64,000 nucleotides of DNA, from contig JAFLCB010000002.1 of assembly GCA_017302795.1 (NCBI GenBank), forward strand, positions 434,001 to 498,000. Direction: 5' to 3'. The stretch comes from Deltaproteobacteria bacterium (GTDB taxonomy: Bacteria > Bdellovibrionota > Bdellovibrionia > Bdellovibrionales > JAMPXM01). Positions 1 to 64,000 of the stretch are shown in pieces. The translations under genes were made by a program, and so were the position numbers. Position 1 is the first letter of the stretch, and each line of letters starts with the position of its first letter. The notes under the pieces were generated by a model. That model was not told the origin of the DNA and did not search any database. It was given only the letters and a program-made list of their open reading frames with translations.

Positions 1-21
1 ATGATCTAGCCTGTAAACGCC

Positions 22-960
22 ATGGTGGGCATTTACAAAGTATCCAAAATTTCATTGGGTTTAATTCTCGGGCTTCTTTGTGCCGGAAATTTGTTTGCGT
101 CGAAATCTGAGCCGGCCCCCAAATTGGCTGATCCGGAGGGCCCCTGGAAGAATTCTGTTATTCGTTTGGGGTTCATACCTGGCGAAGGGGTGGCAGATCT
201 AAAGCTAAAGGGCGAAGATCTTGCGAAAATGATCGGTAAGAAGACTGGCATCGTGGTTCAGCCTTATATCGGAACTAGCTACAGCGATCTCATCGAGAAA
301 ATCGCACAGAAAAAAATTGATATCGCTTTCTTGAGTGCCCTCTCCTATGTCGAGGCCGAGAGCCAAGTTGGCCTCAAGGTTTTATTGAAGAAGGTTTGGG
401 ATAAAGGCTTTTATTACAGCGTGATACTTTCTGACTCGCGATCATCAATACGATCGTTGAAGGATCTAAAGGGTAAGCGCTTGGCTTTTGTTGATAAGAA
501 ATCTGCTTCTGGATACCTGTATCCGCTGATGGCGCTAAGCAAGTCAGGTTTGAAAGTACCGGATGACTTTAAGGCCGTTGTCTACTCCGGAAGTCATGAC
601 CAGTCTGTTCATGCTCTAAAAGTAAAAGCGGCCGATGCAATCGCGGTATTCTCGAATGATCCGAAAGGGAAAGATTCGGCGTGGACGCAACACCAGGGGG
701 CACTAAAGGATGTTCGGGTTGTTTGGGGAAGCGCTGCAATTCCCAATGATCCCCTTTGTGTACGAAACGATTTTTACGAAATGAATCCGAAACTAACTCA
801 CGATTTTATGTTTGGGCTTATTGAGCTAAATGAAGATCCTCAGTTAGGCGCAGAGTTTCGACGACTTCTGGGAATCAAGTCCCTTATGACGGCAACGTCG
901 GGACAGTATGAACCTGTCCGCGAAATGCACCGTGAAATCATCTCTCGGGAGGCGAAGTGA
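22..960 (+). CDS. PhnD-like periplasmic substrate-binding protein
   Basis: A 312-residue exported protein of the PhnD/TctC-like binding-protein fold. An N-terminal hydrophobic segment (about residues 8-26, ending FAS) is a signal peptide. The body shows the family pattern: a first strand RLGFIPGE, a region DIAFLSALSYVEAE typical of the ligand cleft, and LKDLKGKRLAFVDKKSASGYLYP, the PhnD hallmark near residue 150. The family binds phosphonate, phosphite or phosphate, but the ligand here cannot be read. It overlaps the following ABC ATPase start by 4 bases (GTGA), so the three genes are an operon. No PhnE-type permease follows; the partner permease is of the ABC-2 export type, so a role other than uptake is possible. 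An in-frame stop lies just upstream, so the start at 22 is near the true one. Confidence 0.8.
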   Translation: MVGIYKVSKISLGLILGLLCAGNLFASKSEPAPKLADPEGPWKNSVIRLGFIPGEGVADLKLKGEDLAKMIGKKTGIVVQPYIGTSYSDLIEKIAQKKIDIAFLSALSYVEAESQVGLKVLLKKVWDKGFYYSVILSDSRSSIRSLKDLKGKRLAFVDKKSASGYLYPLMALSKSGLKVPDDFKAVVYSGSHDQSVHALKVKAADAIAVFSNDPKGKDSAWTQHQGALKDVRVVWGSAAIPNDPLCVRNDFYEMNPKLTHDFMFGLIELNEDPQLGAEFRRLLGIKSLMTATSGQYEPVREMHREIISREAK

Positions 961-1859
961 GCAATTCAGCAATTGTACTTGAGGTCAATGGCTTAAAAAA
1001 GTCTTACCGCAGTCCACTGACTCGTAAAAAAGTGGAGGCACTTAAAGGCGTAAGTTTCACAATTCCAGCGGGAACAATCACCGGTTTCCTTGGCGCCAAC
1101 GGCGCAGGTAAAACGACCACGATTAAATGCCTTCTTGAGCTCGCTTTTGCTGAAGCAGGCGAGGTTCGATTTTTTGGCGAGAAGGGGCTTTCGAAAGATG
1201 CAAAATCGAAGATCGGCTTTTTGCCAGAGCGCCCCTATTTTTACGACTATTTGACGGGCAGAGAGTTTTTAAAGTTTTACGGTCAGATCTCTGGGCGAAT
1301 TAGCAGTGGGGATTTGCCGTCACGCATAAGTGCTTTGTTGGAAAGAGTTGGCCTTTCGCATGCGGGCGACCGGCCACTACGAAGCTATTCAAAAGGAATG
1401 CTGCAGAGAATCGGGATTGCTCAGGCGCTCATTCATCGTCCGGAGTTTATTATTTTAGATGAACCGATGACAGGTTTGGATCCCGATGGTCGCCATGAAG
1501 TTCGAGAAATTATTCTTGAGGTAGCAAAACAGGGCACAGCTGTCTTTTTCTCCAGCCATTTGCTTCCCGATGCGGAAACTCTCTGCGAGCGATTGGTTAT
1601 ACTAAAAAAAGGCGACTTGATCTATCACGGCCGAACCGACGATTTGATGAAGCAAATTGATACTGAGTGGCGAGTCCTCTATCGCCCTAAAGGCCTCGGA
1701 GGCCCCGCCATAGAGAAGCTTCTTAAGCATCAATCAGAGTTACAGATGGAAATTGATAGAATTCGACAAGCCGATGGAGAAATTTTGGAAGTGGGGCCAA
1801 AACGAGTTTCGCTAGAAGAGATATTCGTCCGTATGGCGTTTGATAAGAAAGAGGCATAG
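957..1859 (+). CDS. ABC transporter ATP-binding protein (ABC-2 exporter type)
   Basis: A 300-residue ATPase energising the membrane protein encoded next. It has Walker A GANGAGKTT near residue 46, the signature SKGMLQRIGIAQAL, Walker B FIILDEPMTGLD and the switch histidine in FFSSHLLPDAE. The C-terminal extension of about 90 residues is typical of NatA/GldA/CcmA-like exporter ATPases. It starts with GTG, overlapping the upstream stop by 4 bases, and ends 2 bases before the permease start, so translation is probably coupled. The substrate is unknown. Confidence 0.9.
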   Translation: MSNSAIVLEVNGLKKSYRSPLTRKKVEALKGVSFTIPAGTITGFLGANGAGKTTTIKCLLELAFAEAGEVRFFGEKGLSKDAKSKIGFLPERPYFYDYLTGREFLKFYGQISGRISSGDLPSRISALLERVGLSHAGDRPLRSYSKGMLQRIGIAQALIHRPEFIILDEPMTGLDPDGRHEVREIILEVAKQGTAVFFSSHLLPDAETLCERLVILKKGDLIYHGRTDDLMKQIDTEWRVLYRPKGLGGPAIEKLLKHQSELQMEIDRIRQADGEILEVGPKRVSLEEIFVRMAFDKKEA

Positions 1860-1861
1860 GA

Positions 1862-2629
1862 ATGAACTCGATCATCGTAATTGCCGGAAATACTTTTCGG
1901 GAAGTTATTCGCGACCGAATTCTTTATGGCCTAGTTGTTTTTGCCGTTATGCTTTTATTGCTCTCGCTTGCCCTCGGGCAGCTTTCTTTTGATGAAAACT
2001 TGAGGCTGTCGGCCAATTTTGGATTTACTGGCATCCACATTGCGGTGATCGTGCTTGCGGTTTTTGTAGGTAGCAGCCTTGTGTCCAAGGAAATCGAAAA
2101 GCAAACCATTCTTACCCTTCTCGCGCGGCCAATTTCGAGAGCCGAATTTATTTTAGGTAAGGCGTTCGGACTTCTTTTGGTTTTAAAGGTTGTGGCCTTT
2201 GGACTTGCGCTTATACTTTCAATCTTTCTAGCGTTGCTAGATTTCAGTTTTACCCCTGTCTACTTATTCGCGGTCGCAGGAATTCTTTTTGAGGCAGCAG
2301 TTCTCTTGTCGTTCGCAATTTTCTTCGGCTCTTTCGCTCGGCCCATGATGACGGTCGTGTTTACAGTTTCGGTATTTCTTCTCGGGCATTGGGTAGAAAC
2401 GCTTCACTATTTTATTACCAGATCTCAGAACGACACTTTTAAAGTAATCGGTACTGTCATCAGCTATATCATTCCGAACCTTGAATCCTTTAATTGGCGG
2501 GAAGCCCCGGTCTACGGAATCAATGTAGAGTTCAGTCAAGTTGGAATGGCTTTTGGTTCGGCAATGGGTTGGGTGACTCTTTTGGTTGCGGCAACTGTGT
2601 TGATTTTCAGGAGACGTGACTTTGTTTGA
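1862..2629 (+). CDS. ABC-2 type transporter permease
   Basis: A 255-residue integral membrane protein with about six hydrophobic segments, e.g. residues 21-40, 57-80 and 103-130, ending in the basic tail FRRRDFV. The motif SSLVSKEIEKQTILTLLARP is characteristic of ABC-2 permeases (NosY/GldF-like), where this amphipathic segment contacts the ATPase. It lies directly after its ATPase gene and its end overlaps the GTG start of pilD by 14 bases, which ties the exporter genes to the pilus cluster in one transcript. The cargo is not evident. Confidence 0.88.
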   Translation: MNSIIVIAGNTFREVIRDRILYGLVVFAVMLLLLSLALGQLSFDENLRLSANFGFTGIHIAVIVLAVFVGSSLVSKEIEKQTILTLLARPISRAEFILGKAFGLLLVLKVVAFGLALILSIFLALLDFSFTPVYLFAVAGILFEAAVLLSFAIFFGSFARPMMTVVFTVSVFLLGHWVETLHYFITRSQNDTFKVIGTVISYIIPNLESFNWREAPVYGINVEFSQVGMAFGSAMGWVTLLVAATVLIFRRRDFV

Positions 2630-3449
2630 AACTTCTTCGGATTGGTTGCTGTTTTCCTACATTGTCGTGATGGGCGCATGTTTTGGGAGCTTCGCGAACG
2701 TTGTTATTTATAGACTCCCCGCGGGCTTAAGCGTCGTTCGCCCCGGTTCCTATTGCTGGTCGTGCAACACGCCAATCAAGCTGCGACACAATTTGCCAAT
2801 TCTTGGTTGGTTTCTTTTGCGAGGGCGTTGCGCCAACTGCAAAACTAAGTATTCCTTCCGCTACCCTGCGGTTGAGATCCTGATGGCTGCGCTTTTTGGT
2901 TTCGCATTTTTTCAGATCGGCTGGAACTGGTCGTTAATTGAAGCCTTGGTTTTTGTTTTTGGTCTTGTAACAGTAAGTTTTATCGATCTTGATCATATGA
3001 TTTTGCCCGACAAGTTCACCTTGCCCGGAATCGTGATCGGACTGCTCGGCGCTTTTTTGAATCCTGAGCGAGAATTTCTAAGTTCCTTGTACGGTGTTTT
3101 GTTAGGCGGCGGTTTTTTGTGGGCTATCGCCTACCTTTACGCGCTCGTTCGAAAGCGAGAAGGCATGGGTGGGGGAGATATAAAGCTTTTAGCCTGGATC
3201 GGCGCAGTTCTCGGCTGGAAGTCTGTTCCATTTGTTATTTTGGTCGCTAGTATTTTTGGCAGCATCATCGGTGTCTGCGCCATGCTGTTTACCAAAAAGT
3301 CGAAGACCGAGCCCGAAAGCGAGTCCGCAACTCAGCCCGATTCATTTGCCATACCGTTTGGACCTTTTCTGGCGACTGCCGCACTCGTTTACTTGTTGTT
3401 TGATGGCGAACGAGTGATCGCTTGGTATCTGGAGCTTCACAAGCTCTAA
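2616..3449 (+). CDS. pilD: Prepilin peptidase / N-methyltransferase
   Basis: A 277-residue polytopic aspartic protease that cleaves and methylates type IV prepilins in the inner membrane. The N-terminal domain has the two CxxC pairs of the zinc site (CWSCNTP and CANCKTK). The catalytic aspartates lie in FIDLDHMILPDK (about residue 128) and in GGGDIKLLAW (about 187). The start is GTG at 2616, preceded by CAGGAGA, inside the end of the permease gene. Length and domain order are normal for PilD. It stands directly upstream of pilMNOPQ, fitting a type IV pilus locus. Confidence 0.95.
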   Translation: MTLFETSSDWLLFSYIVVMGACFGSFANVVIYRLPAGLSVVRPGSYCWSCNTPIKLRHNLPILGWFLLRGRCANCKTKYSFRYPAVEILMAALFGFAFFQIGWNWSLIEALVFVFGLVTVSFIDLDHMILPDKFTLPGIVIGLLGAFLNPEREFLSSLYGVLLGGGFLWAIAYLYALVRKREGMGGGDIKLLAWIGAVLGWKSVPFVILVASIFGSIIGVCAMLFTKKSKTEPESESATQPDSFAIPFGPFLATAALVYLLFDGERVIAWYLELHKL

Positions 3450-3503
3450 GCCTCACGTTGGTCTAGGTCATAGAGCTTTATTGGCCGCGACTTCAGTGGT
3501 GGT

Positions 3504-3533
3504 TTGACACACGGTCGCATACTTCGGTCTAAT
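3504..3533 (+). promoter_or_regulatory. Candidate sigma-70 promoter of the pilM operon
   Basis: TTGACA at 3504-3509 matches the -35 consensus fully, and TCTAAT at 3528-3533 matches five of six -10 bases, with an 18-base spacer. It lies 38 bases before the pilM ATG in the only sizeable gap of the pilus cluster. Transcription would start near 3540. This is a sequence match only. Confidence 0.6.
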
Positions 3534-3570
3534 TTATCCAGGGCTAGTCTAGGTACCTTCAGGTGGGTTC

Positions 3571-4626
3571 ATGTTTTTTGGTGCAAAAAAAATTGTGGCA
3601 ATCGATATCGGTACGAGCAGCATCAAGCTCGCCGAAATGGATTCAACGCGAAAAGGTTGGATGCTGAATAAGTTTGGCGTCGTGACGCTCAATCAAGGCT
3701 GGGTCAAAGACGGCGAGATTTTAGAACCACAGGCAGTTGCCGAGACCTTGAAAACATTGATCCAATCGGTGAAATGCAAACGAAAGAATGTTGCCACTGG
3801 AATCTTCGGGAACGGAGTCATCGTGAAGCGCATTTCTATGGCGCCAATCGAAGAAAACCTAATTTCGGAAGCGATCAAGTGGGAAGCCGAGCAGTACATC
3901 CCGTTTGAAATTTCCGAAGCGGCTATCGATTTTCACCTAATCGGAAAAGAGGGCCGTAATCCCGGCGATAACTTAGACATCATTTTGGTTGGAGCGAAAC
4001 AAGAGTTCGTCTTCCGATTTATTGAAACTGTTGAATCGGCCAATCTAAAATGCTCGATTCTAGATGTGTCGGGCTTTGCATTGGCGAATTGTTTTGAGGC
4101 GAATTACGGAAAAGTCGACGGCCTGACAGCGATCCTTAATATCGGCGCAGGAGTTACGAACCTTGTAATTATCGAAAAGGGTGAGGTTATATTTAGCCGA
4201 GACTCAATGGTTGGTGGTCTCACGTACACAAATGAACTTCACAAAGCGATGGGCGTGTCGCTCGCCGAGGCAGAGTCCTTAAAAATTAGTGCCTCCGTTG
4301 GCCAAGAAGTCCCTCCAGAAGTGAATTCTGTTCTTTCGAGCACCACCGAACAGGTGGTAGACGAAATAAGGAATGCATTTGAGTTCTTCATCGCAACGGG
4401 CGGTGGAGGGCGAGTCAACAAAATCTATGTCACTGGCGGCAGCATCTTTATCCCAAAGCTTGTCGAAGAGATTTCCGCCGCCGTCGGAGTTCCATTCGAG
4501 GTTTTGAATCCGTTCCAGGTCGTCACCTTTGACGAAAAAGCACTGACTTCCGATTACATCCAGCAGATTCAGTCGATTTGCCCTGTGGCGATTGGTTTAG
4601 CTATGCGGAGCATGAAAGAAGTATGA
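3571..4626 (+). CDS. pilM: Type IV pilus assembly protein PilM
   Basis: A 351-residue cytoplasmic actin-like ATPase of the pilus alignment complex. It begins with FFGAKKIVAIDIGTSSIKLAEM, the phosphate-1 loop of the FtsA/PilM fold, and has the second phosphate loop in ILNIGAGVTNLVIIE and the adenosine motif IYVTGGSIFIPKL. Length matches the family. PilM binds the N-terminal cytoplasmic tail of PilN; pilN follows with a 4-base ATGA overlap. A strong promoter lies just upstream. Confidence 0.95.
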   Translation: MFFGAKKIVAIDIGTSSIKLAEMDSTRKGWMLNKFGVVTLNQGWVKDGEILEPQAVAETLKTLIQSVKCKRKNVATGIFGNGVIVKRISMAPIEENLISEAIKWEAEQYIPFEISEAAIDFHLIGKEGRNPGDNLDIILVGAKQEFVFRFIETVESANLKCSILDVSGFALANCFEANYGKVDGLTAILNIGAGVTNLVIIEKGEVIFSRDSMVGGLTYTNELHKAMGVSLAEAESLKISASVGQEVPPEVNSVLSSTTEQVVDEIRNAFEFFIATGGGGRVNKIYVTGGSIFIPKLVEEISAAVGVPFEVLNPFQVVTFDEKALTSDYIQQIQSICPVAIGLAMRSMKEV

Positions 4627-5237
4627 TTCGAATTAACCTGCTAAGAACAATGGGAGTCTCTGGTGTTGGAACCAACATCGGGACTTCTGCGTCTAGCGGT
4701 GGCGAAATCATCTCGGTCGACGTTCGTCGGCAAGCGGCCATCAAGGTGGCGATCATTTTGCTATTCCCAATATTACTTTTTATCTGGGAAAAGCTTCGCA
4801 TCAATTCCCTACAAAGTGATCAGGTGCAAATTCAGCAAAAGGTAACGGCTGTCGAGGCGGAAAGAGCTTCTTTCGGATCGACGGCACCCAGAGTTGCTAA
4901 GGCCAACAAGCTAAAAGAAAAAATGACGAAAGAGATCAAAATTATTCGCGAACTTGCGCGCAACCGGTTGCGTGAGGTGAAGGCGCTTGATCAGTTGCAG
5001 ACGATCCTTCCAGATAAAACGTGGATCAGTTCCATCAAAATTGAAGGCAGTAAAATTACGATGGACGGTTATGCTTTAAACGAGTCCGCGATCACCGAGC
5101 TTATGACGGCACTCAACACGAATGCTTTCTTTTCCGGTGTTCAACCCAAGGGGCAGGTCCAGGAAACCAACATGCTACTCGGTCAAATTACTAAATTTGG
5201 ATTTGAGTTCCGTGTCGGCAATTCGGAGGAGAACTGA
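4623..5237 (+). CDS. pilN: Type IV pilus assembly protein PilN
   Basis: A 204-residue bitopic inner-membrane protein. The chosen ATG (4623) gives MIRINLL, which is the conserved PilN N-terminal motif that docks in PilM; a longer reading starting upstream would bury this motif. A hydrophobic segment near residues 37-52 (VAIILLFPILLFIWE) spans the membrane, followed by a coiled coil and a ferredoxin-like periplasmic domain (QTILPDKTWISSIKIEG). It overlaps pilM by 4 bases, and its stop abuts the pilO start. Confidence 0.93.
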   Translation: MIRINLLRTMGVSGVGTNIGTSASSGGEIISVDVRRQAAIKVAIILLFPILLFIWEKLRINSLQSDQVQIQQKVTAVEAERASFGSTAPRVAKANKLKEKMTKEIKIIRELARNRLREVKALDQLQTILPDKTWISSIKIEGSKITMDGYALNESAITELMTALNTNAFFSGVQPKGQVQETNMLLGQITKFGFEFRVGNSEEN

Positions 5238-5896
5238 TGGAAAAATACATCCTTCAGCTCGGCGAATTAACATGGAGCAAAGTGATCTTCGGTGGAATCA
5301 TAGCGGCGGTGCTTTACTGGAGTCTTTATTACGACGATGGCGCCACTCTCGAGGCATCCATACTAGCCCTTCAAACTCAGTACACAGAGGCGGAAAAAAA
5401 CCTGCAAGAAACTAGACAGGCAATGGCCGATACAGAGAAGTTCGAAAAAGAAGTTCGAAATAACGAAATTCAGTTTGAGAAAGTGCTCGAGTATCTCCCG
5501 CAAGAAATGAATTCGAATGAATTGACCAGAATGATAAACGAGATCGTCGCACAAACAGGAACTCGATTACTCGAGACGAAGCCGCAGCTGAATGTTGAAC
5601 GGAAAGAATTCTATGAGATCACGAGAATTGATCTAAATATAGAAGGTCGATTTGTCGGAGTCGTTACTTTTTTGTCGGCCCTTTCCCGTGTTACGAAACT
5701 GCTTACCTTTGATAAAATCGAAGTGCTGGTCAGTTCGAAACCTGGCGCCGGTAGTCTTGACGACGCCCCAAATGTTCAGCTTTCTGGCACCTTGCTGGGA
5801 TACCGATATTTGAAAGACGTCGAGCCAGGCAGCGCAATTAGTGCCGCAGGCGCAAGCGCTCCAACAAGCGGAGGACCTAGTGGCACAACACCTTAA
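5237..5896 (+). CDS. pilO: Type IV pilus assembly protein PilO
   Basis: A 219-residue inner-membrane protein that dimerises with PilN. It has one hydrophobic segment at about residues 14-30, a long periplasmic coiled coil (residues about 45-95, rich in Glu, Gln and Lys), then a ferredoxin-like domain with VGVVTFLSALSRVTKLLTFDKIEV, typical of PilO. The C-terminus is a Gly/Ala/Ser-rich tail. ATG overlaps the pilN stop by one base (TGATGG). Confidence 0.92.
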   Translation: MEKYILQLGELTWSKVIFGGIIAAVLYWSLYYDDGATLEASILALQTQYTEAEKNLQETRQAMADTEKFEKEVRNNEIQFEKVLEYLPQEMNSNELTRMINEIVAQTGTRLLETKPQLNVERKEFYEITRIDLNIEGRFVGVVTFLSALSRVTKLLTFDKIEVLVSSKPGAGSLDDAPNVQLSGTLLGYRYLKDVEPGSAISAAGASAPTSGGPSGTTP

Positions 5897-6482
5897 GATA
5901 TGCCTACGAAGTTTTCTGGTTTCCATGCTGGTCGAGGTTGGATTGGCGATGTCACCGCTTTATTTGCCGACGGTACAAGCGCAAACACCTCCAGCTGACC
6001 CAGCAGCACCCGCTGCTGCTGCGGCGCCGGCTGTCGGAGGAACGGCCCAGGGTCAAGATGGCAAAACAGTTAATCCCGCCGAGTCGGCAAAGCAACTTGA
6101 AGCGCTAGCTGATGAGCTGTTTTTGCAGGGTATGATGGATGCTTTTGAATACGATCCCCGTGGTCGCCGCGATCCATTTGTCCAGCCTGTGTTGGATCGC
6201 CCGGTACCGATGGGCGCAAGGCATGGCCCGTTCTTGGCGTTACAACGTTTTGATATCAGCACGCTCAAGTTGGTCGGCATTATTTGGGATGTTAAAAGAC
6301 CGCGCGCGATGATTACCGACCCTGGCGGAAAAATTCACATCGTTGGACCAAACGCGAAAATCGGTCCACGCAATGGCTACATCGCGGTTATTCGCGAAGG
6401 TGAAATTGTTGTTGTTGAGACTGTCGAAGGTGAGGGCGGACGACTGGCCTCGTCTGCGCAGGTTATAAAGCTCGCGAAATAG
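5880..6482 (+). CDS. pilP: Type IV pilus assembly protein PilP
   Basis: A 200-residue protein linking PilN/O to the secretin. The start chosen is GTG at 5880, because GGAGG lies 5 bases upstream; an upstream ATG at 5841 has no such site. It overlaps the end of pilO by 17 bases. A hydrophobic N-terminal segment is followed by a Pro/Ala-rich linker (residues about 37-60), then the beta-domain with the PilP signature YDPRGRRDPF and FDISTLKLVGIIWD. A classical lipobox Cys was not found, so membrane attachment may be by an uncleaved anchor. Confidence 0.9.
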   Translation: MAQHLKICLRSFLVSMLVEVGLAMSPLYLPTVQAQTPPADPAAPAAAAAPAVGGTAQGQDGKTVNPAESAKQLEALADELFLQGMMDAFEYDPRGRRDPFVQPVLDRPVPMGARHGPFLALQRFDISTLKLVGIIWDVKRPRAMITDPGGKIHIVGPNAKIGPRNGYIAVIREGEIVVVETVEGEGGRLASSAQVIKLAK

Positions 6483-6608
6483 ATTTTTGAATGAAACCTG
6501 GACCTAGACTGGACCTGTCGCGAAGTCGCGTCTGGCAAAGAGCCATGTCATACTTTTCGATGATACTTCTCGAAGTCGGGAAACTGGGAACCACGGAGGG
6601 CACCCTGC

Positions 6609-8879
6609 ATGCCGCAGATTGATCAGACATCAAAGATTGTTCGGTTGCAGAACCCGTCTGCTTTTTTCACTAAAGCCATTGCGATGATCGCGGCGCTGCT
6701 TTGCGCTCTGGCGCTGGGTTATGTGTCGCAAGCAGAATCTGCAGTGCGATCCGCCGACAAAGCCGATTACTACTCGAAGGCGCAAGGTAAAAAGAAAAAG
6801 AAGTTGAGTAAGCTCAAGCGTGGGGCGCGAACAAATGCCTCAACCGCTCGCTCGGCGCGCTACTTGGCACAAAATGATTTAGAGAGCGACCTGGATTCCG
6901 AACTCGAATCAGAAATGGGTGGAGGCGACTCGGCCGCTCCTGCAGAGACATCCAGTGGCACGGACGGCGCAGGTGCCCCAGCGACCCCGCAGATGGGCGA
7001 GGATGTACAGATCACTGATATTCAATATGATTCTAAGCAAGCGGGAGGCACGGTTGTAATCACGACCACAAGTCCCGCGACGTATCGAACCCGTGAGGTT
7101 CCGGGAAACAATCAAGTTATCATTGAAATTGCTAACGCAAAACTTCCTGAAAAACTTAAGCGACCTTTCAACACAAAGGACTTTAAGCAAGCAACGGTCT
7201 CGATCATGGCCTACCAAGAGGCAGGATCGAGCACCGCTCGTATCGTGCTGCAATATCGGCAGCCAAGAAGCGTCGACGTCAAACAGGCTGATCGCGTCTT
7301 ATCAATTGTTGCAGGAGCAGCTAAGCCTGCCGATCCTGAAACGTCGACGGCTGCGGCAGAAGATTCCCCCGCTTCAGTCGGTGAAGGAACCACTAGTGAG
7401 TTTGAATCCGAAGATGCGGCATCATCCGATCGCGCAGAGGCACGGGCGGAGCGAGAACAAGAGACAGAAGATTTAGGAAGCACAGATTATGATATGGGCT
7501 CGTCAGACACGTCGTCCTCTCGGCCGCAGTCGCCATCACGCCCAACTGGGGGCGGCAAAATTATGGGAACCTCGACGTTGGATGAAGATCGTATAGGCGC
7601 TATTCGATTTTCTGGCCGACCGATTTCAATAGAAGTTCGCGATACTCCCGTTCGCGATGTGATCACATTGATTTCGGATCAGAGCGGCGCGAACATTATC
7701 ATGTCAGACGACATCACGGGATCGATCACCATCAAACTCCGTCAAGTACCGTGGGATCAGGCGCTGTCGATTATAATGAAGACACGGGGACTCGGTTATG
7801 TTCGACAAGACTCCGTCTTGCGAATTGCGCCGATCAGGCAGTTGCAAGCAGAGGCCGAGGAAGCGCGCCGGATCATTGAAGCGCAAGAAGCGACGCTACC
7901 TTTAAGAGTGAAGGTCATTCCGGTAAGCTTCGCGAGCGTAAGCCTTCTTGCGACCCAGATCCGAAGCACCCTCCAAGCAACTGCTCAATCCGCAGGACCT
8001 CCTGGCGCTGTGCCGGGTGCACAGACTGGTCGGGGCAGAATCGAAGCGGATCCAAGAACAAGTTCGATCATTGTTACGGATACTGACGACAATATTAAAC
8101 GTATTGAGCAGTTGGTAAAAGCGCTCGACACCGCGCCCTTGCAGGTCATGATCGAAGGTAAAATTATTGAAGCGAAAGAGTCCATGGGGCGCAATTTCGG
8201 GATCAACTGGGGCTATCAAGGACAAGATCTTGGTTTTGCTGGGGGCTCCCTTTCACACTCAGCTAGAGTTTCGCCGACTCTGCCGGCAGCGAATACAAGC
8301 GTCGACTTGCGCTTAGGGACCTTGGATTTTTTAGGCGACCTGGACGCGAAGCTTGCTCTATTTGAGAACGAATCTAAAGCGAGAATTATTTCTTCGCCGC
8401 GAGTGATTACGATGAATGCCCAGGAAGCGACAATTGAACAGTCGATTCAAATTGCGGTTCCAACGACAACCGTCACTACTGGGGCACCGTCGCAGGTGTC
8501 GTTCACGTATAAACCAATTCCTACCACTCTGCGCGTACGTCCTCAGATCACCTCTGGAGGCGATGTACTGATGGACGTTTCCTTCCGCCGAGAGTTTCAA
8601 TCGGGTGCGGATGGAGGTGCTGAAGTACCTATCGAGACACGAGACGTGAGAACCAGCGTTATGGTAAAGAACGGTCAAACGACAGTTATCGGCGGTGTGT
8701 ATCAAGCTGATACGACTGAAGGTGAATCAGGTACCCCATACTTAAGAAAAGTCCCAATCTTGGGCTGGTTATTTAAATCGACAACGAAGTCATCTGTTCG
8801 CAACGAGCTGCTAGTTTTTATTACACCAAGAATTATCAACGCGGACCGTACTCTCCCGAAGGGAAAGTCGGTACAATAG
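6609..8879 (+). CDS. pilQ: Type IV pilus secretin PilQ
   Basis: A 756-residue outer-membrane secretin that forms the pilus exit channel. In order: a long N-terminus with hydrophobic segment (about 22-42), a basic stretch (KKKKKLSKLKRG), an AMIN domain near 135-220 that in other secretins binds peptidoglycan, a low-complexity Ser/Glu/Asp linker near 230-320, an STN domain near 340-410 (ISIEVRDTPVRDVITLISDQ), one N-domain (VKVIPVSFASVSLLATQI) and the secretin barrel from about 535 with VPILGWLFKS and ELLVFITPRII. CGGAGGG precedes the ATG. It is separated from pilP by 126 bases. One AMIN domain is fewer than in some homologues. Confidence 0.95.
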   Translation: MPQIDQTSKIVRLQNPSAFFTKAIAMIAALLCALALGYVSQAESAVRSADKADYYSKAQGKKKKKLSKLKRGARTNASTARSARYLAQNDLESDLDSELESEMGGGDSAAPAETSSGTDGAGAPATPQMGEDVQITDIQYDSKQAGGTVVITTTSPATYRTREVPGNNQVIIEIANAKLPEKLKRPFNTKDFKQATVSIMAYQEAGSSTARIVLQYRQPRSVDVKQADRVLSIVAGAAKPADPETSTAAAEDSPASVGEGTTSEFESEDAASSDRAEARAEREQETEDLGSTDYDMGSSDTSSSRPQSPSRPTGGGKIMGTSTLDEDRIGAIRFSGRPISIEVRDTPVRDVITLISDQSGANIIMSDDITGSITIKLRQVPWDQALSIIMKTRGLGYVRQDSVLRIAPIRQLQAEAEEARRIIEAQEATLPLRVKVIPVSFASVSLLATQIRSTLQATAQSAGPPGAVPGAQTGRGRIEADPRTSSIIVTDTDDNIKRIEQLVKALDTAPLQVMIEGKIIEAKESMGRNFGINWGYQGQDLGFAGGSLSHSARVSPTLPAANTSVDLRLGTLDFLGDLDAKLALFENESKARIISSPRVITMNAQEATIEQSIQIAVPTTTVTTGAPSQVSFTYKPIPTTLRVRPQITSGGDVLMDVSFRREFQSGADGGAEVPIETRDVRTSVMVKNGQTTVIGGVYQADTTEGESGTPYLRKVPILGWLFKSTTKSSVRNELLVFITPRIINADRTLPKGKSVQ

Positions 8880-8895
8880 AGACAGGGTAAAGGTC

Positions 8896-9561
8896 ATGTT
8901 GAAAAAGCACGAAGCTCGCAAAACCGGCTTTAGAAGTCTTGTCGACCACTGGATTCGACCCACCGGCTTTTCTGTTTTATATGTGGTTCTTGCGATGATT
9001 CTTGGAAGCTGCGGCAATAGCAAAAGTGCTTCCCTCAACATTGGTCTTTCCGTAACTCCAGAAAAAGTTTTTGTTGTTCCTGGGGCGGGCTCGAGCTGCA
9101 CTGCTTTAGCGGATGCAAAAGACACTGACACTCCTGCCGATGCCGACGTCGGTGGCGAGCGAGCGCTGTTTAGTGACTTCTCGATTCAATGGCGCTCGCC
9201 TGACGCGCTGACAATTTCATCGCTTCGCGCCACGCTTTCAGGCTTCGCGATTGACGGTGGCAAACAAGTGATCGATTTCGATGAAGGTGAAATAACGGCA
9301 CTTACGGGTCTCGACAATCTTACTATTGAAAGTGAGGCCAACCGGACTCAAGTAACCGTGAGTTCGTCCTCAACTGCCAGAAAAGGCCCGACCACTGACT
9401 ACGCACCCTGCGGCCTTCATTTGGGAGGAATCAAAACGAAAACGACAGTTGCCTCCGGCGTATTGACGATCAAGATCGAACTTGTCGGTTACTCTACTGC
9501 GGCTGATGGTTCGCAGGCACCCGTGCGGCAATCCACAACAGTACGGGCGGAAAAGTTCTAG
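8896..9561 (+). CDS. Hypothetical lipoprotein downstream of pilQ
   Basis: A 221-residue putative lipoprotein. After a basic N-terminus a hydrophobic segment (FSVLYVVLAMILGSC) ends in a lipobox with Cys at about residue 37. The rest is a secreted beta-rich domain with no motif I recognise, including two further Cys (SSCTALAD and YAPCGLHL) that could pair. It starts 16 bases after pilQ and is on the same strand, so it is probably co-transcribed and might be a pilus accessory protein; that is inference from position only. Confidence 0.7.
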   Translation: MLKKHEARKTGFRSLVDHWIRPTGFSVLYVVLAMILGSCGNSKSASLNIGLSVTPEKVFVVPGAGSSCTALADAKDTDTPADADVGGERALFSDFSIQWRSPDALTISSLRATLSGFAIDGGKQVIDFDEGEITALTGLDNLTIESEANRTQVTVSSSSTARKGPTTDYAPCGLHLGGIKTKTTVASGVLTIKIELVGYSTAADGSQAPVRQSTTVRAEKF

Positions 9562-9593
9562 ACCCCAGTCAGAAGCCTCGCTAAACCGGGGCC

Positions 9594-10961
9594 ATGGATT
9601 TGTTTTCCGCAGCCCTCGCCAATTCTAACGATCGACCGCTGGCTGAAAAGCTACGTCCAAAGACTCTTGACGAAATGGTTGGGCAGCCGCGGTTACTTTC
9701 TGGTTCAACGCAGTGGCGACGACAACTAGAAGCAAGCCTTGCTGGAGGCAGACTGCCTAGCTTCATTTTATTCGGGCCTCCCGGCTGCGGAAAGACGACA
9801 CTCGCAAGAATAATATCCGGCGGGCCCGAGACGGTAACAGAGAACTGCCCTGCGGTCGAAACCGGCGCAAAAATTTTAAAGGAAGTTTGCGACCGAGCCC
9901 GGCTAAGACGTATTTCAGAACGGAAGCGCACGGTGGTTTTCGTTGATGAAATCCATCGGCTCAATCGCGCACAGCAAGACGTTTTGCTTGCATCAATCGA
10001 ATCCGGCGACGTCAGTCTCTTGGGTGCTACCACCGAAAATCCGTCGCACACTTTGAATCCAGCTCTAATCAGCAGGTCACAGGTGCTTGCGTTTGAACCT
10101 CTCCTGGAATCGGATCTAGAAACTTTGACGGAGCGAGGATTTAGAGCTCTCTCGGTTGACCTTGGAAAGTGGCTCAGCGACGACGGAAAACTGATGCTGT
10201 TTGCAATTGCTGATGGAGACGGTCGAAAACTTTTGAACTCTATAGAGTGGCTAGTTCAATCAGAGCCGTCGGGAGCGCCCGATTCGCCGCTCTCGGGATC
10301 AGAGGTTCAAGAGCGCGTCGGTGCATTGACTCTCAAGTTTGATCGTGCCGGAGATGCGCACTACGATACAATCTCTGCGTTTATCAAATCCATCAGGGGC
10401 TCCGATCCTGATGCTGCGATCTATTACTTGGCTCGTTTGGCAAAGGCGCAGGAAGATGTCGCGTTTATCGCGCGCCGACTTATGATTCTTGCATCCGAAG
10501 ATATTAGCAATGCGGATCCTCGTGCACTCCAGATGGCGACCGCCTGTCATGACGCTGTCACTCGAATTGGTTGGCCAGAGGCCGGAATTGTTTTTGCTCA
10601 AACGGTTGTCTATCTTGCGTGTGCGCCAAAGTCGAACTCGTCCTATTTGGCCTACAATGAAGCAATGGCACTTGTGGAAAAAACAGGTTCGTTACCAATT
10701 CCACTGCAGCTTCGATCCTCAAAAACGGCTTTGTCCAAATCATTGGGTTTCGGCAAAGGTTACCGATACTCCCATGACGGCGAGCGCGGATTCCTTCAGC
10801 AGAAGTTTTTGCCCGAATCACTCGGCGACGTTCGCTTTCTCGAGCTTTCAAATCGAGGTTTTGAGAAGACGATGCAGCAGTATCAAGATTGGATTCGTGG
10901 AATACGGGTCACTCCAGCTCACGTCGTCGAAAGGGTCGGCGATGAGCCTTCGCAAAATTAG
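9594..10961 (+). CDS. rarA: Replication-associated recombination protein A (AAA+ ATPase)
   Basis: A 455-residue AAA+ clamp-loader-like ATPase acting at stalled replication forks. The N-terminus RPLAEKLRPKTLDEMVGQ is the family signature. Walker A GPPGCGKTT lies at residues 61-69, Walker B VVFVDEIHRLN near 115, sensor 1 GATTENPS near 143. The C-terminal half holds the tetramerisation domain with FIKSIRGSDPDAAIYYLARL and the ISNADPRAL motif. Length is normal. It converges with the downstream cupin gene; the two overlap by 4 bases. Confidence 0.95.
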   Translation: MDLFSAALANSNDRPLAEKLRPKTLDEMVGQPRLLSGSTQWRRQLEASLAGGRLPSFILFGPPGCGKTTLARIISGGPETVTENCPAVETGAKILKEVCDRARLRRISERKRTVVFVDEIHRLNRAQQDVLLASIESGDVSLLGATTENPSHTLNPALISRSQVLAFEPLLESDLETLTERGFRALSVDLGKWLSDDGKLMLFAIADGDGRKLLNSIEWLVQSEPSGAPDSPLSGSEVQERVGALTLKFDRAGDAHYDTISAFIKSIRGSDPDAAIYYLARLAKAQEDVAFIARRLMILASEDISNADPRALQMATACHDAVTRIGWPEAGIVFAQTVVYLACAPKSNSSYLAYNEAMALVEKTGSLPIPLQLRSSKTALSKSLGFGKGYRYSHDGERGFLQQKFLPESLGDVRFLELSNRGFEKTMQQYQDWIRGIRVTPAHVVERVGDEPSQN

Positions 10962-11302
10962 AATGTGCGCTTGGCGATGATACTGATGCAGGCAGTGCCA
11001 CCGTGCACAGTCTTCGAATGCCTCGTGTTGGCCGGGACGTCGATACGGTCACCTGGTCTTAAGAGAAGCTGATTCCCGTTCACGTCGATGATCAGATTGC
11101 CTTCTAAAACGATCCGAATTTCATCAAAAGGATGGCGATGATCTTTGATGTTGGAATGAGCCGGCAAAGTTTCTAGCTCTGGATTGAGACCTTCGTTAAC
11201 AAGTAGCATTTTCAGCTGTTGCGGAGAGGGAAGCGACTGTCCGGTCCATCGATTGATCAACATAGTTGTTTGTTTGTAGACCGTCTCCCACGCCAATGTC
11301 AC
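10958..11302 (-). CDS. Small cupin-domain protein
   Basis: A 114-residue single-domain cupin. The metal-binding pattern is seen as HRHPFDEIRIVLEG (motif 1, two His and Glu) and GDRIDVPANTRHSKTV (motif 2, with the final His). The N-terminal 35 residues are not part of the cupin barrel. Small cupins of this type range from sensors to isomerases, so the substrate is unknown. The start taken is a GTG shortly after GGGGAGGA; an ATG at codon 14 is possible but lacks a ribosome site. Confidence 0.75.
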   Translation of the reverse strand: MTLAWETVYKQTTMLINRWTGQSLPSPQQLKMLLVNEGLNPELETLPAHSNIKDHRHPFDEIRIVLEGNLIIDVNGNQLLLRPGDRIDVPANTRHSKTVHGGTACISIIAKRTF

Positions 11303-11487
11303 GTTCCTCCCCGACGCGCAAAAAGTGTCTCGGCCCGAAACGACGGGGTACCACCCTCGGTCGAGTTTTAAGCCTCGCTTTGAGAATGCGTCCTTTTGCT
11401 CTCAAGTGCCTGATATGAGGCGACGATAGCGTCTTTGACGTGGCATGACGCCAAGCCTTAGCTACACGAAGTGGCAGGAGGACACTT

Positions 11488-12045
11488 TTGGATATTTCGA
11501 CAGCGACGACAAAACAGCTAGAGCTTCTTCAGTCGATTCTGGAGTTCGCAATGCGCTCCTCAGAACTCGAGGTCGAGCAATCTGCTCTCGACCAATTGAG
11601 AATAAAACAGAAGATCGACGGTCACATGTTGGTGATTCGCGCCTCTCGGCTGCAAGATATCCTCATGCGAAACGATTCGGATGGCCGATCTTTCGTGCAA
11701 GTGAACTTTCAAGACGGTCTAAAAATTCTAATCACCGAGCGACTGATTGGCTTCAAGCCAGCTGTTCGCAAAGCCAACGCACCCGCGGCTGGCCAAGGTG
11801 CCCCTACTAATTCGATAAAAACGAACTCGAAGCTTCCGCGGGTGGTGACCACGCCAGATCTACTCTCTGTTCTAGAAGCAATGGAAGATGCGGCAGAGTC
11901 CGCCGATCGCGACCTTACGGTACTTCGAGAACTCTTCGACTCCATTGTTCGCGGTGCCGAACGCGCCGGATTCGATGTCGAAAAAGAAAAGGCTTGGCTG
12001 CTACCTTACATGAATGCGTGCCCAGGCTTGCGCGCCAACGCTTAG
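11488..12045 (+). CDS. Hypothetical protein
   Basis: A 185-residue soluble protein that I do not recognise. The start is a TTG at 11488, supported by GGCAGGAGGA about 6 bases upstream. It is largely helical: an N-terminal region with QLELLQSILEFAMRSSELEVEQSALDQLRIKQK, a short beta section (HMLVIRASR, VQVNFQDGLKILIT), a basic linker near 90-115, then an acidic helical C-terminus. No signal peptide or membrane segment. It stands between the divergent cupin gene and tRNA-Ala. Confidence 0.65.
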   Translation: MDISTATTKQLELLQSILEFAMRSSELEVEQSALDQLRIKQKIDGHMLVIRASRLQDILMRNDSDGRSFVQVNFQDGLKILITERLIGFKPAVRKANAPAAGQGAPTNSIKTNSKLPRVVTTPDLLSVLEAMEDAAESADRDLTVLRELFDSIVRGAERAGFDVEKEKAWLLPYMNACPGLRANA

Positions 12046-12166
12046 AGCTTAGCTAACCTGCCGATTGCCAATCTTTTTGCCTTTGTTTTGAGCGAACCAT
12101 TTTTCTTGATGGCCTGCGCTTGACTTGTGAAGCAGGGGGTGAGATTCGCTATACCAGTCTTCGTGT

Positions 12167-12242
<76 letters not shown>

Positions 12243-12638
12243 ATTTTCAAGCGTCTCGAACCGCTAACCTGAAAAATAAAAATTCGAAAAAATAGAAATT
12301 CGAGAAGCTTCGACCTCAGGAAGTAAATAAGAAAGACCCTCCTCGGAATTTCAAAACCATCTTTTTGAATCAGAATCTTGTGTACGGCTTGCTTGAGAAT
12401 AGCGGACTTGATCGCGGGCTCGGGCTTTCCTTTTTCCGTAAGCTCGCGAAGTCCCTTTCTGATTCTGAACGCTTCCAGGCTATCGAAGTTTGCAGGGCTG
12501 TCAGTCTCGGCCGTTTCTTTGGCTCTCGAGTCTTTTCGCCTAAATAGCTTTGAGCCGAAAAAACTACTTCCGCCCTAGAAAAGGAATAAGACTCAGCTCG
12601 ATCAGCGAATTATTTAGGGCTAAAAAAGGAAAGTAATT
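12243..12638 (+). other. Gap without a supported gene
   Basis: About 400 AT-richer bases between tRNA-Ala and the next exported protein. Short open frames around 12365-12580 run in two overlapping frames without a ribosome site or protein-like composition, so I do not call a gene. An AT-rich stretch at 12270-12305 is rich in AAATTCGA-type repeats. A promoter for the following gene is expected here, but none stands out. Confidence 0.5.
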
Positions 12639-13274
12639 ATGAAGAGTACACCGTGCTGCACATTTGTTGTCTCATTCGCATTTCTCGTGTTGGTCGCATC
12701 GGTCATGCCTGCCGGTAGCAGCTGGGGCGCCAACCAAGTATTCGCGGGCACGGTGATGACCAAACTCCAAGCCATTGAGCATGCGATGAGTTTGGTCGAA
12801 CCCAAACGACAGCTTCTTGAAACTGAACTTTTTAAGTTTTACACTAGAAACGGCAGCCCGACAGAACCAGCCTTGTTTCCAAAACCACTCCTCAATGCCA
12901 ACGGCTTGTTTTTAGGCCTGCCGGAAGAATACAATCAGGTCTATTCTGTGCTCGAGGCCGACGAAATCCGTTTCTACAAGTACAGTGTGCGCGAATGCCA
13001 AAGCCCACATCGAAACTATTGCCCGAAATTATGGGAATACTCTAGCAGCACTCCTATCGTCAGCATCACCTATAAAGACAAGTTTGATTCGGCTGGCAAT
13101 AAAGTCGGCTGCTTGGTCCGTATCGAACAGAACATGAAGTATCTTTTCTCGATGGGACTCGTCGCAGTAACGTGGAACCCAAAATATCATTTTGGAAGTG
13201 ATGGCGATGTGCTGCATCCTTTTTGGGTGACTTACCCAGTTGAATCGAGTTTTGAAGTTCTCGGTTGTCTTTAA
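12639..13274 (+). CDS. Hypothetical exported protein
   Basis: A 211-residue protein with a signal peptide: hydrophobic residues about 8-30 (FVVSFAFLVLVASVMPAG) and a probable cleavage near SSWGA-NQ. AAGGAAAG precedes the ATG. The mature part has a helix with KLQAIEHAMSLVEPKRQLLETELFKFY, reminiscent of a minor pilin-like first helix, and several Cys (SVRECQSPHRNYCPKLW, CLVRIEQ, LGCL) likely disulfide-bonded in the periplasm or outside. I do not recognise the family. Confidence 0.65.
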   Translation: MKSTPCCTFVVSFAFLVLVASVMPAGSSWGANQVFAGTVMTKLQAIEHAMSLVEPKRQLLETELFKFYTRNGSPTEPALFPKPLLNANGLFLGLPEEYNQVYSVLEADEIRFYKYSVRECQSPHRNYCPKLWEYSSSTPIVSITYKDKFDSAGNKVGCLVRIEQNMKYLFSMGLVAVTWNPKYHFGSDGDVLHPFWVTYPVESSFEVLGCL

Positions 13275-13717
13275 AAGGTGGCTCTACGAATTCGATGCGC
13301 AGTCGGATTTGCCATCGACCTTAACAAGGATGAAGTTGAAGCAATTCCCGAAGCGATGCAAGAGCGCGGAAAAAAATGGGGCGTAGAGGTCCGCTTCGAT
13401 CTCGGTCGCAGAATGGATCAAAGGCCTCGATTATCGTGAGCGGGGCCGGTTTGTTTCCCCGTCGCGATTCGCGCCAAAAAATCCGATCGATACGCCTCGA
13501 GGCTGATCGGTCCCCTTCGGACGATTCCATCGACGGTCAGGAACCGCCGCTAGATGACCGCAAGGCATAGCGCTATCGACCCTATGTTATTGTGGCCACT
13601 TGTGAAAAAGCCGATTTTGTCCTCATCTTGGACTGGCCAGTAAGGCGCAGGCGGACCTGACTCGCTGGCAGCCTGGATTCATTTGGATTTTGGTCGGTCA
13701 TCGCCGGGAAAGTACCT
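13275..13717 (+). other. Gap with a possible 53-codon reading frame
   Basis: Directly after the preceding stop, a GTG-started frame at 13278-13439 reads MALRIRCAVGFAIDLNKD... with balanced composition and then stops. It has no spaced ribosome site, so it may be a small gene or the remnant of a larger one. The rest (to 13717) is GC-rich and shows nothing supported. Confidence 0.25.
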
Positions 13718-13843
13718 GGTACGGCATAAGCATCTGGTACGGCATAAGCATTAGGTACGGCATAAGCATTAGGTACGGCATAAGCATTAGGTACGGCATA
13801 AGCATTAGGTACGGCATAAGCATCTGGTACGGCACAAGCATTA
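13718..13843 (+). repeat. 18-bp tandem repeat, seven units
   Basis: Seven head-to-tail copies of an 18-base unit GGTACGGCATAAGCATTA begin at 13718, 13736, 13754, 13772, 13790, 13808 and 13826. Units differ only at the last positions (TA or CT), with one T-to-C change in the last copy. The array ends 50 bases before the start of the metallopeptidase gene. Because 18 is a multiple of three, the minus strand can read a repeated YAVPNA hexapeptide, but no gene is convincing there. Confidence 0.95.
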
Positions 13844-13893
13844 GGATGAAGCGGTAGACGCTTAAACACTGTATTCATTTTGGTGGTAACAAA

Positions 13894-14727
13894 ATGTCGA
13901 TCTTTTGGACTTGGACTCCGCAAAAATCGGCATTTGTTGGCCTGGCCGTTTTTTTGTTTTCGGGTATGGCCTTCGGTCAGCAGATGACTGCCATCGAACC
14001 GAATTGTGAGAAAGCCGACGGTGTACCATTTGAGTTCTGTTCCGGAAAGGATTTCGGATCAGAATCACTTTCGGCCGTTGCAGTGCCAAAAGCTTGGACT
14101 GAAACTGAAAAAAAGAAGTTTCTGCAGCACCTTTTGCCGCTAGTTCAGTCGAATCGTCTTCCTGGATTTTTTAGACGAATCGAAGCAAATGGCTTCACAA
14201 GACTTTACCGATATCAGTATGGGTTCAATCAACAAGGCGGTCGACCGATTCGAATAGCTACAGCGATGATGATGGCGAATTCGACGGCCAAAATGATTAT
14301 CGTCACTGACCGCTACATCAATTACGCCTTGAAAGACCCGATCGGCAAATTTGATCGCGCCGATTTAACCATGCTCCACGAGCTCGCGCATGCTTTCGAC
14401 GGGCCATTCACGTTTTCTAACAGTGTGGACTTCATCCGGCTCACCGGCTTTGTTCGGACGCAATCAGGCTGGGAGCTGCCAGGCACCGCGAACTTGACGG
14501 GACCGTTTATCAAATTCCAGGAGATGCTAGCGAACAATGACCTCGAGAATGCGTTTCGCTTGAGCCGAACTACTTCGGCAGCAATCGGACTATCTTCATT
14601 CGCCGTTTTGGCGAACCCACAAGAGTATTTCGCGGAAACCGCAGCCACGATTTATTTCGATTCTGACAGTCATACTTATCTTAAGCCCGAAATCGTCAAC
14701 TGGTTTGCGAATCACGTTCTGAACTAG
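13894..14727 (+). CDS. Putative secreted zinc metallopeptidase
   Basis: A 277-residue exported protein. A signal peptide occupies about residues 12-29 (SAFVGLAVFLFSGMAFGQ). The zinc motif HExxH is seen as LHELAHAFDG near residue 165, and a downstream NPQEYFAETAATIYFD near residue 245 supplies a likely third ligand, Glu. HELAHxxD plus EYFAE is the pattern of anthrax lethal factor-like (M34-type) zincins. The N-terminal half is unassigned. The substrate is unknown; in a predator it could serve prey degradation, but that is speculation. An 18-bp repeat array lies directly upstream. Confidence 0.72.
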   Translation: MSIFWTWTPQKSAFVGLAVFLFSGMAFGQQMTAIEPNCEKADGVPFEFCSGKDFGSESLSAVAVPKAWTETEKKKFLQHLLPLVQSNRLPGFFRRIEANGFTRLYRYQYGFNQQGGRPIRIATAMMMANSTAKMIIVTDRYINYALKDPIGKFDRADLTMLHELAHAFDGPFTFSNSVDFIRLTGFVRTQSGWELPGTANLTGPFIKFQEMLANNDLENAFRLSRTTSAAIGLSSFAVLANPQEYFAETAATIYFDSDSHTYLKPEIVNWFANHVLN

Positions 14728-15497
14728 ATTCACGTTTGCTCATTGGTTGCCTCTGGGCACATGACACTTGAATCGCGACCGCCTCGGTGGTCGCGATCGC
14801 TCAGCACTACGAGGCCCGCTCCAGAGCTGTTCCCCAACGGACGTCTATCCTGCCCGAATTTCCTGGGCCTTTTGGCCATTCTGGGTATCAAAGCCCACTC
14901 GACGAGGCTCGGCCATTACTGAATTGGCGGCGGCGCATCGGTGTACTCAAAGCTACAGAATTCTGAAAGTGAATGCGAACTGAATGTCATTTTCAGAACC
15001 TGGACGACTGTCTTTGCCGCTGCCTTCACGCGGACTGCTGCTTCGAAATCAAAGTTCCATTTATTTATGCGCGATCGGTCTATTCGGTGAGGTGCAGTGC
15101 CCTTGATTATCAATTCTGTCGGCCGCGGCATGACCATGAAGAATGAAAATTTAGTTTTTATAATGTAAATTATCAGATTCTTATACTTACGGGCCGACTG
15201 CGCCATCGTTGGGCATCTTCCGACAGCATCCAGGCTTCTGCGGCTTCGCCTTCTGAAACAAAACACGCTTGGAAGCCTTGATTGTCAGGCCAACACTCAA
15301 ATGTTGATAACAGGTATCATTTATCAAACTGGATAAACTCTGCGCAAACCCTGGAGTTTTTTTCGAATAATGCCTGTTGTATTGGCAATCAGCGGCATTT
15401 TTGATGGGAAGTCGGGCAGTCCTCTAAAGAAAATCTGAACGTTGAGATCCACCAGACTGATCAGGAAAAAGATTTCGGAATTATTTTGGGAAAGCCA
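14728..15497 (+). other. Long gap upstream of the rRNA operon
   Basis: No supported gene. A hairpin with 9-base arms (ATCGCGACC at 14772-14780 and GGTCGCGAT at 14789-14797) follows the metallopeptidase gene; it lacks a T run. An AT-rich segment near 15140-15185 contains TATAAT without a matching -35. The short frames here have no coding character. Confidence 0.5.
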
Positions 15498-15527
15498 TTG
15501 ACGTGCGGGGCGGCCCCAGCGTAGAAC
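15498..15527 (+). promoter_or_regulatory. Candidate rRNA operon promoter
   Basis: TTGACG at 15498-15503 and TAGAAC at 15522-15527 are separated by 18 bases. The -35 is preceded by an A/T-rich stretch (about 15465-15490) like an UP element. It lies just before boxA and the 5' processing stem, where a promoter must be. The -10 matches only four of six positions. Confidence 0.4.
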
Positions 15528-15546
15528 CACGTCTCCGAAATGCATC

Positions 15547-15559
15547 GCTCTTTGAAAAC
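15547..15559 (+). promoter_or_regulatory. boxA antitermination element in the rRNA leader
   Basis: GCTCTTTGAAAAC closely matches the boxA consensus (TGCTCTTTGAAAA) bound as RNA by NusB/NusE in rRNA antitermination. It lies at the start of the leader and overlaps the 5' strand of the 16S processing stem. Confidence 0.7.
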
Positions 15560-15571
15560 TAAATAGCTAGC
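15555..15571 (+). other. 5' strand of the 16S precursor processing stem
   Basis: AAAACTAAATAGCTAGC at 15555-15571 is the exact reverse complement of GCTAGCTATTTAGTTTT at 17421-17437 downstream of 16S. The 17-bp helix would enclose the whole 16S precursor, the expected RNase III processing stalk. Confidence 0.85.
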
Positions 15572-15830
15572 AAAATGATGTTTGGGTCTCGAATTGGCCT
15601 AACTCTGATGCGAAACTTCAAGTGTCCTAACGGGCCTTGGGGCGTAGCAAGTGATGAGTTAAAGCAACCGGTACAGGTTGCATAAGCGTTTCTGGTATTG
15701 CAGTTTTTGTTGAACCAGAGATGAAGCCAAGTGAGTTTTAATTTTGTAAGTCTAATATATAAGCTCTGATTCTTCGGAGATTTAAAAAGTTTCGAGACGA
15801 AAGATCGCAAGATCCTAGTTTCAAAGTTTT

Positions 15831-17340
<1,510 letters not shown>

Positions 17341-17420
17341 TATTTGTAATCTCATTCTGATTAGTCGGTTTTACTGATTGATCGGTCTGACGATTCGATA
17401 TCCGAGGTCAACAAACATCA

Positions 17421-17437
17421 GCTAGCTATTTAGTTTT
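17421..17437 (+). other. 3' strand of the 16S precursor processing stem
   Basis: GCTAGCTATTTAGTTTT pairs perfectly with 15555-15571 across the 16S gene. It lies 88 bases after the 16S 3' end and 18 bases before tRNA-Ile. Confidence 0.85.
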
Positions 17438-17454
17438 GAGAGAGTGAACGCAAC

Positions 17455-17531
17455 GGGCCTGTAGCTCAGTTGGTTAGAGCACACCCTTGATAAGGGTGGG
17501 GTCGGATGTTCGAGTCATCCCAGGCCCACCA
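17455..17531 (+). tRNA. tRNA-Ile (anticodon GAT)
   Basis: A 77-base cloverleaf in the 16S-23S spacer. The acceptor GGGCCTG pairs with CAGGCCC, the anticodon arm is ACCCT-TGATAAG-GGT with GAT as anticodon, and CCA is encoded. No tRNA-Ala follows it, unlike the common Ile-Ala pair. Confidence 0.97.
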
Positions 17532-17685
17532 ACTACTGGCTGATTAGACTCTCTTCACGAGCAGTTTAATTGGTAAGAAGTTGCAGGTCTCAAAGATGAT
17601 TTTCCGAAAAGTTACTGAAACTCAGAGACTTTTGCCGGGGATTCGTTTAGAGTGCGTGACTCATTTTAGTTTTTGTTTTGCTAGT

Positions 17686-17698
17686 TGTTCTTTGAAAA
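17686..17698 (+). promoter_or_regulatory. boxA element before 23S rRNA
   Basis: TGTTCTTTGAAAA in the spacer is a near-consensus boxA, the second of the operon, placed as usual between tRNA and 23S. It is followed by TAGATCGAAAT (17706-17716), which can pair with ATTTCGATCTA at 20998-21008 across 23S. Confidence 0.7.
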
Positions 17699-17867
17699 TT
17701 GAATGTAGATCGAAATAAATGCGAAATGTTCTGCATAAGCATCGTTGACGATCAAGAAAGCGAAGAAGTGTTTTCCTACACTTTCTAAGCAAGCACTTGA
17801 TCACTAAAAGTCACGGTACGGATGTCACTAGGTGGCAACGGAGTGCTTACATCAGATCAATTTCGGC

Positions 17868-17891
17868 GATTTTTAGCTGGGATATTCATCG
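17868..17891 (+). other. 5' strand of the 23S precursor processing stem
   Basis: The 24 bases here, containing TTTTTAGCTGGGATATTCAT, are complementary to 20834-20858 except for one bulged base and one mismatch. The helix encloses the 23S gene and sits just outside its mature ends, as expected for an RNase III site. Confidence 0.8.
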
Positions 17892-17898
17892 AAACTTT

Positions 17899-20822
<2,924 letters not shown>

Positions 20823-20833
20823 ATTAATGTAAT

Positions 20834-20858
20834 CGATGAATAGTCCCAGCTAAGAATC
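20834..20858 (+). other. 3' strand of the 23S precursor processing stem
   Basis: This 25-base stretch, containing CGATGAATAGTCCCAGCTAA, pairs with 17868-17891 upstream of 23S. Confidence 0.8.
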
Positions 20859-21012
20859 ACCAAAATTTATCTGAATGGTTCGAAACGTACTTGGTCAAAC
20901 AGGTGGCGGTTTCGAGCAGAATAGTGTAGAACACGCAGTATGAAACTTGGAGCGTTGTGCGCTTAAGAAATTAAGAGTGAGCGTGAGAGTGAAGTAAATT
21001 TCGATCTAGATT

Positions 21013-21130
<118 letters not shown>

Positions 21131-21139
21131 TTTTTTTCT

Positions 21140-21172
21140 AACCCGATTGGATTTCCAGTCGGGTTTTTTTTT
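21140..21172 (+). terminator. Intrinsic terminator of the rRNA operon
   Basis: An 11-base stem (AACCCGATTGG with CCAGTCGGGTT, one G-U pair in RNA) and a 4-base loop are followed by a run of T. It lies 10 bases after 5S. Confidence 0.92.
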
Positions 21173-21243
21173 GCTCTTGTATTTAACTCGAAAGGCGTTC
21201 ATGCGCTTTCTATCGCGGATCCCGCGGTTAACCAGTACTTAGG

Positions 21244-22653
21244 CTAACTCACGTTAACATCTAAAGTTGAACAGAAGTGTTTTAACCGTTGAAGGCGCTC
21301 TTCTCGAATCTGTGGAGTAGTGAATTCCGAATACCAATCGCCATCTTTCCAGGTGATGCCGTATTTTTCTTGGTGCAACTCGACGTCCGATCCTGCCTGA
21401 ATTCCCATGCCAAATCCCGGTGTCATCCGATCAATGTACGGGGACATCTCCGTTAAGAAATCCAATGATTCGTTAAAGTGATTTTCTGTTTCTGTAGGAA
21501 AGCCGACTAAAAGAAATACGCCAACCTGAATCCCCGATTGGTGAGTATCCTTAAGGACCTGTCTTGCAGTTGGAAGATCAAATCCCTTGTTCATGTCCCT
21601 GACGATTTGTTCTGAGCCGCTTTCAAGGCCGTAGTCCAATCCGTGGCAGCCGGCAGCCCTCATTTTGTCGAGAAGTGGGCGAACCATTTGGCGACGAATC
21701 GAGGCTTTGCCACTCCACGAAACATCTAACTTGTGCTCGATTATGAGATCACAGAGCTTCTCGAGTTCTTTAATATTACCGTTAATGAGCGAATCGACGA
21801 TGTAGTAGTTGCGAACGCCGAGTTCCTCCCGATGCTTTTTAAATTCCTGAAAGATATTTTCGCCGGTTCTGAACCGGAAGCGACGCCAGAGCACGGTTTC
21901 AGAACAAAAAGCGCATTTATAAATGCAACCTCGGCTACCTAGGATGGGGAGTGTAAGCGGCTCATAGTGTTTAAGGTCGAAACCCGAGAATTCGGGAAAG
22001 GGTAAGTCACTGATCGTGCTGATCAGCGGACGCTCGCCAGTATCGATAACCTTTCCATACTTTTTTATGAGCAACCCTTTAATGGAATCGAAGGGTTGGA
22101 ATTCTTGGTACGCCGTAATTACTTCAAAAAATACTTCTTCTCCTTCGCCCGGGACGACCACATCCACATCTGGATAACCGATCAACTCTGGCCCTCCCTC
22201 ATAGCGAGTAGCGTGTGGTCCTCCCGCGACAATAAATTTATCAGGAGCGAGTTGCTTAATTCGACGAATCACGTCCAGGGTGCAAAACTTCGACGTTGTG
22301 AGTACCGTGAACCCGATCACCTCACACGGAGATGCTGCAAGTTCTCGTGCCCACTTTTCAATCCACGGCTCAATGATTGGCCGAATAATACTTTGATAAT
22401 CTTTCTCGCGAATCCAATTGAGGCAATTCGCTCCCAGCATGAGGGCCTTCTGTTTTTCGGGTAGCTCGGCGAAAAGCTGAACGCTGAAGTCGACTTGAAG
22501 ATTTCCGATTCCTTTAGATTTTAAATATCCGGACAAATAGGCGATTCCAAGAGGAGGTTGTTCGACGCTCCATTGAGGTAGATGAACCAAATGGACAGTA
22601 GGGGTAGTGGGCAGAGGATTCCGATTCGCTTGGCCAACTGAACTCATAGGCAT
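21244..22653 (-). CDS. B12-binding-domain radical SAM protein
   Basis: A 469-residue protein. The N-terminus is a cobalamin-binding-like Rossmann domain (HLVHLPQWSVEQPPLGIAYL and later DVVVPGEGEEVFFEVI). The radical SAM core begins with GSRGCIYKCAFC near residue 235, giving the CX3CX2C iron-sulfur site, and continues with GLDYGLESGSEQIVRDMNKG and VGVFLLVGFPTETENHFNES, typical of the Elp3/MiaB-like fold used by BchE-type enzymes. The B12 domain lacks a clear DxHxxG, so cofactor binding is uncertain. It diverges from a second radical SAM gene 115 bases away. The substrate is unknown. Confidence 0.85.
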   Translation of the reverse strand: MPMSSVGQANRNPLPTTPTVHLVHLPQWSVEQPPLGIAYLSGYLKSKGIGNLQVDFSVQLFAELPEKQKALMLGANCLNWIREKDYQSIIRPIIEPWIEKWARELAASPCEVIGFTVLTTSKFCTLDVIRRIKQLAPDKFIVAGGPHATRYEGGPELIGYPDVDVVVPGEGEEVFFEVITAYQEFQPFDSIKGLLIKKYGKVIDTGERPLISTISDLPFPEFSGFDLKHYEPLTLPILGSRGCIYKCAFCSETVLWRRFRFRTGENIFQEFKKHREELGVRNYYIVDSLINGNIKELEKLCDLIIEHKLDVSWSGKASIRRQMVRPLLDKMRAAGCHGLDYGLESGSEQIVRDMNKGFDLPTARQVLKDTHQSGIQVGVFLLVGFPTETENHFNESLDFLTEMSPYIDRMTPGFGMGIQAGSDVELHQEKYGITWKDGDWYSEFTTPQIREERLQRLKHFCSTLDVNVS

Positions 22654-22767
22654 TTATCGAATCGCCAATTCACAGAATACACAAATCAAATTTGAATGGG
22701 TTTATGGCCTAGGTGAGTGTAGGTAATTGAGAGTCGAGCACCGCAATGAGTCATAATTGCGGAAGAG

Positions 22768-24046
22768 TTGGACCCCGGTTACGCTACTAGAACATTGAAC
22801 GAAAAAAGTTTGCGCCAAAAAATTAAGGATGCGTGGGAAGAGGAGTTTCATTATTTAAAACTCAACTTGTCCTGGCTGTTTAATCGTACAATCACCACCG
22901 ACATACTTACTGTGTCTTTGACAAAAAAATGTAATTTGAATTGCACATATTGTTGGGACTTCGACCAACGCGAACGCATGGGTGAACTAGCGACCGATGA
23001 AATTAAAAAGATCCTACTAAGTGCCAAGCTATTGGGCGTTCGCTCATTTAATCCTTTCGGTGGGGAGCCTTTTTTAAGAAAAGATGCAGTTGAGATCATT
23101 CAATATGCGTTTGAACTTGGATTCAAGCGAGTCACGGTTACGACCAATGGTACGTTGCTAGCGGAGGAGAAAATAAAGGAACTCGTTCAGTCTGTTCCTC
23201 CAGGAGCAGAATTGTGCGTCCTTGTCTCGTTAGACGGCTCTCATCCAGCAGAGAATGACTTCATACGAAGTCCTGGATCGTTTTTAAAAACTATCCGTAC
23301 GATTGAGCACTTTGACCTATATCGTAAGCAGCTGGGCAAATTTGTATCGCTCGTTATGAATACGGTGGTGTCGCGAAATAACTTTCGATCAATGGTCGAC
23401 CAGGTAGCTTTGAATAAGCGTCTAGGGGGCGACTGTGTGCATTTCATTACTCCGATTGCAAATGGCGGTTTGGTCGGTGATGGGATGGCAGATCGACAGT
23501 TGTTTATTTTGCCCGAGGACTTCGATGAACTGGATCGCCAAATAGACAGAATTATTCACGTTGCGAAAACGACTGACGGTGTTTTGAATAATCCTTCAAG
23601 TCTTCAGAACTTCAAAGAATTTTATCGGAGGCAATATCGTCAACATGAACAGATTATCATTTCCGCACAAATTGCGAAAAAAAATGAGGTTCCTGTTCGG
23701 CTCCAAATGCCTTAACGGCGTCAAGGAGCTAAATATTGAAGCTGATGGTCGGGCCGTGCTTTGCCAAATGGGAACGCCGGGGTCAGATGCCCTAACGATC
23801 GCAAAAATCGGAGATTTTGATTTCGATGTTGGTAAATTTTTTGACTCTGCCGAAGTCCGCGAAAAGCGTTTAAACTGCCAGGGCTGTAAGATCAGTTGCC
23901 AACAACACATTTATTTTGAGCCTCGCGCAGATCATTTACCTAAAATTTTATTTCGACTTGTGACACTGCCCGTTCGAGTTCTTGTTTTTCACTTTCTGGT
24001 TAAATTGAACTTGGCCAAGGAGGCGCCGAATGTCCGGCGCTTTTGA
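22768..24046 (+). pseudogene. Radical SAM protein with SPASM-like C-terminus, frameshifted
   Basis: Two frames together make one enzyme of about 425 residues. The first frame (22768-23715) carries the radical SAM core with KKCNLNCTYC (CX3CX2C) and NPFGGEPFLRKD. The second frame (to 24046) supplies a Cys-rich C-terminus: KCLNGVKELNIEADGRAVLC and LNCQGCKISCQQH, the arrangement of a SPASM or twitch auxiliary cluster. The frames join at an A8 run at 23677-23684; removing one A restores a continuous protein. This can be an assembly error, a true mutation or slippage. The first start is TTG at 22768 and weakly supported. The next gene overlaps the end by 17 bases. Confidence 0.72.
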
Positions 24047-24788
24047 TTTACGCAAATTGCCATTTTTAGATGTGCTTTTGCTCGTTAAACTGCGGGATAA
24101 AGAAATTTCTGGCGAAGCAGTGAGCGGAAATATCCGTTCCATGGCGGAGTTAGTTTTGGAGGGGACCGCCGAGCTTTCGATAAAAGAGATGAGGTTGCAA
24201 ATTTTGGTTCTTGATTTGTGTGCCGATCGCTCGCCGATGGAACGCGAAGTATTGACGGAAAGTCTTCGCGGCATTCCAGGCGCGACATTGATGGAGCCAG
24301 GCTCGTTTGGCTCGAGGCGTGAAGAGGCAGCATTCATTTTTAGCAAGGTGGTTCAATTGCCTTTCTCCATTTTGGTGGAACTTCCAACTGTTGATGCGTG
24401 GTCAGCTAGGAATGTTCTAGAGCTTCTTCGTCCGATAGTGAACGGAGCCGACTTTTCTGTTGGACAGCGGACATTTCAAGTTCCAATCATCTCGTTGATA
24501 AAACTCAAAGCTTTAAACGGCTACTTTTGGTTACGGTTTGGCTACCCCGTTGGAGATTGGACGAGCGAATTTCTATCATGGAGAAAATGGGCTGTCTCTG
24601 CCGTTGAGTATCAGTCATTGAATGCTCAGGGAGTCGGTTTTCTGGCGGAATTGAAGAACCATTGTTTAGACAAGGGGTTTCGTACACGTCCGGTACAATT
24701 GGTCGGCCTATCTTCTGAATCTGAACTGGAATTTCTTCGCGGTGCTCAGATCCTAAGGGAAGTTCGCGGTATTCGTTCTACGATTTGA
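24030..24788 (+). CDS. Divergent family 2 glycosyltransferase-like protein
   Basis: A 252-residue protein of uncertain function. The second half resembles dolichyl-phosphate mannose synthase-type GT2 enzymes: NGADFSVGQR (compare ADVVIGSR), then LRFGYPVGDWTSEFLSWRKWAV (compare the D-x-x-SGFR region) and a helix with ELKNHCLDKGFRTRPVQLVG. The first half keeps the spacing but not the residues: LVLDLCADRSP stands where VDDGSTDRT is usual, and ELPTVDAW where DxD is usual, so metal and nucleotide binding may be lost. It overlaps the radical SAM gene by 17 bases, so both are likely one operon. Family assignment is inference. Confidence 0.5.
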   Translation: MSGAFDLRKLPFLDVLLLVKLRDKEISGEAVSGNIRSMAELVLEGTAELSIKEMRLQILVLDLCADRSPMEREVLTESLRGIPGATLMEPGSFGSRREEAAFIFSKVVQLPFSILVELPTVDAWSARNVLELLRPIVNGADFSVGQRTFQVPIISLIKLKALNGYFWLRFGYPVGDWTSEFLSWRKWAVSAVEYQSLNAQGVGFLAELKNHCLDKGFRTRPVQLVGLSSESELEFLRGAQILREVRGIRSTI

Positions 24789-24809
24789 GGGATTTCACGG
24801 CTTTGAATT

Positions 24810-25268
24810 CTAGTAGTAGACACCTAACCAAAGCGTTCGAGCGAATTCGCCGACTTTGTTTTCGTCTTTCAACTGAATGAACTCATATTGTACGATGACC
24901 CCATAGCGATGCCCATCGATTTGATGGATCACAAAAACATCTGCTAGTAGATCGCCGTCTACATATTTTTCCAACGGCGGATTCATTTTTTCGATCCAGT
25001 CGGATGCGGGAGAATGGCCGTCAGATCGAACCCGAATCTTTGCGACACGTTTTAACATCTCGCCTTGCTTTGTTTTTTCGAGGAGCACCAAGTCTGCCTT
25101 CCAGCTCTGTTCAAATTTTTCCGGCGGCGGAAGAAGCCAGTACCGTTGATTGAAACCTACCAGGGCAATCAGTGTCGCAAGCGCGACGGAAGAAAGAAGC
25201 AGGACGACGCCGACATGCGAAGACCCACGTTGAGCATGAATTGAGAACGGCGACCTGGGTCTATTCAA
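24810..25268 (-). CDS. Hypothetical membrane-anchored protein
   Basis: A 152-residue protein with one hydrophobic segment near residues 20-38 (VGVVLLLSSVALATLIALVGF) and a periplasmic domain with alternating beta-strand pattern (KADLVLLEKTKQG, KIRVRSDGHS, HRYGVIVQYEFIQL). The start is a TTG at 25268 with CAGGAG six bases upstream; a longer reading begins with another TTG at 25286. No family recognised. It converges with the glycosyltransferase-like gene. Confidence 0.55.
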   Translation of the reverse strand: MNRPRSPFSIHAQRGSSHVGVVLLLSSVALATLIALVGFNQRYWLLPPPEKFEQSWKADLVLLEKTKQGEMLKRVAKIRVRSDGHSPASDWIEKMNPPLEKYVDGDLLADVFVIHQIDGHRYGVIVQYEFIQLKDENKVGEFARTLWLGVYY

Positions 25269-25606
25269 AAGATTGCTCCTGTCCAAAATTGATTTTTCTA
25301 GTTTTCGGCACCTCGGTCTCGTTGTCGAGCCTTCAGCCTACGAGGGTCGAGGAGGGTGACAATCTGCGCGCGGTGACGTTTTCGGCCTGCCAATAAGTTG
25401 CTGTAATCACATGGTAATTACGAATTACCAAAGTTTCCTGGTCGCAAAACGAGACACTTTTGAAGTTGGGCTTACGAAGCCGGGTAGGCACATAAGTTAT
25501 TGAAAGAACTCAGTTTTCACTAGGTTTGAAAGGAATTCCCCAGTTGGTCCGTGGCTTGAAGAATGAGTCAGGTGGAAACGCGTGTGACAAACACGCTGGA
25601 GGACGC
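25269..25606 (+). other. Gap between divergent genes
   Basis: No gene seen. It must hold promoters for the lipoprotein gene to the right and the membrane protein to the left. A repeated AATTACxxAATTACC-like stretch (TGGTAATTACGAATTACCA, 25411-25429) is a near-perfect inverted repeat, TGGTAATT and AATTACCA with a 3-base centre, and could be an operator. Confidence 0.45.
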
Positions 25607-26806
25607 ATGAGTCAGCAATTGGAACGTCAAGCAAAAGCGGTTTTGGCTATTTTGATGATCAGCTACTTCGGTGCCTGTGCACCGGTGAAGTTCGACACTG
25701 TGCCAGCCGAAGGCGATAAAGTTGTGACTCCTCGTTGCGAGGGATCGACGTGTTATTACGATATCGTCGAAGAGAAAACTGTGGGCGAGGGCCTTGTCGA
25801 TATCCTTGTCGTCAACGACAACTCGGGATCGATGTCATTTGAACAAGCGAAGATGTCGAGCGCTTTCACAGGATTTCTTAACTCTCTTGAAGTGCAAGGG
25901 CTGAACTATCGAATCGCAATGACCACGACGGATGTTTCAGATACGCGCCAAAGAATCAACAACGTTACGAATATGGCCTATAATCCACCGGGTCCTTACA
26001 ATGGATACGGCGCACTTCAAGACGGAAAGCTGATCGACTTTGCTAGCGGACTAAAGTACCTCGACCGCAATACTCCAAACAAACAGACCTTGTTTGATGT
26101 GACGATCAAGCGAGACGAGACGCGAATTTGCGAGCAAAGTGGATTTCAGCAATGTCCCTCTGGTGACGAGCGCGGGATTGTCGCAGCTGGCTTAACGATT
26201 AAGAACCACGCTCCGCAGTTCATGCGACCAGCGGCGCACTTTGCAGTCATCGTGTTAGCAGACGAAGATGAGCGCGGGGTTTCGAAGTACAATCCATGTA
26301 ACTACACGGGTGCGGCGGACCGACAAAACTGTGAAGCGATCAAGGCGGCCTATCCGTTCCAGGCAGCCGACGAGCCACAAGCTTTCGTCGATAGCTTCCG
26401 AAGCTTGTTTCCAAACAAAACCATGTCGTTCCACACAATTATTGTGAAGCCGGGCGATTTGTCGTGCCGGTCTGCTCAGACTGGTCAAGTGGCAGCGCCG
26501 ATGCCAGTGCTTGGGCAAGAAGGGTATGCTTACAAGATGGTTCGCGATTTGGTTGGTGGCGTTGACGGAAATATTTGTGCGTCGAACTACACCAGTCAGC
26601 TTCAGGACATTGGCTATACGATTGGCGATAAGGTTACTTCGCTTCCATTCCGTTGCCGTCCTATCGGCGATGCGTACGAAGTTTATTTTAGTGGCGTGCG
26701 AGCGACTTCCGGGTTCTCTGCAAGCTTTGAAACGATGGCTTTAACGGTTACTGCGGATCTCGATGCGCTGGCGAAAGTGACTTTGAAATACACTTGCGCC
26801 AAGTAG
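25607..26806 (+). CDS. von Willebrand factor A-like lipoprotein
   Basis: A 399-residue putative lipoprotein. The ATG at 25607 follows CTGGAGGACGC, a good ribosome site; an earlier in-frame ATG lacks one. The lipobox FGAC gives the lipidated Cys near residue 24. A VWA-like domain starts at DILVVNDNSGSMS, which carries the MIDAS pattern D-x-S-x-S, and continues with ADEDERGVS where a MIDAS Asp is expected. Many Cys are spread over the second half (CNYTGAADRQNC, LSCRSAQ, ICASNY, FRCRP, YTCAK), suggesting disulfides. VWA lipoproteins usually mediate protein contact on the cell surface or in the periplasm. Confidence 0.75.
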   Translation: MSQQLERQAKAVLAILMISYFGACAPVKFDTVPAEGDKVVTPRCEGSTCYYDIVEEKTVGEGLVDILVVNDNSGSMSFEQAKMSSAFTGFLNSLEVQGLNYRIAMTTTDVSDTRQRINNVTNMAYNPPGPYNGYGALQDGKLIDFASGLKYLDRNTPNKQTLFDVTIKRDETRICEQSGFQQCPSGDERGIVAAGLTIKNHAPQFMRPAAHFAVIVLADEDERGVSKYNPCNYTGAADRQNCEAIKAAYPFQAADEPQAFVDSFRSLFPNKTMSFHTIIVKPGDLSCRSAQTGQVAAPMPVLGQEGYAYKMVRDLVGGVDGNICASNYTSQLQDIGYTIGDKVTSLPFRCRPIGDAYEVYFSGVRATSGFSASFETMALTVTADLDALAKVTLKYTCAK

Positions 26807-27386
26807 CCTTAGGCGGTCTACCGGATTGGGGTGCGGCGTTCATTAGGCAAAGAATGCCTGAACAATGCCCAGAATTTACGAATATGAATACTATTCGGGT
26901 CTAGTTTTTTCGTGAAAATCGAAAAGCAACGGGCTCGAAAATCGAAATTTTTCAGTTAATTCTATTTGAAGGCTATGCCGAGAGTTGCCTATAGGAAACA
27001 CTTTCGACCCGTCCCATGCACTAGACGACGGGCATTAGGTTGTCATTTCTTGATCGACTTTTACGACGGTCGTCTGGCGACTGGTTGGGCAAAAAGGCCG
27101 GTTGTCCTCTTTGATGTGTAATCCAGACTTCGTGCTTGGAAGAAATTAAGGATTTGGTTGTTTATGATCACTGCTTCCTTATGGCTACTGACAGTTTTAC
27201 CTCGTCCGAACTTTTTAACGACAAAAAACCCTTTCGGGCAAGCGGCAGATGCCGCCTGGGGCGCAGAATTTAGTTCGCAAAGAGTCCTGTGTTCTCATTG
27301 AGATACGGCGCGGTCGGCACAGAAATTTCCAATGTGGTTTCGAAAATCAACAGGTGATTATTCGAACAATAGTTTGGAAAAGAAAT
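26807..27386 (+). other. Gap without a supported gene
   Basis: About 580 bases. The short frames here lack ribosome sites and protein-like composition; one that runs into the tRNA-Pro region is a mirror of the tRNA. I see no terminator with a T run directly after the lipoprotein gene. Confidence 0.5.
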
Positions 27387-27463
27387 TGGTCGGGGAGACA
27401 GGATTTGAACCTGCGACCCTCTGCTCCCAAAGCAGATGCGCTACCAGACTGCGCTACTCCCCG
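27387..27463 (-). tRNA. tRNA-Pro (anticodon TGG)
   Basis: A 77-base cloverleaf on the minus strand. Acceptor CGGGGAG pairs with CTCCCCG, the anticodon arm is CTGCT-TTGGGAG-CAG with TGG, the T arm reads GCAGG-TTCAAAT-CCTGT, and CCA is encoded at 27387-27389 on the complement. Confidence 0.97.
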
Positions 27464-27939
27464 ATTTTGAAGTGATCGACAATAGACAACAAGAACACTC
27501 GTGTTGGCAATCCCGGAGATAGATTTGTCGAAAGGAAAGGCTGCTTCTTCACGGACATTTTCTGCGCTCGCGTCCTTTCGGTCCAGTCGAGGATCGCAAA
27601 GTTGTCGTCAGAAAAACACACCCGCAGGTGGTCTGGTCCAGTCGTGTCGCGCTGAATTAATGGGCTGTAACCCCATTAAAAAGAGATTGCCTTAAAATTT
27701 GAACGCTACCTACGATGACGAAGAGCTGAACGTGAACCGGTGTCCTGCGTTGCCATTTCGACTTGAAAGTCGTGACTTGGCTCTAAAAACGCGAGCCTGG
27801 TCCATGGGCTAGGTAGCCGCTGAAACGCAGCGGCTACGATGAGGTAAAGGTTAAATTTCAATTTTGAACAGAGATTGAAGAATTGAAGAAAAGTATGAGC
27901 AACAAGATCAACAACAAGCCTTCACAAAGGAGCAATCAA
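27464..27939 (+). other. Gap and leader of the outer-membrane barrel gene
   Basis: No gene supported. Two perfect inverted repeats lie here: TTAATGGG (27657-27664) with CCCATTAA (27672-27679), 7-base loop; and TAGCCGCTG (27814-27822) with CAGCGGCTA (27828-27836), 5-base loop, about 100 bases before the barrel gene start. Either could be an operator, or the second a hairpin in the mRNA leader. Confidence 0.5.
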
Positions 27940-29244
27940 ATGAAGCGTTTGGTTCTTCTCGCTGGTGCCCTAGTAGTGTCGACAGCTGCACAAGCTCAAG
28001 ACAGCGAATTTAAGCACAACGGCGAGTTTCGTGTCCGTTATTACAATGATATGACCCCATCGGGTGATAAAAATCTCCCGCTGAACAAGTCAGACGTCGA
28101 AGGACGTGCGACGATCGGTCTAACAATGCGCAAAGGTGAGAACGTTCAAGCTCACGTGAGCCTCATCCATGGAACAATCTTCGGTGCTGATAAAGCAGCG
28201 TCGACGGCTCCAGGCTCTGCAGGTTACACAACTGCGACAGCTAACAACCTTATGCTTGTTAACCAAGCGTACGGCTGGTGGAAAGCGGCTGATGGCCTGA
28301 CCTTTAAAGTCGGTCGTCAACACGTTGCAGTTGCTGACGGAGCTGTCTTCTCGACTGACTCTTGGCTGTTGATTCCGCACACGCATGAAGGTTTGACTGT
28401 CGGTTACGACACAGACTTCGCGTCGTTCGGTCTCATCTTGGTAAAAGATGCCGATCAGTTGACTGGTACTGGAAATCCGGAATCGGATCCAGAGCGCAAC
28501 AACACGATCTTGTCGGTTGACCTCAAGAATATGCCAGAAGCAGTGAAAACTGCGAACGTGCATATCGTCCAATCGAAAGGTTCGGAGACAACAGGTACAG
28601 CTCGCGGCATCCTCGACATCATGCACATCGGTGCAACTGTTGGCGGCGATGTTTCGAACATCATGTACAAAGTAACTGCTGCTATCCAGTCTGGCGCGCT
28701 CAGCAAAACAGCTGCAGCTGAAACCAAACTCGATACCAACATGTTCGATGTCATGGTTGGTTATTCAATGCCTGAAACTATGGGTCTGAAGGTCTCTGCG
28801 GCCTACCACATGGATTCTGGTGACGATAATGCTGGTGACGATAAGTCCCAAACTTATCAGCCTTTATACTACGACAGCCACAAGTACGCTGGTTTGATGG
28901 ACATCCTTGGTTGGGGTAACCTGACTTACTGGAACATCAACGCGTCTGTTGCACCTGCAGAGGACCTCGAAGTAGGTCTCGGTCTCTATGGCTTCACAAA
29001 GTCAAAAGAGAACGGAACAGCTAACCAGACTTCACGACCAGGCGGAACTACGGCTGGTGCGCCAGCTAACAAGGCTGACCTCGGTATGGAACTCGACGTT
29101 TACGCTACTAAAAAGTACGCTGGCGGCTTCCAAATCGACGCTCACCTTGGCGCATTCATGCCAGGTGCTGCATTCAAAGATGCGACGCCAAAGATCGAGG
29201 CGACTATCATGCAAGTTGGCCTGATGGGCACAATGACGTTCTAA
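27940..29244 (+). CDS. Outer-membrane beta-barrel protein (porin-like)
   Basis: A 434-residue barrel protein. The ATG at 27940 follows AAGGAG by eight bases and begins MKRLVLLAGALVVSTAAQAQ, a clear signal peptide; upstream in-frame ATGs would spoil it. The mature part is built of alternating beta-strands (FKHNGEFRVRYYND, FKVGRQHVAV, YKVTAAIQ) and ends with VGLMGTMTF, the terminal Phe typical of barrels inserted by BamA. The pattern GRQ early in the chain is seen in alginate-export/porin families. A terminator follows, so the gene is monocistronic. The cargo is unknown. Its even codon use suggests high expression. Confidence 0.82.
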   Translation: MKRLVLLAGALVVSTAAQAQDSEFKHNGEFRVRYYNDMTPSGDKNLPLNKSDVEGRATIGLTMRKGENVQAHVSLIHGTIFGADKAASTAPGSAGYTTATANNLMLVNQAYGWWKAADGLTFKVGRQHVAVADGAVFSTDSWLLIPHTHEGLTVGYDTDFASFGLILVKDADQLTGTGNPESDPERNNTILSVDLKNMPEAVKTANVHIVQSKGSETTGTARGILDIMHIGATVGGDVSNIMYKVTAAIQSGALSKTAAAETKLDTNMFDVMVGYSMPETMGLKVSAAYHMDSGDDNAGDDKSQTYQPLYYDSHKYAGLMDILGWGNLTYWNINASVAPAEDLEVGLGLYGFTKSKENGTANQTSRPGGTTAGAPANKADLGMELDVYATKKYAGGFQIDAHLGAFMPGAAFKDATPKIEATIMQVGLMGTMTF

Positions 29245-29289
29245 TCCTTCATTGGATTAGCAGCGTGGCCTTCTTAGAAGGTCGAAGGA

Positions 29290-29319
29290 ACGGACTGGGA
29301 GACCAGTCCGTTTTTTTTG
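29290..29319 (+). terminator. Intrinsic terminator of the barrel gene
   Basis: A perfect 9-base stem (ACGGACTGG with CCAGTCCGT) and 4-base loop GAGA are followed by eight T. Confidence 0.95.
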
Positions 29320-29387
29320 CGATCTTTCCGTTGGCTTGTCAGCCCTAGGTCTGGGTTTTGGTTAAGTCCCAGCCTGTTTAGGCCGAA

Positions 29388-29954
29388 ATGCCAGTGATGG
29401 CGAGTGGTCAACCTCAACCGCATTTTAGAATCCCCTTTCAGGCTGCGGCCTTTTTTGTCCTGATTCTCTGTATCACGGTTGCGATCGCAATATCAGCAGA
29501 AGCAAGGGGCATTGAGCGTCTGCGGTTAGAACCCAATACAATGGCCGAAATCTCGGTTCTTCTTAGTCATGGGGACGATCTGCATTCTGCGTTGACCAAA
29601 CAAGAGGACGAGCAAATTGAAGTGACGCTTCGAGATATTCAAGTCTCAATTGCGCGAACCATGTCGGCTTCGATTCGCGTTAAGATGCACGAGCGTGCGC
29701 ACCTTTTAAAGATTCTGGAATCCATGGCAGAAAATGTAGAGATCGCGCGAAATAGCGGCTTGACCGAGCGTCGCGAGCGAATATCGGAAGTATTTAACAT
29801 GATGGCGAATGTTGTTCGGATTTATAATGTCGATGCCCGTTTTAAAATCTTTTTCTGTTCGCGCGATAAAATGACGTGGATCCAAACCAAGGCTCGTGGT
29901 GCATATCCATTTCCTGAAGTGGGAGAGCGCGAATGTGCGCTGCGCGCGCCATGA
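29388..29954 (+). CDS. Hypothetical membrane-anchored helical protein
   Basis: A 188-residue protein with one N-terminal hydrophobic segment (about 18-36, AAAFFVLILCITVAIAIS) and a long helical periplasmic region of charged residues (EDEQIEVTLRDIQVSIART, MHERAHLLKILESMAENVEIA). Two Cys occur near the end (FFCSRDK, RECALRAP). No family recognised. It is followed after 30 bases by another small membrane-anchored protein, possibly an operon. The start is not firmly fixed; a second ATG is three codons on. Confidence 0.55.
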   Translation: MPVMASGQPQPHFRIPFQAAAFFVLILCITVAIAISAEARGIERLRLEPNTMAEISVLLSHGDDLHSALTKQEDEQIEVTLRDIQVSIARTMSASIRVKMHERAHLLKILESMAENVEIARNSGLTERRERISEVFNMMANVVRIYNVDARFKIFFCSRDKMTWIQTKARGAYPFPEVGERECALRAP

Positions 29955-29984
29955 GCTTTTTAAACTTGGAATCGGGGCAGCCGC

Positions 29985-30581
29985 ATGGATGAGCTTTTAC
30001 GTCGAGCGCCTAAGATGTTAGTCGCAATCGGCGCCATAGTGCTTGGGTACATTCTCATTATCGCCTTCAATCCGCCACGCACGATATGTGATGAGCAGCT
30101 AGATGTTTTTCGGCAAACACAGAAGGCGTTTTTATTCTCAAGCTCAAAGAAATTGAAGAAGACCGTTGCTGAAGAAATGTTTGAGCTGTGTAAATCCTCG
30201 AACGAGCCGGGCGGCTGCTTCGATCTATTTTTGAACTTAAGAAACATGGTGGATTCTCTCGAGCGCATGCCGAAAAATTGTCACGCCACTGTAGGCGCAG
30301 AGCCGGTGGTGAAACAGTGGATCTTGAAGTCATTGACGCTGATTGCTCAGATCGCGTGGGGTGAAAGCACGGCAGGTGTGTATATTTCGAGGAAACATAG
30401 TTGGTTGGACGCGGCGGATTTTCGCCTGTATTGCCGACTTCGTTTCCTGTCGACGAAGTACTACGGAGAGGACTCTTTCCAGGCCTTCAGAGAAAGCGTC
30501 ATGACCGACTTACCGGGAGCCGACAAAATGTCGCGCGAGCAGAGATGGTCACGGTCGATTTTTTCTAGCCCTTGTGAGTAG
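29985..30581 (+). CDS. Hypothetical membrane-anchored protein
   Basis: A 198-residue protein: N-terminal anchor at about residues 10-27 (KMLVAIGAIVLGYILIIAF), then a helical domain with several Cys (TICDEQ, ELCKSSNEPGGCFDLF, NCHATV, YCRL, SPCE). Six or seven Cys in a periplasmic domain suggest disulfide bonds. No family recognised. It is on the same strand as and close to the preceding gene, and converges with a small gene downstream. Confidence 0.6.
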   Translation: MDELLRRAPKMLVAIGAIVLGYILIIAFNPPRTICDEQLDVFRQTQKAFLFSSSKKLKKTVAEEMFELCKSSNEPGGCFDLFLNLRNMVDSLERMPKNCHATVGAEPVVKQWILKSLTLIAQIAWGESTAGVYISRKHSWLDAADFRLYCRLRFLSTKYYGEDSFQAFRESVMTDLPGADKMSREQRWSRSIFSSPCE

Positions 30582-30586
30582 CTGCC

Positions 30587-30814
30587 TTAGTATATCGCAT
30601 TCGGCCCAAGAATCAGAAGTTCGACATCGTCGATTTCTCCATCATTCAGTATCCGTACTTTTAGAAGAATCTCGTCATCGTCACGATGAAGAAGGCGGAC
30701 CACATTTTCTCTGTAGCTTGTTGGATCAGCTAAGAGCCAATCTGCCGGATTTAGTCCAAATTCTGAGAGCTTGATGTTATTGAATTGATCTGCGTTCTTT
30801 TGCAGTTGAAGCAT
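30587..30814 (-). CDS. Small hypothetical protein
   Basis: A 75-residue acidic protein (NPADWLLADPTSYRENVVRLLHRDDDEILLKVRIL) with protein-like composition. The ATG follows GGGGAAACT. No motif recognised. It begins away from a 240-base gap that leads to the next gene. Confidence 0.45.
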   Translation of the reverse strand: MLQLQKNADQFNNIKLSEFGLNPADWLLADPTSYRENVVRLLHRDDDEILLKVRILNDGEIDDVELLILGPNAIY

Positions 30815-31053
30815 AGTTTCCCCGTTTCAGGTTGTTGAATCGCCGTACGGACGGTGGGGATTGCAAGATGAGCATCGTGAGTCGAACCTGAATCGGTAGT
30901 TTTGAAACCGAGTAGTTTCAACAAGATAACCAGAAATCAGGTACGGATGCGACACTGTTGTCCAAGATTTTGCATCCAAAATCTAAGAGACGAGACTCGG
31001 ATTCAGGTAGAGAGTAAGAATCGATCGGGCTTAGTAGCCAAAGGAGACCGCGA

Positions 31054-31470
31054 GTGAAGAGTAAACTGGGAAGATCAATTCCTTGGCTTTGGTTGCTAGG
31101 TTCTCAGTTCTTGTCAGCCGCAGCAGCTGCGGTGGTTTTTCAGCTGGGGTTGGATTCGCGAATCGCGGGGCTGATCGCTGGGTCGACGTTTGTAGTCGTC
31201 GGCCTTCGAGGCATTCGAACAAGCTGGCTTGCGAGATCAGAAGGGCTTTTCGCAAACATCGTTTATCTCATGTCTTTGGTTCACGTTTTGGGGATCGCTC
31301 TCCCCATGATCGGTTTTCGGCTCTTAAACTGGAACCAGCCGTTTTCAAAGGTGGCGGTTTGGGGCCTATCCGGTCCCCAGTTTCATGATGTCTCGACAAG
31401 GGTGTTTGGCTTTTGGGTCATTTTCACGGCAGTGGCGGCATTTAAGGCAAGAAAGCTCGAGAGAAATTAG
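31054..31470 (+). CDS. Hypothetical four-helix membrane protein
   Basis: A 138-residue integral membrane protein with about four hydrophobic stretches (WLWLLGSQFLSAAAAAVVF, IAGLIAGSTFVVVGL, IVYLMSLVHVLGIALPMIGF, VFGFWVIFTAVAAF). The start is GTG with AAGGAGA seven bases upstream. No family recognised. A bidirectional terminator follows. Confidence 0.65.
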   Translation: MKSKLGRSIPWLWLLGSQFLSAAAAAVVFQLGLDSRIAGLIAGSTFVVVGLRGIRTSWLARSEGLFANIVYLMSLVHVLGIALPMIGFRLLNWNQPFSKVAVWGLSGPQFHDVSTRVFGFWVIFTAVAAFKARKLERN

Positions 31471-31514
31471 CAGCGCTCGCTATAGATTGAGCTCGCGCAA
31501 GTTCATACAAACGC

Positions 31515-31544
31515 AAAAAGGACCGCATGCCGGTCCTTTTTACA
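31515..31544. terminator. Bidirectional intrinsic terminator
   Basis: The stem AAAAAGGACCG / CGGTCCTTTTT around loop CATGC has A on the left and T on the right flank, so it can end both the membrane protein gene (+) and rpsR (-), which converge here. Confidence 0.9.
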
Positions 31545-31573
31545 CATGACTTTTTTCAATAAAAAACGAGTAT

Positions 31574-31843
31574 TTAGATCTGGAACGGCTTCGGAGAGAT
31601 AGCTTCTGGGCGCTCAAAGAAGTCATACGACTCGTTCCCTTGCGGGAGGAGGCCGAGGCTTCGCGCTTTTTTCACGGCCGAGGCAACTTGCTTCTGCTGG
31701 CTAAGAGAGAGCTTGCTGATGCGTGCTGGCGTAATTTTGCCGCCCTCGGAAATAAAGCGACCTAACGTCAATGCATCTTTGTAATCAAAGAAATAGTCGC
31801 CAGAGAATTCGGGGCGATATTTAGAGCGAACCATCTTTTTCAT
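31574..31843 (-). CDS. rpsR: 30S ribosomal protein S18
   Basis: An 89-residue ribosomal protein. The S18 core is seen as FFDYKDALTLGRFISEGGKITPARISKLSLSQQKQVASAVKKARSLGLLP, which binds 16S rRNA together with S6. The start ATG at 31843 follows AGAGGA; a longer frame upstream is not supported. It contains no Cys, i.e. the zinc-free form. It is not next to rpsF and rplI, its usual partners, but diverges from rpmB. Confidence 0.95.
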   Translation of the reverse strand: MKKMVRSKYRPEFSGDYFFDYKDALTLGRFISEGGKITPARISKLSLSQQKQVASAVKKARSLGLLPQGNESYDFFERPEAISPKPFQI

Positions 31844-31981
31844 AGCAATATCCTCTATCTCTCGCCGGCAGTGGCCGACGGAATCGTTCAGAGGCGGCAG
31901 ACTACACCAGATAGTGGTTGCCAACAAGGTAGTTTTTCATTATTCCTACCCGTCTCAAATCTTCTGGAAGGAACGAGAATC

Positions 31982-32308
31982 ATGGCAATCTGCGAACTGA
32001 CAGGCAAGCGCCCAGTAGTTAAGAACCTGGTCAGCCATTCGAATATTAAGACCAAGAAAACTGTGCAGCCAAATGTACAGAAGAAACGTCTCTTTAGCCA
32101 AGCTCTCGGAGACCTGGTTACGTTGCGTGTTGCAACCAGCGCGATTCGCGATCTGGAGCATGTAGGCGGATTGGACCGTTTCATTCTTCGTCAAGACGAC
32201 AAAAAGCTCTCTTCTCGTGCGATGGACGTTAAGCGTCGTATTGTCCGAAAGTTGAACCGGAAATCGACTGCAGCAAAAGCGGCTAAACCTGCAGCTGGAA
32301 AGGCTTAA
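31982..32308 (+). CDS. rpmB: 50S ribosomal protein L28
   Basis: A 108-residue L28. The N-terminus CELTGKRPVVKNLVSHSNIKTKK and the central RLFSQALGDLVTLRVATSAIRDLEHVGGLD match the family. ATG at 31982 follows TGGAAGGAACG. A Lys/Ala-rich tail (KSTAAKAAKPAAGKA) of about 15 residues extends it beyond typical L28. Five bases separate it from the L24 gene, so the two are one operon. Confidence 0.95.
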   Translation: MAICELTGKRPVVKNLVSHSNIKTKKTVQPNVQKKRLFSQALGDLVTLRVATSAIRDLEHVGGLDRFILRQDDKKLSSRAMDVKRRIVRKLNRKSTAAKAAKPAAGKA

Positions 32309-32313
32309 TCGCC

Positions 32314-32574
32314 ATGAAATTGAAAGTATCTAAAGGTTCAACAGTAGAAGTCATTACTGGTTCCGAAAAAGGAAAACGTGGCGTTGTCCTTGAAGTTGAT
32401 CCAACAAAAATGCGTGTTCGAGTTCAGGGCGTCAAGATCCTAACTAAGCACTCTAAAAAAGATGGCGTCGTGAAAAACGAAGGCATGATCGACTACTCAA
32501 ATGTAAAGTTGGTTGAAGCTGCCAAAAAAGAAAAAGGCGCAAAAAAAGCAAAGTCGAAATCTAAGTCGGCATAA
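32314..32574 (+). CDS. rplX: 50S ribosomal protein L24 (KOW domain)
   Basis: An 86-residue protein with the L24 KOW motif VSKGSTVEVITGSEKGKRGVVLEVDP, then VRVQGVKILTKHSKK and MIDYSNVKLVEAAKK, the usual L24 sequence of strands. The C-terminus is a Lys/Ala/Ser tail. L24 is normally encoded in the S10/spc operon after rplN; here it follows rpmB. I cannot tell from this window whether it is the only copy or a paralogue. Confidence 0.9.
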   Translation: MKLKVSKGSTVEVITGSEKGKRGVVLEVDPTKMRVRVQGVKILTKHSKKDGVVKNEGMIDYSNVKLVEAAKKEKGAKKAKSKSKSA

Positions 32575-32600
32575 GTTTGCGATCATTTTCGGCGAAAGCG

Positions 32601-32632
32601 AAAAAGAGGAGGTTGTACCTCCTCTTTTTCTT
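32601..32632 (+). terminator. Intrinsic terminator after the L28-L24 operon
   Basis: A perfect 13-base stem (AAAAAGAGGAGGT with ACCTCCTCTTTTT) and a 3-base loop, ending in a T-rich run CTTTT. Confidence 0.93.
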
Positions 32633-32679
32633 TTAGACCGCTTCGATTATATGGTTAAGCTACATGCGGGGAGAACGAA

Positions 32680-33201
32680 ATGAAGCTTCGTAGTTCAAAT
32701 CTCATAATAATGATCTCGGTTGTGGTGTCTGCAACGATTATCGGGTTTCAGTCGGCAAAAGCGGCAAGCCTTGATGGTAGTTTAGTTAATCTAGTCGTCT
32801 GCAAGAGCCCGGGGAAAGCAGTTGCGGACGCAGCCTCTGCTAATGCCGGCTCTTCTAATTCTGGCAGTGGAAAAAAATCGGCTACATTTGGAAAAGCAGT
32901 TCGGACTCTTCGAGTCTATGAAAGCAAGTCAGGGCCAGAGAGCGGCTGCTTGGCTACTTATTCAAAAACCAACGTGGAAAAAACCGTAGGGTCGAGCCGG
33001 CAAACAAAGCAGTGCCACTCGATTTTAGAGGGTATTCGCAAGAATCTCGAGTCCAGCAACTGGTCATGCAAGCAGGCGACTGATCCGTCAGTCGTCAAAT
33101 CCACAGTAGCTGCGATTTCTGATACGAGCGTCGACAGTGTTTCGGGCGAGTCCGACGATCTAGAAAATGAATTGAACAAACCAGATTCCACAGTGCGCTG
33201 A
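32680..33201 (+). CDS. Hypothetical exported protein
   Basis: A 173-residue protein with a signal peptide (residues about 8-29, ending AKA-ASL). The mature part has four Cys (VVCKSPG, SGCLATY, KQCHSIL, WSCKQA), a Ser/Gly-rich loop near 55-68, and a low-complexity acidic Ser-rich tail. I do not recognise it. It is 10 bases upstream of the nitrilase-family gene and probably co-transcribed with it. Confidence 0.65.
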   Translation: MKLRSSNLIIMISVVVSATIIGFQSAKAASLDGSLVNLVVCKSPGKAVADAASANAGSSNSGSGKKSATFGKAVRTLRVYESKSGPESGCLATYSKTNVEKTVGSSRQTKQCHSILEGIRKNLESSNWSCKQATDPSVVKSTVAAISDTSVDSVSGESDDLENELNKPDSTVR

Positions 33202-33211
33202 GGCGAGCGAA

Positions 33212-34078
33212 GTGAATGCCGAAGTTCGAAATTTTGAAAAACTGAATGTAGCGATCGTACAACTGACGTCCGCCAATAGTGTGAAGTCGAACGAAGAAAC
33301 AGTTCGGCAGGCATTGATTGAAATCGCCAAACGCGGCGGAACTAAGCTAGTTGTCTTGCCGGAAAATGTTTGGTTTCTGAGACTTGTAGACGGTGAACCG
33401 CTACCGGACTTTTCCGATGCCACCGAGTTCCATCAAGAAATCCAAAATTGGGTTGAAAAAAATGATTGCGCTGTGGTTTTTGGCGCGGTCCCTGTTACCC
33501 GAGCGCTATCTGGTGAAAATAAACCCTATGCGGCGACAGCAGTATTTGAGCCGGGCAAGCCGTGGCACGTGCCGTATACGAAAATGCACCTCTTTGACGT
33601 CGATGTCGCTGGCCACAAGCCCGTTCGAGAATCCGACCATTTAGCCGGCGGAATAAAGCCGATGGTTTGGAGCTATCGTGACTGGAAGTTTGGCTGTGCG
33701 ATTTGTTACGACGTTCGTTTTGCCGAGCTGTTTTCAGTTTATGCAAAACAGGCCGTCGATGCGATGTTTTTACCATCGGCGTTTTTGGTTCCCACTGGCA
33801 GACAGCACTGGGAGATCTTAGTTCGTGCACGGGCGATAGAATCGCAGGCTTATTTGCTGGCGCCAGCGCAATCCGGAGATCATGTTGACCAGTCTGGTCG
33901 AGGTGGCAGTGTTCGAAAGACCTACGGACGATCTATGGTGATTGATCCGTGGGGGCGCATCATTGGTGCGGCACAAGTTGAGCGATCTGGAACAGAAATC
34001 TTGTATGCGGAACTCAGTCGGGATGAAATTAGCAAGGTGCGGATGCAGATTCCAATGAAGGATCATCGGCGCCTTTGA
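33212..34078 (+). CDS. Carbon-nitrogen hydrolase (nitrilase superfamily)
   Basis: A 288-residue amidase of the Nit1/omega-amidase branch. The catalytic triad can be read: Glu in VVLPENVWF (about residue 50), Lys in PYTKMHLFDVD (about 127), Cys in GCAICYDVRFAELF (about 168). YTKMHLFDVD and the RARAIESQAYLLAPAQSG region are those of deaminated-glutathione amidase and omega-amidase. It likely acts in the cytoplasm on a small amide. The start is GTG at 33212. Length is normal. Confidence 0.88.
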   Translation: MNAEVRNFEKLNVAIVQLTSANSVKSNEETVRQALIEIAKRGGTKLVVLPENVWFLRLVDGEPLPDFSDATEFHQEIQNWVEKNDCAVVFGAVPVTRALSGENKPYAATAVFEPGKPWHVPYTKMHLFDVDVAGHKPVRESDHLAGGIKPMVWSYRDWKFGCAICYDVRFAELFSVYAKQAVDAMFLPSAFLVPTGRQHWEILVRARAIESQAYLLAPAQSGDHVDQSGRGGSVRKTYGRSMVIDPWGRIIGAAQVERSGTEILYAELSRDEISKVRMQIPMKDHRRL

Positions 34079-34091
34079 GTAGGGAGCGAAA

Positions 34092-34418
34092 GTGATTCGA
34101 ATTTTATTGTTTCTTCTCGCTGTTGTTATTATTTCCGCCGCGCCCGGCATATCGAGAGCAACTTCAGAGCCGGCGAGTTCAGAATCTGCGGAATCAAAAA
34201 AGTTCTCGGAGTCTGTTCTGTCGACTCGGAATCCGGCAAGTGATCTAGTCGTCAGTGGTAGCGTGCAGCCTCGTAAAAGGTATCCTGGCGGTGCCGATGA
34301 AGATGATCTTCAGGTGCAGGCAGTTTTGCCGAATCCGAGCCGAGGTCTTGAGGCACATGATGCGGCAGTGAGTGAAGGCGCTGCGAGCGCTGCTGGGGAA
34401 ACACCAGCTTCTGATTAA
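34092..34418 (+). CDS. Small hypothetical exported protein
   Basis: A 108-residue protein started by GTG, with signal peptide (IRILLFLLAVVIISAAPGIS) and a low-complexity, Ser/Glu/Ala-rich mature part that is probably disordered. It lies 13 bases after the nitrilase gene and 23 before the ETF-QO gene, so within an operon. No function recognised. Confidence 0.5.
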   Translation: MIRILLFLLAVVIISAAPGISRATSEPASSESAESKKFSESVLSTRNPASDLVVSGSVQPRKRYPGGADEDDLQVQAVLPNPSRGLEAHDAAVSEGAASAAGETPASD

Positions 34419-34441
34419 TTGAACGGTACCTGGGGGACGTT

Positions 34442-36166
34442 ATGAATTCAGTTCAGCGAGAAGAAATGGAAGTGGATGTTTTGATTGTTGGCGGCGGGGC
34501 GGCCGGACTTTCGGCAGCACTTCAATTGAGAAGTCTGATGGCCAAGCATGATGAAGAAGTAGCTGCGGGAAAGCGGCAGGGCCGACCTCTCAGTGACCTT
34601 ATGGTGGCCGTGATCGACAAAGCCGCAGAGATTGGTGCTCATGCTGTTTCTGGTGCCGTGTTAAATCCAATCGCTTTGCACGAACTGGTTCCAGATTTTC
34701 GCGAGAAGGGCTGCCCGATTGAATGTGTCGTCGATCACGATGAAGTTCATTATTTGACTCGATCGATGAACGTCAAAGCTCCAATCACTCCACCGCCATT
34801 CAAAAACGAAGGAAATTTCCTAGTTTCACTCTCAAAGTTTAATCGTTGGCTTGGAACTCAGGCCGAAGCAGCTGGGGTAAATATTTTCTCTGGTTTTGCT
34901 GCGGTCGAAGCGCTTTACGATGAGAGCGGAAAAGTCGTTGGCGTGCGAACTGGGGACAAGGGGGTTGATAAAAATGGTCAACCGAAACCGAACTTTGAAC
35001 CTGGTCTCCTGCTGAAGGCCAAAATCACGATTTTTGCCGAAGGCACTCGCGGCTCGCTCTTCAAGCAAGTAGCGAAGAAGCTGAATTTGTTTGAAGGGAA
35101 AAATCCAGATGCGTATGAAGAGGGCGTGAAAGAGGTCATTCAATGTCCTCCCGGAACGGTAAAGGCAGGCCAGGTCATCCACACCCTTGGTTTTCCGTTA
35201 GAAAAAACTATTGGTGGAACGTTTATTTATGCTCTTCCTAACGATCAAATCGTATTGGGCTTGGTTGGCTATTTAGATACCCATGATCCTCTGTTTGACC
35301 CACATCGCGAGCTTCAGCGTTTAAAAACTCACCCTTTCATTATGAATATGATCAAAGGTGGAAAAGTCATCGCATACGCAGGGAAGACCTTGCCTGCTGG
35401 CGGCTGGTACTCGATGCCGAAGCTTTATCACGATGGAATGATGGTTTGCGGCGACACCGCGATGATGGTCGACGTAAAGAAATTGAAAGGCATTCACCTG
35501 GCGATGAAGTCTGGAATGCTGGCGGCAGACACGGCTTTGGAGGCTTTGGTCGCCGAGGACTATTCGTGCGAAAAACTGAAATCTTATTCGGATCGAATTG
35601 AGGCGAGCTTCGTAAAGACCGAGCTTTGGGCGACTCGCAATTTCCATCAAACTCTTTCGATGGGATTGGTGAAATCCGCTCCGCTTTTAGCTTTACAGGA
35701 AATTACGGGTGGGCGGGGTCTAATCGACGAAATGGGATCCCATGCAGATTGGACCACGACCGAGTCTTTGGTTGAAATGTGGGGAGCTCGTGGCTGGGAG
35801 CACGCGGACACGCAGCTGCCAAAACCCGATGGCGTCTTATTCTTCGACAAGCTCTCAAGCGTCTATTTGACGGGTACAATGCATGACGAGGATTCTCCCA
35901 ATCACTTGCTTGTGGCCAACACGGGTTTTTGTCGCGACGTGTGCTATGAAAAGTTTCGCTCTCCCTGCAATCACTTTTGTCCAGCCAGTGTCTACGAGAT
36001 GGTACCGGAGGAGTCGGCTAACGGCGGGCTGACAGGTAAGCAACGTTTGCAAGTGAACTATACCAACTGCATTCATTGCAAAACTTGTGATATCAAGTGT
36101 CCTGCCGATAATATCACGTGGACAGTGCCCGAAGGCGGCGGCGGTCCGAACTACAAGGAAACTTAA
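34442..36166 (+). CDS. Electron transfer flavoprotein-ubiquinone oxidoreductase
   Basis: A 574-residue flavo-iron-sulfur enzyme passing electrons from ETF to the quinone pool at the inner membrane. FAD-binding VDVLIVGGGAAGLSAALQL lies at residues 12-30 and HAVSGAVLNPIAL at about 66. The C-terminal cluster domain shows CRDVCYEKFRSPCNHFCPASVYE and then NCIHCKTCDIKCP, ending VPEGGGGPNY, the usual 4Fe-4S arrangement with some extra Cys. Length is normal. It implies beta-oxidation or amino acid degradation feeding respiration. No etfAB is in the window. Confidence 0.95.
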   Translation: MNSVQREEMEVDVLIVGGGAAGLSAALQLRSLMAKHDEEVAAGKRQGRPLSDLMVAVIDKAAEIGAHAVSGAVLNPIALHELVPDFREKGCPIECVVDHDEVHYLTRSMNVKAPITPPPFKNEGNFLVSLSKFNRWLGTQAEAAGVNIFSGFAAVEALYDESGKVVGVRTGDKGVDKNGQPKPNFEPGLLLKAKITIFAEGTRGSLFKQVAKKLNLFEGKNPDAYEEGVKEVIQCPPGTVKAGQVIHTLGFPLEKTIGGTFIYALPNDQIVLGLVGYLDTHDPLFDPHRELQRLKTHPFIMNMIKGGKVIAYAGKTLPAGGWYSMPKLYHDGMMVCGDTAMMVDVKKLKGIHLAMKSGMLAADTALEALVAEDYSCEKLKSYSDRIEASFVKTELWATRNFHQTLSMGLVKSAPLLALQEITGGRGLIDEMGSHADWTTTESLVEMWGARGWEHADTQLPKPDGVLFFDKLSSVYLTGTMHDEDSPNHLLVANTGFCRDVCYEKFRSPCNHFCPASVYEMVPEESANGGLTGKQRLQVNYTNCIHCKTCDIKCPADNITWTVPEGGGGPNYKET

Positions 36167-36170
36167 ATAA

Positions 36171-37376
36171 ATGGCTACCTTCTTTGCGCTGACTTCTAGA
36201 GGCCTCGTCGATGTGTTGCGAGACGAGCTTGCAGAACTGGGAGCAAGGAAGTTGGACAAAGAGCCTGGCGGAGTTTATTTCGACTCCAATTGGGCCACCG
36301 TTTATCGCGCTAATTTACGATTGAGAACTGCGACGAGAGTTGTGCGGCCAATTTTACATTTTCCGGCGTATAAAAATGAAGAACTCTACAGCAACATTCG
36401 CAAATTTGATTTCACATCTTTAATCGATGCCGAGGGCACAATCGCCGTCGAAGCCAGCGTGCGCGATTCGGCTTTTAAAGACCAGCGGTTTGTTGCGATG
36501 AAAGTTAAGGACGCGATCGTCGACCAGTTTCGAGAGAAGACCGGTGTACGTCCTTCCGTCGACACCGATAACCCGGATCTGGTTGTGGTAGTGCGCGCGT
36601 TCAAGAACCACTTTTCTGTGAGCCTCGATACGTCGGGTGATCCGCTGTTCAAACGTGGCTATCGAACAGGGACTGGCGAGGCACCGCTAAAAGAACATGT
36701 GGCTGCTGGGCTTCTTCGGTTGGCGGAATGGGACGGCGAAACACCCATTGTCGATCCGATGTGTGGATCTGGAACAATTCTGATTGAGGCCGCACTTCAG
36801 GCCCGAAAAGTGGCGCCAGGGACTTTGCGCCGAAAGTTTGGCTTTATGGGCTGGAAAGGCTTTGATCAGGCTGTCTTTCAACAAGAGCTTGAAGCGACAC
36901 TGGCTTTAGAAGAAGAGGCAGCGGCGAAGTTGGAAGCGACTTTAGACCGAGTTTATCCAAATCCGCTGCCGGTAGTCGCGGGCGGAACACAGGAAGAAAA
37001 AAAGCGCCCGCTGTTTTTTGGCTACGACGTAGATTCCAAGGTGATTAAAATTGCCCAGGCCAACGCGCGTGAAGCAGGTGTCGATGACCTGATTAGCTTC
37101 CGCAGACATCCGATGGAAACTTTGGAGGCGCCCGTTGAAAAGGGAATCATCATCACAAACCCCCCTTACGGGACGCGTCTTGGGAATACCGAGTCCCTAA
37201 AAGACACCTATCGTGATCTCGCGTTTACTATGAAGAGTCGCTTCAAAGGATGGACAGCTTATGTCCTATCCGGCGATCCAGAGCTTTCGGCCTCAATGAA
37301 ACTGAAAGCAACTAGAAAGTCGCTTGTATACAACGGCCCCATCGAGTGCCGTCTTTTGAAATACGAGATGTTTTAG
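36171..37376 (+). CDS. THUMP-domain RNA methyltransferase, RlmL-like
   Basis: A 401-residue SAM-dependent enzyme. An N-terminal ferredoxin-like/THUMP region (about 1-160) is followed by the conserved linker LFKRGYRTGTGEAPLKEHVAAGLL and the Rossmann methyltransferase with VDPMCGSGTILIEAA (motif I) and IITNPPYGTRLG (motif IV, N-P-P-Y for exocyclic amino groups). This matches the RlmL half that makes m2G in 23S rRNA; the RlmK half of the E. coli fusion is absent. It starts 4 bases after the ETF-QO stop. Confidence 0.88.
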   Translation: MATFFALTSRGLVDVLRDELAELGARKLDKEPGGVYFDSNWATVYRANLRLRTATRVVRPILHFPAYKNEELYSNIRKFDFTSLIDAEGTIAVEASVRDSAFKDQRFVAMKVKDAIVDQFREKTGVRPSVDTDNPDLVVVVRAFKNHFSVSLDTSGDPLFKRGYRTGTGEAPLKEHVAAGLLRLAEWDGETPIVDPMCGSGTILIEAALQARKVAPGTLRRKFGFMGWKGFDQAVFQQELEATLALEEEAAAKLEATLDRVYPNPLPVVAGGTQEEKKRPLFFGYDVDSKVIKIAQANAREAGVDDLISFRRHPMETLEAPVEKGIIITNPPYGTRLGNTESLKDTYRDLAFTMKSRFKGWTAYVLSGDPELSASMKLKATRKSLVYNGPIECRLLKYEMF

Positions 37377-37383
37377 ATTTTTC

Positions 37384-37731
37384 TTAAGCGCCGGGTTTTA
37401 AAATCGCTAGGTATGCGGCAACCGCACCAAGCGCGATACTGCCGATGAGGACTGGCATCGCAAGAGCCGGTTTCTTTTTCAGAATTACAGGTGTTCCGCC
37501 AAGAATCAGCCAGATGACTATCTTTATGTAGACCCAGGTCCCCATATCTCGCGCAAGTCCAAGTCTTGCGAGAAGACCAAAACCAGCAACCAACATGATG
37601 ATCGATGCCACGCCATGAAGGATCATCAAGGGCTTTCGTTTTTCCATCGGCACGTACGCGAGGGCTCCTAGAGAAATGAATAAAACAACGAGACCAATTA
37701 AATGCAGAATTTTGTAGGTTTCATAGCTCAT
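37384..37731 (-). CDS. Small four-helix membrane protein
   Basis: A 115-residue inner-membrane protein with four hydrophobic segments (ILHLIGLVVLFISLGALAYV, LHGVASIIMLVAGFGLL, VYIKIVIWLILGGTPVIL, AMPVLIGSIALGAVAAYLAIL). Conserved-looking His residues near the ends of helices 1 and 2 recall SirB- or cytochrome b-like small membrane proteins, but the match is weak. It converges with the methyltransferase gene. Confidence 0.65.
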   Translation of the reverse strand: MSYETYKILHLIGLVVLFISLGALAYVPMEKRKPLMILHGVASIIMLVAGFGLLARLGLARDMGTWVYIKIVIWLILGGTPVILKKKPALAMPVLIGSIALGAVAAYLAILKPGA

Positions 37732-37772
37732 GGACTGGATGGCTAACTTAATCTTCGAGATTTGTCAGTTTT

Positions 37773-39299
37773 TTAAACCGAAATTCTCTTCGAGTACGTC
37801 TCAAATGCTTCTCGGTTGGCTTTTTTAACGCGCATATGATCAATGTCATTCCACTGGCATTCCCTGACGAATCTAAATACCTCAGCTTGCGAAAATCCAA
37901 GGCCGCGAAGGTGGGAATACTGGAAGCTGGAGGTAACGAAGCTTCTATTTACTCCAGACTCCTGAAGCTTCGCTTTTGCTATTTGCGAAATTTCCACAGC
38001 CTGGTTCAGGTTCATCTGATCGTGTTCCCAGTATGCGTTTTCGCCGAAGGAAACTTTTTTGAAGCCGTACTTTTCTGGGTTTCGAGAGTAGTCTGCGTAG
38101 TCGACAACGACCTTATCGAGTTTTGGATTGTACGGACGAAGTGAAAGCGGAAAGAGTGAAACGAAATCTAAAGTCTTGCTGTCTGTTATCCAATCGACAG
38201 ATTTCCAGATCGACTCTTCTGCTTCTCCAGGAAGTCCTACGATGAATGCACCATGATTTAAAAGATTGTCTCGATGCTTCGCCCTTGAATTGACGAACAT
38301 TTCCTTAACAAGCTCGGCGGGAGTTCCTTTCCCGACTTTGCGTGCAACTTCTGAATTCAGCGATTCAATTCCCCAGAAGAGCGCCCGCGCCCCCGAGCTG
38401 ACCATCAGATCTAAAGTTTCTGGGAAACGACAGGCGACGTCGACTCGTGCATATGAGGTCCATTCGATCTTAAATGGGAGATTTAAAAACATATTGCAAA
38501 ACGTTTCGACCTTATCACGTCGATCATTGAAGCAGTCATCTGAGAAATGGTAAAAACGGATGCCATAGCTTTCGTAGTTCCGAATCATCTCGCCTTTCAA
38601 GAGATCAAGATCTTTTCGCGTCGAGAATTGTTTTTCAAAGTGACAGAATTTGCAGTTGTATTGGCAGCCTCGAGTTAGCTCGAGAGGGAGACCTTCTTCT
38701 GCTCGAATGGAATCATTTGATGACCAAAGGTTTTGGATGAGAGTTGCGGATTGGTTTTCTTCTGGTGCAGCCGTTAGGTAATTTATTTCACCGTACTTTC
38801 GAATGTCGGCTGGTCGGCCATCGCGCAAGTGGTAAAACAGATCGACCAAGGTTTGGTCAGCACTTCCTAAGACGAAGAAATCGAATATCGCGTGCGACTC
38901 TTGAACAAATGCAAGGTAAAGCGTTTTTGCACCGCCCACGACCAGTTTGGCATGACAGCCTTTTTCGGCCAGGCCGATGCGCAAACGGTTGAACCAGGCA
39001 GAAGCGTCAGCTGCACGGTCGAACCAAAGTAGACCTCGATAATAACCGAGATCGCCGCCATCTTCGGGCTGATTCGTGGGGGTCATAAACGTAGAGCTGA
39101 AGCCAATGATCTCTGTTTTCTCATCTGCGGCGTGAATAATTCTGTCGATAAGATTGGTGATGAGCGACGCATGATCAAAAACAACGGACGTCAAACCGAG
39201 GCTTCTAAACTTGGACGCCAAGACATAAGGCCCCAGGTATCGAGAATTTCCGATTCCCGATTCGTTGACTGCGCTGTCTGACACTAGGATTATGTCCAT
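37773..39299 (-). CDS. B12-binding-domain radical SAM protein
   Basis: A 508-residue protein. The N-terminal domain (about 1-170) is a Rossmann-like B12-binding region with YLGPYVLASKFRSLGL and KLVVGGAKTLYLAF. The radical SAM core has ELTRGCQYNCKFC (CX3CX2C, residue about 213), then RALFWGIESLNSEVARKVGKG and NHGAFIVGLPGEAEESIW. The insert FSDDCFNDRRDKVETFCNMF is typical of B12-rSAM proteins. It stands alone; no obvious partner. The substrate is unknown. Confidence 0.85.
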   Translation of the reverse strand: MDIILVSDSAVNESGIGNSRYLGPYVLASKFRSLGLTSVVFDHASLITNLIDRIIHAADEKTEIIGFSSTFMTPTNQPEDGGDLGYYRGLLWFDRAADASAWFNRLRIGLAEKGCHAKLVVGGAKTLYLAFVQESHAIFDFFVLGSADQTLVDLFYHLRDGRPADIRKYGEINYLTAAPEENQSATLIQNLWSSNDSIRAEEGLPLELTRGCQYNCKFCHFEKQFSTRKDLDLLKGEMIRNYESYGIRFYHFSDDCFNDRRDKVETFCNMFLNLPFKIEWTSYARVDVACRFPETLDLMVSSGARALFWGIESLNSEVARKVGKGTPAELVKEMFVNSRAKHRDNLLNHGAFIVGLPGEAEESIWKSVDWITDSKTLDFVSLFPLSLRPYNPKLDKVVVDYADYSRNPEKYGFKKVSFGENAYWEHDQMNLNQAVEISQIAKAKLQESGVNRSFVTSSFQYSHLRGLGFSQAEVFRFVRECQWNDIDHMRVKKANREAFETYSKRISV

Positions 39300-39380
39300 G
39301 CCGAAATGTTCAGCTCGGAGGGCGCGGCGGTCAAGACAATCGATTGCAGATGGCTTAAGGTCTCGATAGGCTTGTTAAAG

Positions 39381-39818
39381 ATGAAAAAAACAAAGCTTAA
39401 GATTCCAGAGGAAGTAAGCCAGGCTTGGGAAGCGGCGGTTGAAGTACGCGGACGAGCATACGCGCCCTATTCAAAATTTAAAGTTGGCGCAACAGTCATT
39501 GACGAAGAAGGCAGGCACTTTCACGGATGCAACGTTGAGAACGCTTCTTACGGCGCCACGATTTGCGCGGAACGAAATGGGATATTGTCGGCTGTTGCAT
39601 CAGGGATGAAAAGTCTGAAACATGTTGTTGTCGTGACCGAGATGAATCCGCCGGCCGAGCCTTGTGCCTTGTGTCTTCAGGTGATAGGCGAATTTGCGTC
39701 GGCGGAAATGCGAATTTGGCTTTGCGATCTCAAAGAAGTTCGAGAGATGCTGAAATTGAAGGACCTTTTGCCGCGGCACTTTGGACCGAAGTCTTTGGCT
39801 CGTGGTCTAAAAAAATAA
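39381..39818 (+). CDS. cdd: Cytidine deaminase
   Basis: A 145-residue pyrimidine salvage enzyme that deaminates cytidine to uridine. YAPYSKFKVGA, the zinc motif CNVENASYGATICAERNGI with Cys and catalytic Glu, and PPAEPCALCLQVIGEF (the PCxxC ligands) are present. The ATG at 39381 is chosen because it gives the family's usual length; an upstream in-frame ATG at 39306 is not supported. Confidence 0.95.
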   Translation: MKKTKLKIPEEVSQAWEAAVEVRGRAYAPYSKFKVGATVIDEEGRHFHGCNVENASYGATICAERNGILSAVASGMKSLKHVVVVTEMNPPAEPCALCLQVIGEFASAEMRIWLCDLKEVREMLKLKDLLPRHFGPKSLARGLKK

Positions 39819-39823
39819 ATTCT

Positions 39824-40915
39824 TTAGTCGAACTTTTCCTTTTCAAGTTTCGAGAGTCCGAGTGTCTTTAATAACGACGGTAGCTTTGAGAGCGCGAGAT
39901 TCATCCGCATAAATTCGCGCATCGGCATCAGTGGGTTTCCGCCGTAGGCCCCAGGTTTGGAAATTGATTTTCGAACGACCGATACTCCGGCGAGCTGGAC
40001 ATCGTCGCAGATCTCAATGTGCCCCGTGACTGATGTATTGCCGCCGCAGATGAATCCGCGACCAATTTTGGTTGAGCCGGCTACATTGAAACCTGCAGTG
40101 ATAATCGAACCTGCGCCAATGGAAACATTGTGGGCAATGTGAATTCGATTGTCGAGAATGGCGCCTTTGCCGATGCGCGTTTCTCCAAAAGTTCCTCTGT
40201 CTATCGTGGCTGTCGACCCCAAGTGGACGCCGTCCTCAAGGATGACTTTTCCTTGGTGCGGGATTCGGTAGTGACGTCCCTTTAAATCGTGGGCGTAGCC
40301 AAACCCTTCTTTTCCCAAGGCTGAGTGTGGGTGAATTTCGCAGTCAGCACCAATTTCCGTATGATGACCGATGTAAACAAAGGGATGAATCACGGTGCGA
40401 GGGCCGATCTGCGCGTCAATTTCGACAACGACATGTGAAGCGATCACGGCCTCGTCGCCAATCTTTGCGCCCCGGGCAATGACGGCATAGGCGCCGATGC
40501 GGGCAGTCGGCGAGACAACGGCTTCTGGATGAATGATTGCAGTGGGGTGCTGAAGGCAGGGCTCATCGGAATTGACATAAGGAGTCTTAAGAAAAAACCG
40601 TTGGACCGTTTCGCGCATCGCTCGCTCTGGTTCGGGAGAGTAAAAAATCAGCTTTTCAGGGGCTGGTTTTCTTTCCTCGATCGATTTGCGAAGTTCATCC
40701 GGTAAGCAAAGAGCCTTTGCGCGCGAATTAAGGCCGGACTCAACATGTTTCGCATTTGAAACGAAAATGAGGTCTTCCGCAGATGCGAGATCTGGAGCTG
40801 AAACAAAATTAAAATAAAGATCTTTGTCGGCGGTCTTGGTGCTCCAAGAGAACGAGGAAACCAACGGTCCGAGGTGTTCAATCACTTGCTTGAGCGATAC
40901 ATTTAAGCGGGTCAT
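39824..40915 (-). CDS. lpxD: UDP-3-O-acylglucosamine N-acyltransferase
   Basis: A 363-residue left-handed beta-helix acyltransferase of lipid A synthesis. The N-terminal domain (1-115) is followed by hexapeptide repeats from about 125 (HPEAVVSPTARIGAYAVI, GDEAVIASHVVVE). The catalytic His lies in DNRIHIAHNVSIGAGSII. The C-terminal helices end the protein. LpxD features such as FGYAHDLKGRHYRIPHQG are seen. Here it is alone, away from lpxA, lpxB and fabZ, so it could be a second copy. Confidence 0.88.
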   Translation of the reverse strand: MTRLNVSLKQVIEHLGPLVSSFSWSTKTADKDLYFNFVSAPDLASAEDLIFVSNAKHVESGLNSRAKALCLPDELRKSIEERKPAPEKLIFYSPEPERAMRETVQRFFLKTPYVNSDEPCLQHPTAIIHPEAVVSPTARIGAYAVIARGAKIGDEAVIASHVVVEIDAQIGPRTVIHPFVYIGHHTEIGADCEIHPHSALGKEGFGYAHDLKGRHYRIPHQGKVILEDGVHLGSTATIDRGTFGETRIGKGAILDNRIHIAHNVSIGAGSIITAGFNVAGSTKIGRGFICGGNTSVTGHIEICDDVQLAGVSVVRKSISKPGAYGGNPLMPMREFMRMNLALSKLPSLLKTLGLSKLEKEKFD

Positions 40916-41112
40916 TTCATCCTCCTACAACGAATGCGGCATTCGGGCACGCGACTTCCGACTTGTTTTCGCGACTTGTTTTCTCTGCTTGTTTTCCCTG
41001 GGCGTCTCCTCTAGTTTGTGCTTTGAATTTGAGGTGTCTTAAGAAGAACCTTCTTAAGGAGTTGATTGTGCTGAATCGGCTGCGGCGAATTTCGCGTCGC
41101 ATCGGAGGATGG

Positions 41113-42063
41113 GTGACTGCAAGTAAATCGACCGGAAAAACTGCCGGAAAACCGGCGGCCAAAACTGCTGTGAAGAAACCAGCAGTAAAGCCAGCTGCGA
41201 AATCGGCTGGAAAAACTAATGCTGCTGGATCTGAAAAAGCAGGTGCAATGGCCAAAGCAGGTGCATCTGCGAAGGCAGTCGTTAAGTCTTCCGGGAAGCC
41301 TGCGGGAAAATCAGCGGCGAAGCCTGCTGCTGCGAGGCCTGCCATTAAGACGTCTTCGAAACCAGCGGGAAAACTTGGCGCACAGCCGCCTGTCAAAGTA
41401 GCAGGAAAAACTGTTCTTAAGCCTGCGGTCAATGCCACGCCCTCGTCGAAACTGGTGGGGAAATCTGCATTACCCGTTACCGAAAAGGTGCCGTTAAAAG
41501 CAGCGGTTCCAGAGAAGGCTTCGGCGAAATCGGGGAAAATAGAAAAAGCACCGGGAAAAATGACCGGCAAAGCGCCTGCGTCGGAAGCCGATAAAAAAAA
41601 GGGTAAGCCGGGCAAAGGTAAAGTTCAGGAGATGGACGAGCCGGCGCTTTTGGAGCCGGATATCGATTCCGACTTCGAAGAACTTGGACTATCGGATGCC
41701 AATTTGGCCGCTGATTTGGAAGCGGTTGAAGTGGAGCCGGCTGAGGTCTCTCCTTCCGCGGGTTTGTTGGCGATTATGAAGCCGACGTCGCCAGATGCTG
41801 AAAAGAATGGCGAAAAGAAAAAGAAGAAAGATGACCTCAAACTGGATCGCGGTGGCGATCTTGAGGCGCAGTGGATGCAAATTAAGGAAAAAAACAAGGC
41901 TTTGAAGGCTCTGCCATACAAAATGTCAGAAAGTTTCGAGGCCCGAACTCCGATCTTGCACAAGGTGCTCGGATGGGGCTTTATCATCTCGAATCAGAAT
42001 GACCGTTTGGAAGTCTTGTTCCAGCAGGGTATTAAGTTTCTGATTTCGAACTACAAAACATAA
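41113..42063 (+). CDS. Histone H1-like basic protein with C-terminal Tudor-like domain
   Basis: A 316-residue protein in three parts: a Lys/Ala/Pro/Gly-rich tail of about 180 residues (repeats such as KPAAKTAVKKPAVKPAAK), an acidic segment (EPALLEPDIDSDFEELGLSD), and a compact C-terminus of about 75 residues ending HKVLGWGFIISNQNDRLEVL and FQQGIKFLISNYKT. The last pattern (H-x5-G-x-I, L-x-V-x-F, G-x-K-x-L) resembles the small Tudor-like fold at the end of PcrA/UvrD. The start GTG 41113 follows GGAGGA; longer frames upstream exist without such a site. It precedes infA by 18 bases. A DNA- or RNA polymerase-linked role is inference. Confidence 0.7.
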   Translation: MTASKSTGKTAGKPAAKTAVKKPAVKPAAKSAGKTNAAGSEKAGAMAKAGASAKAVVKSSGKPAGKSAAKPAAARPAIKTSSKPAGKLGAQPPVKVAGKTVLKPAVNATPSSKLVGKSALPVTEKVPLKAAVPEKASAKSGKIEKAPGKMTGKAPASEADKKKGKPGKGKVQEMDEPALLEPDIDSDFEELGLSDANLAADLEAVEVEPAEVSPSAGLLAIMKPTSPDAEKNGEKKKKKDDLKLDRGGDLEAQWMQIKEKNKALKALPYKMSESFEARTPILHKVLGWGFIISNQNDRLEVLFQQGIKFLISNYKT

Positions 42064-42081
42064 GACAGGGTATAGGGACGG

Positions 42082-42300
42082 ATGGCTAAGGACGATCTAG
42101 CGCAACTTGAAGGAAAAATTGTCGACGTAAATGCAGGGGGCCTCTATCGAGTGCTTCTTGATAACAATGTCGAGATCGTCGCGCGGCTCTGCGGCAAGAT
42201 GCGCCGCTTCAACATTCGTGTTGTCGTCGGCGATAAAGTGACTGTTGGCGTGTCGCCCTATGACCCTACGAATGGCTTGATTCTTTATCGACACAAGTGA
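42082..42300 (+). CDS. infA: Translation initiation factor IF-1
   Basis: A 72-residue S1-type OB-fold protein binding the ribosomal A site. LEGKIVDVNAGGLYRVLLDNN, LCGKMRRFNIRVVVGDKVTV and SPYDPTNGLILYR are the family sequence. It is preceded by a GGGACGG-type site, and lies between the basic protein gene and tex. Confidence 0.96.
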   Translation: MAKDDLAQLEGKIVDVNAGGLYRVLLDNNVEIVARLCGKMRRFNIRVVVGDKVTVGVSPYDPTNGLILYRHK

Positions 42301-42344
42301 TCCGCTAGTTGGACTAAATCCAAACTTTTATTCCTGAGGATATT

Positions 42345-44978
42345 ATGAGCGCCGTGAGCCTCACTCCGATTTCATTCGCAGCTTTTCGAGAAAAGTTCAT
42401 TTCCGGTGTTTCACTGAAGGCAGCGCAAGCTGTTCTTGAGTTGGCAGCAGAGGGCGGTACCGTGCCGTTCATTGCTCGTTACCGAAAAGAAAAAACAGGC
42501 GGTCTCGACGAAGTCGAAATTCGCGCCGTGATTGAAGGTAACGAAACGCTCGGCGAGCTTAATAAGCGTCGCGAGTTCGTTATGACCGAAATTCACGGCC
42601 AGGGGAACCTGACGGACGAACTAAAGGCGCGCATTACCACTTGCATGGAGCTAGGTGATCTCGAAGAGATTTATCGTCCGTACAAGAAAAAGAAAAAGAC
42701 CAAAGCGACACTCGCACGCGAAGCAGGGCTCGAGCCCTTGGCAGACTGGATTTGGAAGATTGGTCACATGGAGGTTACTCCAGAGGTCACTCTTGAAATC
42801 AAAGCGAAAGACTTCCTCAACATTCCAGCGGGAATCGCGACGTACGATCTAGCACTTAAGGGCGCACAGGATATCGTGGTTGAGAAACTTTCGAATGATC
42901 CGGTTTTGCGTGAACGCATTCGTGCGAACTTCTTCGACCATGGGAAGATCGTTTCGAAGAAAGCAAAAGGCTTTAAGCCGCACTCGAAATACGAAATGTA
43001 CGCTGAGTTTGCGGAGCCGGTGAAAAGCTTGGCCGAGAAAAAAGCCTCTCACCGATACTTGGCGATGCGCCGTGGATGGGCAGAAGAAGAGCTGACTGTT
43101 GGTGTTGAAGGCGATGAAGCTGGAAACCTTCAGGCGTTTGAGCGTTCGACGTATACACCGGCCGCCGATAAAGCGGTCGCGACGAATGCTGAAATTGGCA
43201 AAGTGATCGAATTTTTAAAGACGTGCGCAAAGCTTGCGTACACCGTTCACGTTCATCCTTCGATTTCAAACGAAGTGCACCGCGTGTTGAAAGACAATGC
43301 CGACAAAGATGCGATCACAGTTTTCGCTGAAAACGTGCGCAAGGTCTTACTTGGTAGTCCATTTGGACCAAAGTGCGTTTTAGGAATCGATCCAGGTCTG
43401 CGCACGGGTTGCAAAGTAGCTTTGATCGATAAGCAGGGTAATTTCATTTCGAACACCGTGCTTCAGATCTTGGGCGAAGGTGCGCACGAAAAAGCGAAAG
43501 CTCTTTTTGCAGAAGTGACGATGCAGATTTCCATTGATGCGATTGCCGTTGGTAACGGAACGGGCGGTCGCGAAGCAGAGACGTTCATTCGTAAAGTGCT
43601 AAAGGAAATCGGCGTGGAAACGCCAGTGATTTTGGTCAGCGAATCTGGAGCGTCGGTTTACTCGGCAAGTGATGTAGCTCGAGAAGAGTTCCCAGAATTG
43701 GATCTGACGGTTCGTGGAGCGATTTCGATTGCTCGTCGTCTTCAGGATCCACTGGCTGAACTTGTAAAAGTAGATCCTAAGAGTATTGGTGTCGGTCAGT
43801 ATCAGCACGATGTTTCGCAAACGGCTTTGAAAAAGTCGCTGGGCGAAGTGGTTGAATCTTGTGTGAACGGTGTGGGTGTTGATTTGAACACGGCGTCGGC
43901 ACCGCTCCTTTCCTACGTCGCTGGTATCGGACCAGCGTTGGCAAAGTCGATTGTTGAGCAGCGAAAGACGTCTGGTCTATTTGCTGATCGCGATCAATTG
44001 ATGAAAGTGCCTCGCTTTAGCGCCAAAGTTTACGAGCAGTGTGCGGGCTTCCTAAGAATTCCGACAGGTAAACATCCGCTTGATGCGACCGGTGTTCACC
44101 CTGAGCGTTACGCCGCTGTTCGCGATATGGCGGCAGAGCTTGGCGTACCGGTTACCGGTCTTTTGGGTGATGGCGCAAAGAAGCTTCTTTCGCTTCGTGA
44201 GAAGTGGTCGAAGATCATCGGTGAATTCACATTTGACGACATTGCTCGCGAACTTGAAAAGCCAGGTCGCGATCCGCGTGATCCGTTTAAGGTCTTTGCT
44301 TTCCGCGATGATATTTTTGAAGTGAAAGATCTTAAAGAGGGCATGATCTGCCCAGGGATCGTCACGAACGTAACTAACTTTGGTGCGTTCGTTGATATCG
44401 GTGTTCACCAAGATGGCCTGGTTCATATTTCGGAACTCTCTACGAAGTTCGTAGATGATCCGCGCAAGGTTGCAAACCCTGGCGATCAAGTGACAATCAG
44501 GGTCTTAGGTGTAGACATGGAAAAGACTCAGATCTCTTTGTCCATGATCTTAGAGGCCGACTCTCCTCGCGAACGTGCGCCTCGCGAACAACGTGTACCT
44601 CGTGCGGAAGCCGGGCGCGGCGGTGGTCGCGGTGCAAAGCGCGAAGCTCCGGCTGCACCCGCTCCAACTCCGACTCCGGGACCTCGTGTAGGTGGACCGC
44701 AGCCGCGTGCGGCGGGCGATCAGACAAGAGACGGTGCGCGCGATAGCGGATCACGTCCGACTCCGCGTGGCCCAGGTCCGATTCAGCCAGCTGGTTCTGG
44801 CGGTGGTGACTCTGGTGGTAGTGGACTTGGTCGTGAGAGGGGTGGGCGTGTTGCTCATATTGGCTCGAACACAAGTGGTCCTCGGCAGCAGGGTGGCGGA
44901 CCTCGCGGTGGTCAGCCGTTCAACAATCCGTTCGCAGCTTTGTTGAATAACGATTCGAAGTCGAATCAAAAGCGGTAG
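42345..44978 (+). CDS. tex: Tex-family RNA-binding transcription accessory protein
   Basis: An 877-residue Spt6-like protein. In order: helical N-terminal domain with VPFIARYRKEKTGGLDEVEIR (hallmark), YqgF/RuvX-like domain from about 343 (CVLGIDPGLRTGCKVALID), helix-hairpin-helix region (VGVDLNTASAPLLSYVAGIGPALAKSIV) and an S1 domain near 660-735 (GMICPGIVTNVTNFGAFVDIG). The last about 140 residues are an Arg/Gly/Pro-rich, probably disordered RGG-like extension that the standard Tex lacks. A ribosome site GAGGA precedes the ATG. Confidence 0.95.
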   Translation: MSAVSLTPISFAAFREKFISGVSLKAAQAVLELAAEGGTVPFIARYRKEKTGGLDEVEIRAVIEGNETLGELNKRREFVMTEIHGQGNLTDELKARITTCMELGDLEEIYRPYKKKKKTKATLAREAGLEPLADWIWKIGHMEVTPEVTLEIKAKDFLNIPAGIATYDLALKGAQDIVVEKLSNDPVLRERIRANFFDHGKIVSKKAKGFKPHSKYEMYAEFAEPVKSLAEKKASHRYLAMRRGWAEEELTVGVEGDEAGNLQAFERSTYTPAADKAVATNAEIGKVIEFLKTCAKLAYTVHVHPSISNEVHRVLKDNADKDAITVFAENVRKVLLGSPFGPKCVLGIDPGLRTGCKVALIDKQGNFISNTVLQILGEGAHEKAKALFAEVTMQISIDAIAVGNGTGGREAETFIRKVLKEIGVETPVILVSESGASVYSASDVAREEFPELDLTVRGAISIARRLQDPLAELVKVDPKSIGVGQYQHDVSQTALKKSLGEVVESCVNGVGVDLNTASAPLLSYVAGIGPALAKSIVEQRKTSGLFADRDQLMKVPRFSAKVYEQCAGFLRIPTGKHPLDATGVHPERYAAVRDMAAELGVPVTGLLGDGAKKLLSLREKWSKIIGEFTFDDIARELEKPGRDPRDPFKVFAFRDDIFEVKDLKEGMICPGIVTNVTNFGAFVDIGVHQDGLVHISELSTKFVDDPRKVANPGDQVTIRVLGVDMEKTQISLSMILEADSPRERAPREQRVPRAEAGRGGGRGAKREAPAAPAPTPTPGPRVGGPQPRAAGDQTRDGARDSGSRPTPRGPGPIQPAGSGGGDSGGSGLGRERGGRVAHIGSNTSGPRQQGGGPRGGQPFNNPFAALLNNDSKSNQKR

Positions 44979-44993
44979 AAAAGGGCGATTGTT

Positions 44994-45365
44994 ATGAAGG
45001 CACTTTTGGCGGTCGCGGTTCTTCTGCTAAGCGCATGCGGAACCGGATCGCAGTTTAAGTGGGAAGAGTCTGGGGCTAGCAAAGCCATTCGTCGCCCGAT
45101 TGAAGAAAATCTCGGTTTGTTCAAACTTTGCCTCGAGGATGAGCGCAAACGAAATCCCGATTTCGAAGGCGATCTCACGATGGATTGGCAGATCGATGAC
45201 CAAGGGATAGCTAGCAAAGCCATGCGACGGCTAGGCTCTATAAGGGACGGTGATTTTGTTCGTTGTGTTGGCGAAAAGATTGAGGCGATAAAATTTTCTC
45301 CGGCCGAACCCGGTAAGACTTTATCTGTGACCTATCCCTTCCAGTTTCAGAGAAAATCCAATTGA
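44994..45365 (+). CDS. AgmX/PglI C-terminal-domain lipoprotein (copy 1)
   Basis: A 123-residue lipoprotein with signal MKALLAVAVLLLSAC (lipobox LSAC, Cys at residue 15). The mature part has the AgmX/PglI-type energy-transducer-like fold known from myxobacterial gliding and TonB-related proteins: KLCLEDE, then GDLTMDWQIDDQGIASKAMRR, RCVGEKIEAIKFSPAEPG and YPFQF. It is 16 bases after tex and paired with a paralogue. Role unknown. Confidence 0.78.
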   Translation: MKALLAVAVLLLSACGTGSQFKWEESGASKAIRRPIEENLGLFKLCLEDERKRNPDFEGDLTMDWQIDDQGIASKAMRRLGSIRDGDFVRCVGEKIEAIKFSPAEPGKTLSVTYPFQFQRKSN

Positions 45366-45730
45366 AAACGATTCTTGTGGCGGTCGCGGTATTCTTGCTA
45401 AGCGCGTGTGGAACTGGACCGCTGATTAAATCGTCAGAAGAGTCTGACAAGGCTAAAGGCATTCGATTAGCAATTCGAGAAAATGTAAGGCTGATACAGG
45501 CTTGTTATGAGGCTGAGCTCAAACAAGATGCCGGATTTTCTGGTGAACTCACTATGGAATGGGACATCGACGACAAAGGTGTCGCCTCTAACGTTAATCG
45601 AAAGTCTGGCTCGATTATCAAAGAGTCTATGGTCCGCTGTGTCGCTAAGCAGATAGAAGGAATTGAGTTTTCTCCTTCAGAGCCAGGCAATGTCACAACC
45701 GTGAGTTATCCATTTAAATTCTTGCAGTAA
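45362..45730 (+). CDS. AgmX/PglI C-terminal-domain lipoprotein (copy 2)
   Basis: A 122-residue paralogue of the preceding gene, started by TTG in a TTGA overlap with its stop. Signal and lipobox LSAC are alike, and the mature part has the same order of motifs: QACYEAEL, GELTMEWDIDDKGVASNVN, RCVAKQIEGIEFSPSEPG, YPFKF. The tandem copies arose by duplication and have diverged. The cysteine pair (CYE and RCV) is kept in both. Confidence 0.78.
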   Translation: MKTILVAVAVFLLSACGTGPLIKSSEESDKAKGIRLAIRENVRLIQACYEAELKQDAGFSGELTMEWDIDDKGVASNVNRKSGSIIKESMVRCVAKQIEGIEFSPSEPGNVTTVSYPFKFLQ

Positions 45731-45741
45731 CCATCTGAAGT

Positions 45742-46527
45742 TCACTTTTTTAGCTCAAGCAATCGATCGACGATTTGCACAAAGCCTTTGCCGCCTTCTC
45801 TTTGAGCGACAAAGGCTGGTTTTGACTTAAGGCGGTCGGTAAACTTCGTGATGTTCGCAACTGCGAAGGAGCTTTGAAACGCGCCAAACATGGGTTCGTC
45901 GTTAGGCGAATCGCCGCAGAAAGCGATGCCGTTCTGGCCGGAATCGAACGCGAAACCAAGTTCGCGGCTGCAGTATTCTTTTGTCATCGAAAGCTTGTCG
46001 TAGCTGCCGAACCAGCCATTCACGTGTATGGAACTTACCTTGGCCACTGCGCCATGCTTTTCGAAAATGGAAACGATCTGATTGATGTCACTGTCAGGCA
46101 ATGGGCCGACATCTTCGGCGAAATCGACGGCAAGATCCATCAGTCGAGAAAACTGATCGCTGGCGATGGCACAGCCACGCACATTGCGCAGCACTTCATA
46201 TTTTATTAGCTCAAGTTTTTCGCGATTCGCCTTCATCGTGGCTTCGTTGAAAACAAAGTGCCGCTTCATTTTTCGGTCGTGGTAGCGAAAATAAAAACCA
46301 CCATTTTCGCCGATGATGCCGTGGACCGGCCAAAATCGGGCGATCATTTCGCACCAACCGGCTGGACGTCCAGTGACAGGAACCACGCGAATTCCATTTT
46401 CGTGAAGGCGCCACAGGCTTTCGTAGGCGGCAGCGTGTAGCTGACCTTCGTCGGTGATGGTGTCGTCAATATCAGTGAAAACAGTGTGAACTTCGGAGTT
46501 GGTGAAGGATGCAAGCGGTTTCATCAT
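45742..46527 (-). CDS. HAD-superfamily phosphatase (Cof/MPGP-like)
   Basis: A 261-residue HAD hydrolase with the IIB-type cap. Motif I VFTDIDDTITDEG, motif II VVPVTGRPAGW, Lys motif III in SYDKLSMTKEYC and motif IV IAFCGDSPNDEPMFGAF are all present; IIGENGGFYF follows motif II, as in mannosyl-3-phosphoglycerate and sucrose phosphatases. The start is taken at an ATG pair (46527/46524) after AGAGGG. The substrate is probably a sugar phosphate. Confidence 0.85.
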   Translation of the reverse strand: MMKPLASFTNSEVHTVFTDIDDTITDEGQLHAAAYESLWRLHENGIRVVPVTGRPAGWCEMIARFWPVHGIIGENGGFYFRYHDRKMKRHFVFNEATMKANREKLELIKYEVLRNVRGCAIASDQFSRLMDLAVDFAEDVGPLPDSDINQIVSIFEKHGAVAKVSSIHVNGWFGSYDKLSMTKEYCSRELGFAFDSGQNGIAFCGDSPNDEPMFGAFQSSFAVANITKFTDRLKSKPAFVAQREGGKGFVQIVDRLLELKK

Positions 46528-46606
46528 CCCTCTATCGGACCAGGTCGTGCCGCGGCGTTCAAGATGCAATTCTGAAAATTCCCTTGCCCTGGCATGGTCG
46601 TTCGCT

Positions 46607-46670
46607 CCACTTTAGGTGAAGTGGATGCAGTTCATCGCAGCGCGCCACGTGGCGCTGCAGGCGATGAACT
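46607..46670. promoter_or_regulatory. Two palindromes between the HAD gene and topA
   Basis: TCCACTT-TAGGTG-AAGTGGA (46607-46626) is directly followed by a longer imperfect palindrome with outer arms AGTTCATCGC (46629-46638) and GCGATGAACT (46661-46670) and inner arms GCAGCG / CGCTGC around CCACGTGG. They stand in the divergent promoter region, so an operator or a leader hairpin for topA is plausible. Confidence 0.5.
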
Positions 46671-46706
46671 AATCTCATTCAAGTAAAACATCAGGCGAAG
46701 GCGAAC

Positions 46707-49553
46707 GTGGCAGCGAAACCAAAAGCATCAGGCAAATCAGGCAGCGCGGAAAAATCGAGTGGTGCGGCAAGAGTCGCGACCGGATCGGGCGGGAAAACTT
46801 TGGTGGTCGTCGAGTCACCAACGAAAGCAAAGACCATCCGCAAATTCTTAGGAAAAGATTTTATCGTCGAAAGCTGCATGGGTCATATTCGCGACCTTCC
46901 TCAGTCTTCGAAAGACATCCCTGAAAAGTTTAAAAAGCAAAAGTGGGCGCAGTTAGGTGTCGATACCGATCACGAGTTTGAACCAATTTACTGTGTCCCA
47001 AAGAATAAGACGAAGGTCGTTAGTCTTCTAAAAGAAAAGCTGAAAGAAGTAGATCAGCTGTTACTGGCGACGGACGAAGACCGTGAGGGAGAAAGTATCA
47101 GCTGGCATTTGGTGGAAACACTTAAGCCACAGGTGCCTTATCGCCGCATGGTCTTTAACGAGATCACGAAAGACGCGATCATCGAAGCGTTAAGCGACAC
47201 GCGTGAAATAAATGCGAACCTTGTGCGAGCCCAAGAAGCGCGGCGTATTTTAGATCGTTTGGTTGGTTACACGATTTCGCCACTGCTTTGGAAAAAAGTC
47301 GCTTACGGGTTGTCTGCCGGCCGAGTGCAATCGGTCGCGGTCCGTATGATCGTCGAGCGCGAACATGAACGCATTCGCTTCCACAAATCGAGTTATTGGG
47401 ATCTTGAATCTGAAAACGAAAAAGACGGAATCAGGTTTAAGTCTCGCCTCGTAATTTATGACGGAAAAAGAATTGCCACTGGAAAAGATTTTGATTCGAC
47501 GACCGGGTCGCTTTTAGAAGAACGAAAAAAAGACACCTCAGCGCTTGATGAGCCGCGCGCGAAAACTTTACTGCAAGAGCTGAAGACACTCCCGTGGAAA
47601 GTCGTAGAAGCGGAAGAGAAGCCAGTTTCAAGAAGACCACCCGCGCCATTTATCACTTCGACTTTGCAGCAGGAAGCCAACCGCAAACTTGGTCTTTCAG
47701 CTCGCGAAGCGATGCAGGTCGCTCAGTCGTTGTACGAACAGGGTTTTATCACCTACATGCGTACGGATTCGACTTTTCTTTCGACTCAAGCTTTGGACGC
47801 GGCAAGAAACCGGATCAACAAGCTTTACGGAAAAGATTATTTACCGGATGTGCCCCGTACTTATGAGGATAAAAAAGCTCGCGGAGCGCAAGAGGCGCAC
47901 GAAGCGATTCGTCCAGCGGGAACGGAAATGGTCACACCTGAGGAAACTGGTCTTACTGGTTTGCCTATGAAACTTTATGACCTCATTTGGAAGCGCACAA
48001 TCGCAAGCCAAATGGTCAATGCTCGTCAGCGTCAGTTGTCGGTGAAGTTTGAAGTCGGCAAAGGTACGTTTTCTACTAGCGGGATGACCATTGAATTCCC
48101 TGGCTTCTTACGCGCCTACGTTGAAGGAAGCGACGACGAAACAGCGGCGCTAGAAGAAAAAGAAGTTCGCTTGCCAGCAATGGCTAAAGGCGATGCGGTA
48201 AAGTGCGACACCATGCTCGCGCAAGATCACGAAACAAAACCGCCAGCGCGCTTCACGGAAGCAAGTCTTGTTCAGACGATGGAACGCGAAGGTATTGGAC
48301 GTCCGTCGACTTACGCCTCGATCATCGGGACAATTATCGATCGCGGTTATGTGCGAAAGGCCGGTAACGCGCTGGTTCCGACATTTACGGCGATGGTTGT
48401 CGCTAAACTACTGGGACAACATTTGCCGGAATTTGTGGACCTTCGATTCACCAGTGGTATGGAAGATTCGTTGGATGAAATCGCTCATGGCGATCTCGAT
48501 TCGATCGAATATTTGAAAACGATTTATTTCGGCAAGGGATCGAAGTCCGCAGGGCTTAAATCGCTTGTTGAGAAACAAGAAAAGGAAATAGATCCGGGTG
48601 AGGCGCGGTCTATTAGTCTAGAAGGCTTAAAGGGATTAAGTTTCCGCGTCGGTCGCTATGGAGCCTATGTTTGCCGCGAAACAAAGGAGGGTGAACAGTG
48701 CGCTTCGATTCCGGATGCGCAGGCACCTTCGGAAATCACCGCCGAGATTGTCAACAAGCTGATCGACCAAAAACTAAATGGTTCGGACGCTCTTGGTAAA
48801 GATCCCAAATCTGGAATGCCGATTTATGTATTGAGCGGTCGCTATGGACCTTATGTGCAGCTTGGTGAATCGGAAGGCGAAGATGCGAAACCTAAACGCG
48901 TTTCGCTTCCGGCAGGCATGGAGCCTGAGCAAGTGACGATGGAAAAAGCCCTACAGCTTTTGGAACTACCAAAGCTTTTGGGAAATCACCCAGGCACCGG
49001 CAAAGAAATCAAAGCGGGACTTGGTAGATTTGGCCCTTACATTGTTCACGACGGTGATTTTCGCTCGATTCCAAAAGGCGAGAGCCTGTTTGAAGTCGGC
49101 CTCGATCGTGCGTTGGAACTATTGCTCAAGCCAAAACAAGGTCGCGGTCGCGCGGCCGCTCTTCGCGAACTTGGTCCTTTGCCAGGACGAGAAGATAAGG
49201 TTCAGGTCTTCGCTGGCCGATACGGGCCCTATGTGAAGCTTGGCAAAGTGAATGCGTCACTTCCTGAAGGCATGAAGCCTGAGGACATTACACTTGAGCA
49301 AGCCCTCGATTTAATTCGAGCCCGCGGTGGTGATGACAGTCCCGCCGGCGCTGAAGCGCCCAAAACCCCAGGTAAAGCTGGGAAGTCCAAATCAGGCGGA
49401 GTTGCAAAAAAAGCAGCTAGTAGCACTGGGGTAAAAAAGACGGCAGCTAAGAAATCGGCTCCGGTAAAAAAAGCGGGGACTGGCGTTTCCGTGGCAGTTG
49501 TGACCGCGGCGCCAAAGGCCGCCGCGAAGACTATCGTTCGCAAGTCCACATAG
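46707..49553 (+). CDS. topA: DNA topoisomerase I
   Basis: A 948-residue type IA topoisomerase that relaxes negative supercoils. The Toprim domain starts LVVVESPTKAKTIRKFLG (residue about 31) with LLATDEDREGESISWHL; the active-site Tyr is in QGFITYMRTDST near 353. The C-terminus lacks classic Cys4 zinc fingers and has instead repeated GRYGPYVKLG units (VGRYGAYVCRE, SGRYGPYVQLG, LGRFGPYIVHD, AGRYGPYVKLG), the TopA repeat type common in other Proteobacteria. It ends in a Lys/Ala-rich tail. N-terminal 25 residues are a Lys/Ala/Ser extension. Start GTG at 46707. Confidence 0.96.
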   Translation: MAAKPKASGKSGSAEKSSGAARVATGSGGKTLVVVESPTKAKTIRKFLGKDFIVESCMGHIRDLPQSSKDIPEKFKKQKWAQLGVDTDHEFEPIYCVPKNKTKVVSLLKEKLKEVDQLLLATDEDREGESISWHLVETLKPQVPYRRMVFNEITKDAIIEALSDTREINANLVRAQEARRILDRLVGYTISPLLWKKVAYGLSAGRVQSVAVRMIVEREHERIRFHKSSYWDLESENEKDGIRFKSRLVIYDGKRIATGKDFDSTTGSLLEERKKDTSALDEPRAKTLLQELKTLPWKVVEAEEKPVSRRPPAPFITSTLQQEANRKLGLSAREAMQVAQSLYEQGFITYMRTDSTFLSTQALDAARNRINKLYGKDYLPDVPRTYEDKKARGAQEAHEAIRPAGTEMVTPEETGLTGLPMKLYDLIWKRTIASQMVNARQRQLSVKFEVGKGTFSTSGMTIEFPGFLRAYVEGSDDETAALEEKEVRLPAMAKGDAVKCDTMLAQDHETKPPARFTEASLVQTMEREGIGRPSTYASIIGTIIDRGYVRKAGNALVPTFTAMVVAKLLGQHLPEFVDLRFTSGMEDSLDEIAHGDLDSIEYLKTIYFGKGSKSAGLKSLVEKQEKEIDPGEARSISLEGLKGLSFRVGRYGAYVCRETKEGEQCASIPDAQAPSEITAEIVNKLIDQKLNGSDALGKDPKSGMPIYVLSGRYGPYVQLGESEGEDAKPKRVSLPAGMEPEQVTMEKALQLLELPKLLGNHPGTGKEIKAGLGRFGPYIVHDGDFRSIPKGESLFEVGLDRALELLLKPKQGRGRAAALRELGPLPGREDKVQVFAGRYGPYVKLGKVNASLPEGMKPEDITLEQALDLIRARGGDDSPAGAEAPKTPGKAGKSKSGGVAKKAASSTGVKKTAAKKSAPVKKAGTGVSVAVVTAAPKAAAKTIVRKST

Positions 49554-49670
49554 GCGCGACGCCCCATCTTTCGATGACACTGCATCGAACGAGGGCGAGA
49601 GCTTCGAAGGAGCGAGGCTCGCCCGAGACGCAGGCCCTTGGCGGGGCCCTCCTGTGGAGGGTCGCCAAGC

Positions 49671-49922
49671 CGTAGCGACATCGTCCGATCTTTCGATGCC
49701 ACTGCATCGAAAGCAGCGCAGGCCGGTGGCCGTAGCGACATCATCCGATCTTTCGATGCCACTGCATCGAAAGCAGCGCAGGCCGGTGGCCGTAGCGACA
49801 TCATCCGATCTTTCGATGCCACTGCATCGAAAGCAGCGCAGGCCGGTGGCCGTAGCGACATCATCCGATCTTTCGATGCCACTGCATCGAAAGCAGCGCA
49901 GGCCGGTGGCCGTAGCGACATC
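49671..49922 (+). repeat. 60-bp tandem hairpin repeat, about four units
   Basis: Four copies of a 60-base unit lie end to end, three of them identical and the first with one change (G for A near 49683). Each unit contains a perfect hairpin TTTCGATGC-CACT-GCATCGAAA. A degenerate half-copy is at 49568-49590 (TTTCGATGACACTGCATCGA). There are no variable spacers. The unit is a multiple of three and stop-free in several frames. It fills the space between topA and the next gene. Confidence 0.95.
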
Positions 49923-49971
49923 AAAAGACGCGGGTTGAAAACAGCCCGTGTTCGAGCTAGTTTCCGCCTCG

Positions 49972-50967
49972 ATGACGGACCGCAACGCTGGCGACGGCCA
50001 GGACAGTCAAAAGCCGAAATTCGATATTTTGCCCGCGAACCAAGGTTCTCGAGCAAGCGTCTGGACGCCTCCGCCGCCCGAGCGAGGTCAACTCGAGCTT
50101 CCGATAGGCCGAGAAGTTGCACGCGACAGAAATGCAGATCGCGGTGGACGAAGCTTTTACTTTTTTGATTTTGACGACAACGTCGCCTTCCTCGCGACAC
50201 CCATCATACTTTTTGAAAATGAAACGAAAAGAGAGCTGAAAGTTTCAAGCGGCGAGTACGCGCAGATTCATCGCGCGCTTGGTAAACCCGGACCCTATCA
50301 GAATTATCACTTGATCAATGACGACCAAGTAGGATCGTTCCGATGTTTTCGCGACCGTGACATAACATTTCTGGATCGACTTTTGGGTCGTAAGCAAATG
50401 TTTGTTCAGGATTTGGCAGCAGCACTTGGTTTGCCAGATGTCGACTGGAAGGGGCCATCGTGGAGTTGCTTTTATCATGCAGCGTTGAATCGGCGGCCGA
50501 TGAGTGTCATCACAGCTCGAGGTCATTCGCCAGAAACTATTCGCGAGGGCGTTAAGCTTTTTGTAGATCGTCAATATCTGCCCCACGAGCCCAATTACCT
50601 CAGTATTTTTCCGGTAACCAATCCGACCGTTCGGAAGCAGCTTGGTTGTGATGACGGCTCGACCTCAGTCGCGGCTTTGAAGCGAGCAGCTATTCGAGAA
50701 TCGGTCGAGCGAGCAGTTGGGGTTTACGGAAAAAGTGACTTCCATCGCTTTGGAATGTCAGATGACGACCCGCATAATGTTGAGCTGATCACCGCGGAGA
50801 TGAAGGATCTAAAGGCAAAGTATCCGTCGATGTCGTTTTTTGTGATCGAAACTCAAGCTGGACGTTTCGTGAAGTGGGAAGTTTACGCTGACCACACTGA
50901 GGCAACGGTTTGTTCAACGAATGCCGATTTCCAGTCTTTTGAGCAGCTGACGCTTCTGCCTCCATAG
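49972..50967 (+). CDS. HAD-like protein of unknown substrate
   Basis: A protein of about 331 residues. HAD motifs can be read: SFYFFDFDDNVAFLATP (D-x-D-x-N, motif I, residue about 65), PMSVITARGHSPETIREG (motif II), VYGKSDFHRFGMSDDDPHNVELI (Lys motif III and an acidic motif IV). The region between I and II is an unusual cap. The N-terminal 55 residues are low-complexity. The start is uncertain: an ATG at 49972 and a GTG at 49948 both lack a good ribosome site, and the frame is open into the repeat array upstream. Function unknown. Confidence 0.6.
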   Translation: MTDRNAGDGQDSQKPKFDILPANQGSRASVWTPPPPERGQLELPIGREVARDRNADRGGRSFYFFDFDDNVAFLATPIILFENETKRELKVSSGEYAQIHRALGKPGPYQNYHLINDDQVGSFRCFRDRDITFLDRLLGRKQMFVQDLAAALGLPDVDWKGPSWSCFYHAALNRRPMSVITARGHSPETIREGVKLFVDRQYLPHEPNYLSIFPVTNPTVRKQLGCDDGSTSVAALKRAAIRESVERAVGVYGKSDFHRFGMSDDDPHNVELITAEMKDLKAKYPSMSFFVIETQAGRFVKWEVYADHTEATVCSTNADFQSFEQLTLLPP

Positions 50968-51046
50968 GTATAAAGTTATGGGACCTGGGTGCTTCGCGCG
51001 TTTTGCCTGGCCCCAATTCCTGCTTTGTCTTCTGAAAGGAAGCGTC

Positions 51047-53275
51047 ATGACGTCTAGCTCTCGGATTCGATTTGTACTTTCCTCGTTAGCGGTTGCAGGT
51101 GTGGCCACTGGAATTGCGGTTTCTGTTTCAGGCGCGCAATCAGTTCCAAATTCAGTCGCTCAACTTTCCGAGATTTCTCGCCCGGGTGGAACTAAGTTAG
51201 TCTGCGAGAATGTCCGCCGAATTCAGGACAAATTTTTTGATCAGCACATCCTCTTTAAGAATCCAGACGCAGAAATCGAAAAACGTGTTGTGGATCAATT
51301 CGTAAAGCGATTGGACGCCGCGAAACTTTATTTGCGTCAGCCCGATGTGGACCTCGTGAAAAAACAAATGAAGGGGCTCTTTAAGGCTCTCGAGAACGAC
51401 AACTGTTCGGCGATCTTTGAAGCGTACTCGCTATTAGAGAAACGCGTCCAAGAACGTGTCGACTTCGCGAAAACTACGCTCAACGCAAAGGACTTTAAGT
51501 TTGATTCCAAGACGACTCTGACTTTGGATCCTGACGCACGCAAGTATCCAGCGACCGTAGTGGAACAGAATGAATACCAAAAAAAATATCTACAGTTCCA
51601 ACTTTCGAATCAGTTGGCGATAGGATTGAAGCAAGATGAAGCAGTTGCCCAGGTCATCCGGACTTATGAACGAGGGATGAAGCGCATAGTGGAGCAAGAC
51701 AAAGAGCTCCGTCTTGCGGACTATCTCGAGTCGTTTGGACGTGGACTTGATCCGCATACCTCTTATTTCTCGAAAGACACATTAGAAGATTTTGAAGTTC
51801 AGATGTCGCTGTCGCTAGAGGGGATCGGCGCTTCGCTTTCTTCACAAGATGGTTTCACGGTCGTGGAACAGCTGCTTGACGGAGGAAGTGCGAAGGCGTC
51901 TGGGATCGTACAACCGCAAGACAAAATCGTCGCAGTTGGCCAGTTCAAACCAGATGGTGCGGAAGACCAAATGGAAAATGTTGTTGAAATGGATTTGCGT
52001 GAGGTCGTGCGGCGAATTCGCGGACCGAAGGGAACAAAAGTTCGCCTGCAACTTCTTCGTCAAAAAACGGACGGCTCGAAAGAACGTCTTTTAGTTACCC
52101 TCTCGCGAGACAAAATTAAGTTAGAAGAAGATGCGGCCCAGCTTTCAATGCAAACGCGTGAGGTTGATGGCAAATCGGTTCCTATTGCAGTTTTAAATCT
52201 TCCTTCTTTTTACTCGGACGGTCGTCGCGGCGGGCGCTCGGCTGCTTCTGATATGAAGAAGCTTCTGGTCGAAGCGCGCGAAAAAGGCGCGAAAGGTTTA
52301 GTCTTGGATGTGTCTACCAACGGCGGTGGGTCTCTCGACGACGCAGTCAAAATCGCGGGACTCTTTTTCAAACAAGGAAATGTCGTAAAACAATCCAGTC
52401 GCGATGCTGATGGACCGGCGCTCACGCTGGCTGATCGAGATAGCACAGTGGACTGGAGCGGACCACTAGTGGTTCTAACAAGTCGACTTTCCGCTTCGGC
52501 GAGTGAAATTGTCGCAGGAACACTGAAGGACTATAAACGCGCAGTGATCGTCGGCGCCGATCATACTTTCGGTAAAGGAAGCGTGCAGTCTGTTCAAGAG
52601 CTTCCGCCTGGATTAGGCGCAGTGAAAACTACTGTTGGCTGGTTCTTTACGCCCGGAGGATTTTCGACACAGTGGCGCGGGGTGGACTCGGACATTATAT
52701 TTCCTAGCCCATTTTCTACCGATGAGATTGGCGAGAAGAGTTTGGATTACTCTCTGAAGCCCCAAAAGTTGGATGAGTTTCGTTCGAAGGAAGCGAAAGT
52801 TGCAACCGGGCCAGATGCTTGGGCCGAAGTTACTGATGGCGATTTGCAAAAACTGAAATCGCGATCGAATGTACGGATCGGGAAAAACCCGGAGTTTAAG
52901 AAGATCCAGGCGGAAATCAAAAAGGCGAAAGCGCGGGGAAAAGTCATCAAACTTGCCGAATCCTTAAAAGAGTCGAAGGAGCGCAAGGACGAAAATGATC
53001 AAAAGAAAAATTGGGGTAAAGACGAAAAAGTCGCCGAGTATCTTAAGCGAGCCGATCTCCAAGAAGCGCTCAACATTGCGGCAGAACTTTTTGCACTACA
53101 GAATCGCGTTCCGCTGAACAAAGTCATTATTCCTCCACCACCTCCGGCGACGAAGGTCGCGGCAGTGGCAGCGCCGAAGAAGGGCGAATCGGACCCGGCG
53201 TCGGCCACAAAGTCGGGCAACGAGCCCATGGGGACGATTAAACGCGATGAGGGTGCGGGGTCTGTTTCTCCTTAG
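51047..53275 (+). CDS. prc: Carboxyl-terminal processing protease (Prc/S41A type)
   Basis: A 742-residue periplasmic tail-specific protease. The ATG at 51047 follows GAAAGGAAG; a signal peptide (FVLSSLAVAGVATGIAVSVSG) comes next. A helical N-terminal domain (about 50-230) precedes a PDZ domain (about 250-330, GIGASLSSQDGFTVVEQLL), then the S41 core: catalytic Ser in SRLSASASEIVAGTLKDY and Lys in DHTFGKGSVQ. The long C-terminal helical part is as in Prc. The tail is rich in Ala and Pro. Prc cleaves murein hydrolases and penicillin-binding proteins elsewhere; the target here is unknown. Confidence 0.92.
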   Translation: MTSSSRIRFVLSSLAVAGVATGIAVSVSGAQSVPNSVAQLSEISRPGGTKLVCENVRRIQDKFFDQHILFKNPDAEIEKRVVDQFVKRLDAAKLYLRQPDVDLVKKQMKGLFKALENDNCSAIFEAYSLLEKRVQERVDFAKTTLNAKDFKFDSKTTLTLDPDARKYPATVVEQNEYQKKYLQFQLSNQLAIGLKQDEAVAQVIRTYERGMKRIVEQDKELRLADYLESFGRGLDPHTSYFSKDTLEDFEVQMSLSLEGIGASLSSQDGFTVVEQLLDGGSAKASGIVQPQDKIVAVGQFKPDGAEDQMENVVEMDLREVVRRIRGPKGTKVRLQLLRQKTDGSKERLLVTLSRDKIKLEEDAAQLSMQTREVDGKSVPIAVLNLPSFYSDGRRGGRSAASDMKKLLVEAREKGAKGLVLDVSTNGGGSLDDAVKIAGLFFKQGNVVKQSSRDADGPALTLADRDSTVDWSGPLVVLTSRLSASASEIVAGTLKDYKRAVIVGADHTFGKGSVQSVQELPPGLGAVKTTVGWFFTPGGFSTQWRGVDSDIIFPSPFSTDEIGEKSLDYSLKPQKLDEFRSKEAKVATGPDAWAEVTDGDLQKLKSRSNVRIGKNPEFKKIQAEIKKAKARGKVIKLAESLKESKERKDENDQKKNWGKDEKVAEYLKRADLQEALNIAAELFALQNRVPLNKVIIPPPPPATKVAAVAAPKKGESDPASATKSGNEPMGTIKRDEGAGSVSP

Positions 53276-53313
53276 CCAAAGGCTTTCACAATAAGTCATA
53301 GTTAAACGAGGTA

Positions 53314-53345
53314 ACGGGCCCAACAGAAGGGGCCCGTCTTATTTT
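53314..53345 (+). terminator. Intrinsic terminator after prc
   Basis: An 8-base GC stem (ACGGGCCC with GGGCCCGT) and 8-base loop are followed by CTTATTTT. Confidence 0.75.
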
Positions 53346-53409
53346 GACAATACCCTAGGTCTTCGTTAACCCATTTGGGTCTAAGATTCCGGTTTGGTTT
53401 GGAGGATTC

Positions 53410-54549
53410 ATGAGTCCGACTCCGTCGACAAAAAGTCTCAGTAAAAAAGCGAAAATGAAGGGTGCTACCAAAGCTCCCGTAAAGGCGGCAGGCAAAGGTG
53501 CGGCCAAAAAGAGTGGTAAGACCGCCGCGGCAGGCAAAGATCGAGCCCTCGGGCTTTTGCCCAAACAAGTGGTTTTGCAAATGCTAGATATGATGGTTAA
53601 GTCGCGCGTTCTTGAAGAGCGGCTCATCAAAGTCTATAAAACGGGCGATGCGTTTTTCTGGATCGGCGGCCCAGGAGAAGAGGCCTTCGGTGTGCCGCTC
53701 GGCCTGTTGGTTGATAAGGGTCAAGGCGTTAGCCATGACTACCTTCACCTGCACTACCGCGGTACTCCGACTCTGATCGCGATGGGCATGACGATGATCG
53801 ATTCTATTCGATTGATTATGAATCGCTCCACGGATCGCAGTACGGGAGGGCGAAACTTTGCCAATCACTATTGTTTCCCGGAATGGAACGTCGTCCCGGT
53901 TGGGTCCCCTATCGAAGTTCAATATGGAATGGCCGTAGGGACTGCTATGGCTCAGCGGCGGCGCAAAATGAAAAAAGAAGCTGCAGGAGTTTCAATTGTC
54001 ACAGGCGGGGACGCAGGTTCTGCAGAAGGTGATTTTGCCTCTTGCCTAATCTGGTCGTCGCGACCAGGAAATGAATTGCCGATTTATATTACGGTCCAGA
54101 ATAACAAGTGGGGAATCTCGACGAAGTTCGATGATCAACATGGCGAGAAGCAGGTCGCAGATCGTGGTAAGGCGTTCGGAATTCGTACGAACGTTGTGAA
54201 TGGAAACGATCCCATTGAGTCGTATTTCGCGATCAGTCAGGATCTTGAGTATATCCGAAAGAACACTAAGCCAGTTCTTACGGAATTTATGGTGTCTCGA
54301 CTTTATGGTCATTCATCGGCCTCAGGAGCAAACCGCGAAGCGGGCGAGTGCCCGATCGATCTGTTTGAAAAGCGCCTGGTTGATTCAAAATATATCGCAC
54401 CCGGTTTCGTGAAAGAGATGTGGGCGAAATACGATCTTGAATCGCGTGAAGCAGCAGAAATCGTTCGCGGTGAGCCAGTTCCATTGAAAGAAAGTATTTG
54501 GGACCATGTTTATCTTGGAAGTGAAAACGCTGACTGGAGGAAGTTCTAA
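53410..54549 (+). CDS. 2-oxo acid dehydrogenase E1 component, alpha subunit
   Basis: A 379-residue thiamine-diphosphate enzyme subunit (pyruvate or branched-chain type). The cofactor region reads TGGDAGSAEGDFASCLIWSS...VQNNKWGIST, matching GDG-x(n)-NN except that the last Gly is Ala. FWIGGPGEEAFGVPLG and HDYLHLHYRGTPTLIAMGM fit the branched-chain E1 alpha branch. Residues 1-45 are a Lys/Ala-rich extension (KKAKMKGATKAPVKAAGKGA) not usual in the family. GGAGG precedes the ATG. It is translationally coupled to the beta subunit gene. No E2 or E3 is in the window. Confidence 0.87.
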   Translation: MSPTPSTKSLSKKAKMKGATKAPVKAAGKGAAKKSGKTAAAGKDRALGLLPKQVVLQMLDMMVKSRVLEERLIKVYKTGDAFFWIGGPGEEAFGVPLGLLVDKGQGVSHDYLHLHYRGTPTLIAMGMTMIDSIRLIMNRSTDRSTGGRNFANHYCFPEWNVVPVGSPIEVQYGMAVGTAMAQRRRKMKKEAAGVSIVTGGDAGSAEGDFASCLIWSSRPGNELPIYITVQNNKWGISTKFDDQHGEKQVADRGKAFGIRTNVVNGNDPIESYFAISQDLEYIRKNTKPVLTEFMVSRLYGHSSASGANREAGECPIDLFEKRLVDSKYIAPGFVKEMWAKYDLESREAAEIVRGEPVPLKESIWDHVYLGSENADWRKF

Positions 54550-55604
54550 TGGCAAACATGGCACAAGCTATTCGAATGGCTCTTCATTTCGGTGAGAAGA
54601 AACTTGGCGTAACTGATATTTTTGGCGAAGACGTCGGGGCACCTCTCGGCGGTGTATTCACGGCAACCCAGGGCTTAGAGACTGCTTGGAATTCGCCCCT
54701 TGATGAGCGCGGAATTATTTCCACAGCTATCGGTCTTGGTCTTGCGGGGGATCGCTGTGTCGCGGAGATTCAATTCTGCGATTACATTTTCAACACGATC
54801 GATTTACTAAAAATTGCGGGGAACACACTTTGGTGTTCAAACGGTCAGTACAATATACCGATTGTCGTGATGTCGCCAGTGGGTGCAGGTATTCGCGGAT
54901 CTATCTATCATTCTCATTCGTTTGATGCATGGGCAACGCGCCTCCCGGGTTGGAAAGTAGTAATGCCGTCGACGCCGCTTGACGCCTATGGGCTGATGAT
55001 TGCGGCGATCAAAGATCCAAACCCAGTCTTGTTCTTAAAGCCAAAATCTTTGATGCGAGTTCGGGGTGAAGAACTGATTCCAGGCGAGCCGTCAGATGAA
55101 AAGGAATTGAAGGCTATGATCGATGCGCCTATTGGTGATCGATCGAAGTGGAAGCCGCGTTGGCCGAAACTGGAAGAGTTTGAAATTCCCATCGGCAAGG
55201 GAAAGATCGTTCGTGAAGGGACTGATGTAACCATCGTTAGCTACGGTCGGACACTTCCATTGTGTGCGAAGGCTGCGGCTGACTATGCAGCTCGCGGTGT
55301 CTCGGTTGAAGTGATCGATCTTCGATCGCTTTACCCCTATGACTGGGGAATGATCCGAGACTCTGTACGAAAGACGGGCCGCGTACTATTCGTCAACGAA
55401 GATACGGAAGTAACTAATTTTGGCGAACACTTGTCTTATCGTGTGACTCAAGAGTTGTTTTACGAATTGTTGGCACGACCGCGCGTCTTGGCTGGAAAAA
55501 ATCTTCCGGGCATAGGGCTTCATCCGAATTTGGAAGAGGCTTCGGTCCCGCACCTTGAAGATATCCATCATGAAATTGAATCAATCATTTCGGAAGTACC
55601 ATAA
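54549..55604 (+). CDS. 2-oxo acid dehydrogenase E1 component, beta subunit
   Basis: A 351-residue partner of the alpha subunit, completing the thiamine-dependent decarboxylase tetramer. It shows FGEDVGAPLGGVFTATQGL, the core RCVAEIQFCDYIFNTIDLL, PVGAGIRGSIYHSHSFDAWA and the C-terminal transketolase fold VSYGRTLPLCAKAA and VIDLRSLYPYD. Start ATG overlaps the alpha stop by one base, and its stop overlaps the methyltransferase start likewise. Confidence 0.92.
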   Translation: MANMAQAIRMALHFGEKKLGVTDIFGEDVGAPLGGVFTATQGLETAWNSPLDERGIISTAIGLGLAGDRCVAEIQFCDYIFNTIDLLKIAGNTLWCSNGQYNIPIVVMSPVGAGIRGSIYHSHSFDAWATRLPGWKVVMPSTPLDAYGLMIAAIKDPNPVLFLKPKSLMRVRGEELIPGEPSDEKELKAMIDAPIGDRSKWKPRWPKLEEFEIPIGKGKIVREGTDVTIVSYGRTLPLCAKAAADYAARGVSVEVIDLRSLYPYDWGMIRDSVRKTGRVLFVNEDTEVTNFGEHLSYRVTQELFYELLARPRVLAGKNLPGIGLHPNLEEASVPHLEDIHHEIESIISEVP

Positions 55605-56419
55605 TGACTTCGAAGGCCAGCGCGTTGGAAAAGTTTGATCGCTATGAATACTACCGGCGGGCCGTGCAGTCGCCTGAAGTCGATGTTCGTTTTTTGCGCG
55701 ATACCTTTCGGGAAATCACCAGCCGCGAGCCGGTAAGTCTTCGCGAAGATTTCTGTGGCACATTTGCCATTTCTTGCGAGTGGGCGAAACTTTCTCCGAA
55801 ATTCCGGTCGTTTGGGGTCGACATCGACAACGAACCAATTCTTTACGGCCTGTCTCACAACTTGGTGAAGCTTCCGAAATCAGTTCGCGACCGTGTGAAA
55901 GTCCAGCAGGACAATGTTTTGAATCCAGGCTTACCCAAAGTCGATATTGTTTCGGCGATGAACTTCTCGCACTATGTTTTCAAAGATCGAAGCATGATGA
56001 AGTCCTACTTTCACAATGCGCACGCGACGTTGAATGTAGGCGGACTTTTTATCGTAGATTGTTTCGGCGGCCCGGCATGTCAAAAAGAAAGTCGTGAAGA
56101 GACTGATCACAAAGGTTTCACGTACATCTGGGAGCAGGTGTCTTATGATCCTTTAACGAACGAAGCATTGTTTCACATTCATTTTAAAGTGAAGGAAACC
56201 AGCGGGCGAATGCGACGCCACAACCATGCGTTTACCTATGACTGGCGAATGTGGTCGATTCCAGAGCTTCGCGAGATGATGATGGAAACCGGATTCCGCA
56301 AAACCCACGTTTACTGGGAAGGCACCACTCGCAATGGCGAGGGTGACGGCATCTTTAGTCGGGTGGAGAGCGGCGAAGAGTGCGAAGCCTGGGTCGCCTA
56401 CGTGGTTGGCGAGAAGTAA
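55604..56419 (+). CDS. Class I SAM-dependent methyltransferase
   Basis: A 271-residue methyltransferase. Motif I is seen as LREDFCGTFAISCEWAK (DFCGTF in place of E/DxGxGxG), motif II as FGVDIDNEPILYG, and the post-motif region as VDIVSAMNFSHYVFKDRS. FIVDCFGGPAC and MWSIPELREMMMETGF complete the fold. The atypical motif I resembles those of a conserved group of methyltransferases without known substrate. It is coupled to the E1 beta gene by a one-base overlap. Confidence 0.8.
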   Translation: MTSKASALEKFDRYEYYRRAVQSPEVDVRFLRDTFREITSREPVSLREDFCGTFAISCEWAKLSPKFRSFGVDIDNEPILYGLSHNLVKLPKSVRDRVKVQQDNVLNPGLPKVDIVSAMNFSHYVFKDRSMMKSYFHNAHATLNVGGLFIVDCFGGPACQKESREETDHKGFTYIWEQVSYDPLTNEALFHIHFKVKETSGRMRRHNHAFTYDWRMWSIPELREMMMETGFRKTHVYWEGTTRNGEGDGIFSRVESGEECEAWVAYVVGEK

Positions 56420-56424
56420 CCGAA

Positions 56425-56480
56425 AGGTACCGCCTACATTTTGGTAGCGCAGTTGCGCTACCAAAATGTAGGCGGTACCT
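56425..56480. repeat. Palindromic element 1
   Basis: A perfect 27-base inverted repeat (56425-56451 and 56454-56480) with a 2-base centre. The arms begin AGGTACCGCCTACATTTTGG. It lies exactly between the convergent ends of the methyltransferase gene and the small membrane protein gene. Two related elements lie at 62960-63002 and 63899-63957. Confidence 0.95.
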
Positions 56481-56485
56481 GCGGG

Positions 56486-56776
56486 CTATCTTGATTCTAG
56501 AATGGCAAAAAATAGGCAGAGTGCCGCGATCCTCGGCAAGTATTTTGAGACGGCTGTAAGTCTGGGTGCTTCGTTGTACTTCGGTCGTGATTTGTACCAA
56601 AGTTCTAAACCGTAAATCGCTAACAATAGCACTCCGGCAAGGGTCCATATTCGCGGAGTTTTAACCCAGCCAGGTGCCTGACTTACGTATTCGTATAGAA
56701 GGTAAGTTCCACAGTAGAGGCCAAATGTAAGCAAAAATTGAGTTCCATTCTTAAGAACGAGAGAAAATCGATTCAT
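56486..56776 (-). CDS. Small hypothetical membrane protein
   Basis: A 96-residue protein with about three hydrophobic segments (QFLLTFGLYCGTYLLYEYV, IWTLAGVLLLAIYGLELW, YLPRIAALCLFFAIL) with a basic connecting loop. No family recognised. It starts at an ATG with TTAAGC before it and lies between palindromic element 1 and the broken pyrE copy. Confidence 0.55.
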   Translation of the reverse strand: MNRFSLVLKNGTQFLLTFGLYCGTYLLYEYVSQAPGWVKTPRIWTLAGVLLLAIYGLELWYKSRPKYNEAPRLTAVSKYLPRIAALCLFFAILESR

Positions 56777-56840
56777 ATTATTTGTCGGCTTAACTTCTCA
56801 AAGTTTCAGACTCAATGGATGGTTTATTGACCTAGAATAG

Positions 56841-57240
56841 TTACTTACTTCCTGCGGCTTTTAGCTCGGCCATCGTGAAAAGTGCGTGAAGCTTGATGCC
56901 AGCGGCCGTTATTTTGTCGGACTTTCCCTCACTTCTATCGATAACACCGACGACGTCCGTGATGATTGCGCCATCAGCCCGAAGGTCGCCAGCGCTAATC
57001 ACAACCTGGCCGCCGGTGGTGATGACATCTTCAATCAGAGTAATCTTTTTGCCCTTGATATCTGGTCCCTCGGCAAACCGACAAGTCCCGTAGTCTTTGG
57101 GCTGTTTTCGAACGAATACCACTTCGTGGCCAGACTCCATGGCGATCGCCGTGGCAATGGGAATTCCGCCCATCTCAAGCGCGCCAAGAAGTTCGGTGTC
57201 TTTCGGGAGCATTGGGGCCAATAGCTTTGCGATTTCCCTA
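56841..57240 (-). pseudogene. pyrE: 5'-truncated copy of pyrE
   Basis: The last about 133 codons of orotate phosphoribosyltransferase, lacking the first 43. It includes the PRPP loop LIEDVITTGGQV. The protein is identical to the intact pyrE at 63005-63535 except Ser for Met at the second-last residue. DNA from 56886 to 57240 differs at only five, silent, positions, while the last 48 bases differ at about 13 positions, nearly all silent. Upstream of 57241 the match jumps: 57242-57353 resembles 63676-63787, so about 271 bases holding the gene start have been lost. A start at 57221 is formally open but removes conserved sequence. Confidence 0.85.
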
Positions 57241-57241
57241 A

Positions 57242-57353
57242 TCTGGCGCGGATTCTGATTTTTCAGACCGTCTTGAAGGTGCGCTTTTGAACTGGTCAGA
57301 GTCGATCGATCGAACTGACCAGACTTCAGGGGCGCCCGAGTCCTAGGCCGCGA
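57242..57353 (+). repeat. Degenerate copy of the sequence upstream of pyrE
   Basis: About 112 bases starting TCTGGCGCGGATTCTGATTT match 63676-63787, part of the gene of a small membrane protein divergent from intact pyrE, at roughly 85-90% by eye. The copy carries changes that break that reading frame. Confidence 0.85.
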
Positions 57354-57387
57354 ATCCCCACAAGGGTGGGGATGTCACCTTAATGCC

Positions 57388-58494
57388 TTAATTATTTTGA
57401 GAGAGCTTCCGGCGCGCTTTCTTTGCTGGCTCTAGAGCGTGTGGCTTCACCTGTGGTGGTTCTTGGATGGCTTCGATTTCCGCAATCAGAGGGCCTAACT
57501 CTGAGTCATAGCTTTTCCTAAATGCTAAGCTATGTTCCTCAAACTTTTTTAAATTCTGATTGCTCAGACTGACCCACTGGACGCCATTTTCAATCAAGTA
57601 AAGTTTAGAAAGTTTGGCTTGTTCAATCGAAAAGGAACGCTCGGCTTCCGCGAGTGCTGCGACCTCTTTTTCAAAGATCTCACGCAAGTCAGATGGAAGT
57701 GCATTTAAATAGGAAGAGTTCGCCAGAAGTGTTGTGAGATAAAAAAGGTGATTGGTCTCGGAAACAAACTTTATGTTTTTAATATGGCCCGGATAATCCT
57801 GGGTCAGCACATAAAGGCGATTGAGTTCCGAGTCTTCAATGTCGATTTGCCCGTTTTCATGAAGCGAAATCGAGTTGGCGCGAGTGAACGGTCCGCCGGA
57901 AATAAACTCAACGCCCAAGCTTTTATAATATTTTTGAACCGGATCTGGGCCGGAAATGATTGATTTTTTTCCCTTTAGGTCAGCGAGAGAATTCACCGCA
58001 GTGGCGCCGTACATCACTCGGAAACCGCCGCTGTAAGTAAAGCCCATGATGCGCAAAACACCGTCCGAGCCAGCCTCGACCGCGTCGATTAGCTGCTCTC
58101 CGACCGAACCATTGATAACCGCTCGAACCCGTTCATGGCTATTCAGCAGGAACGGCATATTTAGGACATCCATCTTAGTGCTGAATCTGCGCAGCTCGCC
58201 GGCATCAACCTGAGCAAGAGTTGCGGTGCCGCTAAGTACTTCATCGATCGCCGACTGATGGCGTCGGACCTTATCGTTTCCGTAGGCTACGACTTCGATC
58301 TTTATTCTTCCTTGGGAGAGGCGTTCGATATTCGAGGCAGCCTTCTGAGTCATTTCAATGACTGGCCGATTGGTCGGGTTGTGAGCGGCTACCCATCGCA
58401 TGTTGTAAGTCTTTTCGGAGCTGAGATGCAAAAACGCAAATAGCGAAAAAATCAGAACAATTGGCAAACCAATTACTAGTTTTTTATTTTTCAT
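57388..58494 (-). CDS. TRAP transporter substrate-binding protein DctP-like
   Basis: A 368-residue periplasmic binding protein of a tripartite ATP-independent transporter. An N-terminal hydrophobic segment (VIGLPIVLIFSLFAFLHL) exports or anchors it. Family features: MRWVAAHNPTNRPVIEMTQK, a cleft region DVLNMPFLLNSHERV, and FTYSGGFRVMYGATAVNSLADLKGKK near residue 152, where an Arg contacts a carboxylate ligand. The membrane subunits DctQ and DctM are not in the window, so it is an orphan here. The C-terminus has a Pro/Lys tail. Next to a barrel protein gene on the same strand. Confidence 0.85.
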   Translation of the reverse strand: MKNKKLVIGLPIVLIFSLFAFLHLSSEKTYNMRWVAAHNPTNRPVIEMTQKAASNIERLSQGRIKIEVVAYGNDKVRRHQSAIDEVLSGTATLAQVDAGELRRFSTKMDVLNMPFLLNSHERVRAVINGSVGEQLIDAVEAGSDGVLRIMGFTYSGGFRVMYGATAVNSLADLKGKKSIISGPDPVQKYYKSLGVEFISGGPFTRANSISLHENGQIDIEDSELNRLYVLTQDYPGHIKNIKFVSETNHLFYLTTLLANSSYLNALPSDLREIFEKEVAALAEAERSFSIEQAKLSKLYLIENGVQWVSLSNQNLKKFEEHSLAFRKSYDSELGPLIAEIEAIQEPPQVKPHALEPAKKARRKLSQNN

Positions 58495-58582
58495 TAATCA
58501 TCTCCCCCGAGGATTGTTTAAGAATGAACCATGTGCCTGAAAATTGCAACCTTGGCGGGACGGGGCCTCAAATCGAGACGTG

Positions 58583-59719
58583 CTAAAAGTTGAGTGACTC
58601 TCGGTAAGTAAGCCGAAAGCCCAGCAGAGCACCTTTTGTCGCTTTATTTAACGTATCGAATAGTCGACCCGGATCACCTTGATAGGTTTGATAGTAGACC
58701 GACGTTTCAATCGTCGAACTGGGTCGATAAACGAGGCGAAGGTGCGTAAAGAGATCGATCCGTTCAATCGTTCGGATAATGTTCCCCTCGAGGCTCCAGT
58801 TTTGAAGGTTATAAACGACTGGAGCTAACAATAATGTGTCCTGTCTTCCCGACGTTGTCTGAGGGTCGCGCCAGATCGTAACCTGCGGAGAAAATTTGAA
58901 ATCTGAGTTCGAAATTTCCACGGCGGCCGCGACATGTTGAGCGCCCCGCGTTGAATTGTTCGCCTCGAGTCGGTAGTTTTCATACTTCGCCATTGCGCCG
59001 ACATCCGTCGAACCCTGGTCTCTTAAATTTGTGCGATTGCGTCCCACCAGATGCAGTTCCAATTTGTCCTGCACATATCGTATGGCAAGTCCGTTCTGCT
59101 TTTCGTCGATGCGATCGACATTAGATGCGCCGTTCGGGATTGTTCCGTCGATGGTTGGAAACTTGGTTGGCGCAGATTGCAATATTCGAACATATTCGAT
59201 GTTGAATTGTCCAAGCTTGAGCGTGGCTTGAACAGCATCTGGGTGGGCGAGTTGATCTGGGAAGGGGTCAACGAAAATTCGGTTGTATCGCCTTCCGGAA
59301 AAGTAATCTAACGAAGGGTTCGTGCGCGATGGGCTCCAGCGAATGGCTTGGCGACCGACCCGGATGTTAAAGTCGGAAGAATTCCAACTGATCCAAGCCT
59401 CATTCGCGTCGGACTCCTCCGAGGGGGTTCTAGATCCACTGAAATCTAAGTCTGAGAATAGATCGAGGCGGCTTTGAAGCGTGTTTTCAGCTATTGGAAA
59501 ATCCAACTCAAGAAGACCTTTAAGCAGAGCTCTGTTAGTCAGAGTCTGATTTTCGACATGGTCCAAAACTGGGCGGAGTCGCTGAATTGTATCGAGACGA
59601 GGTTCAAGCGTGAGAGTTGTCTTCGCGTAGGTCAACGAAGGGCTGAGAAGATCAAATATTGAGCAGCAGAAAAGAAACTTAAAAAATAGTTCGTGGCAAA
59701 GCTTCAGTGACATTATCAT
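58583..59719 (-). CDS. Outer-membrane beta-barrel protein
   Basis: A 378-residue protein with signal peptide (FFKFLFCCSIFDLLSPSLTYA) and a barrel-like alternation of strands (FNIRVGRQAIRWSPSR, ATLKLGQFNIEYVRIL, KLELHLVGRNRTNL) ending RLTYRESLNF, a terminal Phe. GRQxIRW and the early aromatic strands are seen in barrel proteins of the DUF1302/alginate-export type. It lies upstream of the TRAP binding protein gene on the same strand, so the two may be co-transcribed and serve uptake of one substrate. Confidence 0.72.
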   Translation of the reverse strand: MIMSLKLCHELFFKFLFCCSIFDLLSPSLTYAKTTLTLEPRLDTIQRLRPVLDHVENQTLTNRALLKGLLELDFPIAENTLQSRLDLFSDLDFSGSRTPSEESDANEAWISWNSSDFNIRVGRQAIRWSPSRTNPSLDYFSGRRYNRIFVDPFPDQLAHPDAVQATLKLGQFNIEYVRILQSAPTKFPTIDGTIPNGASNVDRIDEKQNGLAIRYVQDKLELHLVGRNRTNLRDQGSTDVGAMAKYENYRLEANNSTRGAQHVAAAVEISNSDFKFSPQVTIWRDPQTTSGRQDTLLLAPVVYNLQNWSLEGNIIRTIERIDLFTHLRLVYRPSSTIETSVYYQTYQGDPGRLFDTLNKATKGALLGFRLTYRESLNF

Positions 59720-59817
59720 TCTAAGAGGAAGGGGTAGGATCAGGAGTCTTTCGTGTCAAGAGCCGTGCCTGTTGTCGCGAAAAGGGACGAATGGCTAAAT
59801 TGCTTGAGGGAGATAGA

Positions 59818-61275
59818 ATGGCGACGCTGTTGAAAAAGTTTGGCTGGAAAAGCTTCTTTAGTTGTCTCGTGTTAGGCGCAGTAGGCGCAACCTGTTTGGC
59901 GTCGCAAGCGGCAGTGAAGAGCGGTGTGTGCGATGGTTGCAATGTGATATTTATCGGGCTCGATGCTTTGCAAGCGAAGCGTTTGGGCGTGCGAGGCTAC
60001 AGGTCTGAGACCGCAGATGGTCGCGTTAGCATAACCCCAAATCTCGATCGGTTTGCAAAGCGATCCGTTGATTTTTCTCAGGCAATATCGCCCGCCTCTT
60101 GGACGGTGCCGACATATTTGTCCGTTTTCAGTTCCACTTTTCCGTCACAGCACGGACTTACCAATCGATTCAAAACATTTTCGAAAGAGAAGAAAGAGTT
60201 AAATAATTTCACCAATCGGACACCTGAAATATTGGTGGCGGCCCAGATCTACAAAGCGTTGGGTTATCGAACCGCCGGATTTACGGGAGATGCTGGGGTA
60301 AGCGCCGTTTTGGGATATGGTAAGGGATTTGATGAGTATTTTGACAAAGAAAGGTTCGGCGGGCTGGCGACGAGCATTTCTGAATACAAAAAATGGAATT
60401 TGAATTCGCCGGCTGAAAAATTCTTTCTTTTTCTGCATGGCTACGACTCGCACTCGCAATTTCAAAGCCAAGGGCCGGGGCTTTTCCCATTGAACAATTT
60501 AGATAAAGAGTACCGAGAAAAGCTCTCAAGCAAAGCTCAGGAAGAGTTGCGGGAGAGGGCGCTTAAGGGAGAGGCCATTCGTCCTTCTGATACCGATGTT
60601 GTTGCTTGGAATCGTTGGTATGACAATCGGGTTGCTCAGGCGGATCGCGAGTTCGGTAAATTGATTGAGGATCTTGAGGGGCGCGGACTATTGAAGAACT
60701 CTGTAGTGGTCGTTTTCGCGGATCACGGAACCGAGTTTTTTGAGCACGATGGCATCGATCACGGTCACACTTTGTATGATGAATTGGTTCATGTTCCGTT
60801 GTTGATTTTTTCTCCCCAGTTGAAAGCGGGGAGAGTTGTTAAAGAACAAGTCTCGACAATTGATATTCTGCCAACAGTGCTCGACATAACGGGTGCTCAT
60901 CCGCCAAAAGAGCTTTCGAATTTGCTTTCTTCGCAGATGAAGGGGCGAAGTTTGGCGTCGGCTGTGCGCGGGAAGTCAATTGAGAGTAAAACTGTCTACA
61001 TGGAAACAGATTTGAGAAATTTTGTTCATCTTCGGGGCATTCGTTCAGCAAGCGGCTGGAAGTACACAATGAATCTCAACTCTGGCACTGAAGAGCTCTA
61101 TAATCTCAATCAAGATCCAAAGGAACGTACGAATTTATCCAAAGATAACAAGGCAAAGTTCCAGTTAGGTTTACTGCGTGGCGAGCTTTTGAAACACATA
61201 AAGGAAAATTTGGGCGGCACTATCGCACCAATGTCTGACGCGTGTCTTCCGGTTTACCAGGGGCAGTGTGAATGA
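59818..61275 (+). CDS. Sulfatase-fold protein with Thr at the nucleophile position (copy 1)
   Basis: A 485-residue exported protein of the alkaline phosphatase/sulfatase superfamily. Start ATG 59818 follows GAGGGA by six bases; an ATG at 59791 is possible. A signal peptide is followed by SGVCDGCNVIFIGLDAL, giving a CxGC pair before the first metal Asp. Where sulfatases have C/S-x-P-S-R, aligned on FPSQHG, this has T-V-P-T-Y, so the formylglycine residue is absent. The metal site FADHGTEFFEHDGIDHGHTLYDE is intact. A Thr nucleophile is known in lipid-linked phosphotransferases of the fold. Function unknown. Overlaps the next gene by 4 bases. Confidence 0.78.
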   Translation: MATLLKKFGWKSFFSCLVLGAVGATCLASQAAVKSGVCDGCNVIFIGLDALQAKRLGVRGYRSETADGRVSITPNLDRFAKRSVDFSQAISPASWTVPTYLSVFSSTFPSQHGLTNRFKTFSKEKKELNNFTNRTPEILVAAQIYKALGYRTAGFTGDAGVSAVLGYGKGFDEYFDKERFGGLATSISEYKKWNLNSPAEKFFLFLHGYDSHSQFQSQGPGLFPLNNLDKEYREKLSSKAQEELRERALKGEAIRPSDTDVVAWNRWYDNRVAQADREFGKLIEDLEGRGLLKNSVVVVFADHGTEFFEHDGIDHGHTLYDELVHVPLLIFSPQLKAGRVVKEQVSTIDILPTVLDITGAHPPKELSNLLSSQMKGRSLASAVRGKSIESKTVYMETDLRNFVHLRGIRSASGWKYTMNLNSGTEELYNLNQDPKERTNLSKDNKAKFQLGLLRGELLKHIKENLGGTIAPMSDACLPVYQGQCE

Positions 61276-62948
61276 TTATTTTGAAAATCCGTCTAACCTT
61301 TTTAGTTTTGGCTCTATGTTTGTTGGCGACTGTTTCTTGTGTGCAGACTCAACGACCGAGTTCTCTAACTCGGCCCCTGAAAAGCGAAAACTATTGTGTT
61401 GGTTGCAATGTAATTTTGGTGAGCGCTGATAGTGTTCGTGCAGATCGCTTGTCGATCTATGGATATCCGCGTCCCACGACGCCTGCGATCACCGAATTTT
61501 CTAAACAGTCGGTCGCATTTAAGAATTTTTTCGTTGCGGGAACTTTAACGCCTACATCAGAGGCTTCAGTTCACACCGGTCGATATCCGGTATCGAACGG
61601 GATGGTTGGCTTCCAATCTAAAATCTCGACTGACTCATTGACTCTCGCGGAAGTGTTCAAAAAAAACGGTTACAGCACATCGGCCTTTTCAAGTTCGCCC
61701 GAGTTTTTTTCTCGTCCCAATATGCGAGAGACCTTCAGCCGGGGTTACGATAAATACGCTATGCAGTGGCGCCTCACAAAAAAATCTAGAAATCTGCGGC
61801 TCAATGAGTTTGCAGAATGGGCCGCGAAGCAAAAGAAAGCTGAAAAGCCTTTCTTTAGTTGGATTGCGCTAGGCACTGCTCACTGGCCAATCGGAACTCA
61901 TGCCCCAAGGAAATTCAACGATCCAAATTACAGCGGGATCTTTAAGAATATTGATCGAATTGAAAGCTCGGCTCTGCAACACGCTGTGTTTCAGTTGATA
62001 TATGATGGGTTTCTTTACAACCGGCAAGGTCGTGATGTTTTTATCGGAAGATTCGATGGAACAGCAGGTGACTCCGAGCAAAACGTGATTGAGAAACAGT
62101 CGGTTTGGCCATTTGATATTCCCTCGAAAGTCAAACGAGTAAAACTGAATCCAGCGGACATCCGCCATATTTCTGATCTTTACGATAATAGCATTTTCGC
62201 GATGGATCAGGAGTTTTCAACGCTGCTGAAGATCGTGCGTGAATTGGATCTCGAAAAAAACACCGTCATTATTTTCCAGTCTGAGCATGGCGAGGAGATG
62301 TTAGAGCAGGGCGAATATGCACACGATAATCTGTGGGACACGACGATTCATGCCCCATTGATCATTCATAGTCCCACCTTTAGTAAGCACGCAGGGACCT
62401 GGGTGGAGGGGCTCGCCTCTGGCGTCGATCTCGCCCCTACGATATACAGGCATTTGGGATTTAATCTTGGAAACGAGATTCGTTTTGATGGCGTTGAGCT
62501 TCTGGAAAAAGGGAGTCACGGCAAATTCAAAAGTGAACGAACAGAGGTGTTTCTTACACAAGTACCAATATGGGAAACGTTATGGTCCATTCGCGGCGAT
62601 GAATGGTTGCTGGACGGCCTGCGAAAAGCGAATGCTTCAATGAATTTTCGCAATTACGGTGTTCGCACTGCAACTCATAAGTTGATTCATCGAAAGACGA
62701 GATTCATAAAAGCTATTCATTCAATGAGGAACTATTTTACGGGCGAAAATCAAATAGAGGATGAGTACGAGTTTTTTGATCTTCGCAAAGATCCCGAAGA
62801 AAAATTCAATCTTATGCGCGCGCCGCTTTCGGCTGAGAATAAGGTCGAGCTTGAAGCTCTAAAGACAAAGCTGAAAGAGTTTGATGAACGCATGCTCCGC
62901 CTGTCTCGCCTGAAGGATGGAACTAAGGATTTTCAGGAGTATTTCTAG
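61272..62948 (+). CDS. Sulfatase-fold lipoprotein with Thr at the nucleophile position (copy 2)
   Basis: A 558-residue paralogue of the preceding protein. Signal segment FLVLALCLLATVSC gives a probable lipidated Cys at about residue 23. YCVGCNVILVSADSVRADRLSIYGY again has the CxGC pair before the metal Asp. Counting back from HTGRYP, the nucleophile position is Thr in LTPTSEAS, not Cys or Ser. The second metal site reads FQSEHGEEMLEQGEYAHDNLWD, with Glu for the usual Asp. It has a large insert around 225-285. ATGA overlap with copy 1 indicates coupled translation. Confidence 0.78.
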   Translation: MIILKIRLTFLVLALCLLATVSCVQTQRPSSLTRPLKSENYCVGCNVILVSADSVRADRLSIYGYPRPTTPAITEFSKQSVAFKNFFVAGTLTPTSEASVHTGRYPVSNGMVGFQSKISTDSLTLAEVFKKNGYSTSAFSSSPEFFSRPNMRETFSRGYDKYAMQWRLTKKSRNLRLNEFAEWAAKQKKAEKPFFSWIALGTAHWPIGTHAPRKFNDPNYSGIFKNIDRIESSALQHAVFQLIYDGFLYNRQGRDVFIGRFDGTAGDSEQNVIEKQSVWPFDIPSKVKRVKLNPADIRHISDLYDNSIFAMDQEFSTLLKIVRELDLEKNTVIIFQSEHGEEMLEQGEYAHDNLWDTTIHAPLIIHSPTFSKHAGTWVEGLASGVDLAPTIYRHLGFNLGNEIRFDGVELLEKGSHGKFKSERTEVFLTQVPIWETLWSIRGDEWLLDGLRKANASMNFRNYGVRTATHKLIHRKTRFIKAIHSMRNYFTGENQIEDEYEFFDLRKDPEEKFNLMRAPLSAENKVELEALKTKLKEFDERMLRLSRLKDGTKDFQEYF

Positions 62949-62959
62949 GTCGGGCGCTG

Positions 62960-63002
62960 AGGCGCCGCCTAAGAAATGCGACGCATTTCTTAGGCGGTAC
63001 CT
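62960..63002. repeat. Palindromic element 2
   Basis: Inverted repeat of 21-base arms (62960-62980 and 62982-63002) with two changes between the arms. The right arm ends TTAGGCGGTACCT, the same end as elements 1 and 3. It lies between the convergent sulfatase-fold gene (stop 62948) and pyrE (stop 63005). Confidence 0.92.
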
Positions 63003-63004
63003 AT

Positions 63005-63535
63005 CTATTTCATACCGGCGGCCTTCAGCTCTGCCATAGTAAACAGAGCGTGAAGCTTGATGCCAGCGGCCGTTATTTTGTCGGACTTTCCCTCACTTCT
63101 ATCGATAACACCGACGACGTCCGTGATGATTGCGCCATCAGCCCGAAGGTCGCCAGCGCTAATCACAACCTGGCCGCCGGTGGTGATGACATCTTCAATC
63201 AGAGTAATCTTTTTGCCCTTGATATCTGGTCCCTCGGCAAACCGACAAGTCCCGTAGTCTTTGGGCTGTTTTCGAACAAATACCACTTCGTGGCCCGATT
63301 CCATGGCGATCGCCGTGGCAATGGGAATTCCACCCATCTCAAGCGCGCCAAGAAGTTCGGTGTCTTTCGGGAGCATCGGGGCCAATAGCTTTGCGATTTC
63401 CCTAAGAACCGTGGGACGGCTTTCGAATTGGTACTTGTCGAAGTACTCGTTCGAGGTTTGACCGCTGCGAAGTTTAAACGTTCCGGTGCGGTGCGAAAGT
63501 TTAAAGACAGTTTTTGCGAGTTCATGTTTTGTCAT
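63005..63535 (-). CDS. pyrE: Orotate phosphoribosyltransferase
   Basis: A 176-residue pyrimidine biosynthesis enzyme joining orotate and PRPP to make OMP. MTKHELAKTVFKLSHRTGTFKLRSG starts the usual N-terminal hood, LLGALEMGGIPIATAIAM follows, and the PRPP loop is ITLIEDVITTGGQVV. ATG 63535 follows GGGAG with spacing six; a longer frame to 63718 is not supported. Shorter than the E. coli enzyme but usual for this branch. A truncated copy stands at 56841-57240, on the far side of four accessory genes. Confidence 0.95.
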   Translation of the reverse strand: MTKHELAKTVFKLSHRTGTFKLRSGQTSNEYFDKYQFESRPTVLREIAKLLAPMLPKDTELLGALEMGGIPIATAIAMESGHEVVFVRKQPKDYGTCRFAEGPDIKGKKITLIEDVITTGGQVVISAGDLRADGAIITDVVGVIDRSEGKSDKITAAGIKLHALFTMAELKAAGMK

Positions 63536-63633
63536 TACCGGCTCCCTTTTGACCCTAAGTAGGTGGCACACACGATGCTTACTACTTGGTTCATCTGTGA
63601 GGGGCAACAGAAGCGAAGGGAAGCAGGGGCGAA

Positions 63634-63894
63634 ATGGGGCCGAAATCGCAGCAAGAAAATGATCTTCGGGGGCCTTCTGGCGCGGATTCTGATTTTTCAG
63701 ACCCTCTTGAAGGTGCACTTTTGAACTCGTCAGAGTCGATCGATCGATCTAGCCAGACGGCAGGGTCGCCCGAATCCTGGGCTGCGAAGCCGATCGCGCA
63801 AAAAGACAGATTAGATTTCGATGCGTTGAGAATTTTTGTCGTCCTTGCGTTGCTGACAGCGGCAATGGCGGTGGTGATGAAGTTCCTTTTTTAG
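63634..63894 (+). CDS. Small tail-anchored membrane protein
   Basis: An 86-residue protein with a polar, Ser/Asp-rich N-terminus and one C-terminal hydrophobic segment (LRIFVVLALLTAAMAVVMKF) near residues 65-84. It diverges from pyrE with a 98-base gap. A degraded copy of its middle part is found at 57242-57353. No function recognised. No strong ribosome site, so the start is uncertain. Confidence 0.5.
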   Translation: MGPKSQQENDLRGPSGADSDFSDPLEGALLNSSESIDRSSQTAGSPESWAAKPIAQKDRLDFDALRIFVVLALLTAAMAVVMKFLF

Positions 63895-63898
63895 TGGC

Positions 63899-63957
63899 AA
63901 AGGTGCCTCCAGCATTTTTGATACGCGCCGCGTTTCAAAAATGTAGGAGGTACCTTT
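63899..63957. repeat. Palindromic element 3
   Basis: Inverted repeat of 29-base arms (63899-63927 and 63929-63957) with four mismatches. The right arm ends ATGTAGGAGGTACCTTTT, close to the ends of elements 1 and 2. It begins five bases after the small membrane protein gene. Confidence 0.92.
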
Positions 63958-64000
63958 TGATTACTTTGTTGAAACGAACGCGCCTTCGCAGCCCAGAAAC

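Follow-up and report, generated by a model that had tools for sequence, protein, structure and literature searches.

The intact pyrE gene of the window (the whole stretch of 64,000 nucleotides that was analysed) is a mosaic: it shares a nearly identical body with a truncated second copy, has a 3' end as unlike that of the other copy as the ends of separate species are to one another, and is separated from it by a four-gene islet. Part of the region upstream of pyrE is duplicated as well, both flanks of the locus are native, and neither the islet nor a second pyrE occurs in the four congeners compared. We hypothesize that the islet and a pyrE tail entered together, probably by homologous recombination inside pyrE at one end and an illegitimate join at the other, with the partial duplication left behind. 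The mechanism is an ordinary one, and the locus clearly exemplifies a kind of event already known, of which it is an unusually clear fossil. It would be a well-preserved trace of DNA uptake by imprecise recombination, in which stages that seldom survive can still be read: the gene end that was exchanged, the older end that it displaced and the duplicated stub of the upstream gene. It would also mean that a Bdellovibrio-group genome can acquire cargo with no dedicated element to carry it, and with no more than the end of a single essential gene affected.

The two pyrE copies and their 3' ends

The intact gene (63005-63535, minus strand) encodes an orotate phosphoribosyltransferase of 176 aa scoring over the TIGR00336 cut-off. 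The truncated copy (56841-57240, minus strand) has lost its start and covers codons 45-177; alignment, codon comparison and pattern search give it a 3' end of the genus type. The initial annotation had placed the two copies at these positions around four genes, and the coordinates and structure are as it described. The copies align without gaps over 400 bp (56841-57240 against 63005-63404), and the duplication is the sole dispersed direct repeat of at least 60 bp in the window. Across codons 45-162 we counted the five differences claimed previously (codons 53, 68, 79, 80 and 86), all five of them silent, whereas codons 163-177, up to and including the stop, carry 13 nucleotide differences and a single amino-acid change (Met/Ser at 175), again in agreement with the heavy substitution first described. 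Within codons 163-174, 9 of 12 codons differ silently, on a par with the level between species, against 5 of 118 in the body (Fisher p = 1.5e-11), and a change point before codon 163 has a log-likelihood ratio of 17.0, which none of 20,000 permutations equalled. Divergence along the gene is thus uneven by both tests, and the sharp change point upholds the earlier proposal that the ends were joined by recombination within pyrE.

The body is itself heterogeneous, with no differing codon among the 76 of codons 87-162 and five among the 42 of codons 45-86 (Fisher p = 0.005); together with the upstream fragment described below (12 differences in 116 bp), the duplicated region therefore shows several levels of divergence. 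Purifying selection on the truncated copy was rejected as the sole cause of the near identity, since it leaves unexplained the abrupt change at the 3' end and the 0/76 in codons 87-162. An exact run of 230 bp common to both copies exceeds usual k-mers, and an assembly artefact, with this repeat linking reads that belong to two different strains or species, has to be weighed. We regard it as very unlikely, because the locus is embedded in a contig of 546 kb, in an assembly of 39 contigs that is 98.6% complete, and because a misjoin would not produce the deletion and the fragment beside the truncated copy, the latter with substitutions of its own.

That deletion removes 271 bp equivalent to 63405-63675: the first 44 codons of pyrE, the intergenic region and the beginning of an 86-aa divergent gene (63634-63894, plus strand), the native upstream neighbour of pyrE. 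A small divergent gene also lies upstream of pyrE in G001, G002, G004 and G012, in each case a weak syntenic relative of poorly conserved sequence. Beyond the deletion follow 116 bp (57242-57357, plus strand) from the 5' part of the 86-aa gene, 89% identical to 63676-63791; of the 12 differences, eight change a residue and one of these eight introduces an in-frame stop. The fragment has no start codon and is therefore probably drifting. Since the truncated copy runs across the deletion into sequence of the divergent upstream gene, it is the native pyrE region in duplicated, broken form, and the initial annotation was right that it includes part of the upstream locus. Intact pyrE and the 86-aa gene both remain, the deletion being confined to the extra copy. 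Similarity to the 86-aa gene stops at about 57357, inside a hairpin beyond the first islet gene.

Comparison with the congeners (G001-G004) bears on which of the two 3' ends is the old one, a point on which the initial annotation took no side. Of the codons in 163-174 that can be compared with the four congeners (43 in all), 20 show a silent difference in the broken copy and 32 in the intact gene; comparisons among the congeners themselves give 27 of 61. A 27-nt pattern from the broken end, with at most three mismatches, is found in G001, G003, G004 and G005, so that three of the four congeners lie within 3/27 mismatches of it. The first 30 nt of the intact end, likewise with at most three mismatches, matched none of the 140 other genomes of the order (141 searched, its own copy being the sole match). 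Over equal 27-nt stretches the intact end is 5-8 mismatches from every congener and the broken end 2-6. Because the counts and patterns of the broken copy are like those of the genus and the intact end is without a match, the broken copy probably keeps the old pyrE end, and codons 163-177 of the intact gene (63005-63049, minus strand), as delimited by the breakpoint, are probably a foreign replacement. No donor turned up, and both the foreign origin proposed for this end and the direction of transfer that we infer rest on about 12 codons.

The opposite assignment would make the intact 3' end native and the truncated copy the newcomer, part of a foreign piece (a 96-aa ORF and a pyrE end) that would have joined an already existing islet at its methyltransferase side. 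The intact end does have two or three silent states in common with G002, the congener with the highest pyrE protein identity, and the ORF in question (56486-56776, minus strand; from the ORF list, probably a membrane protein), which lies between the broken pyrE and the methyltransferase gene, has no significant relative in 19 other genomes. We nevertheless consider this assignment unlikely: it is the broken end that matches three of the four congeners and the intact end none, the methyltransferase gene adjoining the broken copy is native and not mosaic, and the 86-aa gene fragment is just 10% different, and for that reason came from the lineage of the window or one very near to it.

Islet genes and the methyltransferase/pyrE gap

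The islet consists of genes for a DctP-type binding protein, a barrel protein and two sulfatase-fold proteins. At its left end, a TRAP-type (DctP) substrate-binding protein (57388-58494, minus strand; PF03480, E 3e-28; NF037995 over cut-off) has its closest congener relatives at about 27% identity; no TRAP permease gene lies inside the islet, and the protein is possibly an orphan. It is followed by a probable outer-membrane barrel protein (58583-59719, minus strand; PF13372, weak and below cut-off), with relatives elsewhere at 29-36%. The remaining genes encode predicted enzymes of the alkaline phosphatase superfamily, S1 (59791-61275, plus strand; PF00884, E 2e-31) and S2, of the same fold (61272-62948, plus strand; PF00884, E 1e-43), the start of S2 overlapping the stop of S1 by 4 bp. 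No close counterpart of the islet genes was found in the four congeners, and the genomes of the family and order that were searched gave distant matches at best (22-36% identity).

Relatives of S2 at E <= 1e-20 are present in 4 of 369 genomes of the phylum, that of the window included, and in all three of the others, which are distant, the direct neighbour is a relative of S1 (45-49%). The S1-S2 genes overlap or nearly do so, and S1 ends in a conserved CLPVY[KQ]GQCE tail. That the two-gene unit is rare and scattered suggests horizontal spread. No relative of S1 was found in viral contigs, and a viral origin of the islet was discarded. In alignments to solved sulfatases, the position of the nucleophile, usually cysteine or serine, is apparently occupied by threonine in both proteins (SWTVPT in S1, TLTPTSE in S2), a residue that would favour phosphate-ester or transferase chemistry over sulfate-ester cleavage.

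A perfect palindrome with 28-bp arms, of the AGGTACCGCCTA type (56425-56480; RNA fold z = -12), and a second between S2 and intact pyrE (62960-63002; palindrome search and RNA fold) are likely bidirectional terminators. Further palindromes lie at 63893-63957 and at 66685 (contig coordinates continued beyond the window), and all four share AGGTACC[G/T]CCT ends. With one mismatch allowed, AGGTACCGCCTA has four matches in the window against 0.04 expected, and within the approximately 80 kb examined such palindromes are confined to the surroundings of the pyrE/islet locus. One is present in G002 at the matching place, beside a dCTP deaminase gene. Their appearance is that of bidirectional terminators or of a small repeat family. 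Elsewhere in the window, a 60-bp tandem repeat in four copies (49669-49968) can be read as peptide repeats on both strands.

The contig to which the window belongs (C2, 545,966 bp) is one of 39 in a genome of 4.23 Mb. The closest relatives of its pyrE are from genomes of metagenomic origin that bear the labels Bdellovibrionota, Bdellovibrionales and Bdellovibrionaceae. In these relatives, the genes for pyruvate dehydrogenase E1 alpha and beta and the methyltransferase are followed by pyrE on the opposite strand, and then, further along in this order, by what we take from our own reading of the proteins to be dCTP deaminase (in many) and elongation factor G (in nearly all). The methyltransferase-fold gene (55604-56419, plus strand), convergent with pyrE, is the same conserved neighbour in the congeners and in most of the order examined. 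Along its length, silent divergence from the congeners has no breakpoint and hence gives no visible sign of mosaicism, and the idea that the left flank is mosaic too was dropped. Since the methyltransferase side and the side of the 86-aa gene are both conserved in relatives, both flanks in the window are native.

Variable content is to be expected in a gap between convergent genes. The methyltransferase/pyrE gap is an empty site of about 31 bp in G003, where pyrE lies directly against the methyltransferase gene, and measures about 76 bp in G006; elsewhere it extends to 0.7-2.6 kb and holds single or paired genes, mostly differing by species. These include a metallophosphoesterase (G001, G012), a hybrid histidine kinase accompanied by a small ORF (G008), proteins without a Pfam match (G002, G004, G007, G010, L041) and further ORFs (L043, L044, L046), with cargo common to G007 and G010 and to L043 and L044. 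The islet-free relatives that were searched have one pyrE each and no second piece of the gene; one extra match, in G002, was a 30% match to a different phosphoribosyltransferase-like frame. The duplication is therefore peculiar to the genome of the window among those searched. The suggestion in the initial annotation that pyrE is a hotspot for accessory cargo holds in so far as the content of the gap varies across the order; that pyrE itself is the target is not shown, as no other genome has a pyrE duplication. The literature, as far as our searches opened it, held nothing directly relevant on pyrE as an integration hotspot or on Bdellovibrio transformation. It is tempting, though rather doubtful, to see the gap as a docking site in the order, at which cargo would be swapped between species by homologous recombination in both conserved flanking genes, essential-gene ends travelling along, without an integrase. 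As its contents differ in most species examined, the gap is a site at which such ideas can be tested.

Possible route of capture

Our working hypothesis is that the native methyltransferase/pyrE locus took in a foreign fragment bearing the DctP, barrel, S1 and S2 genes together with the pyrE 3' end next to them. Homology is shared at one junction (the breakpoint inside pyrE at codon 163), fragments of the target, both pyrE and upstream, are duplicated on the two sides of the insert, and the insert is absent from relatives, among which an empty site is present. At one end, homologous recombination in pyrE near codon 163 would have given the working gene the last 15 codons and the terminator of the donor; at the other, an illegitimate join would have formed beside the 86-aa gene fragment. 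Ligation of the fragment into a circle followed by a single crossover is one possible route, and homology-facilitated illegitimate recombination (HFIR) between sister chromosomes another. In either case the native pyrE 3' end, with the duplicated and internally deleted pyrE/86-aa gene stretch, would have stayed on the methyltransferase side as a pseudogene.

The duplicated upstream fragment, at 10% difference, is much less diverged than the pyrE 3' ends, which are saturated, and the body differs by 0-5%. One donor at a uniform distance is therefore insufficient, and conversion or a second step is needed. The near-identical bodies may reflect later gene conversion, or the pyrE body of the donor may already have been near that of the recipient; alternatively, the donor may have been another strain of the same species, in which the islet and the foreign end were already present. 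The genome has one match to a ComEC-type protein, of uncertain completeness, which hints faintly at competence.

Some integrative elements rebuild the 3' end of their target gene, and such a site-specific element, targeting pyrE, could have re-supplied its end and later lost the integrase. As with elements of this kind that insert in coding genes, the intact gene carries a replacement end through which it is functional, and the end so displaced is found across the islet. We think this very improbable. A PF00589 search of contig C2, covering tyrosine integrases, gave no match, in accord with the initial annotation, and an island borne by such an integrase was rejected. The repeat exceeds 500 bp, is made of gene sequence and upstream DNA and has an internal deletion; it is far larger than a short att core, and no att-type direct repeat of at least 25 bp was found at the islet ends besides the duplications of pyrE and the 86-aa gene. 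No other pyrE duplication was found among the relatives searched, and S1 has no relative in viral contigs. With no PF00589 match on the contig and a repeat made of gene and upstream DNA without an att core, homologous recombination with a foreign pyrE region, which had been offered as the alternative, fits better than a site-specific element.

Comparison with known systems

Recombination with one homologous and one illegitimate end is known as HFIR from S. pneumoniae, A. baylyi and P. stutzeri (cited in PMC3240628), and the locus would resemble its products in this respect; unlike classical HFIR, which typically deletes recipient DNA, recipient DNA is here duplicated. Transformation of S. pneumoniae yields tandem duplications through the pairing of sister chromosomes (PMC3784515). 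In Vibrio cholerae, an HFIR-like route has been proposed for displaced gene ends (PMC5361080), and the orphan immunity arrays of its T6SS loci likewise combine a new module beside a conserved gene with a displaced older part kept downstream, but there is no toxin-immunity logic in the present locus, where a housekeeping gene has had its own 3' end exchanged. In E. coli, the duplication PCR product showed 56 of 60 Lac- integrants to carry a partly duplicated target locus; the 14 that were sequenced had duplications of 109-950 bp, ascribed to a linear molecule that loses part of a homologous end, recircularises and integrates by a single crossover (PMC3240628). As in those single-crossover integrants, the presumed foreign DNA at pyrE lies between partial direct duplications of the target of a few hundred bp, one of them truncated at what would be an illegitimate join; the pyrE/islet locus differs from them in having arisen in nature long ago, in its mosaic 3' end and in the deletion inside its truncated copy.
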